Source: an uncultured Flavobacteriales bacterium (GTDB lineage: Bacteria > Bacteroidota > Bacteroidia > Flavobacteriales_D > Sanyastnellaceae). From it: a DNA stretch of 47,847 bases. The translations under genes were made by a program, and so were the position numbers. Of this stretch, positions 1-47,847 are shown piece after piece. Location: the NCBI GenBank assembly GCA_913041135.1, contig CAJWIF010000006.1, positions 1 through 47,847 of the forward strand. Reading direction: 5' to 3'. Within the stretch, counting starts at the first letter, position 1; the number at the start of each line of letters is the position of its first letter. The notes under the pieces were generated by a model, which made no database searches, was not told the origin of the DNA, and saw nothing but the letters and a program-made list of their open reading frames with translations.

Positions 1-1
1 C

Positions 2-1834
2 TTGTGCCGCGGGCTCAGCCGCATTCTCCAAAACCATACCGCCAGTGAATACCGCGAAATCTTACGGAGCGGTCGCAACGCTGGCCGCCGCAATGTTTTG
101 ATTGCGCGACGCGCTAATTATTTACAACAAAAGGCGTTGGTTGAGTTGCCTTTTGTTCGCCTCGGTCGCTTTAAAAGCGGTTTTACGTTTGCGCGCAACG
201 AAGTCCGAAGGAGACCCTTTGGGGACCTCGCAGGACGTACCGTAGGAATCGATCGAGAAGAAAATCGGGTTGGCCTCGAAGGAAGTTGGAACGAGTCTCT
301 TGCAGGAGTGACCGGCAAGCAATTGCAACGCCGCATTTCAGGAGGTGATTGGATGCCTGTTTCCGATGAATTCATCATCGAGCCACAAGCTGGACTCGAT
401 GTGATTTCAACCATCGATATGCACCTGCAAGATGTCGCCTCACGCGCACTTGAAAAGCAACTTTTGAATCACAATGCCGCTTGGGGCACCGCCATTCTCA
501 TGGAGGTGGCAACAGGGGAAATCCGAGCAATGGCCAATCTTACCAGAGACGGCGATGGCACCGGTGAAGAACCTCCTGTTTATTATGAGTCCTACAACCA
601 TGCGATTGGTACCGCTGTAGAACCGGGGTCAACCTTCAAGTTAGCCTCGCTCATGGCCGCGATGGAAGCGGGCGGAATTCAACCCGAAGATGAGATCGAC
701 ACTGGAAACGGTGTGGTGACCTTTCATGGCCGTAAAATGTCCGACTCCAACGCGGATGAAGGGGGAAATGGCATCATCGATTTGGAACAGGTATTCGCAC
801 TGAGTTCGAACGTTGGAACTGCACTCACCGTCAAAAAGGCATTCGACGACCGTCCACAAGTGTTCTTGGATGCCTTAGAGCGCATTGGCGTGAGCAACGC
901 CACAGGCGTGCTCTTGAATGGAGAGGCTCAGCCTCAAGTCTATAAAACGGCCGGTGACGACCTCTGGTCCAAGATTTCCTTGACCCAAATGGCCATTGGT
1001 TACGAGTTGACTCAGACGCCATTGCAAACATTGGCCCTGTTCAATGCGGTTGCCAACAACGGGGCGATGGTTCGGCCGCAGTTGGTTGAACGCACCGAAC
1101 ACAATGGACAAACTGTGACAGCGTTCGGCACAGAAGTCATTCGTAAAAAAATCTGTTCCTCCTCCACTTTAGAGACATGCCAGCAGATGATGCGCAGTGC
1201 AGCTGACCCCGATGGAAACGGCACGGCACAATACATTTTCGCGAAGAGTCCATACCGTGTTGCGGGCAAAACAGGCACCGCGCGCATTGCAGGGCCCAAT
1301 GGATATGACGGGCGGTACCGCGCATCCTTCGCTGGGTATTTTCCCGCAGAAAACCCTCGCTACTCCTGCATTGTTGTCATCGCTGACACCCGCAGCGGAG
1401 CGTATTACGGTTCCACCATTGCCTGTCCTGTTTTCAGAGACATTGCCAATAAAGTTTACGCGACAGACCCTACGTTCCACCACACCACGACGGGTCCACT
1501 GGCCAAAACACCTCATTTGCCCGGGTCAAAAGATGGAGCAAAACCCGACCTCATCGCATTGTATGATGCGTTGGAATTGCCCTACACAGCAACGGGGGAA
1601 TCAGATTGGGTTTCCGTTGAAACCGCTTCTGAACAGGCTGCATTAACTGAACGCTTCATCGAGCCCAACCACGTCCCTGATGTCCGCGGAATGGGATTAC
1701 GGGATGCCCTGTACCTCTTAGAAAATGCCGGTTTAAACGTACAAACCGATGGCGCAGGGACGGTTCGTCGCCAATCCATCAAACCCGGAACCGCACTCCG
1801 GGCTCGCCAAACCATCACCCTTGAACTCTCCTGA
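2..1834 (+). CDS. ftsI: Penicillin-binding protein 3 / FtsI-type transpeptidase with PASTA domain (5' truncated)
   Basis: Septal peptidoglycan D,D-transpeptidase, membrane anchored and acting in the periplasm. The reading frame is open from the first bases of the window, so the N-terminal cytoplasmic tail, the membrane helix and part of the dimerisation domain lie outside it. Visible in order (numbered from base 2): the end of the PBP dimer domain, then a transpeptidase domain with the catalytic STFK box (S210, K213), the SSN box (268-270) and the KTG box (K423). A single PASTA domain follows at about 555-610. PASTA-bearing FtsI is usual in Bacteroidota. The gene is followed 6 nt later by murE, as expected of a dcw operon. 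All three active-site motifs are intact, so the enzyme should be functional. Residue numbers will shift once the missing N-terminus is added. Confidence 0.95.
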   Translation: MCRGLSRILQNHTASEYREILRSGRNAGRRNVLIARRANYLQQKALVELPFVRLGRFKSGFTFARNEVRRRPFGDLAGRTVGIDREENRVGLEGSWNESLAGVTGKQLQRRISGGDWMPVSDEFIIEPQAGLDVISTIDMHLQDVASRALEKQLLNHNAAWGTAILMEVATGEIRAMANLTRDGDGTGEEPPVYYESYNHAIGTAVEPGSTFKLASLMAAMEAGGIQPEDEIDTGNGVVTFHGRKMSDSNADEGGNGIIDLEQVFALSSNVGTALTVKKAFDDRPQVFLDALERIGVSNATGVLLNGEAQPQVYKTAGDDLWSKISLTQMAIGYELTQTPLQTLALFNAVANNGAMVRPQLVERTEHNGQTVTAFGTEVIRKKICSSSTLETCQQMMRSAADPDGNGTAQYIFAKSPYRVAGKTGTARIAGPNGYDGRYRASFAGYFPAENPRYSCIVVIADTRSGAYYGSTIACPVFRDIANKVYATDPTFHHTTTGPLAKTPHLPGSKDGAKPDLIALYDALELPYTATGESDWVSVETASEQAALTERFIEPNHVPDVRGMGLRDALYLLENAGLNVQTDGAGTVRRQSIKPGTALRARQTITLELS

Positions 1835-1840
1835 TTTCTC

Positions 1841-3298
1841 ATGAAGCTATTGAAAGACATCCTTTACGGAACGCGGATTCAAGAAACCACTGGAAGCACC
1901 CATGTAGCCATCGAAGACGTTGCTTTTGATAGCCGTAAGGTCAAGGCGTTTAGCCTCTTTGTGGCCGTTCCCGGAACGAAAGTAGACGGACACGACTACA
2001 TCGACCAGGCCATCGAAAATGGCGCAATCGCAATCGTAGCAGAGCGGTTACCTGAAGAAAAAAAGGACGGAATTGCCTACATCCGAGTTCACGATGCAGC
2101 TGCGTCGCTCGGCCCCATTGCAGCAAGTTATTACGATCATCCGAGCGCCTCTATGAAGGTCATCGCCGTGACCGGAACCAACGGAAAGACGACCACCGTA
2201 AGCTTATTGTACCAGCTTTTCCGTTCGATGGGACGAAAAACAGGGATGTTCAGCACCGTGGAGAACCGCATTCTGGACCAAACCATTCCGGCAACGCACA
2301 CCACCCCCGACGCCCTGCAAATGCAGCGACTTTTCAGGGACATGGCGGATGCTGGTTGCCGCTATGTCTTCATGGAAGCAAGCTCTCATAGCATCCACCA
2401 GTACCGCTTGGCAGGCACGCAACTGTCAGGAGCTGTATTCACCAACATCACACACGAGCACCTCGATTACCACGGAAATTTCAATGGCTACATCCAAGCA
2501 AAAAAAGGCTTGTTTGACCAACTCAACAGCGAAGCGTTTGCACTCTACAACCACGACGACCCCCACGGAATGGACATGGTCCATGACACCAAGGGGCGGA
2601 TTGTGGATTATGCACTTATCTCCATGGCTGATTACCGTGGACGTATCGTTGAAAATCAACTCAACGGATTGCACTTGAATCTTGCCGGCCACGATGTGTA
2701 CTCCCGGTTGATTGGAGGCTTCAATGCCTACAACTTACTCGCTGTGTATGCCGTGACGCAAGAACTCGGAATGGAAACCCTGGAAGTGCTGACCCACCTC
2801 TCCATGTTGAAGCCTCCTGCAGGCCGTTTTGAACAAGTCGCGGCACCGATCGGCGTGACCGCAGTGGTGGATTTTGCGCATACGCCAGACGCCTTAGACA
2901 ATGTACTGAAAACCATCGATTCATTCCGTACCGGTAAAACGCAAGTGATTACTGTAGTTGGGTGCGGAGGTGATCGCGACCCGAGCAAGCGTCCGGTCAT
3001 GGCGCAAGTCGCTACCAAATGGAGCGATCGCGTCTTCCTCACTTCTGACAACCCACGGAGTGAGGAGCCCGACGATATTATTGAAGAAATGCGCCAAGGA
3101 CTCGACCCTATTGACGCACGAAAATGCATTGCCATCGCAAACCGCCGTGAAGCCATCCGCATGGCGGCTCAATTGACTGAGAGCGGAGACATCCTCCTCG
3201 TTGCTGGAAAAGGGCATGAAACCTACCAGGAAATTCAGGGCATACGCCATGAGTTTGATGACCGTGTTGAACTCTTAAACGCATTCAATCCCGCCTGA
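1841..3298 (+). CDS. murE: UDP-MurNAc-L-Ala-D-Glu:meso-diaminopimelate ligase MurE
   Basis: Cytoplasmic Mur ligase adding the third residue of the peptidoglycan stem peptide with ATP. The protein is 485 aa, normal for the family. It has an N-terminal UDP-substrate domain, a central ATPase domain with the P-loop GTNGKTTT (K116), and a C-terminal ligand-binding domain. The DNPR motif (403-406) is the signature of ligases that select meso-diaminopimelate and not lysine, so the organism should have DAP-type peptidoglycan. The TGA stop shares its A with the ATG of mraY (TGATG), indicating translational coupling. Confidence 0.97.
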
Positions 3299-4566
3299 TG
3301 CTCTATCATCTCTTTACATACCTCGATCAACTGTGGGGCTTGCCTGGAGCCGGCTTGTTCCAGTTCATCTCGTTCCGTGCCGCTTTGAGTTTGATGACAT
3401 CCCTGGTGATCGGCATCTTATTCGGCAAACGCATTATTGAATGGCTGCAAATGCAGCAGGTTGGAGAAATTGTTCGGGACCTCGGTTTAGAAGGCCAGAT
3501 GAATAAGCAAGGGACTCCAACGATGGGCGGCTTGATCATTCTTGCGGCCATCATCATTCCGACGCTCTTATTCGCAGATTTATGCAACATCTACACCCAA
3601 ATGATGCTGCTCGTGACGGTTTGGTTGGGTGCCATTGGTTTTCTCGATGACTACATCAAGGTATTCAAGAAAAACAAAGATGGTCTGGCGGGTCGTTTCA
3701 AAATCATTGGTCAGGTTGGTGTTGGCTTAATCGTTGGTGCCATCATGTGGTGGCATCCGGATGTGACCATTAAAGATCCAGCCGATCGACAGTTTGTTGG
3801 AGAGACCATAGAAATGACGGCTATCGATGGCCAGACGTTCGCCGTATTCGACCCTCAAGGCGGGCAAACAATTTGGGAGGCCAAGAAATCCTCTCAAACA
3901 ACGGTTCCTTTCATTAAAGACAACAACTTCGATTACGCTTGGCTCGTCGAGTGGATGGGACCGAATGCCATCGGATGGGGATGGATCGTCTTCATACCCA
4001 TGGTGATTTTGATTGTCACGGCGGTCTCCAACGGAGCCAACTTGACCGATGGCATCGATGGCCTTGCGACAGGAACAAGCGCCATCATCGGGCTCGGGCT
4101 CGCTGTGCTTGCTTACGTCAGTTCCAATGTGGTTATCGCCGACTATCTCAACATCGTTTACATCCCATTGTCTGAAGAACTCGTGGTCTTCATCGCTGCA
4201 TTTGTTGGAGGTTGCATCGCATTCCTGTGGTACAATGCCTATCCAGCACAAGTTTTCATGGGAGACACTGGAAGCTTGGCATTGGGCGGAATCATCGCTG
4301 CATTCGCTATTGCCATCCGGAAAGAATTGCTCCTGCCGATTCTATGCGGCATTTTCCTCATCGAAAATCTCTCCGTGGTCATGCAGGTAGCGTGGTTTCG
4401 ACACACACGGAAAAAATATGGCGAAGGAAGACGAGTTTTTCTCATGGCACCGCTTCATCACCACTACCAGAAGCTCAACATACCCGAATCCAAGATCACC
4501 GCGCGCTTCTGGATTGTCGGCATTCTATTGGCCGTGATCACCATTGTTACACTCAAAGTCCGCTAA
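3298..4566 (+). CDS. mraY: Phospho-N-acetylmuramoyl-pentapeptide-transferase MraY
   Basis: Polytopic membrane enzyme transferring phospho-MurNAc-pentapeptide from UDP to undecaprenyl phosphate, giving lipid I. Family signatures are visible: the KQGTPTMGG segment near the N-terminus, the LDDYIKV segment with the DD pair at 117-118, the [10 protein letters not shown] segment (N248 to D254 region), the FMGDTGS segment and the C-terminal APLHHHYQ segment. At 422 aa it is about 60 residues longer than the E. coli enzyme. The extra length is a hydrophilic insertion at about 155-220 between membrane helices, a feature I associate with Bacteroidota MraY. It starts on the overlapping A of the murE stop. 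Confidence 0.97.
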
Positions 4567-4572
4567 TTCATC

Positions 4573-6009
4573 ATGGCATCAGCACGACTACCCATTCTTG
4601 GAGCAGGTGAAAGCGGCGTCGGAGCTGCCCGACTCGCGCTGCTCAACGGTTTTCAACCGTGGGTAAGCGACGCAGGAGAAGGGGTGCTCGCCATGCGAAA
4701 AGAATTGGATAAGCACGGCATTGACAATGAATTCAATGGCCATTCAAACGATGCCATTTTAGACGCAGCAAAAGCGTTGGGCTGGGTTATCAAAAGCCCT
4801 GGAATTCCGGAAACTACTCCACTCATTGAACACCTTCGTTCAGAGGGAATCGATGTCATCAGTGAAATCGAATTCTCCAGCAGGCATGCTCAAAAGGAGA
4901 ATGAGCAGGTTATCGCCATCACGGGCGCCAACGGAAAAACAACGACGACTTCTCTGGTGGCCGCGCTCTTGAAAGATGCCGGAAAAGAAGTTGCATGCGT
5001 AGGAAATATTGGTAAAAGCTGGGCTCGCGATCTGGCCGAGCGCGATCAGCCGGCAGCATACCAGGTGGTCGAGGTCAGCAGTTTTCAACTTGATGGCGTC
5101 ACCTCCTTTCGTCCAAACATTGCCATCCTGCTCAACATCACGCCAGACCATCTCGATCGGTATGAAGATGATATCGCCCACTATGCCGATGCCAAATGGC
5201 GCATCACCGCTCACCAAACCAAGGAAGACATCTTGGTCATCAATGCCGAAGACGACTTGTCCATGGAGCGCTGGAAATCTTCAGCAAAAAATCACGGCAC
5301 GCAAGCTCGCGTCGTTGCCGTGTCAACTAGAAAAAACCTCAATGCCCTGCGAAAAAGTCTGAACAAACAAGGATTACATCCTTGGGCAGTCGCAGGAGTA
5401 GATCAGAGCAAACGACCAGAACGATTCACGATTCATATACCTCAACAAAAACCATTTACCATGACCATCCAAGAATTGGCATTGCAGGGAAAACACAACC
5501 TGTACAATAGCATGGCCGCAAGCGTCGCGGCACGAGTTCTCGACTTGCGTAGCGAAGGCATCCGAGAGAGCCTCTCTCAATTTGACGCCATAGAACACCG
5601 CATGGAGTTCGTGAAAGAAGTGAACCAAATCAAATTTATCAACGATTCCAAAGCCACGAATGTGAACAGTGCTTGGTTCGCCCTTGAGAGCATGCGCGGT
5701 CCCGTCATTTGGATTGCGGGAGGTGTCGACAAAGGCAACGATTACAGTTCACTCCTCCATTTGGTATCGAGCAAGGTGGATCATTTGATCTGCTTGGGCA
5801 AGAAGAACGAAACACTACTCGCCACATTTGGAGATCGCGTTGAAACCACACACGAAGTTGAGGATGCCAATGCTGCCGTTCAGCTGGCATATGATTTGGG
5901 AATGCCCGGACACAGTGTATTGCTCTCGCCTGCTTGTGCTAGTTTCGACTTGTTCGGATCGTATGAAGAGCGCGGACATGCGTTCAAAGCTGCTGTTAGG
6001 GGTCTCTAA
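4573..6009 (+). CDS. murD: UDP-N-acetylmuramoylalanine--D-glutamate ligase MurD
   Basis: Cytoplasmic ATP-dependent ligase adding D-glutamate to UDP-MurNAc-L-alanine. The 478 aa product has a Rossmann-like N-terminal domain with the glycine-rich GAGESG segment near residue 10, an ATPase domain with the P-loop GANGKTTTT (K122), and a C-terminal domain with the NDSKATN segment and the SPACASFD segment typical of MurD. It starts 6 nt after mraY and is followed 2 nt later by ftsW, so it is almost certainly cotranscribed with them. No unusual residues were seen. Confidence 0.96.
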   Translation: MASARLPILGAGESGVGAARLALLNGFQPWVSDAGEGVLAMRKELDKHGIDNEFNGHSNDAILDAAKALGWVIKSPGIPETTPLIEHLRSEGIDVISEIEFSSRHAQKENEQVIAITGANGKTTTTSLVAALLKDAGKEVACVGNIGKSWARDLAERDQPAAYQVVEVSSFQLDGVTSFRPNIAILLNITPDHLDRYEDDIAHYADAKWRITAHQTKEDILVINAEDDLSMERWKSSAKNHGTQARVVAVSTRKNLNALRKSLNKQGLHPWAVAGVDQSKRPERFTIHIPQQKPFTMTIQELALQGKHNLYNSMAASVAARVLDLRSEGIRESLSQFDAIEHRMEFVKEVNQIKFINDSKATNVNSAWFALESMRGPVIWIAGGVDKGNDYSSLLHLVSSKVDHLICLGKKNETLLATFGDRVETTHEVEDANAAVQLAYDLGMPGHSVLLSPACASFDLFGSYEERGHAFKAAVRGL

Positions 6010-6011
6010 AC

Positions 6012-7307
6012 ATGGGGCTTCTTTCGCATGAACAAGCCGCTTCAGGCGGCAACTCGACACTGCACAAACGCATCGGCGCTTGGCTCGAAGGAGACAAGGT
6101 CATTTGGATGGTCACCTTGATCCTCAGCTTGTGTTCGCTGCTAGCAGTCTACAGTGCCATATCGTCTTTGGCTTACAAAACCGATGGCAGTTCATTGCGT
6201 TTCCTATTCAAGCAGGGAGTCATGCTCAGCATTGGCTGGGGCGTCATGTTGCTCACGCACAAAGTGAATTTTCGCTATTTCTCAAGGATATCGCAAGTTC
6301 TCATTTGGGTGGCGGGCATCTTGTTGATTTTAACCCTCATTTTCGGAGCCGACATCAACGAAGCCAAACGGTGGCTGAAGATTCCCTTTGTGGGATTGAC
6401 TCTTCAGACTTCTGATTTCGCAAAGGTTGTTTTGGTCACATTCGTGGCAAGAGAGTTGACACAGCGGCGCATGCAATTGCATGATTTCAGAAACGGCGTC
6501 ATGCCCATACTCATACCTATCGGGGTCATCTGCGGGTTGATACTGCCCGCTGACTTTTCTACGGCCGCGATGCTCGCCATCGTCTGCGTCGGCATGCTCT
6601 TTATTGGCGGAACTCCATGGAGACACCTGTTCCGGATTGCCGGATTTGGAGTCATTGCCTTGGTCGTTTTGTATGGAGTTGGAAAAACGGCTCCCGAAGT
6701 CTTGCCTCGTTTTGGAACTTGGGCTGGTCGGATTGAGCGCTTCGCAGGAATTGACAAAGCAGCCGAAGGCGACGCCTTGGATTATCAGATTGAATTGGCT
6801 CAAGTCGCCATCAACCGAGGAGGTTTGCTGCCGCATGGACCTGGAACAGGAACCTCGCGCAATTTCCTTCCCCACCCTTATTCTGACATGATCTACGCCT
6901 TCATTATTGAGGAATGGGGTGCGATCATGGGCGGTTTAGGACTGGTTATGCTCTACTTAATCCTCCTTTTTAGAACAATCCGGATATCCACGCGATGTCC
7001 GAGGCATTTTGGAGGATTGCTCGCTATGGGGCTTGGGATTCTCCTTGTTTTTCAAGCCATGATCAATATGGCCGTTGCCGTGAGGCTCTTCCCCACTACA
7101 GGACAACCCCTGCCTTTAGTCTCATACGGAGGAACCTCCATGGTCTTTACATGCTTGGCGATTGGAATGATTTTAGCGGTGAGTCGATCGGTCACCGATC
7201 CAAAAGGCTGGGAAAAAACCAGTGATGCTTTGGACGCCCGTGATCATGAGCGTGGCACGGGCAATCGTTTTATTGAATCCGAAAACTCCACCACCAGTGA
7301 GCACTAA
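6012..7307 (+). CDS. ftsW: SEDS-family peptidoglycan glycosyltransferase FtsW
   Basis: Integral membrane lipid II polymerase of the divisome, paired with the FtsI-type transpeptidase encoded at the start of the window. The 431 aa protein has around ten hydrophobic segments spread along its length, beginning after a short hydrophilic N-terminus. The SEDS signature near the C-terminus is clear (LPLVSYGGTSM), as is the periplasmic segment GGLLPHGPGTG. The position between murD and murG is the usual one for ftsW, as opposed to its elongation paralogue rodA. The last 11 nt overlap the likely GTG start of murG. Confidence 0.95.
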   Translation: MGLLSHEQAASGGNSTLHKRIGAWLEGDKVIWMVTLILSLCSLLAVYSAISSLAYKTDGSSLRFLFKQGVMLSIGWGVMLLTHKVNFRYFSRISQVLIWVAGILLILTLIFGADINEAKRWLKIPFVGLTLQTSDFAKVVLVTFVARELTQRRMQLHDFRNGVMPILIPIGVICGLILPADFSTAAMLAIVCVGMLFIGGTPWRHLFRIAGFGVIALVVLYGVGKTAPEVLPRFGTWAGRIERFAGIDKAAEGDALDYQIELAQVAINRGGLLPHGPGTGTSRNFLPHPYSDMIYAFIIEEWGAIMGGLGLVMLYLILLFRTIRISTRCPRHFGGLLAMGLGILLVFQAMINMAVAVRLFPTTGQPLPLVSYGGTSMVFTCLAIGMILAVSRSVTDPKGWEKTSDALDARDHERGTGNRFIESENSTTSEH

Positions 7308-8442
7308 CACATCACTACAACGGGTGGTTATTTCCGGAGGCGGAACCGGGGGACACATTCACCCGGCACTTGCCATTGCCGATGAAATTATCCGGAGACA
7401 TCCCCAATGTGACATTCAATTCGTGGGGGCCATTGGACGGATGGAGATGGAAAAGGTCCCGCATGCCGGCTACCCCATCACCGGATTATGGATTACAGGG
7501 ATCGATCGAAACTGGAAAAGTCTGCGTAACCTGCTCTTTCCATTTAAATTAATCCACAGCCTCATTCACGCCAACCGCTTAATTCGCAAGTGGAAGCCCC
7601 AAATCGCAATCGGTGTCGGAGGGTTTGCCAGTGGGCCTTTGCTTCAAAGAGCCTCAGTCAAGAAAATCCCCACCCTCATTCAGGAACAAAATTCTTTTCC
7701 GGGAATCACCAATCGAATCCTTGCCAAAAGAGTCGACCGCATTTGCGCAGGGTTTCCAGGACTCGATCGTTGGTTTCCCGCAGACCGCATCGTTGAAACT
7801 GGCAACCCATTGCGGGAGCGTGTTGCGGCTCTGGCGAATACCATGGAAGACGAGGAACTGAACCGAGCACGCCTCCATTTTGGATTCGACGACGATCGTC
7901 CATTGGTCTTTGTCATGGGCGGGAGTTTGGGTGCTCTTTCCATGAACAAAGCGGTGCAACACCTGTGCGAAGAACACGCCAACGGCCTGCCTTTTAATGT
8001 CCTCTGGCAATGCGGCGGACGTTACGAAACCACCTGCAAAGCGTGGTTGGAATCACATACAACTGCGGCCTCCGACCAGATTCGCTGCCATGGATTCATT
8101 GACCGCATGGATTGGGCCTATGCAGCCGCTGACGTGATCGCAAGCCGAGCTGGCGCCATGTCCATTGCCGAACTCGCGTTGGTAGGAAAGCCCACTATTT
8201 TGGTGCCCTCTCCATTTGTCGCTGAAGACCATCAAACCCGCAATGCGGAATCCCTCAGTGAACGTGGGGGAGCCATTTTACTCAAGGACCAACATGTAGT
8301 GGAACAATTGGGAGATGCTTTAAAAAACCTGCTTGAAGACACGGAAAAAAGCCAGTTGATGTCAAAGTCAATACAACAATCTGCTCGACCAGATGCCGCG
8401 GCTCGTGTTGTGGATGCCATTGAATCACTCATTGAGTTGTGA
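7297..8442 (+). CDS. murG: Lipid II synthase: UDP-GlcNAc transferase MurG
   Basis: Peripheral membrane GT-B glycosyltransferase converting lipid I to lipid II. The N-terminal glycine loop ISGGGTGGH and the conserved ALVGKPTILVPSP segment of the UDP-GlcNAc site are present. I chose the GTG at 7297, giving 381 aa with nine residues ahead of VVISGGG, which is the normal spacing in the family. It overlaps ftsW by 11 nt. The frame is open further upstream, to an ATG at 7222, but that start would add 25 atypical residues and an 86 nt overlap. No Shine-Dalgarno site separates the two choices. Confidence 0.94.
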   Translation: MSTNTSLQRVVISGGGTGGHIHPALAIADEIIRRHPQCDIQFVGAIGRMEMEKVPHAGYPITGLWITGIDRNWKSLRNLLFPFKLIHSLIHANRLIRKWKPQIAIGVGGFASGPLLQRASVKKIPTLIQEQNSFPGITNRILAKRVDRICAGFPGLDRWFPADRIVETGNPLRERVAALANTMEDEELNRARLHFGFDDDRPLVFVMGGSLGALSMNKAVQHLCEEHANGLPFNVLWQCGGRYETTCKAWLESHTTAASDQIRCHGFIDRMDWAYAAADVIASRAGAMSIAELALVGKPTILVPSPFVAEDHQTRNAESLSERGGAILLKDQHVVEQLGDALKNLLEDTEKSQLMSKSIQQSARPDAAARVVDAIESLIEL

Positions 8443-8451
8443 GTTTTTGCT

Positions 8452-9867
8452 ATGCAATTGAATTCCATTTCCACCGCGTATTTCATCGGCATTGGAGGCA
8501 TAGGAATGAGTGCTCTCGCACGCTACTTAAATCGCAAACATGCGATCCGTGTTGCAGGATATGATCGCGTTCATTCGGATATAACCGCTGCTTTGGAAGC
8601 CGAAGGCATTGAAGTCTACTACAATCAGAACTTGGTGCCTGAAGACATCGCCTCGCTCCCTCCAGCATCCATTTTAGTGATCCGCACGCCCGCAGTTTCC
8701 TTGGACCACCCTCATCACCAAACTTTTGAGGAGCGGGGAGTCCGTATCATCAAGCGCAGCGAACTGCTCGGGCACATTGCACAGGAAACCCCCACTCTAG
8801 CCGTTGCTGGCACCCATGGGAAAACCACAACAACAGCCATGCTCGCCCACTTGTTGGACGGCTGTCCCGGTAAATGCAATGCCTTTCTCGGGGGAGTTGC
8901 CACGGGGATTGAGTCCAATCTTTACCTGAATGACGGCGCTCCTTGGACCGTTGTAGAGGCGGACGAGTTTGACCGCAGTTTTCTCCATCTACACCCCGAA
9001 CATGCCGTGATCACCAGCTTGGACCCTGACCACCTCGATGTGTATGGCAGCGAAAAAGCCTTCCAAGAGGCCTTTCTCTCGTTCTCCCGCCAAGTCAGTC
9101 AAGGATGTCTGATTCATGCTGACGTCGATTGGGTTGGCGAAGAAAATGAACGCTACGGCATTGCTTCCAACCGCAAAGACTCCGAACACTGGACCTATGC
9201 TGCAGTGGCTCCTCGTGTCCACAAAGGTGTCTGGACGGCAGACGTCAAATTGGGCTCTGAATGGATGGAAGGCGTGACCTTTCCAATGCCCGGACTTCAC
9301 AACGTATCCAATGCCTTGGCCGCACTTGCTTTGGCACATCGAGCAGGCGCTCCGATGCACATTTGCTTGCAACGACTAAGAACGTTCAAAGGCATCAACC
9401 GGCGATTCACCTACCACATTCGAGAAGAATTTGGCGTGTACATCGATGATTACGCTCACCATCCTTCAGAATTGAATGCGGCCATTGAAGCTGCCCGAGC
9501 GCAGCATCCAGGCAAAGAAATAACGGGCATTTTTCAACCCCATCTTTATAGCAGAACACGCGATCATCTTGTCGATTTTGGAGCTGTTTTGAGTCAACTG
9601 GATCGCGTCATTTTACTTCCGATTTATGCGGCAAGGGAAAAGCCCATTCCGGGAATCGATTCACAAACGCTGTTTGAAAACATCCCGAACCCCACCAAAC
9701 ATCTCATCGATTCCGAACGGATATTCGATTGCTTGAAAGCGCATCCACCTGAAGTGCTGATGACATTGGGAGCCGGAGACATCGACCGGAGTGTAATCCC
9801 AGTGAAACAGTGGCTTCTGGAGGATGGAAATCGATTCAAAAAAATAAAGACAACGCCCTCTCCATGA
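8452..9867 (+). CDS. murC: UDP-N-acetylmuramate--L-alanine ligase MurC
   Basis: First Mur ligase, adding L-alanine to UDP-MurNAc in the cytoplasm. The protein is 471 aa. It has the N-terminal IGIGGIGMSALAR nucleotide-sugar loop, the P-loop GTHGKTTTT (K124), the EADEFDRSF segment and the DDYAHHPSE segment characteristic of MurC. The start at 8452 lies 9 nt after murG. The TGA stop overlaps the chosen ftsQ ATG (ATGA), so ftsQ translation is probably coupled to it. No ddl gene follows; D-Ala-D-Ala ligase must be encoded elsewhere. Confidence 0.96.
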   Translation: MQLNSISTAYFIGIGGIGMSALARYLNRKHAIRVAGYDRVHSDITAALEAEGIEVYYNQNLVPEDIASLPPASILVIRTPAVSLDHPHHQTFEERGVRIIKRSELLGHIAQETPTLAVAGTHGKTTTTAMLAHLLDGCPGKCNAFLGGVATGIESNLYLNDGAPWTVVEADEFDRSFLHLHPEHAVITSLDPDHLDVYGSEKAFQEAFLSFSRQVSQGCLIHADVDWVGEENERYGIASNRKDSEHWTYAAVAPRVHKGVWTADVKLGSEWMEGVTFPMPGLHNVSNALAALALAHRAGAPMHICLQRLRTFKGINRRFTYHIREEFGVYIDDYAHHPSELNAAIEAARAQHPGKEITGIFQPHLYSRTRDHLVDFGAVLSQLDRVILLPIYAAREKPIPGIDSQTLFENIPNPTKHLIDSERIFDCLKAHPPEVLMTLGAGDIDRSVIPVKQWLLEDGNRFKKIKTTPSP

Positions 9868-10595
9868 TTCAACGCCTCCTGCCCATCGCCATGTCCATCC
9901 TCCTCTTGGGGACTACCGGAACATTGGTTGGGTTTGCGTTGCACGCGGAGAAGGAAGTGACCTACCTCGGATTGGATGTGGATGTGGATGAGATCAAAGG
10001 CATGTTCTTTGTCGATGTTGCAGGTGTCCGTGATGCCATCCTTGCACAAGACAGCATCCAAGGATCTTGGATTGAATCCGTATCACTCCAGCAAGTGGAC
10101 GCATGGGTTCACTCCATTCCAGCAGTCGATCACGTAGAGGTCTATCCCGGTCTCGACCGGATTTTACACGTACGTGTTTCACAAAAAGAACCGGTCGCGC
10201 GGTTGCACACCGGTCCAGACGAACCTGATGTGTACATAGACACCGAAGGAGACGCCCTCCCCTTGTCTCCGTACTTCACTGCACGGGTGCCCATCATCCA
10301 TGCACAATCCTTGGAACACGCATCCGTCGCGTTCTCCTTGATTCAGTCAACCTGCCAAGATCCCCTGTGGTCCGCCTTCATTGACCAAGTGCAAGTCACC
10401 GACAACGGAGGGTTGGAAATCATCCCTCGGATTGGAGGAGCCCGCATTGCCTTGGGCGATACCTCCCAACTCGATTCAAAATTGAACAATCTATTGACCT
10501 TCTACCGGGAGCAAATCCGTAGAGGCAATTTGAACGAATACCAACGCATCAACTTGGCCTTTGCAGGCCAGGTAGTGGCTCAACGCTATTATTAA
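9864..10595 (+). CDS. ftsQ: Cell division protein FtsQ/DivIB
   Basis: Bitopic inner-membrane divisome protein with a periplasmic POTRA-like domain. I chose the ATG at 9864, which overlaps the murC stop as ATGA. It gives 243 aa with a very short cytoplasmic tail, one hydrophobic helix at about 5-25 and a periplasmic domain. The frame is open back to 9810, but that would add 18 residues and a 58 nt overlap. Sequence conservation in this family is low, so the call rests on size, single-helix topology and position between murC and ftsA. Confidence 0.85.
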   Translation: MIQRLLPIAMSILLLGTTGTLVGFALHAEKEVTYLGLDVDVDEIKGMFFVDVAGVRDAILAQDSIQGSWIESVSLQQVDAWVHSIPAVDHVEVYPGLDRILHVRVSQKEPVARLHTGPDEPDVYIDTEGDALPLSPYFTARVPIIHAQSLEHASVAFSLIQSTCQDPLWSAFIDQVQVTDNGGLEIIPRIGGARIALGDTSQLDSKLNNLLTFYREQIRRGNLNEYQRINLAFAGQVVAQRYY

Positions 10596-10609
10596 GTCAA
10601 CGCAATACA

Positions 10610-11899
10610 ATGGACATGGAAGAACAAGCCCACAATGACGAATTGGTCGTCGGACTCGATATCGGAACAACCAAAATTGCTTGCTTCGTAGGCCGTCGCA
10701 ACGAACATGGAAAAATTGAAATCCTTGGCTACGGAAAAAGTGAGTCAGTTGGTGTGTCACGAGGCGTCGTTGCCAACATCGAACGCACCGTCGAATCAAT
10801 CCGCAAGGCCATCGATGAAGCGGAACGCACATCTGGCGTCGCCATTGAAGTCGTCAACGTAGGGATTGCAGGGCAGCACATCAAGAGTCAGCAAACACGC
10901 GGACAGCGAACCCGCGATGACCTGGAGTCCGAAATCAGCAACGAGGACATCCAAGCACTGATTCAGGATATGTACAAGCAAGTCATGCAGCCTGGCGAAG
11001 AAATCCTGCACGTGCTTCCTCAGGAATACACTGTTGACAACGAGCAAGGCATCAAAGAGCCTGTGGGCATGAGCGGTATTCGATTGGAAGCCAACTTTCA
11101 CCTCATCATCGGCCAGATTGCAGCTATCCGCAACATCTATCGCTGCATTCAAAAGGCCAATCTTACAGTCGATCAATTGATCTTGGAGCCCTTGGCGTCA
11201 TCAGCCGCTGTTTTGAGCGAGGAAGAGAAAGAAGCCGGTGTCGCTTTGGTCGACATTGGTGGCGGTACCACTGACATTGCCATTTTTCAAGATGGAATCA
11301 TTCGGCACACCGCGGTTATTCCTTTTGGAGGCAACGTACTGACTGAAGACATCCGCCAAGGATGCCTCATCATGAAAAAACAAGCGGAACAACTCAAGCA
11401 GCGCTTTGGATCGGCCATCTCCACCGAGATGAAAGACAATGAAATCGTCTGTATTCCTGGCTTGCAAGGACGCAACGCTCGCGAGATCAGCCTGAAAAAT
11501 CTTGCTGCCATCATCGAAGCGCGCATGACTGAAATCATCGAGCATGTTCACTTTGAAATCAGAAATTCTGGTTTTTCCGATCAACTGATTGGCGGAGTCG
11601 TCCTGACCGGTGGCGGTTCGCAGTTGCGTCACGTCACCCAACTTTTTCAATACGTCACTGGATTGGACTGCCGCGTTGGCTATCCGAGTGAACACCTCGC
11701 CGAAGCTCCTGACGCGCAAGCCACTGCCCCTAGTTTCGCAACGGGAGTTGGTCTCGTCATCAAAGGATACGATCGCTTAGCTCCTAAAAGCGACTCCATC
11801 AAGGCCGACGATATCCGGAAGGATGCCGAAAAGTCTCAACACATGCGGCTTATTGACAAGCTCAAAAATTACTTCGTCGAAGAAGAAGAGGAAGACTGA
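10610..11899 (+). CDS. ftsA: Cell division protein FtsA
   Basis: Actin-like ATPase that tethers FtsZ filaments to the membrane. The 429 aa protein opens with the phosphate-1 loop GLDIGTTKIACFVG and contains the phosphate-2 segment VDIGGGTTDIAIF and the adenosine segment VVLTGGGSQLRH. The C-terminus ends in a lysine/aspartate-rich stretch followed by a possible amphipathic helix and an acidic tail, consistent with the membrane-targeting region. It sits 14 nt after ftsQ and 46 nt before ftsZ. Confidence 0.96.
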   Translation: MDMEEQAHNDELVVGLDIGTTKIACFVGRRNEHGKIEILGYGKSESVGVSRGVVANIERTVESIRKAIDEAERTSGVAIEVVNVGIAGQHIKSQQTRGQRTRDDLESEISNEDIQALIQDMYKQVMQPGEEILHVLPQEYTVDNEQGIKEPVGMSGIRLEANFHLIIGQIAAIRNIYRCIQKANLTVDQLILEPLASSAAVLSEEEKEAGVALVDIGGGTTDIAIFQDGIIRHTAVIPFGGNVLTEDIRQGCLIMKKQAEQLKQRFGSAISTEMKDNEIVCIPGLQGRNAREISLKNLAAIIEARMTEIIEHVHFEIRNSGFSDQLIGGVVLTGGGSQLRHVTQLFQYVTGLDCRVGYPSEHLAEAPDAQATAPSFATGVGLVIKGYDRLAPKSDSIKADDIRKDAEKSQHMRLIDKLKNYFVEEEEED

Positions 11900-11945
11900 A
11901 TCCTTCCTGTATTAAAGAACATCTCATTCCCTGAATTCTCCATTC

Positions 11946-13700
11946 ATGAACGATCACAACAACCCACCAGATTCAAAGGCTATTTCGCATGCTCCCATTA
12001 AAGTCATTGGAGTCGGCGGCGGCGGTTCAAATGCCGTTAACACGATGTACAACCGCGGCATAACCGGGGTCGACTTCATCGTTTGCAATACCGATGCACA
12101 AGCTTTGGATGCCAGTCCAGTGCCCGTAAAAATCCAATTGGGAGCAACGCTCACTCGAGGACAAGGCGCCGGATCATTGCCTGAAGTTGGCCGCAATGCC
12201 GCTATCGAATCCTTGGACGACGTGAAAGAATTGATTGGTGAAGATACCAGCATGGTCTTCATCACAGCAGGAATGGGCGGAGGCACCGGAACGGGTGCGG
12301 CCCCCGTGATCGCGCAAGCTGCGCGTGAGATGAACATTCTTACAGTCGGCATCGTCACCGTCCCCTTCCTTTTTGAAGGAAGACGAAGAACAGATCAAGC
12401 CAACAAAGGTCTCGCTGAGATGCGCGACGCCGTGGACACCTTGCTCATCATTCGCAATGACAAATTGCGGGAATTGTACGGCAACCTGACCATCAGAAAA
12501 GCATTTGCCAACGCAGACGAGATCTTGTGCACAGCTGCCAAAGGCATTGCGGAAGTTATCACATTGACTGGAGAAATCAATGTGGACATGAACGATGTCA
12601 ATACCGTTATGCGCAACTCAGGTCGTGCCATCATGGGTTCCGGCGTTGCCTCAGGAGAAGGGCGCGCGAGCAAGGCTGTAAGCGAAGCGCTTGAGTCACC
12701 ACTACTCAATGACTGCGACATTACAGGGGCGAACTTCGTCTTGCTCAATATCACATTCGGTACGGAGGAAATCTTGATGGACGAGATTATGGAAATCACC
12801 GACATCATTCAAGATTCCGCTGGACAATCCGCTGAGGTAATCTGGGGATATGGTGTGGATGCTTCGCTTGAAGATGATCTCTGTGTCACTGTCATTGCGA
12901 CCGGCTTTAAAGGACAAGACCTGGACAGTTCTGCACGCGTGGCTGCTCCCAAGAAAATCATGCATTTGGATGAAGACCGCGAAGTAAAAACGCCCATCCA
13001 ACCGGTACAACAGCAAGCACAGGAACCTCAAGACCGTGAGCCCTACTTGCGTTCAACAGAAGCAACGGAAGCCGTCGCGTCACAGGATGAAACGGACACC
13101 TTTGATTTTGTGGGCGTCGAAGACACGGGAGACCACAGCACAGAGGATGATTCAGGATTGCATTTTCAATTGATCAAAAAGGAGGAAGAAATGGACGATA
13201 CGGCTCCTTCCATTGCTCCCAATCCTGGTAACGAAACGCCAGAAATCACTGTGTACACGTTAGACAGCGACCCTTTGCCTTTGACTTCTGACACTCCTGA
13301 CTTGGAAGGGATCAACTTCCTGGAGAAGTCAGAACCGGTCAAAACACCCGACGCGCCGATCACTCCACCTCTTTCCTTCACTGGAATTTCCCGTGACACT
13401 GAAGAGCCAAAACCCAGTGCTAAACCGGCATACACTGCCCCTGCTGATGCCGCCAAGACCCATGTCAACCGCACACAACGCATCCAGCAATACACCCGGA
13501 AATTAAAAACTCCAGGGGGACTAGCCGACTTGGAAGCTGAACCTGCATTCAAGCGTCGTCATGTCGTCCTGGATGACGTGGACCATTCTTCAACTTCAAA
13601 AGTGAGCCGTTTCAATCTGAGCGAAACCATCGATGAAGAGGGCGAAAGCCACATCGAATTGCGCAACGACAATCCATTTCTACACGATAACGTCGATTGA
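11946..13700 (+). CDS. ftsZ: Cell division GTPase FtsZ with long C-terminal linker
   Basis: Tubulin-like GTPase forming the division ring. The N-terminal GVGGGGSNAVN loop and the tubulin signature GGGTGTG (111-117) are intact. The globular core ends near residue 320 and is followed by an unusually long linker of about 260 residues. The linker is rich in acidic residues, proline and threonine and probably disordered. The protein ends in a short conserved-looking tail (NPFLHDNVD), which probably binds FtsA. At 584 aa it is far longer than E. coli FtsZ (383 aa); long linkers are common in Bacteroidota. The stop codon is 2 nt before the next gene. Confidence 0.97.
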   Translation: MNDHNNPPDSKAISHAPIKVIGVGGGGSNAVNTMYNRGITGVDFIVCNTDAQALDASPVPVKIQLGATLTRGQGAGSLPEVGRNAAIESLDDVKELIGEDTSMVFITAGMGGGTGTGAAPVIAQAAREMNILTVGIVTVPFLFEGRRRTDQANKGLAEMRDAVDTLLIIRNDKLRELYGNLTIRKAFANADEILCTAAKGIAEVITLTGEINVDMNDVNTVMRNSGRAIMGSGVASGEGRASKAVSEALESPLLNDCDITGANFVLLNITFGTEEILMDEIMEITDIIQDSAGQSAEVIWGYGVDASLEDDLCVTVIATGFKGQDLDSSARVAAPKKIMHLDEDREVKTPIQPVQQQAQEPQDREPYLRSTEATEAVASQDETDTFDFVGVEDTGDHSTEDDSGLHFQLIKKEEEMDDTAPSIAPNPGNETPEITVYTLDSDPLPLTSDTPDLEGINFLEKSEPVKTPDAPITPPLSFTGISRDTEEPKPSAKPAYTAPADAAKTHVNRTQRIQQYTRKLKTPGGLADLEAEPAFKRRHVVLDDVDHSSTSKVSRFNLSETIDEEGESHIELRNDNPFLHDNVD

Positions 13701-13702
13701 TC

Positions 13703-14161
13703 ATGTCCCTATACACCACCATATCTGATGGCATCAAAGATGCCATGCGTGCCAAAGACAAGGTGCGTCTATCTGCACTTCGAGACGTCAAGAGTAAGCT
13801 TATGCTCGAAGCCACCAAAACAGGTGTTGACGGCGACGCGATTGAAGATGCCAAAGCCATGGCCATCTTGAACAAATTGTACAAGCAGCGCACCGAAACA
13901 GCGACCTTATACGCGGAACAAGGAAGGCCTGATCTTGAAGCAGAGGAAAGAGCACAAGCCTCCGTTATTGAGGCTTACCTGCCCCAGCAACTCAGTGAAG
14001 AGGAAATTGAGCAACGCGTCAAAACCATCCTCGCTGAGATGGGAGCGACAACCATGGCTGATATGGGTCGGGCGATGGGAGCGGCAAATGCTGCCATGTC
14101 TGGTCAAGCCGACGGAAAAATCATTTCTCGCTTCGTCAAAATCGCTCTTCAAAATAACTAA
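13703..14161 (+). CDS. GatB/YqeY-domain protein
   Basis: Small cytoplasmic protein of the YqeY family, related to the tail domain of the GatB amidotransferase subunit. The 152 aa product matches the family length (about 150) and has the typical N-terminal KDAMRAKDKVRLSALR segment, a central EAYLPQQLSEEE segment and a C-terminal GMA/ADGK-type region. A tRNA-binding role has been suggested for the family, but no function is firmly established. The ATG at 13703 lies 2 nt after the ftsZ stop. A TTG at 13697 would overlap ftsZ and is less likely. It is probably the last gene of the dcw transcript. Confidence 0.88.
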   Translation: MSLYTTISDGIKDAMRAKDKVRLSALRDVKSKLMLEATKTGVDGDAIEDAKAMAILNKLYKQRTETATLYAEQGRPDLEAEERAQASVIEAYLPQQLSEEEIEQRVKTILAEMGATTMADMGRAMGAANAAMSGQADGKIISRFVKIALQNN

Positions 14162-14175
14162 TCAATGAGTTGTTA

Positions 14176-14190
14176 GCGTTTGTGAAACGC
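14176..14190. other. Perfect short hairpin after the dcw operon
   Basis: GCGTTT, a three-base loop and AAACGC form a perfect 6-bp stem 15 nt after the yqeY stop. No T-run follows, so it is not a convincing intrinsic terminator. It may still stabilise the 3' end of the transcript. Confidence 0.3.
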
Positions 14191-14276
14191 AATTGCTGAG
14201 TAGGCAATGCGGTTACCTTCGCGGTTCGCAAAACAGTTTGCTTCCGATTCTTATCATCTCATTCAAATTCCGCCTC

Positions 14277-14951
14277 ATGAAGTTTTTTAATTATTCAAGC
14301 CTCTCTGCCTTTTTAGTTGCCGGTGCATTGCTCTCTTGCAACCAACCAGCCACTACAGAAAGTATCGCTGAGGCCAAGCCTGAAGAAACGGGAGAAATCA
14401 AGGTCGTATCGACGCTTTCATTTTCTGATGGCAAATACATCGTTGACAACGGCACAAGCACGTGCAATTGGGTTGGGAAAGAAGCCTCAGGATCAAGTCA
14501 CACCGGTGACATTGGCTTCCACAAAGGAAGCATCAGCATTCTAAACAATGCATTCGGTTCCGCATTTGTTGGTATCAACATGAATAGCATCAATTGTACC
14601 GATTTGGACGAAGGAGGAAAAGAACGACTCGAAGGCCACCTGAAATCCGATGATTTCTTTGGTACTGAGCAACATCCCTACGCATTGCTCGCTGTAGAGG
14701 CGGTCAAAACAAAGGGAACTGAATCCGTAGCAGTGGGTAAACTGACGATTAAAGGCATCACGCAACCGGTTGGCTTTCCAATCACCTTGCAAAAGGATGG
14801 CGATGACATTATCGTCGATGGCACATTGACATTCGACCGTTCTGATTTCGATGTTCGATTTCGATCTGACAAGTGGTTTTCAGACCTTGGCGATAAGCTC
14901 ATCTACAACGATATTGACTTGACGGTTCACATTGAGGCTCGACCCGAGTGA
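14277..14951 (+). CDS. YceI-like domain lipoprotein
   Basis: Probable periplasm-facing lipoprotein with a YceI-like lipocalin fold. Members bind polyisoprenoids or related amphiphiles; the ligand here is unknown. The ATG at 14277 gives 224 aa starting with a lysine, a hydrophobic stretch and an LLSC lipobox (Cys21). The YceI domain runs from about residue 50 to the end: an N-terminal strand pair, a central segment with the LKSDDFF element and the C-terminal DGTLTFDRSDFDVRF strand. The frame is open upstream to 14193, but that extension lacks a signal peptide. It is a single gene bounded downstream by a strong terminator-like hairpin. Confidence 0.85.
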   Translation: MKFFNYSSLSAFLVAGALLSCNQPATTESIAEAKPEETGEIKVVSTLSFSDGKYIVDNGTSTCNWVGKEASGSSHTGDIGFHKGSISILNNAFGSAFVGINMNSINCTDLDEGGKERLEGHLKSDDFFGTEQHPYALLAVEAVKTKGTESVAVGKLTIKGITQPVGFPITLQKDGDDIIVDGTLTFDRSDFDVRFRSDKWFSDLGDKLIYNDIDLTVHIEARPE

Positions 14952-14970
14952 ACGCAAACATCGAGTGAGA

Positions 14971-15006
14971 AAAGGGCCCAAGCGCAACACTGCACTTGGG
15001 CCCTTT
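14971..15006. terminator. Intrinsic terminator, probably bidirectional
   Basis: A perfect 12-bp inverted repeat (AAAGGGCCCAAG with CTTGGGCCCTTT) surrounds a 12-nt loop, 20 nt after the YceI gene. The A-tract on one side and T-tract on the other suit termination on either strand, although the T-run is short. Confidence 0.7.
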
Positions 15007-15047
15007 GCGTTGAATAGCTTTATCTTTCTGCCACAATAAGACGTGAT

Positions 15048-16109
15048 ATGCGTTGGACAAATTACTTCACACACCCGGGAGACAACCGGTACTATGTCTT
15101 TGCCTTTGGGGAAGAGCTGCACGCCAATGCCTTTGAAAATCGTTTGAACGATTTAGGGATCGTCCATGAAAAACATCTCGAAACTGCGGAAGGTCACTCA
15201 ACCGGCCGCAATGAATGGCTCTTTGGCGTACACCGTGATTATTTCAAAAAGGCCTTGGAAGCGAATCACTTGGTGCATGCTGAATTTCGAGATAAGTTCA
15301 TTCCGGTGTCCGGTGTCCGATGGAGCCTCCTCATTGGCACCTTGGCAGTTATTCTCTTCGCTCTTGCTGGAGCTTGGACACAGCGTGCTCAAGCGCAGAC
15401 CATGCCAAATGGAAACGACTGGCAAATCGCCGTATCCACGACCTGGCTCACCCCAATCGAAGCGTTGGGCGCTGAGCCCGTTACCGTTTCTGAAGATGGT
15501 CTCGATCTGGAGTGGACACCAACCGGAGGAAGCAGTTTTGGCGTGCGCTTGTTGCGTCGGTTTCCCTCAGCTTGGAGCATTGAAACCGGACTGGAAACGG
15601 TCCGCTACACCTCTGATTGGTCCTTGATTTTTCACCCTGGGTTTGACAATCCACAAGAACCACCGGGCACTCCATTATCAGACACCTTGTCTTTAAGAAC
15701 ATCTCGCTATCGGATACCTCTTTTAGCGCGCACACATGTTCAAATCAACGATCGATCTTTATTGACGGCGGCAGCTGGATTGAGTTTCGACTATCTGTTG
15801 AGTGATGCCTTTACCACCGGATCCCAATCCGAGGGACCGATCTACAGCGACTACTTGATTGAAGAAAACCGCCAACACCGAGCCACTTTGCCATTGCGCG
15901 TAGAACTGGGCTGGGAAATTCTACCGACCCAGCGCTTGGGCCCTGCGCGAAAGCGGCCTGGCGTTTATCTCGGAGTCATGTTTTGGAGAGAGTGGAATGC
16001 CAACCGCTGGGGAGAAGCCACTTGGACGCGGCAATTGGAAACCGCCGATGTTCGACTCTATATGGGCCAAGCGGCGTTCGCTTTGGAATTTAGGCTGATC
16101 CTACCCTAG
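15048..16109 (+). CDS. Unrecognised two-part protein: small soluble domain, membrane segment, outer-membrane-like domain
   Basis: I do not recognise this as a single known family. Residues 1-85 form a soluble, aromatic-rich domain without a signal peptide. Residues about 88-112 are strongly hydrophobic and end in an AQAQ site that looks exactly like a signal peptide with its cleavage position. Residues about 115-353 look like a Bacteroidota outer-membrane beta-barrel or periplasmic protein, with alternating strand-like segments and repeated aromatic/charged ends. Taken literally, a cytoplasmic domain is joined to an exported barrel, which is topologically odd. Either two genes have fused, or the exported part starts internally, for instance at the in-frame GTG at 15306. 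The gene ends convergently with the nitroreductase, the two stops sharing CTAG. Confidence 0.6.
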   Translation: MRWTNYFTHPGDNRYYVFAFGEELHANAFENRLNDLGIVHEKHLETAEGHSTGRNEWLFGVHRDYFKKALEANHLVHAEFRDKFIPVSGVRWSLLIGTLAVILFALAGAWTQRAQAQTMPNGNDWQIAVSTTWLTPIEALGAEPVTVSEDGLDLEWTPTGGSSFGVRLLRRFPSAWSIETGLETVRYTSDWSLIFHPGFDNPQEPPGTPLSDTLSLRTSRYRIPLLARTHVQINDRSLLTAAAGLSFDYLLSDAFTTGSQSEGPIYSDYLIEENRQHRATLPLRVELGWEILPTQRLGPARKRPGVYLGVMFWREWNANRWGEATWTRQLETADVRLYMGQAAFALEFRLILP

Positions 16110-16705
16110 CCTTCTGAAGGCGCTTGATCCACCCATTGGGTCACATACTCCAAAGGCTTCCGATGGCTCACAGGCCATGATTCTTCGGGGTATCCCATGT
16201 AAAAGAATCCCAATACCTGCCCGTTGGCTGGCAATCCAGCAAATTCCCTCACCTCAGCCAGATGAATGAATTGGGGAGTCGACCAAAAACCGCCTATGCC
16301 ATGCGCTGTGCACGTCAGGTACATGTTTTGCACGGCACATGCTACAGCCAACATTTCGTCCTGCTCACCAATTCGGCCCGTCACGTCGGGAACCATACCG
16401 ATCACCACCATCGCCGAAACACGCTCGCCTCTTCGTTCGAGTTTTTCGAATTTCGATGCTGAAAAGGCATCTCCTGAGGCCACCTTGTACCAATGAGAGA
16501 GCTTCGGACCAATGGCCCGCATTCCTTCACCCACATATGCCGTAAACCTCCACGGCTGGGTCATGCCATGCGTTGGTGCCCAGGTCGCATTGGTCAGCGC
16601 CAGTTCCACAATTTCACGATGCACTTTTCTCCCCGAGAACTTCTCCGGTGATAAGCTTCTCCGGTCGCGAATCAAATCATTAACCTCTGACAAGTTGTGG
16701 CGCAT
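16106..16705 (-). CDS. Nitroreductase family protein
   Basis: FMN-dependent oxidoreductase of the nitroreductase superfamily, cytoplasmic, probably using NAD(P)H; the substrate cannot be read from sequence. The 199 aa protein begins with the DRRS segment (RDRRSLSPEKF) that contacts the FMN phosphate, followed by the NATWAPTHGMTQPWRF segment with the conserved N/P/W positions. The GIGGFWSTP segment and C-terminal LGFFYMGYPEE complete the fold. It resembles the YdjA type in size. The ATG is at 16705, with a good -7 box just upstream. It converges with the preceding + strand gene, overlapping by 4 nt. Confidence 0.9.
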   Translation of the reverse strand: MRHNLSEVNDLIRDRRSLSPEKFSGRKVHREIVELALTNATWAPTHGMTQPWRFTAYVGEGMRAIGPKLSHWYKVASGDAFSASKFEKLERRGERVSAMVVIGMVPDVTGRIGEQDEMLAVACAVQNMYLTCTAHGIGGFWSTPQFIHLAEVREFAGLPANGQVLGFFYMGYPEESWPVSHRKPLEYVTQWVDQAPSEG

Positions 16706-16738
16706 GGATTGAGTTTGAATGGGTGAGTACCAACGCTA

Positions 16739-16746
16739 CAAAGTTA
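16739..16746 (-). promoter_or_regulatory. Candidate Bacteroidota -7 box for the nitroreductase gene
   Basis: On the minus strand the sequence reads TAACTTTG, an exact match to the Bacteroidota TAnnTTTG -7 consensus, ending 34 nt before the ATG. No clear TTG -33 box was seen at the expected distance. The same octamer precedes guaB in this window. Confidence 0.45.
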
Positions 16747-16818
16747 AGGATAGCGAGCAGCTGATAGTAGATAAACTCCAGGCTACCATGCGCTCCTTTT
16801 TTGTTCTACTTTTCGGTC

Positions 16819-18234
16819 ATGCGAACGATGTATCTTCTTTGTGCAGGGGCTTTCATTTCCTCTGCAGCTTTCGGACAATCCCCCTCCGAATCCACTGACA
16901 GCTTGAACATTCGAAGCCTATATGATGAGGTCTTGCTCAACGGGGAGGCCTACGAAAACCTCCGGACACTCACGAAAGACATTGGCCACCGTTTGAGCGG
17001 TTCCGAAAGTGCCGGAAAGGCCATGGCATGGGGCGCAGAAGTGATGCGGTTGTATGGAGCTGATGATGTCCGCATTATGCCTGTCATGGTGCCGCATTGG
17101 ACGCGAGGAAACGTGGCCAACGCAACAGCCCATTGGGGCAATGGCGAAAGCAAGAAACTGCACGTCACGGCATTGGGAGGTTCGGTTGGGACTCCCTCAA
17201 ATACTGAGATAATCGCCAACGTAACCGTCGTTAAGCGCTTATCGGAATTAAAGGAGTTGCCCTCCCATGAAACGGAGGGACGTATCGTTTTGTTTAACCG
17301 GCCCATGGACCCTGTTCAAATCAATACGGGATCGGCTTATGGAGGCGCCTATGATCAGCGTGGCAACGGAGCCAGCGCTGCAGCGGATGTTGGAGCCATT
17401 GGTGCATTGGTGCGTTCGTTGACCCACGCGTTGGATACACTTCCTCACACGGGAGCGATGCGCTACCAGGACGACATCCCTAAAATCCCCGCTGCTGCTA
17501 TCTCAACTGTAGATGCTGCCTGGTTGGCAAAGGCCGTTCAAGCAAATCCCGAATTGGAAATACGTCTAGAAATGGATTGTGAAGCGTTTGAAGATGTGGA
17601 ACAAGGCAACGTCATCGGGACCTGGTATGGGACCGAATTGCCCGATGAGATTATCACCCTTGGAGGACATTTGGATTCTTGGGACATCGGAGAAGGCGCT
17701 CATGACGACGGCGCTGGGGTAGTCCACACCTTGGAGGTGCTTCGCCTTCTCAAGGCCATCGGGTATGAACCGAGACGCACATTGCGGTTTGTTCTGTTCA
17801 TCAACGAAGAAAATGGAAATCGAGGAGGCATTGCCTATGCTGAGAAGGCGCGCGAGGAAATGGAGGAGACCGATCGGGTCCACATCGCAGCTTTGGAATC
17901 CGACGCCGGTGGATTTGTTCCACGTGGCTTTCGCATCGACGCTTCCGATGATGTCACCACACTTATGCGAACGTGGACCGATTTATTTGACCCGTACAAC
18001 ATTCATCAATTCAGACGCGGAGGTGCTGGCGTTGACATCTCTCCCCTCAAAGAATTGACTCCACGACCAACTTTGGTAGGGCTGAGCCCTGATGGCCAGC
18101 GGTATTTTGATTTCCATCACAGCGCTCAAGATGTCTTCGAAAACGTACACAAACGCGAGTTGGAGCTTGGTGCGGCAACATTTGCAGCAGCTGTTCTATT
18201 GCTTGATCAGCACTTACCTTCTCCAACTCCTTGA
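16819..18234 (+). CDS. Secreted M28-family zinc metallopeptidase
   Basis: Exported aminopeptidase-like enzyme of peptidase family M28. The ATG at 16819 gives 471 aa with a signal peptide (hydrophobic core, cleavage after AAFGQ). The upstream TTG at 16801 is less likely. The metal-binding pattern is complete: GGHLDSWD (H284, D286), HDDGAG (D296 or D297), NEENG (E330/E331), ESDAGG (D362) and a C-terminal HHSAQD (H434). A protease-associated-like region probably occupies about 120-260. A role in peptide scavenging is inferred. It stands alone, converging with the FG-GAP gene whose stop lies 10 nt away. No C-terminal sorting domain was seen. Confidence 0.9.
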   Translation: MRTMYLLCAGAFISSAAFGQSPSESTDSLNIRSLYDEVLLNGEAYENLRTLTKDIGHRLSGSESAGKAMAWGAEVMRLYGADDVRIMPVMVPHWTRGNVANATAHWGNGESKKLHVTALGGSVGTPSNTEIIANVTVVKRLSELKELPSHETEGRIVLFNRPMDPVQINTGSAYGGAYDQRGNGASAAADVGAIGALVRSLTHALDTLPHTGAMRYQDDIPKIPAAAISTVDAAWLAKAVQANPELEIRLEMDCEAFEDVEQGNVIGTWYGTELPDEIITLGGHLDSWDIGEGAHDDGAGVVHTLEVLRLLKAIGYEPRRTLRFVLFINEENGNRGGIAYAEKAREEMEETDRVHIAALESDAGGFVPRGFRIDASDDVTTLMRTWTDLFDPYNIHQFRRGGAGVDISPLKELTPRPTLVGLSPDGQRYFDFHHSAQDVFENVHKRELELGAATFAAAVLLLDQHLPSPTP

Positions 18235-18243
18235 AATCTCCCA

Positions 18244-20100
18244 TCAAGGGCAAGGCTGGTTGAAGGCTGTTAAAAGAATGAGCAAGTCTCCAATTGTGAT
18301 GTTGCCATCACCGTTTAAATCGTTTGGACACGGGTCATCAGTTGGCAACAGAACACATAGCAATAAATCAGCATCCCATACGGTCCCAAAACCGCACATC
18401 CCAGGGTCGGTATGGCAGCTAAAATCACAACTGCCGTCATCCTCCATGGCCACGTCATTGTAGTTGCAAGCCTCTTCATACGTACAGCCCAAACAAGGCT
18501 CAGGACAGTCCGCAGTGAAAGGATAGAAAAAGCCGCCGTTTTCGATCACAACGATGTGCTCATCCAAAGCCACATCGTAGAGCGCATTGACAATTCCTGA
18601 AGGCCAGGCTACCACTACAGAATCGATTGCCATTGCACTGCCCAAACCAAAGTGCTCCCACGCGCTGTTCTGCCCAAGGTAACTTTCACCTGCGAATCGG
18701 ACATGGTATTGCATTTCTCCGTCTGCCCACACATATATCTTCGCTCCGATTCCATCATAATTGCTCACAGTGCCTTCCGTCGTCACTTTGATCCAATGGT
18801 TTTCGTTGGGAGTTCCTTGCAGCATTTGAGCATATTGACCAACACGGTTTGAGACCAAGTCGGGAAAACCATCCATATTGAAGTCACCCACAGCCGTGGC
18901 AAAGGACAAAACATTGTTGTCTGAGAAATCCGACCCCGCGGTCGTAAAAGCTCCTCCATCATTGTAAAAAAGCCGATCGGGGTGGTCTGAATAAACCGAC
19001 ATCACTTCCGGATAATTCGTGAACACGCTGAACCCTGTGGCAACATGCAAATCTTCGTAGCCATTGTTGTCAACGTCCAACCAATTTGCTCCCCAACACA
19101 CATCGTTGACTTGGACACTGTCATTTGGCGTGAAGTCTAAATCCGGATGCTCAATGGAAAAATCACCTTCATCATTCAAGAGCAGCCAATTTCCGTCTTC
19201 AGCAAACGCCGTCAAATAAATATCCTGGTACCCATTGTGATCGAAATCAGCAACCGAACCTGACATGCAGTTGATCATGATATCCAGGCCAAAATCACTC
19301 GCACTTTCCTCAAAAGCACTCATGGCATTCGGAGGCTGCTGTTCGTAGAACTGATTCGCATAGATCGTACGATCTCGAATGATGTGCAAATCAAGTAAAT
19401 CGTCTTCATTGAAATCCACCCACACACTTTGAAAGCTCTGGATTCCAAATTCAGTCACACCTTCCTCTTCAGCCACATCTGAAAAGATGGTATTCCCTAA
19501 ACTCAAGCTGCCCAAATTTCGATAGAATTCATTGAACGGCACATCATCCGTTGCAGACGTATAGTTTGATATGTGCAAATCCAAAAAGCCATCCGTATCG
19601 TAATCTCCGAAAGCCGCCCCGTAACTTTTGGAAGGATATTGATCCAACCCTGATGCACTGGCAATTTCAGTGAAACCCGCATTTCCATTGTTGAGATAGA
19701 AGCGATTCGGAGCCAATCGATACCCGACAAACAAATCCCGATCTCCGTCATTGTCGATGTCACCCCAAAGCACCATCTTGGCCTCATAGGGATGACTTGG
19801 TAAGTTGAGGTCGACAGGAATAAACCCCGCTCCCGTGCCTTGATAAAACTTCAAGTCGCCTTCAAAATTGGCAAAGGTCAGGTCGTCGATGTAATCACCC
19901 GTGAAATCTACAAAGCTCACACCCGCACCCAAATACCCTCCAAAGTGATTCGTTTCCAACGCCAACTGGCTGCTGACGTCAACCAACTGTGAAAACGCAA
20001 GACTCGGCAAAAACACCAAAGCCAGCAGCAATTGTGTCATCAAGGTGCTTTCGGATAGCGAAAGAATCCCTTTTGTTGCCAAATGAAAGGGGGATTTCAT
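18244..20100 (-). CDS. Secreted FG-GAP/VCBS repeat protein with ASPIC/UnbV domain and dockerin-like C-terminus (paralogue 1)
   Basis: Exported CRTAC1-like protein of 618 aa. The start at 20100 overlaps the stop of the upstream paralogue as ATGA, implying translational coupling. It supplies a basic n-region before the hydrophobic segment ending in SLAFSQ. About seven FG-GAP/VCBS blade motifs follow (DIDNDGDRDL, DYDTDGFLDL and similar), each a Ca2+-binding D-x-D-x-D-type loop in a beta-propeller. An ASPIC/UnbV domain lies at about 430-520 (YDGIGAK, WPSGIV). A cysteine-rich GCTY...DDGSC block (about 538-560) comes next. The end is a dockerin-like CPNDLNGDG...DLL segment closing with a cysteine. 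The substrate or partner is unknown; such propellers often mediate adhesion. Confidence 0.85.
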   Translation of the reverse strand: MKSPFHLATKGILSLSESTLMTQLLLALVFLPSLAFSQLVDVSSQLALETNHFGGYLGAGVSFVDFTGDYIDDLTFANFEGDLKFYQGTGAGFIPVDLNLPSHPYEAKMVLWGDIDNDGDRDLFVGYRLAPNRFYLNNGNAGFTEIASASGLDQYPSKSYGAAFGDYDTDGFLDLHISNYTSATDDVPFNEFYRNLGSLSLGNTIFSDVAEEEGVTEFGIQSFQSVWVDFNEDDLLDLHIIRDRTIYANQFYEQQPPNAMSAFEESASDFGLDIMINCMSGSVADFDHNGYQDIYLTAFAEDGNWLLLNDEGDFSIEHPDLDFTPNDSVQVNDVCWGANWLDVDNNGYEDLHVATGFSVFTNYPEVMSVYSDHPDRLFYNDGGAFTTAGSDFSDNNVLSFATAVGDFNMDGFPDLVSNRVGQYAQMLQGTPNENHWIKVTTEGTVSNYDGIGAKIYVWADGEMQYHVRFAGESYLGQNSAWEHFGLGSAMAIDSVVVAWPSGIVNALYDVALDEHIVVIENGGFFYPFTADCPEPCLGCTYEEACNYNDVAMEDDGSCDFSCHTDPGMCGFGTVWDADLLLCVLLPTDDPCPNDLNGDGNITIGDLLILLTAFNQPCP

Positions 20101-21923
20101 TCTGGACATTGGACGTCGAATTGAGCTAAAAACCACAACAAATCTGCCGTATTCACGACGCCATCCTCATTGATATCCGATGGGCAATCACTTACCGGTC
20201 CCGCTACACATTGGCCGATCAACGCGTCCCACACCGTTCCTTCACCACAGCTTATGCTACCGTCAAAACAACTGAAATCACAGGACCCGTCATCGGCGGT
20301 GGCCTCATCGTTGAAGTTACACGCTTCAACATAGGTGCAACCAAAGCAGCCAGCATCCAAACTAGGACAAGGACTCGGTTCAATGGAAGCTCCTTCGATG
20401 AGCACCAAGCTCTGCAAGGACAAGACATCATAATAGTGATCGACAATACCGGAAGGCCAATGCACGGTCAGCGAATCCAGAGTAATCTCTGTCCCTAGAC
20501 CAAAGGTCTCCCACCGGCTATTCTGCCCCATGTAGTTTTCACCGCAAAATGTCATGCGGTACGTCACTTCCCCATTCGAGTAAGCTCGGATTTTTGCCCC
20601 TATACCATCCCGATTGCTCTCTACTCCGACCAAAGACACCTTGAGCCATTTATTCTGATTCGGGATCCCTTCTAAAACTTGAGCATACTCACCAAATCTG
20701 TGCGAGACCAGGTCAGGGAAGCCATCCCCATTGTAATCTCCAACAGCCGTCGCAAACGACAACTGATTCGTTTGAAAGATTGCTGCTGTATCCTGAGAAA
20801 AGACGCCCTCTGAATTCCAATAGAAAGCATTGGGAACGTCTGGATATTGAGCGAACACTTGAGGGTACTGTGAGTAAACACTAAACCCCGTCGCCACATG
20901 CAAGTCATCCCACCCGTCGTTGTCCGCATCAAACCAATTCGCCGCCCAGGAGGTCAAATGCAAATCTGTACTGTCCCCTTCTTCCACTTGATGCGGAGTA
21001 AAAGAACCCGCGGTATTGTTTAGTAGAAAATTGCCTTCGAATAAGCCCGCCGCCAAGTACAAATCCAAATCATTGTCGCGGTCATAATCCGCTACCGACG
21101 TGGACATGCAATTGATCGCATAATCCAGTCCCCTTTCATTTGCTACTTCCGTAAATACGCCATCAACCTGCTCGTAGAACCTATTCTCAAAACACAGGCG
21201 GTCTTGAATTAAGTGCAGGTCAAGATTGCCATCCTCATTGAAGTCGACCCAATGTCCCTGAAAACTGTTATCCACGACCTCTCCCATTGGAGTGTCCAAC
21301 GTGACATCTTCAAACAGTCCCCCTCCCAAATTATGGTAGAGTTCATTGTGAGGATAATCCTGGCTGAGCACGTAATTCGCTACGAACAAATCCAGCAATC
21401 CATCCTTATCATAGTCACCAAAACTAGCGCCATAGCTCCGTTGATTTGTCTGTGCGATGCCACATACATCACTGATGTCAACGAGCGTCATTTCGCCGTC
21501 ATTTCGATACAACCGGTTGGGGGCCAACCTGTACGTTACAAATAAGTCTTGATCACCGTCGTTGTCTATGTCCGCCCATAAAATGCCTTTCGCCTCATTG
21601 AAATAGGTCGGCATGTTCAAGACCAACTCAGTAAAGCCCGTTCCGTTTCCTTCAAAGAATTTCAAAACCCCACCATAATGAGCAAAACTCAAATCATCCA
21701 GGCCGTCACCATTGAAATCCGCCATGCTCATTCCAGCTCCCCAATTCCCCCCTGTGTGGTCCGTGAAAAGATCCATTTGATTGCTGACATCGTTGAATTG
21801 GGTCCAACCCGATACGGGAAGAATGAGGGATACAACAAGCCAACCTCCCATCAAAAGCGACGGAACGCGTTTCAACCCGTTCAAGATGAAGTTCACTGTA
21901 GAAGGAGCAAAGACTTGTAACAT
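20097..21923 (-). CDS. Secreted FG-GAP/VCBS repeat protein with ASPIC/UnbV domain and dockerin-like C-terminus (paralogue 2)
   Basis: Paralogue of the proteins encoded on either side. The ATG at 21923 gives 608 aa; the frame extends one TTG further, to 21932. A basic region and hydrophobic stretch ending near SGWTQ form a signal peptide. FG-GAP loops include FNGDGLDDL, DIDNDGDQDL, DYDKDGLLDL, FNEDGNLDL and DADNDGWDDL. The ASPIC/UnbV domain has NRDGIGAK and WPSGIVD. The C-terminus has the GCTYVEACNF...DDGSC block, a CGEGTVWD linker and the terminal CPSDINEDG...DLL...C module. It is the first gene of a two-gene unit, since the next paralogue starts within its stop codon. A shared promoter-like element lies 37 nt upstream of the ATG. 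Confidence 0.85.
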   Translation of the reverse strand: MLQVFAPSTVNFILNGLKRVPSLLMGGWLVVSLILPVSGWTQFNDVSNQMDLFTDHTGGNWGAGMSMADFNGDGLDDLSFAHYGGVLKFFEGNGTGFTELVLNMPTYFNEAKGILWADIDNDGDQDLFVTYRLAPNRLYRNDGEMTLVDISDVCGIAQTNQRSYGASFGDYDKDGLLDLFVANYVLSQDYPHNELYHNLGGGLFEDVTLDTPMGEVVDNSFQGHWVDFNEDGNLDLHLIQDRLCFENRFYEQVDGVFTEVANERGLDYAINCMSTSVADYDRDNDLDLYLAAGLFEGNFLLNNTAGSFTPHQVEEGDSTDLHLTSWAANWFDADNDGWDDLHVATGFSVYSQYPQVFAQYPDVPNAFYWNSEGVFSQDTAAIFQTNQLSFATAVGDYNGDGFPDLVSHRFGEYAQVLEGIPNQNKWLKVSLVGVESNRDGIGAKIRAYSNGEVTYRMTFCGENYMGQNSRWETFGLGTEITLDSLTVHWPSGIVDHYYDVLSLQSLVLIEGASIEPSPCPSLDAGCFGCTYVEACNFNDEATADDGSCDFSCFDGSISCGEGTVWDALIGQCVAGPVSDCPSDINEDGVVNTADLLWFLAQFDVQCPE

Positions 21924-21960
21924 ACACCGCAAATAAAACGAATGAGGCCACCCCTAGCGA

Positions 21961-21999
21961 GGTACTTAAAAATAACCTATTCCATTGATAATACCTAAC
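21961..21999 (-). promoter_or_regulatory. Conserved promoter-like element upstream of FG-GAP paralogue 2
   Basis: Read on the minus strand, this holds GTTAGGT, then TATC, then after 12 nt TATTTTTAA. The same pieces at the same spacing occur upstream of paralogue 3. TATTTTTA resembles the Bacteroidota -7 box (TAnnTTTG), and TTAGG, which starts 24 nt before it, could serve as a -33 box. The element ends 37 nt before the ATG. Confidence 0.5.
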
Positions 22000-22046
22000 T
22001 TATAAAAACAAACAGCCAGCTAACAATACGAAATCACGCGTGAAAT

Positions 22047-23849
22047 TCAATTGGGACACCATGTCGCAAAAGACAAAAGCAGCAGCAATAAATCTTCAAT
22101 ATTGACGACGCCGTCCCCATCCACGTCTGACGGACAATTCTCAACGCATTGCTGCATCGTCTCATTCCACACAGTGCCGTTTGCACACACATTGTCATCG
22201 AACCAACAGGAAAACTCACAAGAGCCGTCATCGTCTTGAGCGTCCGCGTCATAGTTGCACGCAACTGTGTACGTGCACCCTGCGCAACTGCCTTGACATT
22301 GAGTCCCTGTCTCTCCTTCTGTGATTACTATACTCTGATTCGCCGAGACCGTATGGTAAACGTCCACAATTCCTGAGGACCATTGGACCTCTATTGAATC
22401 AACCTCCGTCTCAACGCCCAAACCAAAGTGCTCCCAACGGCTATTTTGACCGAGATAATTTTCTCCGCAGTACGTCTCACGGTAAAACGGAACACCATCG
22501 ATCCAGAGCTCCAATTTGGTTCCTACACCATCCCGGTTGCTCAAGGTGCCTACGGGTCGAATTTTAATCCAACCGTTCTCATTGGGTGTGCCGCTCCAAA
22601 CCTTAGCCGTCTCACCAATACTATGAGAAACCAAGTCGGGGAACCCGTCTTGATTAAAGTCCCCTGTAGCCGTGGAAAAGCCAAGAGACGAACTCTCATC
22701 AAACGTGCCGTCTTCGGCGGACAATCCGCCCATTTCATTCATGAAAAGTGCGTCATACGCATTGGGATACTGAAAAAGCACACTTGGGTAGTTCGTGAAG
22801 GCTGCAATTCCTGTCGTGACATGCAAATCCTCCCAGCCATTGCAATCAACATCCATCCAACTCGCAGCCCAACACGTTTCATTCATTACAAGGTCCGGGT
22901 TGTCATTCAGGAAGTATGCACCCACTCCATTGTTCTCAAAAAAAACATTGCCTTCAATCCCTCCGCTTACAAAAAGATCTAGATCACCATCGCGATCGAA
23001 ATCACAGGGACTCGTTGACATGCAATTGATCCCGACATCCAAACCGATCTCACTCGCTATTTCTTGAAATTGACCTTCACCATTGACCGTGCTATTTTGA
23101 TAGAATAGATTCGGATAAATCTCGCGGTCTCGAATGACGTGCAAGTCCAATGTCCCATCGCGGTCATGGTCCATCCATTGTCCTTGGAAGGATTGGAGCC
23201 AATCGCCCCCCAAACCCATGTCAGAGGTGACATCTTGAAACAAGCCTCCACCCAAGTTTCGATACAACTCATTTCCAGGCAGGTCTGACGAGTAAGAATA
23301 ATTTGCTATGAACAAATCAAGTAAGCCGTCATTATCGTAATCTCCATAACACGCACCAAAGCTCCTACGGTTGTCTTGGGCTATGCCACACGACGCACTC
23401 ACATCAAGCATCGCAAGGTTGCCTTGATTGATATAGATCTTATTCGGGGCCAACCGGCAGGTCACTAACAAGTCTTGATCTCCGTCGTTGTCAATATCAG
23501 CCCACAAAATCGCCTTGGACTCTACTGCAGGAAACTCTAGCTGAAGCTCTATTTCTTCAAAGCCCATACCTGTGCCTTCATAAAATCGAAGTAAACCATT
23601 GTGATGGCCAAAACTCAGGTCGTCTTTCCCGTCCCCATTGAAATCAGCAAAGCTCAATCCTGTACCCAAGTATCCTCCTGTGTGATCTGTTTGAATCATC
23701 AAGGCATCCGATACTTCTACCAACTGTGTCAAACCTAAAAAAGGAAGCATTACAGCAACGCAAAACAAGCATGACTTCTGAAGCCAAGAAGTTCTGCCAT
23801 TCTCATTCAAAAGGACGTGAAGGCGTTCAGTAAATACGAAATGCAGCAT
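22047..23849 (-). CDS. Secreted FG-GAP/VCBS repeat protein with ASPIC/UnbV domain and dockerin-like C-terminus (paralogue 3)
   Basis: Third tandem paralogue, 600 aa from an ATG at 23849. The signal peptide has a basic/polar n-region of about 25 residues, then a hydrophobic core ending in LGLTQ. FG-GAP loops include FNGDGKDDL, DIDNDGDQDL, DYDNDGLLDL, DHDRDGTLDL, DFDRDGDLDL and FNQDGFPDL. The ASPIC/UnbV domain has NRDGVGTK and WSSGIVD, the latter changed from the usual WPSG. The C-terminus has the GCTYTVACNYD...DDGSC block, a CANGTVWN linker and the terminal CPSDVDGDG...DLL...C module. It has its own promoter-like element, 35 nt upstream of the start, and is followed by a 123-nt gap before paralogue 2. 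Confidence 0.85.
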   Translation of the reverse strand: MLHFVFTERLHVLLNENGRTSWLQKSCLFCVAVMLPFLGLTQLVEVSDALMIQTDHTGGYLGTGLSFADFNGDGKDDLSFGHHNGLLRFYEGTGMGFEEIELQLEFPAVESKAILWADIDNDGDQDLLVTCRLAPNKIYINQGNLAMLDVSASCGIAQDNRRSFGACYGDYDNDGLLDLFIANYSYSSDLPGNELYRNLGGGLFQDVTSDMGLGGDWLQSFQGQWMDHDRDGTLDLHVIRDREIYPNLFYQNSTVNGEGQFQEIASEIGLDVGINCMSTSPCDFDRDGDLDLFVSGGIEGNVFFENNGVGAYFLNDNPDLVMNETCWAASWMDVDCNGWEDLHVTTGIAAFTNYPSVLFQYPNAYDALFMNEMGGLSAEDGTFDESSSLGFSTATGDFNQDGFPDLVSHSIGETAKVWSGTPNENGWIKIRPVGTLSNRDGVGTKLELWIDGVPFYRETYCGENYLGQNSRWEHFGLGVETEVDSIEVQWSSGIVDVYHTVSANQSIVITEGETGTQCQGSCAGCTYTVACNYDADAQDDDGSCEFSCWFDDNVCANGTVWNETMQQCVENCPSDVDGDGVVNIEDLLLLLLSFATWCPN

Positions 23850-23884
23850 GACGCACAGATAGTCCGTGTCAGCTTCAATTCAGA

Positions 23885-23924
23885 GGTTATTTAAAAATAT
23901 AGCTTTTAACCGATACAACCTAAC
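23885..23924 (-). promoter_or_regulatory. Conserved promoter-like element upstream of FG-GAP paralogue 3
   Basis: On the minus strand it carries GTTAGGT, TATC and TATTTTTAA in the same order and register as the element before paralogue 2. The 12 nt between TATC and TATTTTTAA differ in sequence but not in length. It lies 35 nt upstream of the ATG, consistent with a promoter giving a short leader. Confidence 0.5.
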
Positions 23925-24064
23925 GCTTGACCCTCTCAGCATCAGTAAAATATGGATTCCTATCCTCAGCTCTACAAACAAACTCTACCCAGCTCAATTC
24001 ATTCTGAATAATCGCGAAGCATGACCCGAATACATCTTCACGCAAAAGCTAAAATAATGTCTAT

Positions 24065-24096
24065 AAAAAAAGGACCCAGCAAACGCTGGGCCCTTT
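24065..24096 (-). terminator. Intrinsic terminator of the 1557-aa protein gene
   Basis: On the minus strand a 12-bp stem (AAAGGGCCCAGC paired with GCTGGGTCCTTT, one G-T pair) with a 4-nt loop is followed by a seven-T run. It starts 27 nt after the stop codon. The GGGCCC core resembles the hairpin at 14971-15006. Confidence 0.85.
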
Positions 24097-24122
24097 CCAT
24101 AAAGATCGTATTGATCAGAAGC

Positions 24123-27100
24123 TTATTCGCAAATCGTACCGAATGCACCCAAGAATTGGAGCAAGTCAGCCGTAGTTACAGAACCGTCTTCGTTCAAGTC
24201 AGCAGGACAAGGATTCGAAAGATCGAATTCACAAGACCCGTCGTCATTACCTGCGTTGGCATCATAGTTTGATGCATCAGCATAGGTACAACCAGCACAA
24301 TCATCGAAGATGCAATCTTCAAGGTCGAGGATGTTCGCTGTGTCATCATAGTTACATGCACAAGCAATATCGCAACCTTCGATACAGTTCTGACCACCCG
24401 TCGAAACGTATGCAGGACCGTATAGCTCACCACCGGTAATCACACCACCGAATACTCCGGTAATGGACCAAGATGGCTCACTGTTGAAGACATCATCACC
24501 TGATGTCAAGATGTAACATCCGTCAGCCAAGCAATACGTTTCTTCAGCAAAGCTGCCTTCAGTCAAAGACGTCTGGATTACTGTGTTGCCGTCCAAGTCC
24601 GTGATGTGAACATCACAACCAGACCAGCCATCACCAAACGAATCATTCATCGTGATCGTGATGCATGAACCATAGCAGCAAGAACCGTCTTCAATGGTCG
24701 CCTCAGGGTCAAAATCACACGCTGTTACGTCCATACAACCAGCACAAGTTTCGTACTCGCAAGTACCATTCTCGTCTGTAGCCTCAGGGTCATAGTTACA
24801 AGCAACTTCTTCCATACAGCCACATGTTACATCACCCAATCCGAATGGATAAGATTCTGTCACCAAGCTTCCAGCGGCACCGCCTTCAGCCAATGTGTTT
24901 GTTCCATCTGTTACACTCCAAGACTGCTCTTCAGACCAAAGGAATGCTCCAGTGAAGGCATAAGAGTAGCAACCTGGATCTAAGCACAATACGTCCAGAC
25001 CAAATTCAGCTCCGTCGTAGTTGTCTTCGTCAATGATGAACATCGCATCATCAATCGCACCGGCAGTAACACTGTTACCCGCTGCATCGAATACTTCGTA
25101 TCCACCAGTAGAACCGCTGTTACCACCTGTCCATCCGTCACCGAATGCATCATACATGTTGATGACCAAAGCAACTCCGTTAGGGTTGGCATCACAAGCA
25201 CATGAAGTGTACTCACAATCGTCAGAATCAATGTTCGCCTCAGGGTTGTAGTTGCAAGCAACGTCAACGAAGCAACCATAGATAGCTTCTTCACACTCCA
25301 TTTCAATTTGGAACGAACCACCACCATCATAAATACCATCCAAGTCGTATCCGACATATACATAGTAAGTCATAGCAGGATCCGAAACAAACTGAACAGC
25401 TGCGTCATCTTGATCAAAGAAACCACAAGTGTCGAAGCTTCCGTCGCTGATCGCAACTGAGCCGTCTACCTGGTTCACACACGAGTAGTCTCCACAGTCA
25501 GCTGTAGCCGAGCTATAGACATGCAATCGCGTGTCAATCACAGAACCACACGTGTTAATCGAGTGCAATTCGCCGGTTCCGGCAAACGTGTACCACACAC
25601 CTTCATATGCTGGGAACGTCAATTCTGATGTTCCGTCTTCAGCAGCTGTTCCAGTAGTAGAACCACCTGTACCAGCATATGTTACTCCTGCCAAAACTTC
25701 GTTTCCGTTGAAATAGATCGTTGCAGTTGCACCGTTCCATCCATCGCCATACGAGTCAACACCTACGAATGTGAAGTCACCTTCAGCCATACCACAAGCC
25801 CACTGGCCTGTTGTAGCAGCACCTTCGAAGACAGTGCCTTCAGCATCCGTCAAAGACCATGTGATTTCGCTATCCCATGAACCACCTCCTACGATGATGT
25901 AAGCAGCGTTCTCACCTGCAGCACAAGGAGCACATACAACATCAGGGAATCCTGTGTTGGTGGCACCACCCATTGAACCTGTAACAACTTCTCCACATGG
26001 AAGATCTGCAGCATCAGCGCACAAGTCATTCTCTGGAACTTCAGAGTACATGCAAGTACCATCGTCTTGGTTAGCCAAGGAATCGTAGTTGTCAGCCGCA
26101 GCATCCGTGCAACCCAAGAAGACACCTTGAGTTGTGAATTCAAATTCACCACACGTTTCAGCGTCAGTAGTACCTACAGCAAAGTAGTAATCTGTATTTG
26201 GCTCCAACGTGATGAAGGATTCAATTGAACCAGCACAAGTGCCCGTGAAATTGCAACCTACATACGTAGTCAAAGCGTCACAGTCACCTCCAGCCAAGTA
26301 AATGGTCAAGGTCAAGTCTCCAGAAGTAAGGTTCGTTGCGTCGAAGAAGAACGTATCGAAATCTTCACCTGAAACTGCATCCGTGCTGTTAAACGTGAAC
26401 CAAACCGCATAGTTGGTACCTCCAAAGCTAGGAATAGCCGTTGGTGACGCACAGCAGTTCGTACCTGTAAAGGTTACGTTGTCGATTTGAGGAGTCGCCT
26501 CAGCGCAAAAGTCATTGCTTGGAATCTCATCACAAGCAGCACATTCTACACTCAACAAAAACTCAGAACCAGTACTGAATGCACTGTACTTCGAAACATA
26601 GATGTAGTAGTCTTCACCTGTCGTTGCAATGAACGCTACACTTGACATCAATCCACACGCATCGTCGTTTCCAACGATCAATTCCAATTCACCTTCATCG
26701 TTGTACTGGAACACGTGCATTTTAGTATCACTTACAGGATCCGCAAATCCAGAAGTTGAAGTTGGTGTATCGCATGTGTTAGCGAAAACCTGCTGATCTG
26801 AAGCCGAGTTGAATTCGTACCATACACCTCCCGTAGTAATTGTTGTTCCGAGGAACAAGCCAGTAACACCTTCTTCATCCGATGCGTTGGCCAAGTTACC
26901 GTTTGAAAGTAATCCACAGGTAACTGCTTCAGCATCCTCGATGGCGTTGTTCGTTGGAGGACAGATACAAGATCCATCATCAACTGTAACCGAAATGTTA
27001 TAGTTGAAACAGTTCTCATCTGTACATCCTTCGAAATCACATCCACCCAACAAACCGAAGTCGATAAACCAACCACCGCTTGGGAATCCAACTGGAGGAG

Positions 27101-28796
27101 GCAATACACCGTAGTAATTCGATGCAATCTGGTCACCATATACCGTACCGAATTGGTCCGTCACGATCAGAGCGATTTCATTGTCAGCAGTTCCACCGCC
27201 AGAGCTGAGAACGTAGCATCCCAAAGGAATACAATGGAAGTCTGTTCCTACACCGTCGACGTAAAGATCCGCTTCATCCCAGTTTCCAGAGATGGATGTC
27301 TCACCGTCGTAGCTATCTACATAGTATGATGCTCCGTTCCAGCCATCGCCACCCAAGTCGTACATCTCAACATTCATAACATACGTACCTGCATCACAGT
27401 AAACACAAGAACCATCGTTCTGTTGAGTTGCTGTTGGATCATAGTTCGCAGCAGAAGTGTCCATGCAACCGATGCAACCGTAGTCACAATTGCCGTCGTC
27501 CAAGTTTGCTGTGTCGTCATAGTTACACGCTGCTGCATCCGTGCAACCTGGGAAAGCTGGCAAGCAAAAATCGCTTGCTTCGCTAGAACCAAACTGCGCT
27601 CCAGAAGCAAGTGACGTTCCGTTTGCATCTTCAACCGCATAAGAACCATTGCCATAAGAACAGCACATGCCGTCTCCGAATGAATCATACATCGTGAACG
27701 TGTAGCATGTTTCGCTTACACAAAGTTCAGCACCAACGCCACCGCCGCTAGCGATTATATTCCCTTCAGCATCTACCAAGTCCCAAGAGGTCTCAGAAGC
27801 ATAGTTGTCAGGATTTATAATTACAGTCACCGCTTCAAATGCACATGTGCCATCATCAGTCGTCGCTGCTGGATCAAAGTTACATGCAGTCGCGTTGGTG
27901 CAACCGACGTACTCACAAGAACCATCGTCCTCCGTAGCTGTAGAGCTATAGTTCGAAGCGCCAGAATCTACACAACCTGGGAAAGCACAAGCAGCAACCC
28001 AGTCAATTGGTGTGTAACCTGAGACCGAGCATGAACCAGAGCCATCTGAATCCATAACGATGTTGACAACACCGGTTAGAGATTCAATAAACGTTCCAGA
28101 GAGATCCTGGTTACCCGCTACAGATTCAAAACCTGTTGACCACAAGATGTTGGCCGTAGCCAAGTCCAATCCGTCATACACATAGATTTGATCCCAATAG
28201 TCCTCAATTTGACCTGAATTGATCAAAAAGAAGATTGATTGTCCCGCAGGAGCAACCGCGTAACCATAAGATACAAAGTTTTGAGATGACTCATAGCAGA
28301 AATTGCCAGCCCAATCACAACTAGGAAGTTCGCAAGAGCCATCGTCCTCACCCGCTTCAGGGTTGTAGTTGATCGCGTCCGCGTTCGTACAGCCTGGTAT
28401 TAAGACATCTCCGACACAAAAATCACCAGTAGAAGAAAATCCGGCACCAACACCTGAAGTAAGGTCATCACCACTGGTGTTTGTCATAGTCCAAGAAGTT
28501 CCACCATCACCATATCCGTCAGTTATCGCAAGGGTGTAACAACCATCAGCCAAACAGGCCGTGGCAGCAACACTTCCAAAGTCTGGTACTGATGCATAAT
28601 CTCCTTCAGCAGCAGAAGCTACTTCCGCTCCATCAGCGTTTGTAATCGACCAACCTGCCTCTTCTGGGTAGCTATCGAAAGTCAGTGACAAAGTCACTTC
28701 GTTGGCATCGCACTGCCCAAAGGCCGCGGGTGCTGAATAAAGGAAAAGCGCGAACATCGCTACGATGCTGCAACACTTTGTAAACGTGTTAAACAT
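24123..28796 (-). CDS. Large secreted protein with twelve GC...DDGSC cysteine modules and dockerin-like C-terminus
   Basis: Exported protein of 1557 aa with a signal peptide ending in PAAFGQ. I counted twelve short modules of the form GC-(T/M/V/D)-x(4-5)-(A/C)-N-(Y/F)-...-DDG-(S/T)-C, singly or in pairs along the chain. Longer beta-rich segments lie between them. Six of these carry a GDG(W)-type loop (DSYGDGWNG, YDAFGDGWTG, DSFGDGWSG and similar). A CUB-like segment with QIYVYDG lies at about 160-275, and two or three 'YYVYVG/YYIYVS'-type jelly-roll-like segments lie in the centre. The protein ends in CPADLNEDG...DLLQFL...C, the module shared with the FG-GAP neighbours. Enzyme motifs were not seen. 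A structural or adhesive surface role is inferred. Codon choice in the 3' part favours GGT, GCT, GAC and TTC, suggesting high expression. Confidence 0.8.
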   Translation of the reverse strand: MFNTFTKCCSIVAMFALFLYSAPAAFGQCDANEVTLSLTFDSYPEEAGWSITNADGAEVASAAEGDYASVPDFGSVAATACLADGCYTLAITDGYGDGGTSWTMTNTSGDDLTSGVGAGFSSTGDFCVGDVLIPGCTNADAINYNPEAGEDDGSCELPSCDWAGNFCYESSQNFVSYGYAVAPAGQSIFFLINSGQIEDYWDQIYVYDGLDLATANILWSTGFESVAGNQDLSGTFIESLTGVVNIVMDSDGSGSCSVSGYTPIDWVAACAFPGCVDSGASNYSSTATEDDGSCEYVGCTNATACNFDPAATTDDGTCAFEAVTVIINPDNYASETSWDLVDAEGNIIASGGGVGAELCVSETCYTFTMYDSFGDGMCCSYGNGSYAVEDANGTSLASGAQFGSSEASDFCLPAFPGCTDAAACNYDDTANLDDGNCDYGCIGCMDTSAANYDPTATQQNDGSCVYCDAGTYVMNVEMYDLGGDGWNGASYYVDSYDGETSISGNWDEADLYVDGVGTDFHCIPLGCYVLSSGGGTADNEIALIVTDQFGTVYGDQIASNYYGVLPPPVGFPSGGWFIDFGLLGGCDFEGCTDENCFNYNISVTVDDGSCICPPTNNAIEDAEAVTCGLLSNGNLANASDEEGVTGLFLGTTITTGGVWYEFNSASDQQVFANTCDTPTSTSGFADPVSDTKMHVFQYNDEGELELIVGNDDACGLMSSVAFIATTGEDYYIYVSKYSAFSTGSEFLLSVECAACDEIPSNDFCAEATPQIDNVTFTGTNCCASPTAIPSFGGTNYAVWFTFNSTDAVSGEDFDTFFFDATNLTSGDLTLTIYLAGGDCDALTTYVGCNFTGTCAGSIESFITLEPNTDYYFAVGTTDAETCGEFEFTTQGVFLGCTDAAADNYDSLANQDDGTCMYSEVPENDLCADAADLPCGEVVTGSMGGATNTGFPDVVCAPCAAGENAAYIIVGGGSWDSEITWSLTDAEGTVFEGAATTGQWACGMAEGDFTFVGVDSYGDGWNGATATIYFNGNEVLAGVTYAGTGGSTTGTAAEDGTSELTFPAYEGVWYTFAGTGELHSINTCGSVIDTRLHVYSSATADCGDYSCVNQVDGSVAISDGSFDTCGFFDQDDAAVQFVSDPAMTYYVYVGYDLDGIYDGGGSFQIEMECEEAIYGCFVDVACNYNPEANIDSDDCEYTSCACDANPNGVALVINMYDAFGDGWTGGNSGSTGGYEVFDAAGNSVTAGAIDDAMFIIDEDNYDGAEFGLDVLCLDPGCYSYAFTGAFLWSEEQSWSVTDGTNTLAEGGAAGSLVTESYPFGLGDVTCGCMEEVACNYDPEATDENGTCEYETCAGCMDVTACDFDPEATIEDGSCCYGSCITITMNDSFGDGWSGCDVHITDLDGNTVIQTSLTEGSFAEETYCLADGCYILTSGDDVFNSEPSWSITGVFGGVITGGELYGPAYVSTGGQNCIEGCDIACACNYDDTANILDLEDCIFDDCAGCTYADASNYDANAGNDDGSCEFDLSNPCPADLNEDGSVTTADLLQFLGAFGTICE

Positions 28797-29155
28797 TTGA
28801 TTTGGTTTTGGTTAGAATTTTCAGACAATTTGGTGGGCTCAACTTTTCAAGCCATTTGTAAACGCAAGACTCAACACTGACCGATCGATTTTGCTTTAAA
28901 GCCTTATACAGCAAGACTCGATCTGTTTTTCACTCACTCGAAACGCGGCGAAATTTTGTTAAGACGCACTTCGATTGGGGCTAAATGTAGCGCAAGCTTT
29001 TAATAAATCCAACAAATCACAACGGAATTAACCCGCGTCATCAAAAAGCTTCATCGCTTATTTAACACAATTCACGGACAATAGGCCTCGTTTTGCCGAA
29101 TGTTGTAGCATCGAGATTCTATGAACAACATACTTGATTATGAGTCCATTAGGAT
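28797..29155. other. 359-nt intergenic region upstream of the 1557-aa gene
   Basis: No credible ORF or RNA gene seen. It must contain the promoter and leader of the minus-strand 1557-aa gene and the 3' end of the next minus-strand gene. An imperfect inverted repeat (TGTTGT at 29101 with ACAACA ending at 29130) lies 25 nt after that gene's stop but lacks a T-run. Confidence 0.5.
28982..29013 (-). promoter_or_regulatory. Weak candidate promoter for the 1557-aa protein gene
   Basis: On the minus strand GTTGG is followed, about 19 nt later, by TACATTTA, which matches TAnnTTTG in all but the last base. The leader would be about 180 nt, long for this group, so the call is tentative. Confidence 0.25.
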
Positions 29156-29698
29156 TTACTTCCACATCTCATTGTGCCAACTTTCTTGAAACAAAGGCGT
29201 CGATTGCGACTCCCACTCCCCTTTGTTTGAGCACAGTGTGTTTATAACCAGTGTATCATCCCGAACCAACCCCGCCTTTCGTGCCATCCAAAATGCCGAC
29301 AATGTAGATTCCTCCCACACAGACGATTCCGCAGCGCGATGCAACACCTGATCACGTTGCATCCAGTCAATCGCCGGCGTCTCTTTTTCTCCCAAGCGCT
29401 GCATAAATTGAACGGATGCATCGATGGAGCAACCCGACGCTCCGGCCTGACCCTCATCCAATGCAATTAAAAGAACCCTTGAACCTTGCAATTTCCAACT
29501 CGCGGTCAACTCGGTTCCGTGAGCCGCCCAAGCCGCTGTGAATCGCTCGGCATTTTCTGCAACCCGATCATTTTCCGACGTCGACAACAACCGATCGGCC
29601 ACATAAACCCACAATCGGCTTAAATCAGGCAATTTTATCCAAAGGCTCCCTTCAAGACTTTCATCCGGAAACCACGAAGTCGTCGGTGTATCAATCAT
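29156..29698 (-). CDS. Conserved small Bacteroidota protein of unknown function
   Basis: A 180-aa soluble protein without signal peptide or membrane segment. It resembles a small family found across Bacteroidota that has the segment SGCSIDAS (here ASGCSIDASVQF at about 88-99), preceded by a RLWVYVADR strand and a WAAHG motif. Some database entries of this family carry the name 'ABC transporter ATPase', but no Walker A, Walker B or ABC signature is present here, so that name should not be copied. The function is unknown. It diverges from the polysaccharide co-polymerase gene with a gap of about 100 nt that should hold both promoters. Confidence 0.7.
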   Translation of the reverse strand: MIDTPTTSWFPDESLEGSLWIKLPDLSRLWVYVADRLLSTSENDRVAENAERFTAAWAAHGTELTASWKLQGSRVLLIALDEGQAGASGCSIDASVQFMQRLGEKETPAIDWMQRDQVLHRAAESSVWEESTLSAFWMARKAGLVRDDTLVINTLCSNKGEWESQSTPLFQESWHNEMWK

Positions 29699-29804
29699 AC
29701 GGCAAGGTAAAACTCAATCTGCACGAATGCGAACACTCCTCACTCAGCAAAATTCAATGAAGTGAGCTTCCAACGTAATGCATTCCTTGCGAACTTGCGG
29801 TCGT

Positions 29805-32237
29805 ATGGCGGACACAACGAACCAAAACAACGAGCTAATCTCACTGAGTCAGCTCAGGCCTTATATAAAGTTGCTCATTAAGAACTGGTGGCTCATTTTG
29901 TTGCTCGCAGGAACAGGGTATGCCTCTGGAAGATTGATCACACATCGGCAACTGAACATATACAGTGCCTCAGCAGAAGTCCTCCTTGACGCAGGCAAGG
30001 AATTGGATTACCAAAAAAAGATGATGGGAACGATGGGAGGGAATTCTTGGGGGAATTTTGGCAATTCTGAGGCCAAAGACCAACAACGAATCTTGAGCTC
30101 CTTTGACTTGATCGGACGCGCCGTGGACCAGTTGGACTTGGACATTGACTACTACTTCGTAGGGAGATTACGAACCAGCCAGGTTTCTGGTTACAGCAAT
30201 CTCAGTATACAAGCCGACCCTGAGTTATTCAATAGCTCCTTTCTAGGACAAGACATCGATTTGTTCATCGAAGACGAGAGACACTACTTGTTAAGGTACA
30301 TCTTACCCGACGGAGAACTCATTGAGGAACTCTATGCCTTTGGCGTTCCCATCGAAGGACCGAACCTTGCGTTGACGATCGATTTCGTGGACAACAACGT
30401 GTTCAATTATACGAGCACGAATAAACAAAGCATTAACTCGGAAGCATTGGAGGAAGCACGCCGCCAACATTTTCGGTTCCGTGTCTTCGATCGCGCCCAG
30501 CGCATTGGTCAAATGCGAAATTCGTTAGTCGTCGACAACGTCAAAGGAACGAATGTTTTGACCCTTCAGTTTACCAGCACCCTGCCTGGCAGAGGACAAA
30601 AGTTTTTGAACGTACTCAGTGAGATTTATATTAATTACACGAAAGAAGCACGATTGGAATCCAGTTTGAAAACAGAATTATTCATCAATCGACAGCTCGA
30701 AGAGTTGGTGAACATCATGGACAGCCTGGAACTTCAAGTGGATGGATTTAAAGCCCAAAATGATATTCTTGACTTGACCCGTGAACAAACCGACTATTTC
30801 AATAGCCTTGTCCAACTGGAAAGCAGCGAGGGGGAATTGGACCTGCGTCTGGAAGCCATGAAATCCCTGCAGTCATACTTAAAGTCTGGATCAGAGGATT
30901 CTGGCTTGCCACCCACTTCCTATTTGTTTGGGGAAGACCAACTCCTGATTGAACAAGTCAATCAGCTTTTTCAAATGCGTACGGAGCGCACGGCGGCCTT
31001 GCTGGACGTCACCGAGGATAGCTTTTCCATTCGGCGCTTGGACAGTGCCATCAGTAACGCCCGCTTTACCATTGCCAAATACATCAATGACACGGAGGAT
31101 GCGCTTTTCAACCAAAGAGACAACCTGCGTGGTCAAATCACCAATCTCGAGCAACGCTTGAGCGGAATTCCAGCTACCCAACGCGATATCATTAGTATGG
31201 AGCGCAAGTTGCAAGTCAACGAAAAACTGTATGTCTTCTTACTCGAGTCTCGGGCACAGAATGTGATTTCACGCGCAGGCATTGCGCCTCAAGCCATTAT
31301 AATTGAGCAGGCTCGACTAGGAGGGATCATTGGCCCGGATAAAAGAGGGACGATTCGCAATAATACGCTCTTGGGCGCCATTGTAGCCTTGGCCTTTGCG
31401 TTCATTCGCATGATGTTGTTTGAACGCCTCGAATCCACCCAAGAGTTGCGTGAAGCTTCCAACATTTCTGTAGTTGCAGGACTGCCGCATTATCCCGATT
31501 GGGAAAAAAACCCGATCACCATTCTCGCGGACAGTCGATCTCAAATTACGGAGGCGTTCCGAAGCTTGCGAACCAACCTGCAATACTTGTTATCAAAAGA
31601 AGGCGCCAATTCTATCTTAATCAGCTCATTGCACCCCGGGGAAGGCAAATCCTTTGTCGCAACCAACCTTGCCACGGTTTTGGCCAAAACGGGAAAAAAA
31701 GTCGCACTCGTCGATTTCGACATGCACAAGCCGAAAGTGCACAAGAATTTCAAGTTATCCAATCAGCTCGGATTGAGCTCTTTCCTCATTGGACGCTGTT
31801 CTGTTTCGGAAATGCAGCAATTGGGGCCGGTGGATTCGCTGCACATCTATACAGCGGGACCAGTCCCGCCCAATGCTTCTGAATTGGTCCTAAACGATCG
31901 ACTCGATGTCTTGCTCCAAGAGTTGAAATCCACTTACGATTATGTCATTCTCGATACGCCCCCTATTTTACTCATCACCGATGCTTTGGTTCTCATGAGC
32001 AAAGTGGATACCGGGTTGCTCGTTACGAATACACTTAAATCGACTAAACGTGGGATCAAACATCTGGAAGAAGCTTTGAATCAGAACAATTTGAACCACG
32101 CTTCATTGGTCCTGAACAACATTCGCACAACGCGTTGGGGTCAGTACTACGCCAAGTATGCCTATAAATACGGGTACGGGTACGGGTACGGGTACGGAGG
32201 AGCTAAATATGGGGACGAGCCGGAGGCCCAAGTTTAA
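29805..32237 (+). CDS. Polysaccharide co-polymerase / BY-kinase (Wzc-like)
   Basis: Inner-membrane protein combining a Wzz chain-length domain with a cytoplasmic bacterial tyrosine kinase, controlling export of capsule or exopolysaccharide. An ATG at 29805 gives 810 aa; one at 29778 would add nine residues. The first helix is at about 25-43 (NWWLILLLAG). A large periplasmic region with coiled-coil segments follows, then a second helix at about 515-535. The kinase domain has Walker A GEGKS (K615), Walker A' VALVDFDMHKPK and Walker B YVILDTPP. The C-terminal tail is a tyrosine cluster (YYAKYAYKYGYGYGY and onward), the usual autophosphorylation site. The glycan export genes at 42770-47847 may be its functional partners, although they are not adjacent. 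Confidence 0.92.
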   Translation: MADTTNQNNELISLSQLRPYIKLLIKNWWLILLLAGTGYASGRLITHRQLNIYSASAEVLLDAGKELDYQKKMMGTMGGNSWGNFGNSEAKDQQRILSSFDLIGRAVDQLDLDIDYYFVGRLRTSQVSGYSNLSIQADPELFNSSFLGQDIDLFIEDERHYLLRYILPDGELIEELYAFGVPIEGPNLALTIDFVDNNVFNYTSTNKQSINSEALEEARRQHFRFRVFDRAQRIGQMRNSLVVDNVKGTNVLTLQFTSTLPGRGQKFLNVLSEIYINYTKEARLESSLKTELFINRQLEELVNIMDSLELQVDGFKAQNDILDLTREQTDYFNSLVQLESSEGELDLRLEAMKSLQSYLKSGSEDSGLPPTSYLFGEDQLLIEQVNQLFQMRTERTAALLDVTEDSFSIRRLDSAISNARFTIAKYINDTEDALFNQRDNLRGQITNLEQRLSGIPATQRDIISMERKLQVNEKLYVFLLESRAQNVISRAGIAPQAIIIEQARLGGIIGPDKRGTIRNNTLLGAIVALAFAFIRMMLFERLESTQELREASNISVVAGLPHYPDWEKNPITILADSRSQITEAFRSLRTNLQYLLSKEGANSILISSLHPGEGKSFVATNLATVLAKTGKKVALVDFDMHKPKVHKNFKLSNQLGLSSFLIGRCSVSEMQQLGPVDSLHIYTAGPVPPNASELVLNDRLDVLLQELKSTYDYVILDTPPILLITDALVLMSKVDTGLLVTNTLKSTKRGIKHLEEALNQNNLNHASLVLNNIRTTRWGQYYAKYAYKYGYGYGYGYGGAKYGDEPEAQV
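32169..32192 (+). repeat. Hexanucleotide tandem repeat (TACGGG)x4 encoding Tyr-Gly repeats
   Basis: Four exact TACGGG copies, followed by a TACGGA variant, encode alternating Tyr-Gly in the tyrosine tail of the BY-kinase. The unit is six bases, so slippage would change tyrosine number without a frameshift. Confidence 0.9.
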
Positions 32238-32283
32238 GTCGGGTTTGTTAACACCATGCAACAAACAACGTTGACGTTGCGTC

Positions 32284-32316
32284 TTGTATTCATGGCATCA
32301 ATGCATTGTATTTTTG
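32284..32316 (+). promoter_or_regulatory. Candidate promoter for the CHU_C-domain gene
   Basis: TATTTTTG at 32309-32316 matches TAnnTTTG exactly, with TTG at 32284-32286, 22 nt upstream. Transcription would begin almost at the ATG at 32323, so either the mRNA is nearly leaderless or this match is fortuitous. Confidence 0.3.
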
Positions 32317-32322
32317 TTTAGC

Positions 32323-34437
32323 ATGAAGTCGACGAGCACTTTACTCTTATTGGCACTCTTTATTGGAGGGAGCACGCACAGTGTTTGGGGGCAGCTAGAG
32401 TCCTCGATGATGTGCGTGGACGTCAACCAAGCAGGCAATGCATCCATCAACTGGACAGAAGCCGTGGACCCCATGGGTGTTTTCGCTTCCTACACGCTCC
32501 ATATTTTTGAACCCTCCAGCGGACTGGTATTGGACACCTATGTGATTGACAGCCCGACCGACCCCGTCAATCCCGGTTTTGTCAACACAACCTACAACGC
32601 CAACACCACGGAGCTGTGTTATTTTGTTGTGACCGAAGGACCAGCCGGTGTCTTTGGAACTTCTAGTGACACGCTTTGCAGCATTCACCTCACTGCTGAG
32701 CCTTCGCTTACGCCGGGGATGGCCTCTTTAGATTTCAATAGCCCTCGCATCGCCAGCGCCGCACCGGATGGTGGCGATATCGAGGTTCAACTCGAGGATG
32801 ACCCTGGGAGTTGGAGCACCATTGTTACGATTCCAGACAATGGGGGAATGATGAGCTATGAATATGAAGTCGAAGAATGTACTGGAGATCTGAATTTTCG
32901 TGTATTCCAAAGCAGCAGCTACATTCAGTGCGATCAAAAGTCCAATCAAGCAGGATCTTCTATCAGCGACGAGTTGGACCCAGACCCGCCTGTGATCTCC
33001 TACATCAACGTGGATAGCTTGTCTCAATTGGCAATCATTCATTGGGAGCCGAGTGAAGCCAGCGATTTAGCGGGCTACATTATTTACCGGTGCAATGGTG
33101 GATTTCAAATGGCCATCGATACAGTTTACAGCCCGGGCGCCACCTTTTATGTCGATCCAAGTTCCAATCCGGTCACCTACATCGAATCGTACAATGTAGC
33201 CGCGTTCGATTCTTGCTTCATTGGGAATGAACCCGACCCCGGCGCAGCTGGGGCCTATTGCGCCAGCTCCATTCATTTGAATGCGAGTAGACTTCCCTGC
33301 TCGGATGCAGCGAGTTTAGACTGGAATGGAGGTTTTAACATCGACGCCGAAATTGTTTCCATCGCTGTGTGGGCGGCTGAAGAATCCCCGACGGGAAGCG
33401 GCAATTGGAACAACGGACAGCTCCTCGAGACGCTGGACGCCAACGCCATCTCCTATGTGCACGAGGGCGCCACCTTCGGCTCAACGTTTCGTTACGATAT
33501 CGTAGCAACCAGCACGGATGGCGCGTTCATCCGTTCCAACCAACGATCAATGGACTTCTCTTACCCGGGAGCACCTGATCTGACTTCGTTGCGACGCGCA
33601 TCCGTCACCGACAGCGGAGGTGTGAATATCATCGTGGATTTAGACCCCTATTCCGAGGAAGTCCACACGTATATCCTTCAGCGAAAACGAGCAATCGATG
33701 AGCTCTTTTTTGATTTCGATGCACAGGAAGGCATCGGCGGCATGACCCTTCAATTTGCCGACTTGGATGCGGTTACTGACGAGATGAGCTACGCGTATCG
33801 TGTGCGTGTCGAAAATTACTGTGGGGATTCTGTTGGCATGTCCAATGCAGCCCAAACCATGCACCTTCAAGGCATTTCTGACACCCAATTGCTCAACAAC
33901 ACGATCAGCTGGACACCCTACTCAGATTTTCCTGGCAGCACCGCAGGCTACCGTATTTACCGTCGAAATCAGCAAGGCGCTGCCGCTGAAATGATCGCTG
34001 AAGTGCCATCACAGATTTTTATTTGGGAAGACGACGTGAGCAACCTGCTCTACAGTCCCGGAGACTTTTGTTATCTCATTGAGGCCCTGGATTCCGGTAC
34101 AGGCCCTTCGGGCGGCATGAATTACGCGCTTTCCAACGAAATGTGCCTCACTCAAGTGCCCGTTTTGTGGGTTCCGAACGCCCTCTTAGTCGGTGGGTAC
34201 AACGACGTTTTCTTGCCCGTCGTAAGCTTCGCCGATTTCGACCAGTATTTCATGCAAATTCACAACCGGTGGGGGGATATTATTTTCACCTCCAATCAAG
34301 TGGGATACGGGTGGAATGGGATGCACAAGGGAGCCTATGCGCCCGAGGGGAGCTACGGTTATTCCATCTCCATCCGCGATGGAGCCGGCCGAGTTTATGA
34401 GACCACGGGATTGGTTCACTTGCTCATTGGTGAATAA
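32323..34437 (+). CDS. Secreted protein with gliding-motility-type (CHU_C) C-terminal domain
   Basis: Exported protein of 704 aa. The ATG at 32323 begins a signal peptide ending in SVWGQ; the frame opens earlier with a TTG at 32284. The body has several fibronectin-III-like segments, seen as recurring 'GYIIYR' and 'GYRIYRR' strands preceded by W-x-P. The last about 90 residues match the CHU_C / gliding motility-associated C-terminal domain: IHNRWGDIIF, GWNG, then EGSYGYSISIRDGAGR. This domain usually directs type IX secretion. The normal SPNGDGxND box is replaced by a diverged segment (PNALLVGGYNDVF). Size and fold suggest an adhesin or surface protein; the target is unknown. Confidence 0.85.
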   Translation: MKSTSTLLLLALFIGGSTHSVWGQLESSMMCVDVNQAGNASINWTEAVDPMGVFASYTLHIFEPSSGLVLDTYVIDSPTDPVNPGFVNTTYNANTTELCYFVVTEGPAGVFGTSSDTLCSIHLTAEPSLTPGMASLDFNSPRIASAAPDGGDIEVQLEDDPGSWSTIVTIPDNGGMMSYEYEVEECTGDLNFRVFQSSSYIQCDQKSNQAGSSISDELDPDPPVISYINVDSLSQLAIIHWEPSEASDLAGYIIYRCNGGFQMAIDTVYSPGATFYVDPSSNPVTYIESYNVAAFDSCFIGNEPDPGAAGAYCASSIHLNASRLPCSDAASLDWNGGFNIDAEIVSIAVWAAEESPTGSGNWNNGQLLETLDANAISYVHEGATFGSTFRYDIVATSTDGAFIRSNQRSMDFSYPGAPDLTSLRRASVTDSGGVNIIVDLDPYSEEVHTYILQRKRAIDELFFDFDAQEGIGGMTLQFADLDAVTDEMSYAYRVRVENYCGDSVGMSNAAQTMHLQGISDTQLLNNTISWTPYSDFPGSTAGYRIYRRNQQGAAAEMIAEVPSQIFIWEDDVSNLLYSPGDFCYLIEALDSGTGPSGGMNYALSNEMCLTQVPVLWVPNALLVGGYNDVFLPVVSFADFDQYFMQIHNRWGDIIFTSNQVGYGWNGMHKGAYAPEGSYGYSISIRDGAGRVYETTGLVHLLIGE

Positions 34438-34453
34438 CCCTGATGAGCAGGGC

Positions 34454-36014
<1,561 letters not shown>

Positions 36015-36053
36015 ATTAGTTGCAACTCGATTTTAGATTTTGAAACCAATCGC

Positions 36054-38069
36054 ATGAAAATCATCTTTTCCCTGTTCGTGTCCTGTCTCTTCATTGCTCC
36101 AAATGCTTTGAATTCTCAAGAAACAACCACATCCAATGCTTCTGAAACTGTCCTGACTGTAGGGGATGAAGCCGTCTCGCTCTCTGACTTTGAGCACATC
36201 TTCATGAAGAACAACCGCGATAGCGTAGTCACCATCGCATCATTGGATGAGTACTTGGAATTGTTCATTCGATTCAAGCTGAAAGTTCAAGCTGCGGAAG
36301 CTTTGGGAATGGACACGGTAGCGACTTTCCAACGCGAATTGGCAGGATATCGATCGCAATTGGCTCGGCCCTATATGACCAACAATGACTTGCTTCAGGA
36401 TCTCGTCGTGCAGGCCTGGGAGCGCAAACAGGAAGAAGTCCATGCACGCCACATTTTGGTCTCGTGCGGAAGTGAGGCTTCTGCATCTGACACCCTAAAA
36501 GCTTGGAAGCGAGCGAACGCTCTGCGCACCAGGATAACCAATGGCGAGGACTTTGATGCCGTTGCACGTTCCAAAGGAGGATCTGACGACCCCAGCGTGA
36601 AGGACAACGGTGGTGATTTGGGCTGGTTCACGGCCTTTCAGATGCTCTACCCTTTTGAGGAAGCCGCATTTACCACTGAAATTGGGGGCATCAGCAATCT
36701 CGTTCGAACGCGCTATGGATACCACGTCATTGAGGTCACTGGAAGACGCGAAGCACGCGGTGAAATACGAGCCGCTCACATCATGATTCGACTTAAAAAA
36801 GGATCGGATACCGATGCATCAACCAAATCAGAAGCCAAAATTGGACAGATTTATGATCTCCTCCAGAAAGGAATTCCATGGGATGAACTGGCTTTGAAAA
36901 TGTCAGAAGATGCGAGCTCGGCCAGTAAAGGAGGAGAATTGCCTTGGTTTGGCACAGGGAAGATGATTGAAGCGTTTGAAGATGCTGCATTTGGATTAAC
37001 CCAAGACGGCCAAATTTCTGAACCCGTTGAAACATCATACGGATGGCACATCATCAAACGTTTGGAATATCGCGCACCTGCTTCCTTTGAGGCGTCCAAA
37101 AGAGAGATTGAGAAAAAAGTCAGCCGCGATAGTCGCAGTGAATTGACACGCGCGTCTTTCATTGAGAATCTCAAAGCCGAATACGCAGTTGGAATTCAGA
37201 CCAACTCTTTAAAGGGACTCTATCGTCTGGCCAGCAGACAAGACAGCGTGTTTTACCCCAACCATCCCGTCACAGGTGTGACGTCCACTGATCGATCCAG
37301 AACGCTACTTACAATTGGAAGTGAAACGGCAACCGTTGGCGATTTCGTTGACCACCTCAATACAAGCAAAATTCGCAACGCTTCGATGGGCGGAAAGACC
37401 ATCGTTGACGAGCAATTGAAGCTGTGGTCCGAAAAAATGCTCTTGGATTATGAAGATGTGCGTTTGGAGGACAAGCACGATGCATTTCGCCTGTTAATGG
37501 AAGAATACCACGATGGCATTCTTCTCTTTGAGTTGACCGACGAAAAAGTGTGGAGCCGTGCCGTAAAAGATTCAACTGGACTTGAAGCCTTTCACGCTGC
37601 GACGTCCTCCGACTTCATGTGGTCAGAGCGAGCCGATATACGCGCCTTTATTTTGGCGGACGCCGCGTTGGCAAAAAAGGTCCGAAAGGCCATCAAAAAG
37701 AACAAGTCCCTCCTCCCTATTGCCGAAGAGGCTAATGCCGTTAATTCCTTGGCCTATCGATTGGAAGAAGGCCTGTTCAGTGAAGGCGAAAACCCTTGGG
37801 CCGATCGTGTTTTAGCCGATCACCTTTCGGGTTCGTTGGTCATGGCATCCAAGGGTGCGACGTTTGTAGAGTATACGGCTGGTGGAGACGAGGTGATCCT
37901 CGCCCAGGTTCTAGAAATTCGAGAACCCGAGCCAAAAACATTGGCTGAAGCCCGCGGACAAGTCATCGCAGCGTACCAAGATCAACTCGAAGCCGAATGG
38001 ATCGAGTCTCTACGCAGTGAGACAGCGGTCGAAGTGAACCGGTCATTGCTGCATTCTCTTGCGGACTGA
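36054..38069 (+). CDS. Periplasmic peptidyl-prolyl isomerase with two parvulin domains
   Basis: Exported foldase of 671 aa with a signal peptide ending near ALNSQ. The N-terminal part (about 30-125) is helical and SurA-like. Two PpiC/parvulin rotamase domains follow, at about 130-235 (starting VHARHILV and ending YGYHVIEV) and about 240-345 (AAHIMIRL to YGWHIIKR). The remaining 300 residues are helical and lack a recognised domain, perhaps a substrate-holding region. It is the first of three consecutive foldase-type genes, 39 nt after guaB. A role in outer-membrane protein and type IX cargo maturation is inferred from family and cluster. Confidence 0.9.
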   Translation: MKIIFSLFVSCLFIAPNALNSQETTTSNASETVLTVGDEAVSLSDFEHIFMKNNRDSVVTIASLDEYLELFIRFKLKVQAAEALGMDTVATFQRELAGYRSQLARPYMTNNDLLQDLVVQAWERKQEEVHARHILVSCGSEASASDTLKAWKRANALRTRITNGEDFDAVARSKGGSDDPSVKDNGGDLGWFTAFQMLYPFEEAAFTTEIGGISNLVRTRYGYHVIEVTGRREARGEIRAAHIMIRLKKGSDTDASTKSEAKIGQIYDLLQKGIPWDELALKMSEDASSASKGGELPWFGTGKMIEAFEDAAFGLTQDGQISEPVETSYGWHIIKRLEYRAPASFEASKREIEKKVSRDSRSELTRASFIENLKAEYAVGIQTNSLKGLYRLASRQDSVFYPNHPVTGVTSTDRSRTLLTIGSETATVGDFVDHLNTSKIRNASMGGKTIVDEQLKLWSEKMLLDYEDVRLEDKHDAFRLLMEEYHDGILLFELTDEKVWSRAVKDSTGLEAFHAATSSDFMWSERADIRAFILADAALAKKVRKAIKKNKSLLPIAEEANAVNSLAYRLEEGLFSEGENPWADRVLADHLSGSLVMASKGATFVEYTAGGDEVILAQVLEIREPEPKTLAEARGQVIAAYQDQLEAEWIESLRSETAVEVNRSLLHSLAD

Positions 38070-38103
38070 TTCCCGAGTCTTTCGCCCTCTTCAAAAGGGA
38101 TCT

Positions 38104-39000
38104 ATGCAACATCAACCGATCCGAGTGGGCGGGTTTTTCACCTGGGGGTTTTGCGGGATCATTTGTGGACTCTCACTCTTCGGGTGCGCACAATTGGATG
38201 AATCCGAAAAGCCAACCGAACAGTTTGTCGCCACAGCTTTCGAGCATGCGTTACCCCTGCAAGAAATTTGCGACCACATTCCGAACAATGCAGCCGCCAC
38301 CGACTCCACGTTGATGGCGGAACGCTATGTCGATCAATGGATTCGAGAACAAGTGGTCGTGCACGAAGCTGAAAATCGCCTGCCCGCGGATCTACAAACG
38401 TTTGAACGCGAAATTGAGGCCTACCGCAATGCGCTGCTGTTGCACCATTACAAAGAGCGCTATGTTCAACAGCGGATGGAGCAGGAGGTTCCTGAAGAAG
38501 AGGCGCTTGCTTATTATATGGCACATCAGGGTTTATTCATACTCATGGACTATGCTGTACGCGCCACCTTCGTGCATTTACCAGATGACGATGATCTCCA
38601 CTTGGATTTCATCAAGTCCGCCTTGATGGCCCCAGATACTGCGCCTTCTTTTCCCTTGCAACAATGGTGTGTCGAGCACGCCGCTGTCCACTCGTTGAAT
38701 CGAGAAACCTGGTGGTACCTCGAAGACCTTATTCAGGAGGTTCCTATTGAGTTGTATCGTGCCGAAAAACAACTCGCCAATAGGAAGCTCATCACGTTTG
38801 ATGCCGATGGCCGCAACTACTTCATTCGGTTTCATGAGCACGCACTGATCGATGGTGTAGCTCCCTTTGAAGTGGTTCAAGACCGCGTTTCCGAGCTGAT
38901 TTTACACGGTAAAAAACAAGAGCTCCTCCTCCAATTGGAAGAAGAGCTCTTGATTCAAGCTTGGGAAAAAGGGAGCATCCAGAAATTGATTTTGGAGTAG
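38104..39000 (+). CDS. SurA-like lipoprotein without recognisable PPIase domain
   Basis: Probable lipoprotein of 298 aa from the ATG at 38104, with a hydrophobic segment and LFGC lipobox (Cys28). The frame opens slightly earlier at a TTG (38059) inside the preceding gene, but that start spoils the signal peptide. The mature part is helical, acidic and glutamine-rich, and resembles the SurA N-terminal chaperone region (a YVDQWIREQVVVHEAENRL segment followed by LLLHHYKERYV). The HILV/GYHxI hallmarks of parvulin are missing. Its location between two PPIase genes suggests a chaperone partner for them. Specific function unproven. Confidence 0.7.
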   Translation: MQHQPIRVGGFFTWGFCGIICGLSLFGCAQLDESEKPTEQFVATAFEHALPLQEICDHIPNNAAATDSTLMAERYVDQWIREQVVVHEAENRLPADLQTFEREIEAYRNALLLHHYKERYVQQRMEQEVPEEEALAYYMAHQGLFILMDYAVRATFVHLPDDDDLHLDFIKSALMAPDTAPSFPLQQWCVEHAAVHSLNRETWWYLEDLIQEVPIELYRAEKQLANRKLITFDADGRNYFIRFHEHALIDGVAPFEVVQDRVSELILHGKKQELLLQLEEELLIQAWEKGSIQKLILE

Positions 39001-39022
39001 GCCTGAGCCGTCCGACTGAGTC

Positions 39023-39142
39023 GCACTGCAAGGCAAACACCGTCAGGAAGATCAATATATCCGATATCGTGACTACACCGTCGCAATCGCAATCCGCAGT
39101 TTCGAAGTCCATGTTTGCAGCGCCGAACGCTAACAAGTCGTA
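39023..39142 (-). pseudogene. Remnant of a secreted protein's dockerin-like C-terminus
   Basis: In the 183-nt gap before surA, the minus strand encodes a segment with CDCDGVV, DILIFL and a closing ALQCD. It aligns position by position with the C-terminal modules of the four secreted proteins at 18244-28796. An extra half-repeat (DLLAFGA) precedes it. There is no stop after the final cysteine and no signal peptide or body upstream: the frame is closed by a TAG at 39242-39244. I read it as the tail of a decayed or deleted cargo gene. It could alternatively be a very short live gene or a chance match. Confidence 0.5.
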
Positions 39143-39183
39143 ACGTGCATTCAAGGCATCTCGAAAGCGATTAACTTGCGTCC

Positions 39184-40623
39184 GTGAAATCAACGATTCA
39201 GAATCAACTCCGCAGGATGGCCTGGTGCATCCTGATAGCCGCTAACGCGACCAATCTACACGGCCAAGACTCGACCCTTGCGACCACTACCTCAGCCCTC
39301 AACTTCACTCCTTTAGACGCCATTGTCGCCGTTGTTGGCGATGGCATTCTTCTGGAAAGCGAGGTAGAAGCGCAAGCTTTTGCCTTGAAAGCGCAGCTCG
39401 CTCAACAGGGAAAGTCGGCAAACGAACTCAACGCTCTGCAGCGTTGCAATTTGCTAAACGAATTGCTGTTTCAGAAGCTCTTAGTGCACCACGCTAAGCT
39501 CGATAGCTTGGAGGTGTCCGATGGCGAGATCATGGATGAAATCGATCGCCGTCTCGCCTACTATATCCGGATGTTTGGATCTGTAGAGGCATTTGAAGCG
39601 GAATACGGACAATCGGTTAGCGAGTGGAAAGCTGAATTTGAGGACCCCGTTCGCGAACAGCTTCTCGCTGGTCGCATGCAGGGCCAAATCAACCAACAAG
39701 TCCGGGCTACTCCTGCAGAGGTACAGCAGTTATTTGCCAGCACACCTACTGACAGCCTCCCACTGATCCCAGAGGCTTTGCGGTATCGGGAATTGATGAT
39801 GCAGCCATCCATCACGGAAGCCCAAAAAGCGGGAGTTCGAAACAGCCTTGACTCGATTCGAACTCAAGTCTCCACGGGACAACTAAGCATGACAATGGCC
39901 GCTTCCCGCCACTCGGAAGACCCGGGCTCCAAATACAAAGGAGGCTGCTATGAAGATATCCCTCGTGGACAGTTCTTACCGGAATTCGAAGCAGCCGTTT
40001 TTGACACGCCAATCGGTGACCTTTCTCCAGTTTTTGAAACCGATTATGGGTTTCACTTCTTGCGTACCGTCGACCGTCGTGGCCAGGTTTTCTCTGCTTG
40101 TCACGTTTTGATGTCCGCCCAAATCGACCCGGTCGCACTCGAGAAAATGGGAGCGTCTTTCGATGAATTGATGCAGTCTTTGCGGGCCAACGAAATCTCC
40201 TTTTCAGACGCCGTATTGCAAAACTCTACACGGGAAAGCTCACGTAATCAAGGCGGTCTGGTGGTGAATCCTCGTGACGGCAGCACACTCTTCGGCTCCG
40301 ATGAATTGGACCCCAACTTGTTCTTCTTGCTCAACGGAATGGCTCCAAGCGAAGTTTCCGATGCTATTCAATTGTTAGACGATGAAGATCAAGGGTACTG
40401 GGTTGCCGTTCAGCTCGAAGAGCGCGTCCCGGCCCACCGAGCCAATCCCTCCCAAGACTTTGGCTACTTCCAAAACATCGTTGAAGCCTCCATGCGCGAG
40501 ACGCAGCTCAACGACTGGATGCGCAAAGCCATCAACGACACCTATGTGCGGATTGACGCTCCTTACGGAGACTGCACGTTCCAACAAAATTGGACGGCTG
40601 GATCCAGCATGGACCGTCGCTAA
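39184..40623 (+). CDS. surA: Periplasmic chaperone/peptidyl-prolyl isomerase SurA
   Basis: Exported foldase of 479 aa assisting outer-membrane protein biogenesis. The GTG at 39184 is the only start that retains a basic n-region plus hydrophobic core (signal ending in LHGQ); the first internal ATG leaves too little. The SurA N-terminal domain (about 38-170) begins with DAIVAVVGDGILLESEVE, the family hallmark. A parvulin domain at about 195-300 contains LRYRELMM, YKGGCYEDI and YGFHFLR. A second, more diverged parvulin-like region lies at about 302-410 (ACHVLM, NQGGLVV). It is the third gene of the foldase cluster. Confidence 0.9.
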   Translation: MKSTIQNQLRRMAWCILIAANATNLHGQDSTLATTTSALNFTPLDAIVAVVGDGILLESEVEAQAFALKAQLAQQGKSANELNALQRCNLLNELLFQKLLVHHAKLDSLEVSDGEIMDEIDRRLAYYIRMFGSVEAFEAEYGQSVSEWKAEFEDPVREQLLAGRMQGQINQQVRATPAEVQQLFASTPTDSLPLIPEALRYRELMMQPSITEAQKAGVRNSLDSIRTQVSTGQLSMTMAASRHSEDPGSKYKGGCYEDIPRGQFLPEFEAAVFDTPIGDLSPVFETDYGFHFLRTVDRRGQVFSACHVLMSAQIDPVALEKMGASFDELMQSLRANEISFSDAVLQNSTRESSRNQGGLVVNPRDGSTLFGSDELDPNLFFLLNGMAPSEVSDAIQLLDDEDQGYWVAVQLEERVPAHRANPSQDFGYFQNIVEASMRETQLNDWMRKAINDTYVRIDAPYGDCTFQQNWTAGSSMDRR

Positions 40624-40649
40624 TTCGCTCGTTCGCGTTCTACGCAGCC

Positions 40650-41402
40650 ATGAAGCTCAGTATCATCACAATCACCTTCAATGCGGCTGATACGATTGAA
40701 GACGCTGTGCAATCCGTTTTATCCCAGCGTCAGGACGGATTCGAATTGGAGTACCTCGTCATCGATGGGGCTTCCAAGGATGCGACCTTGGAAATCTTAG
40801 CGCCTTACCGAGACCGTCTCACCTTAATTTCTGAACCGGACAAAGGAATTTACGACGCCATGAACAAAGGGATTTCCCTGGCCTCAGGAGACTATGTGGG
40901 AATTCTGAACGCAGATGACTTATACGCTGCTGATGACGTATTGATGCGGGTTGCAGCCCTTTTCAAAAGCAGCGGGGCCAAATCCATTTACGGTGATTTG
41001 GTCTATGTCGACAGGGATGACCCGACTGAGGTCACCCGAACATGGAACAGTGGCGCGTTCAATCGCCAGGCGTTTCTACACGGCTGGATGCCACCACACC
41101 CCACCTTTTTCGTGCGGAAATCCGTGTACGATACGCACGGCCTGTTCTCCCTCGAACTTCGATCAGCAGCCGACTATGAGTTGATGCTGCGCTTTTTGTT
41201 CAAGACCGGCATCACAACGGCCTACTTGCCATCCATTTTGGTGCGCATGCGGGTGGGAGGACTGAGCAATGCCTCACTCGGCAATCGTTGGCGAGCCAAT
41301 CGAGAGGACCGCCAAGCATGGCGAATGAATGGCATCACCCCCTACCCCTGGACCTTGTTTCTCAAGCCGGTGCGGAAGGTGAGCCAGCTTTGGAAGCTCT
41401 GA
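40650..41402 (+). CDS. Family 2 glycosyltransferase (WcaE-like)
   Basis: Cytoplasmic GT-A fold glycosyltransferase of 250 aa. The ATG at 40650 starts directly with the MKLSIITITFNA strand; an upstream frame extension to 40590 overlaps surA and is improbable. The motifs DGASKDAT, NADD (the DxD-like metal site) and a C-terminal PHPTFFVRK...ADYELMLR segment are present. The latter is typical of WcaE-type enzymes of colanic-acid-like loci. No membrane segment was seen. It probably adds a sugar to a lipid-linked glycan. It sits 26 nt after surA, so it may ride on the foldase transcript. A terminator follows. Confidence 0.88.
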   Translation: MKLSIITITFNAADTIEDAVQSVLSQRQDGFELEYLVIDGASKDATLEILAPYRDRLTLISEPDKGIYDAMNKGISLASGDYVGILNADDLYAADDVLMRVAALFKSSGAKSIYGDLVYVDRDDPTEVTRTWNSGAFNRQAFLHGWMPPHPTFFVRKSVYDTHGLFSLELRSAADYELMLRFLFKTGITTAYLPSILVRMRVGGLSNASLGNRWRANREDRQAWRMNGITPYPWTLFLKPVRKVSQLWKL

Positions 41403-41405
41403 TCA

Positions 41406-41434
41406 TAGCTCCCCGGCAGGGGACTATCGTTTTT
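41406..41434 (+). terminator. Intrinsic terminator after the glycosyltransferase gene
   Basis: TAG-C-TCCCC pairs with GGGGA-CTA (one bulged C) around a GGCA loop, then a five-T run begins at 41430. It lies immediately after the stop and would end the foldase/glycosyltransferase transcript. Confidence 0.6.
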
Positions 41435-41797
41435 CATTGCTCGCACAACCCTTTTTACAGTTTTTCAACATGCTATGGGGCAACACTTTTTGGACCCCGT
41501 GCAACAAAAACCCCCTGCATTTATATGTTTACGACGTAACTATTCCATCCTATTTGTGTGAATTCAAAGCCATCGAATCATGACGCGTAAAAACAATTAT
41601 TTCATTCGATTGTGGAAGTCCATTTCAAACACTTGGTTCACATCGTTCCCTCCTCTCCAGTAGGACCAAGCCTCGGTTATTTGGATTGAATGACACCGGC
41701 ATTTCAATGAGGAATGGCCAGCTGCTCTTTCTGCATGTTCTATCTTTACGCTTGCCGCGTAGAATTCTATGTGGAAAACACCTGAGACCAAGCCCAC
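41435..41797. other. 363-nt intergenic region before the MoxR gene
   Basis: No supported ORF, RNA gene or repeat. It should contain the promoter of the MoxR gene. A weak -7-like TATCTTTA lies at about 41751-41758, but no convincing -33 box was found. The minus-strand frame that crosses it mostly mirrors the MoxR gene and is not credible. Confidence 0.5.
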
Positions 41798-42757
41798 ATG
41801 TACGCATCGGATAAGGAAGCGCTCGAAGCGCTCAACGCGAAACAGCAGCAATTGCTCCAAGAAATTGGAAAGGTCATCGTGGGGCAAGATCAAGTGATCC
41901 GTGAAGTGACCACCGCCATTTTTGCCGGCGGACACGTCCTGCTTGTCGGCGTTCCCGGCCTGGCCAAAACGCTTTTGGTCAACACGATCGCGCAGGCTTT
42001 GGGACTGCAATTCAATCGGGTGCAATTCACTCCGGACTTGATGCCAAGCGACATTGTAGGATCCGAGATTCTCAATGAACAGCGTCAATTCCAATTCATG
42101 AAGGGTCCATTGTTTGCCAACATCGTGCTGGCAGACGAGATCAATCGGACGCCACCGAAGACCCAATCTGCTTTGCTCGAAGCGATGCAAGAGCGCTCGG
42201 TGACGGTCGCCGGTCAGAATTATCCATTGCCCTCACCGTTTTTTGTCCTCGCTACGCAAAACCCGATTGAACAGGAAGGAACGTATCCATTGCCTGAAGC
42301 ACAACTCGACCGTTTCATGTTCAACACGTGGGTGGATTATCCGACGCACGACGAAGAATTGAGCGTGGTCAAGGCCACCACTTCGGATGTGACGGCCACC
42401 GTCAGCCCGGTCATCTCCGGTGAAGAAATTCTGTATTTCCAGCAATTGATTCGCCGCATGCCGATCGCCGACAACGTTTTGGAATACGCGGTCGGATTGG
42501 CTGGAAAAACGCGTCCAGGCCGCGAACGTGCCACGGCGGAAGTCAACGCATACTTGTCTTGGGGCGCTGGTCCACGGGCCTCGCAATATTTGGTTGTGGG
42601 CGCCAAGGTCAACGCCGCACTCAACGGAAAATACAGTCCCGACATCGCCGATGTGCAAGCCGTGGCGCTGCCGATTTTGCGGCACCGCATTGTCCGCAAT
42701 TACAAGGCAGAAGCCGAAGGGCATACGGTCGAGTCCATTATTCAAGGGTTGTTGTAA
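41798..42757 (+). CDS. MoxR-family AAA+ ATPase
   Basis: Cytoplasmic AAA+ chaperone-like ATPase of 319 aa, a normal MoxR length. The Walker A is GVPGLAKT, the Walker B ADEINR, followed by the MoxR-typical PPKTQSALLEAMQER and FVLATQNPIEQEGTYPLPEAQLDRF segments and sensor 2 downstream. MoxR ATPases usually work with DUF58 and von Willebrand factor A proteins encoded next door to mature or insert metal cofactors in complexes. No such partners follow here; an ABC exporter starts 12 nt after the stop. Its target is therefore unknown. Confidence 0.92.
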   Translation: MYASDKEALEALNAKQQQLLQEIGKVIVGQDQVIREVTTAIFAGGHVLLVGVPGLAKTLLVNTIAQALGLQFNRVQFTPDLMPSDIVGSEILNEQRQFQFMKGPLFANIVLADEINRTPPKTQSALLEAMQERSVTVAGQNYPLPSPFFVLATQNPIEQEGTYPLPEAQLDRFMFNTWVDYPTHDEELSVVKATTSDVTATVSPVISGEEILYFQQLIRRMPIADNVLEYAVGLAGKTRPGRERATAEVNAYLSWGAGPRASQYLVVGAKVNAALNGKYSPDIADVQAVALPILRHRIVRNYKAEAEGHTVESIIQGLL

Positions 42758-42769
42758 CGGCCGTTTTTA

Positions 42770-44518
42770 ATGCCTGACCCCTCGACCCAAAGCGGCGCTT
42801 GGAATATCCTGCGTCGGGTATACGGCCTGTTGAATCGGCGGGAACAAAAAACGGGATGGTTGCTGTTAGCAGCGGTGCTTCTCAACAGCGTGGTCGACTT
42901 GCTGGGATTGGCGGTGGTCATTCCGGTGATTGGGCTGGTCATCAATCCCGAATTGATGGAGACACACGAATTCCTGGGGAAGGTATACGATGTCGCCTTC
43001 AGCTGGGGAATCGGCAGCCAAACACGCTTTTTGATTGCCTTGTGCCTTTTTCTCATTGGCGCCTTTCTCTTCAAAACATTGTTCGGACTCTGGGTCAATC
43101 ACGTGCAAACGCGTTTTGGATTTCGTGTGGCCCACCGCCTCAGTGGAAATTTATGGATGCACCACTTTTCGGATTCCCTCGAGCGCTTGCGATCCAAATC
43201 TTCAGGGCGCATCCTTGAAGAAATCAACGGGTGGCCCATTCTGTTTGCCCGGGTATTCATCACGGGTGGACAACTGTATTTCAACGAACTCGTGGTCATG
43301 GCGCTCTTGGCCATTGGCTTGACCGCCTATAGCCCAATGGTTTTTCTGGGTGTAGCGAGCATCATTGGCACAGGCGGATTGCTGATTCGTTGGCTCACGA
43401 AACGCCGACTCCAGCGCAATAGCGCCACCCTTCGCACACTCGCTCCGCAGGCCACTTCTTTGGTTTCCAACGCCGTGCGAGGCTTTCTGGAATTGGTCAC
43501 TTTCCGCGCCGTGCGGGCCATGCAAGCCAACTACTTGAGCAAGACCCGGAAATTGTATGCCGTGCATAGCAACCAATTGGTGTTGGGTATCGCCCCTGCT
43601 CGTCTCTATGAATTTTTGGCTGTGAGCGCCTTGTGTACGGCCATCATCGTGAGTCTGACGTTCGGCAGTGCAGGTCCCGCCTTTTTTGAATCCCTCTCTC
43701 TGCTCGCGTTGAGTGCCTACCGGGTCATGCCCGCTATGGCGCGAGTCAATGCACGGATGATTGCCATGCGCGGCCAAATGCACCTCATCGACGCCATGGA
43801 AACGGGCGCTTCGGCATCCACTGCACACCCCTCGCCCGCCAACACGCCCACCCTTCAGGGACCCATTTCCATTGAGATCCAAGACCTCGCTGCACGATAC
43901 GAAGGGAAGGAAACCGTCGTTTTTCAAGGTCTCAGGCATCGTTTTGAAGCCGGGAAGCTCTCCACAATCACCGGCCCCTCAGGATCTGGGAAAAGTACGC
44001 TCGTGAGCATGCTCCTGGGATTGCATGCCCCCGACCATGGACAGGTTAGCGTGCAGTCCGTGGACAAGACTCAAGCGCTGCGGTCCGAACTCTCCACAGC
44101 CGATTGGCTTGGGAACGTGGCCTACCTCCCTCAACAACCGTTTCTCTTCGAAGGAACCGTGCGCGATAACCTCACCTTGGGCGGAGCGATTGCAGACCTC
44201 GATGAGCCCCACATGGTTCATTTGCTTTCCACCTTGCAGTTAACGGAAGCACTCGGTGAACATCCGTTAGATTTCCTGGTGCAGGAAGGCGGTTCCAACC
44301 TGAGCGGTGGCCAGCAACAACGGCTCGCACTCATCAGGGCTTTGCAGCTAAAGCGCCCCGTGCTCATTCTTGATGAGGCAACGAGTAGCTTGGATCGTGC
44401 TCTGGGAACTGAGGTGCTGCGGATCCTCGAAGAGGAGGCCACACAAGGAACAACGGTCATACTCATCACCCACGATGAAGCCGTAGCGGATCAATTTGGA
44501 GGCATCCGGTTGGGGTGA
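42770..44518 (+). CDS. ABC transporter, fused permease and ATPase (PglK/MsbA-like flippase), copy 1
   Basis: Inner-membrane ABC exporter half-transporter of 582 aa that would act as a homodimer. The permease part occupies about 1-330 with six hydrophobic segments. The ATPase part has Walker A GPSGSGKST (K408), signature LSGGQQQR, Walker B VLILDEAT and the H-loop THDE. Overall style resembles PglK-type flippases for lipid-linked oligosaccharides. The surrounding acyltransferase and glycosyltransferases suggest glycan-lipid export and not drug efflux. It is clearly paralogous with the gene at 45384, with closely matching segments around FLIALC, GAFLFK and AHRLSG. Confidence 0.9.
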   Translation: MPDPSTQSGAWNILRRVYGLLNRREQKTGWLLLAAVLLNSVVDLLGLAVVIPVIGLVINPELMETHEFLGKVYDVAFSWGIGSQTRFLIALCLFLIGAFLFKTLFGLWVNHVQTRFGFRVAHRLSGNLWMHHFSDSLERLRSKSSGRILEEINGWPILFARVFITGGQLYFNELVVMALLAIGLTAYSPMVFLGVASIIGTGGLLIRWLTKRRLQRNSATLRTLAPQATSLVSNAVRGFLELVTFRAVRAMQANYLSKTRKLYAVHSNQLVLGIAPARLYEFLAVSALCTAIIVSLTFGSAGPAFFESLSLLALSAYRVMPAMARVNARMIAMRGQMHLIDAMETGASASTAHPSPANTPTLQGPISIEIQDLAARYEGKETVVFQGLRHRFEAGKLSTITGPSGSGKSTLVSMLLGLHAPDHGQVSVQSVDKTQALRSELSTADWLGNVAYLPQQPFLFEGTVRDNLTLGGAIADLDEPHMVHLLSTLQLTEALGEHPLDFLVQEGGSNLSGGQQQRLALIRALQLKRPVLILDEATSSLDRALGTEVLRILEEEATQGTTVILITHDEAVADQFGGIRLG

Positions 44519-44606
44519 TTTTTCAAGAGCCATCCCGAAACAACTTTACCGAGCAAATCCTCCAAAAGGTGCAGCGTTTGTAAATTGGTGATATTCAATC
44601 AATGTG

Positions 44607-45326
44607 ATGTCACAGGAGGGAAAACCTACGAATCAGAACGTCCAAAGCGACAAAGCGATGCTGTCAAAACAGGCGGGTCAGGAACATGATACTGCTTCTG
44701 CTATGTCAAAAGTCAACCAACAGCCTGCTGATGCCACAGATCGCGAACTTGGCCAAAACGCGATGAACAAGCAAAGAGCATCCACCCGCCTCGACCTGTT
44801 TGACAACTCGGATTTCCACCCCGGCAATGTGGTGAAGCGTCTGCTATGGATTTGCTTTTCCGGACTCTTCTTCCAAACCTGGATTCCATGGCCGTCGAAA
44901 TTGAAATCCACCCTCCTCCGCAGCTTCGGCGCACGAATCGGCAAGGGCTTGGTCATCAAACCTCGGGTGACTATTAAATATCCCTGGAAGTTGCGCATCG
45001 GCGATCATGCTTGGATTGGGGAGAACGTTTGGATCGACAACCTCGCAGAAGTTACCGTCGGTAGTCACGTCTGTATTTCTCAGGGTGCTCTGTTGCTCTG
45101 CGGGAATCACAACTTCAAAACACCCACTTTCGACCTCATCACACATCCAATTACCTTGGAAGATGGAGTTTGGATTGGGGCCAAATCCGCCATCGCACCG
45201 GGTGTCACTTGCGGTTCCCACAGTGTCCTCGCCCTGGGCAGTGTCGCAACGAAAGACCTCGAAGCCTGGACCGTTTATCAAGGCAATCCGGCCACCGCGA
45301 AAAAACCTCGACCGACGAACTCATGA
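44607..45326 (+). CDS. WcaF-like hexapeptide-repeat acyltransferase
   Basis: Left-handed beta-helix O-acetyltransferase, probably using acetyl-CoA to modify a surface glycan sugar. The ATG at 44607 gives 239 aa. The first about 55 residues are a hydrophilic, Gln/Asn/Lys-rich extension with no family similarity. Typical WcaF proteins begin near the STRLDLFDNS segment, so an internal ATG at 44763 (187 aa) is a serious alternative start. The core has KPRVTIKYPW, WIGENVWIDN, the catalytic-type His in GNHNF and a C-terminal VYQGNPA. It lies between two paralogous ABC exporters. Confidence 0.85.
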   Translation: MSQEGKPTNQNVQSDKAMLSKQAGQEHDTASAMSKVNQQPADATDRELGQNAMNKQRASTRLDLFDNSDFHPGNVVKRLLWICFSGLFFQTWIPWPSKLKSTLLRSFGARIGKGLVIKPRVTIKYPWKLRIGDHAWIGENVWIDNLAEVTVGSHVCISQGALLLCGNHNFKTPTFDLITHPITLEDGVWIGAKSAIAPGVTCGSHSVLALGSVATKDLEAWTVYQGNPATAKKPRPTNS

Positions 45327-45383
45327 CCGCCCATAACCCCAATGGTATGGATCGCTTTCCAATGAACACATAACGTTAACCAC

Positions 45384-47162
45384 GTGGCCTCCAACTCCGA
45401 TTCCATACTGTCCATCGTCAAGCGGGTTCACCGGCTGCTCAATCCTCGTGAGCGCAAACGCTCGGTGTTCCTCCTGCTAAGCATCTTTGCGAACAGCATC
45501 GTGGAAATCCTCGGCCTCGCTATCATCGTTCCGGTCATTGGCCTCGTCGTTCAGCCTGAAACCATTCAGACGAACGCCACCCTTCTCACCGCATTCAATG
45601 CAGCCTCCACCATCGGCATCGATACCCCTTCCCGCTTCCTGATTGCCTTGTGTTCCCTGATGATCGGCGCGTTTCTATTCAAGGCATTCTTCGGTCTTGC
45701 GGTCAACCTCTTCCAGACCCGTTTCTCCTTTACGGTTGCGCATCGCTTGTCCGGCCAAATGTGGTCCCACCACTTCTCCCAATCCCTCGAGCGCATGCGC
45801 TCCGCCGACTCAGGACGCATCCTTTCTGAAATCAATATGTGGCCCATCCTGTTCGCCAATGTCTTTATGGTTGGCGGTCTCCTCATTCTCACGGAAATAA
45901 CTGTGATCGCTCTCATTGCCACAGGCCTGCTCTTTTACAACCCACTCGTTTTTGTCAGTATCGCAGGACTTCTGACCATCGGAGCCGTCATCATTCGCAA
46001 AGTCACAAAACGACGCCTCGGCGTCTATAGCGACATCCGTAAGCGGATTGAACCCCACACAAACACCCTCATCACAAACGCCATTCGTGGTTTTTTGGAG
46101 ATCATCACCTTCGGCGCTTCTGACGCTGTGCGCGATGCCTACCTCAAGGATCGCTGGACCATCTTTCGCATTCAGAGTAACACGGGCGTCCTCAACCTCG
46201 CTCCCGCAAAACTCTACGAAGTTCTGGCAGTCATCGCCGTTGCTGGTTCCATCATCATTGCCCTGCTCCAAGGCACACCTGAAGCGGGTTTTTTGCAACT
46301 CCTCACCTTAATGGCCATTAGCGCCTACCGCATCATGCCCTCGATGAGCAGACTCAATAGCGTTGTCATCAACATGAGGTCGCAACGGTACGTTCTGGAA
46401 ACCATGGAAGTGGGAACGCAAATGCATGCCCGTCATTCTCCATCCAACCTTTCCGCTAAAGATGTTCAAAACCGCAACATTGACATCCGTCTCAATGACA
46501 TTACGTTGTCCTACGAAGCCCTTCAAGTGCCGGTGATAGAACAACTCCAACACACTTTCTCAGCAGGCAAATTGCACGGCATCGTCGGGCCATCTGGATC
46601 GGGAAAAAGCACCCTGATCAGCTCCTTGCTTGGCTTGCACAAGGCAGAAAGCGGACAGGTACAAGTGCTCGCAGACCACGAAGACGCTCAAGCTATCGGA
46701 ACCGACATTGACCTGCAAAGTTGGATCCTAAACGTCGGGTACCTCAGCCAGCAGCCATTCTTATTTGCAGGAACAGTGCGAGATAACCTCACCTTACGGG
46801 TCCCTGGCGCCACCATCAAAGAAGCCCTTGTGGGTCGATTGATTCAACAACTGAGCCTCGAAGAATGCCTGGGCACGCACCCCTTGGACTTTCAACTCCA
46901 AGAAGGAGGAAGCAACCTGAGCGGCGGTCAGCAGCAGCGCCTTGCACTGCTTCGGGCCTTGCAAGTGCAGCGTCCCGTTCTCATCCTCGACGAGGCCACC
47001 AGTGCCCTTGATCACACGTTGCGCGATGTCGTGTTCGATTTGCTCCGCGAACGCGCCGATGCAGGGTGCAATGTGATCCTCGTAACGCATGACACCGCGC
47101 TGGCAGAAAGGTGCGATGATGTATTGGATTTGGGAGCGTCTATAAAAGCCATTCCATCGTGA
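45384..47162 (+). CDS. ABC transporter, fused permease and ATPase (PglK/MsbA-like flippase), copy 2
   Basis: Paralogue of the exporter at 42770, 592 aa from a GTG at 45384; no ATG fits the N-terminus better. Six hydrophobic segments precede an ATPase domain with Walker A GPSGSGKST at K408, the same residue number as copy 1. The signature LSGGQQQR, Walker B VLILDEAT and H-loop THDT follow. The two copies agree strongly in both halves, so they arose by duplication around the acyltransferase gene. They may form a heterodimer or handle different glycans. The stop overlaps the next gene by 4 nt (GTGA). Confidence 0.9.
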   Translation: MASNSDSILSIVKRVHRLLNPRERKRSVFLLLSIFANSIVEILGLAIIVPVIGLVVQPETIQTNATLLTAFNAASTIGIDTPSRFLIALCSLMIGAFLFKAFFGLAVNLFQTRFSFTVAHRLSGQMWSHHFSQSLERMRSADSGRILSEINMWPILFANVFMVGGLLILTEITVIALIATGLLFYNPLVFVSIAGLLTIGAVIIRKVTKRRLGVYSDIRKRIEPHTNTLITNAIRGFLEIITFGASDAVRDAYLKDRWTIFRIQSNTGVLNLAPAKLYEVLAVIAVAGSIIIALLQGTPEAGFLQLLTLMAISAYRIMPSMSRLNSVVINMRSQRYVLETMEVGTQMHARHSPSNLSAKDVQNRNIDIRLNDITLSYEALQVPVIEQLQHTFSAGKLHGIVGPSGSGKSTLISSLLGLHKAESGQVQVLADHEDAQAIGTDIDLQSWILNVGYLSQQPFLFAGTVRDNLTLRVPGATIKEALVGRLIQQLSLEECLGTHPLDFQLQEGGSNLSGGQQQRLALLRALQVQRPVLILDEATSALDHTLRDVVFDLLRERADAGCNVILVTHDTALAERCDDVLDLGASIKAIPS

Positions 47163-47847
47163 GTCAAACCGGGCATCGCATCGTTTTCCTTTACTCTGAG
47201 CTTGCCGGGTACTTCCTTGCCTGCGCAGAAGCCTTGGGGAATCACCCCGGTATTGATTCAGTGGATGTCGTGCACTGGCCACTCCATCCTGAAGCGCCTT
47301 TTCAATTCGCTTCGACTGCGCAATACACGCTTCATCCAAAGAAGGACTACGACCGTGATGAACTGAAAAACCTTTTGGTCCAAATCAACCCCACGGCCAT
47401 TGTCTGTTCCGGTTGGATGGATGCCGACTACAACGCCATGGCCAAGGCATATTGCCGCCAAATCCCAGTGGTGCTCACACTCGACAACTGGTGGACAGGC
47501 AGTTTGAAGCAATGGCTAGCAGTTCTCACCTCGCCATTCTTCATCCACCGGCATTTCAACCGAGCATGGGTGCCGGGTGCTCCTCAACAGCCCTTTGCCG
47601 AGAAACTCGGTTTCCAGGGTCAAAAACTTGCAACAGGATTTTACTGTGCAGACCCAAGACCGTTTGAAAAAATCCATGAAATTCGGAAGAATCGCCAACC
47701 GTCGAAAAAGCTGCTGTATATCGGCCGGTACCTCGACGTAAAAGGGATTCGGGAATTGTGGACCACATTTGAACGACTCTCTGATGATTTTCCAGAATGG
47801 GAACTGCACTGCATCGGAACAGGAGGCCTTTGGGACAAACGCGCGAT
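47159..47847 (+). CDS. GT-B glycosyltransferase (family 4-like), 3' truncated by the window
   Basis: Frame open from a GTG at 47159 to the window end, about 229 residues visible. The GTG overlaps the preceding stop as GTGA. The N-terminal half forms a Rossmann-like domain starting RIVFLYSELAGYF, with CSGWMD and TLDNWW segments. The C-terminal half begins with LLYIGRYLDVKGI, the usual opening of the GT4 donor-binding domain, followed by WELHCIGTGG. The donor-binding EX7E region would lie beyond the window. It fits a surface-glycan locus with the ABC exporters and acyltransferase. Confidence 0.8.
   Translation, partial: MSQTGHRIVFLYSELAGYFLACAEALGNHPGIDSVDVVHWPLHPEAPFQFASTAQYTLHPKKDYDRDELKNLLVQINPTAIVCSGWMDADYNAMAKAYCRQIPVVLTLDNWWTGSLKQWLAVLTSPFFIHRHFNRAWVPGAPQQPFAEKLGFQGQKLATGFYCADPRPFEKIHEIRKNRQPSKKLLYIGRYLDVKGIRELWTTFERLSDDFPEWELHCIGTGGLWDKRA

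Follow-up and report, generated by a model that had tools for sequence, protein, structure and literature searches.

A dockerin-type module on exported proteins of an uncultured Flavobacteriales family, apparently in place of the type IX sorting domain

Introduction

Four adjacent genes on one strand of a contig from an uncultured Flavobacteriales bacterium encode secreted proteins that end in the same short stretch, bracketed by two cysteines. What is this module, and what could it do on exported proteins? The window considered here is the whole stretch of DNA that was analysed, 47,847 nucleotides long, and is part of contig C6 in a draft genome of 2.30 Mb, 95.35% complete (hereafter the source genome). 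An earlier sequence-only reading of the window had drawn attention to the module, and its claims are taken up below where the results bear on them.

The Module in the Window

The four minus-strand open reading frames (18244-20136, 20097-21932, 22047-23849 and 24123-28796) were confirmed and, as had been claimed, their products end alike: the final 31-32 residues align with zero internal gaps. The consensus tail is C-P-x-D-x-[ND]-x-D-G-(5)-D-L-L-x-x-L-x-x-F-(3)-C, in which C4, P5, D7, D11, G12, D18, L19, L20, L23, F26 and C30 are invariant; the closing cysteine, said to lie within two residues of the C-terminus, is found 1-2 residues before it. In its single-loop form the module occupies, always on the minus strand, the C-termini of protein 1 (18247-18339), protein 2 (20103-20195), protein 3 (22053-22145) and protein 4 (24126-24218), which score 66, 73.3, 69.3 and 70.3 bits, respectively, with a profile made from the four tails.

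Proteins 1 to 3 each combine FG-GAP/VCBS and UnbV_ASPIC domains (Pfam) with a signal-peptide-like start. They are tandem paralogs (51 and 46% identity to the first row of the alignment), so that the four window copies amount to two independent cases. Protein 4 is a secreted, cysteine-rich protein of 1557 aa with seven DDGSC-like motifs, in which the Pfam scan found no domain above cut-off. Vertical descent alone fits the shared tail of the three FG-GAP paralogs, but does not explain the unrelated carriers of the tail. The nearest relative of protein 3 (L063) is 91% identical over 454 columns, and the named relatives of the FG-GAP proteins come from uncultured, largely marine Flavobacteriales MAGs. 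Within flanks of 3 kb, three tailed genes in a row on the same strand were seen at 14 of the 74 related loci.

None of the four proteins matches a type IX secretion system (T9SS) C-terminal domain (CTD) in Pfam or NCBIfam at E<=1, in keeping with the earlier reading, and the CHU_C protein that it had pointed out elsewhere in the window is real. This protein (32284-34437, plus strand) is ordinary T9SS cargo with a type B CTD and serves as a comparison; it reaches 34.4 bits with CHU_C (cut-off 27) and 29.8 bits with TIGR04131, below the cut-off of 35.

A second cysteine-rich repeat, GCTYxxACNYxxxAxxDDGSC, accompanies the module both in the window (18247-28811) and in carriers genome-wide; a DDGSC-like motif occurs in 24/37 module proteins vs. 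7/154 other frames of at least 250 aa. In the FG-GAP proteins, as in some others, a third small conserved unit, CGxGTVWDxxxxxC, separates this repeat from the module. The conserved tail of protein 2 (20100-20342, minus strand) holds all three, the third unit being modelled as two short strands, and the order DDGSC repeat, CGxGTVWD hairpin, module is constant in 39 aligned tails.

The window also contains an orphan module-like stretch that lacks the first cysteine (39023-39097, minus strand), between two plus-strand genes. The intergenic region (38990-39200, minus strand) reads in a frame (38825-39241) that runs on without a recognisable gene, and is likely the remnant of a lost one. A similar orphan with a TGA was observed on the minus strand of C98 (C98:5283-5354).

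Spread Through the Source Genome

The four-tail profile finds 57 matches in the source genome at E<=10, the four window tails included, and reaches unrelated proteins, e.g., on C126 (E=1.2e-16) and C48 (E=8.8e-13). The recurrence of the module in this genome is far beyond chance. A 51-tail model, run on the contig stretches around the four-tail matches with a threshold of 15 bits, retrieved 42 frames, 2 of which were excluded from the count of positions as orphan remnants (window 38825-39241; C98, minus strand). The module ends at most 3 residues before the stop in 35 of the remaining 40 frames. The other five comprise C101, which is cut by the contig start, C33, where the module is internal, and C72, C85 (minus strand) and C3, where it lies near the N-terminus, no more than roughly twelve residues from where the signal peptide appears to end. 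The module had been described as terminal, which holds for these 35 frames and fails for the three copies near the signal peptide and for the internal one. Among the C-terminal copies, 13 have two loops in tandem and 22 have one.

The near-N-terminal copy of C72 is bracketed by cysteines, while those of C3 and C85 (minus strand) are cysteine-free; with two of the three devoid of cysteines, such copies may constitute a subtype with a role of its own. This cysteine-free version, of the NPDxxxDxxIxxxDLLxxL type, was also observed shortly after a signal peptide at a related locus (L122:6789-6953).

The sequence-only reading had proposed to ask whether the matches are always on proteins with a signal peptide. 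All 32 module proteins with an intact N-terminus have a signal-peptide-like start, vs. 51 of 123 other long ORFs (Fisher p=7.7e-11), under a rough rule that 41% of the controls pass, as does one of the orphan remnants; of ten T9SS-tailed proteins, nine pass it too. Domain scans of 37 module proteins, which omitted C135 and the C101 and C67 fragments, gave LTD, reprolysin, M43, S8 and CotH among the cargo types.

Relationship to Dockerins

The NCBIfam model NF041540, "GC-type dockerin domain-anchored protein" (dockerin_GC; about 67 positions, two loops, cut-off 29 bits), gives 25 matches in the source genome at E<=10. It exceeds its cut-off at two places, C98 (31.5 bits) and C88 (29.3 bits), and fits 8/37 module proteins at E<=0.001; weak matches were found in 4 of 14 control genomes, with zero over the cut-off. 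On the four window modules, about half of the profile is covered and the scores of 13.9-20.7 bits (20.0 for protein 2, 20.7 for protein 4) stay below the cut-off. PF00404 (cut-off 22.9) scores 13.0 bits on protein 1, does not list proteins 2-4, and exceeds its cut-off at only two places in the source genome (C98 and C75).

Against PDB sequences, a one-loop profile of 32 modules has 2y3n_B as its best match (E=2.3e-11), the best calmodulin standing at 0.0024. The first eight of the 60 rows listed are cellulosomal dockerin chains, some of which bear only enzyme names; calmodulin comes ninth, and calmodulins from that rank on outscore some other dockerins. With the corresponding two-loop profile, nine rows reach E<=0.01; eight of them are cellulosomal, calmodulin comes last, and 2y3n_B is again the best (E=2e-7). 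The loop D-x-[ND]-x-D-G of the window modules, followed by a D-L-x helix, is by profile nearer to dockerins than to other EF-hands.

The two-loop tail of a relative (L085) was predicted by AlphaFold with a pLDDT of 79 and a pTM of 0.62. Foldseek returned zero matches for this model at E<=0.001 and 18 rows at E<=10, all of them cohesin/dockerin entries (best E=3.7e-3, TM 0.76/0.83), and VIA-align superposed it on 2y3n_B with a Z of 10.3 and an rmsd of 1.4 over 58 aligned residues, other entries reaching a Z of 6.0 or less. For the one-loop window tail (pLDDT 79.8, pTM 0.33), confidence is local rather than global, and the model gave zero PDB matches better than E=2.

By profile and predicted fold, the two-loop versions are dockerins, nearest to 2y3n, that fit NF041540, and the four modules of the window are, by their profile scores, single-loop versions of the GC-type dockerin kind that fall under its cut-off. 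The description of the module as dockerin-like is therefore borne out by the PDB profile searches and by the predicted fold of the two-loop form. Its separation from dockerins is not, given that the same genome contains two-loop versions, two of them over the NF041540 cut-off. The kind to which the two-loop form belongs is already covered by NCBIfam; the window copies have one loop and score 13.9-20.7 bits. NF041540, whose name implies, as an annotation, a similar anchoring use, matches the two-loop modules of the source genome but has two loops where the four window modules have one. With type I/II dockerins (PF00404; 2y3n) the module shares the calcium-loop signature, profile matches and the two-loop fold; it differs from them in that 22 of the 35 C-terminal copies are one-loop, in its cysteine-bracketed ends, and in that no cohesin was found in the source genome.

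No paper was found in the open-licence literature for the name "GC-type dockerin," nor any title or abstract describing the module in Flavobacteriales. Nor did searches of that literature turn up the bracketed form with one loop, its amplification within a single family alongside the T9SS, or its exchange with T9SS tails.

The cysteines of the module come and go mostly in pairs. Among 42 distinct two-loop modules examined with a cysteine-blind model, 38 have both the outer and the linker pairs, three the outer pair only and one the linker pair only; in all 42 the outer cysteines are both present or both absent, and the linker has two or none. Many of these sequences are best matches of a four-cysteine profile, a sampling that favours complete cysteine sets. 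Among 90 distinct one-loop modules, 82 have both cysteines, four have neither and four have one (Fisher p=8.5e-5, uncorrected for kinship), the mixed four including both orphan remnants. In a mixed one-loop case (L052) and in the linker-only two-loop case (L048), a cysteine lies five residues before the loop, just beyond the tested range. Gain and loss in pairs suggests a disulfide clasp, in which one putative disulfide would join the ends of the module and another would lie within the linker. Dockerins are reported to be stabilised by a clasp of their N- and C-termini (PMC5934362), and the putative end-joining disulfide may, by analogy, be a covalent form of that clasp.

Exchange with the Type IX Tail

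The source genome carries SprA, and TIGR04183 exceeds its cut-off there at 72 places, so that the T9SS components that the earlier reading had suggested looking for do occur beside the module. Zero overlap was found between the frames with a four-tail profile match and the TIGR04183 frames of this genome. Together, these observations indicate an ordinary set of T9SS cargo from which the module proteins form a separate class. A plain T9SS CTD is ruled out by profile, since neither the four window proteins (at E<=1) nor any of the 37 module proteins (0/37 for TIGR04183 or TIGR04131 at E<=0.001) match one. On C71, a protein with a type A T9SS tail was also matched by Dockerin_1, at 16.5 bits against a cut-off of 22.9; looser dockerin-like stretches can hence share a protein with a CTD, and another dockerin-like kind may be present in this genome.

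Relatives of the FG-GAP proteins are encoded at 74 loci. Of these, 38 encode complete proteins that have the module at the C-terminus or close to it (one of them, L092, with 8 residues beyond it) and 30 encode complete proteins without it; the other 6 were left out because they run off the contig or locus (L078, L091, L093, L109 and L110) or are masked (L123). TIGR04183 matches 0/38 of the former vs. 24/30 of the latter at E<=0.01 (Fisher p=3.9e-13, uncorrected for kinship); one of the 38 weakly matches a T9SS-dependent family (0.0082). When the protein bodies alone are placed on a quick tree (73 rows), four tail changes are implied, all four counted as forced by well-supported branches; as two of them rest on the long, unsure rows C91 and L135, two independent exchanges is the safer count.

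The same alternation is found in a second family. Five proteins, all members of TIGR04312 (choice-of-anchor B), between them display both tails in each of two genomes: the two-loop module is carried by C75 of the source genome and C43 of genome G045 (NF041540 24.5 and 28.7 bits), and TIGR04183 over its cut-off by C124 of the source genome and by two paralogs on C9 of G045. Among 30 choice-of-anchor B loci sampled across the phylum, 2 have the module, 2 a T9SS CTD (by a small model of our own) and 26 neither; with the wrong frame evidently picked for some of the 26 (L166, L168 and L173), this sample adds little beyond the five TIGR04312 proteins. In the position where relatives have a type IX sorting domain, these proteins have the module, which, judging from these alignments and profiles, apparently replaces the usual tail. 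It shares with T9SS CTDs (type A, TIGR04183; type B, TIGR04131/CHU_C) its position in the same families and is exchanged with them in homologs, yet has zero profile matches to them and occurs shortly after signal peptides as well.

Distribution of the Module and of Cohesins

Across the Bacteroidota, the module was matched in 10 of 296 genomes at E<=0.001, with many matches only in the source genome and one other of the same family, and one or two in each of the other eight. Across the order, 49 of 150 genomes have a match, with 0 to at least 53 loops per genome. The Flavobacteriales family of the source genome accounts for 40 of these among the 41 of its genomes listed (the source genome included), vs. 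9/109 outside it (Fisher p=1.8e-26); the figure of 41 takes the listed zero rows to be sorted by kinship, as they appear to be, with the family genome G427 first. At least 20 loops are found in 29 of the 40 family genomes with a match, and 1 to 3 in each genome with a match outside. Another draw of 41 family genomes gave a two-loop profile match in 37 at E<=1e-6. Its occurrence is thus concentrated in a single uncultured family of the Flavobacteriales. The earlier claim that it is lineage-specific is supported as far as this concentration goes; 9/109 genomes of the order carry it outside the family. On a contig titled "Euryarchaeota archaeon" (L081, PBNL01000026.1), an FG-GAP protein of Flavobacteriales type bears the module; mislabelling or contamination of this MAG contig is the probable reason.

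Cohesin (PF00963) was not found in the source genome at E<=10. A profile of eight order-level cohesin stretches gave none at E<=1 in the source genome, G045, G337 or G379, one match in G373 (9.6e-4) and two in G313 (0.26 and 0.51). At E<=0.01, a cohesin was present in 15 of the 150 genomes of the order (family 6/41, outside 9/109). Cohesin presence does not follow the module across the order, and the co-occurrence of the two, raised as a check by the sequence-only reading, was found neither in the source genome nor as a link over the 150 genomes. A classical cellulosome is ruled out in the source genome by the absence of cohesin with both PF00963 and the order-level profile, which leaves a docking role without a known partner. 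Dockerin-bearing secreted proteins have also been proposed for the "planctosome" of freshwater Planctomycetes (PMC6461901), and dockerin enzymes with a CTD-bearing scaffoldin for Cloacimonadota (PMC8542988). Both systems comprise dockerin-bearing secreted peptidases and other proteins beyond classical cellulosomes, as is the case here, but with recognisable cohesins, none of which was found in the source genome.

Discussion

We lean toward reading the module, from its profiles and models, as an alternative anchoring or docking tail of dockerin type on Sec-exported proteins of this Flavobacteriales family. It would be a half dockerin (one calcium loop and a helix) or a full one (two loops), with ends closed by a disulfide and loops that presumably bind calcium. 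As an alternative to the T9SS CTD, it would retain its cargo within the envelope or at the cell surface through binding to a putative receptor. The outer membrane might be crossed by a route of the cargo's own, or in the company of a CTD-bearing partner. The nature of the cargo and the exchange with the T9SS tail point to a role in localisation. Docking is favoured over recognition as a T9SS CTD by the N-terminal copies and by the kinship with dockerins.

A new T9SS sorting signal, which the translocon would recognise and which would be either cleaved or kept, with glycan attachment as for type A and B CTDs, would accommodate the presence of SprA and 72 TIGR04183 places, the fact that in homologs the module takes the position of the CTD, and the strong C-terminal bias (35/40). 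It fits poorly with three copies located soon after the signal peptide (C72 bracketed, C3 and C85 minus strand without cysteines) and one internal, with a relationship to dockerins instead of CTDs, and with matches in only 10/296 Bacteroidota genomes; we regard it as a minority possibility. Still less probable to us is a purely structural cap, i.e., an end stabilised by calcium and disulfide against proteolysis and devoid of a partner. Paired cysteines at a terminal place, the failure to find a cohesin in the genome, and very diverse cargo with a DDGSC-like cysteine-rich repeat (24/37 vs. 7/154) would all suit a cap, from which, however, neither repeated exchange with an anchoring or sorting domain nor the conservation of L19, L20 and L23 beyond the calcium loop would be expected.

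That a loose motif caught ordinary internal EF-hands is very improbable, even though the loop is of EF-hand type and calmodulins appear from rank nine with the one-loop profile and last of nine with the two-loop profile. The best dockerin (2.3e-11) stands far above the best calmodulin (0.0024), 35/40 copies are C-terminal, and the amplification is concentrated in one family. Random EF-hands, named by the sequence-only reading as the finding that would overturn it, are ruled out by this position, this concentration and a profile ranking that puts dockerins first.

Concluding Remarks

An anchoring or docking tail of dockerin type could be part of something larger. It is conceivable, although we consider it rather unlikely, that a second surface-display system exists beside the T9SS, with disulfide-clasped half dockerins and full dockerins on tens of Sec-exported proteins and a receptor that differs from known cohesins and possibly carries the cargo through the T9SS. 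The question of what receives a dockerin where no cohesin was found, and that of how its cargo crosses the outer membrane, can now be addressed experimentally; the paired cysteines offer a simple handle, and the choice-of-anchor paralogs within one genome are natural controls. If the anchoring role is true, searches for T9SS cargo miss the module proteins, and dockerins, not the T9SS tail, would hold part of the surface proteome of an uncultured marine family.
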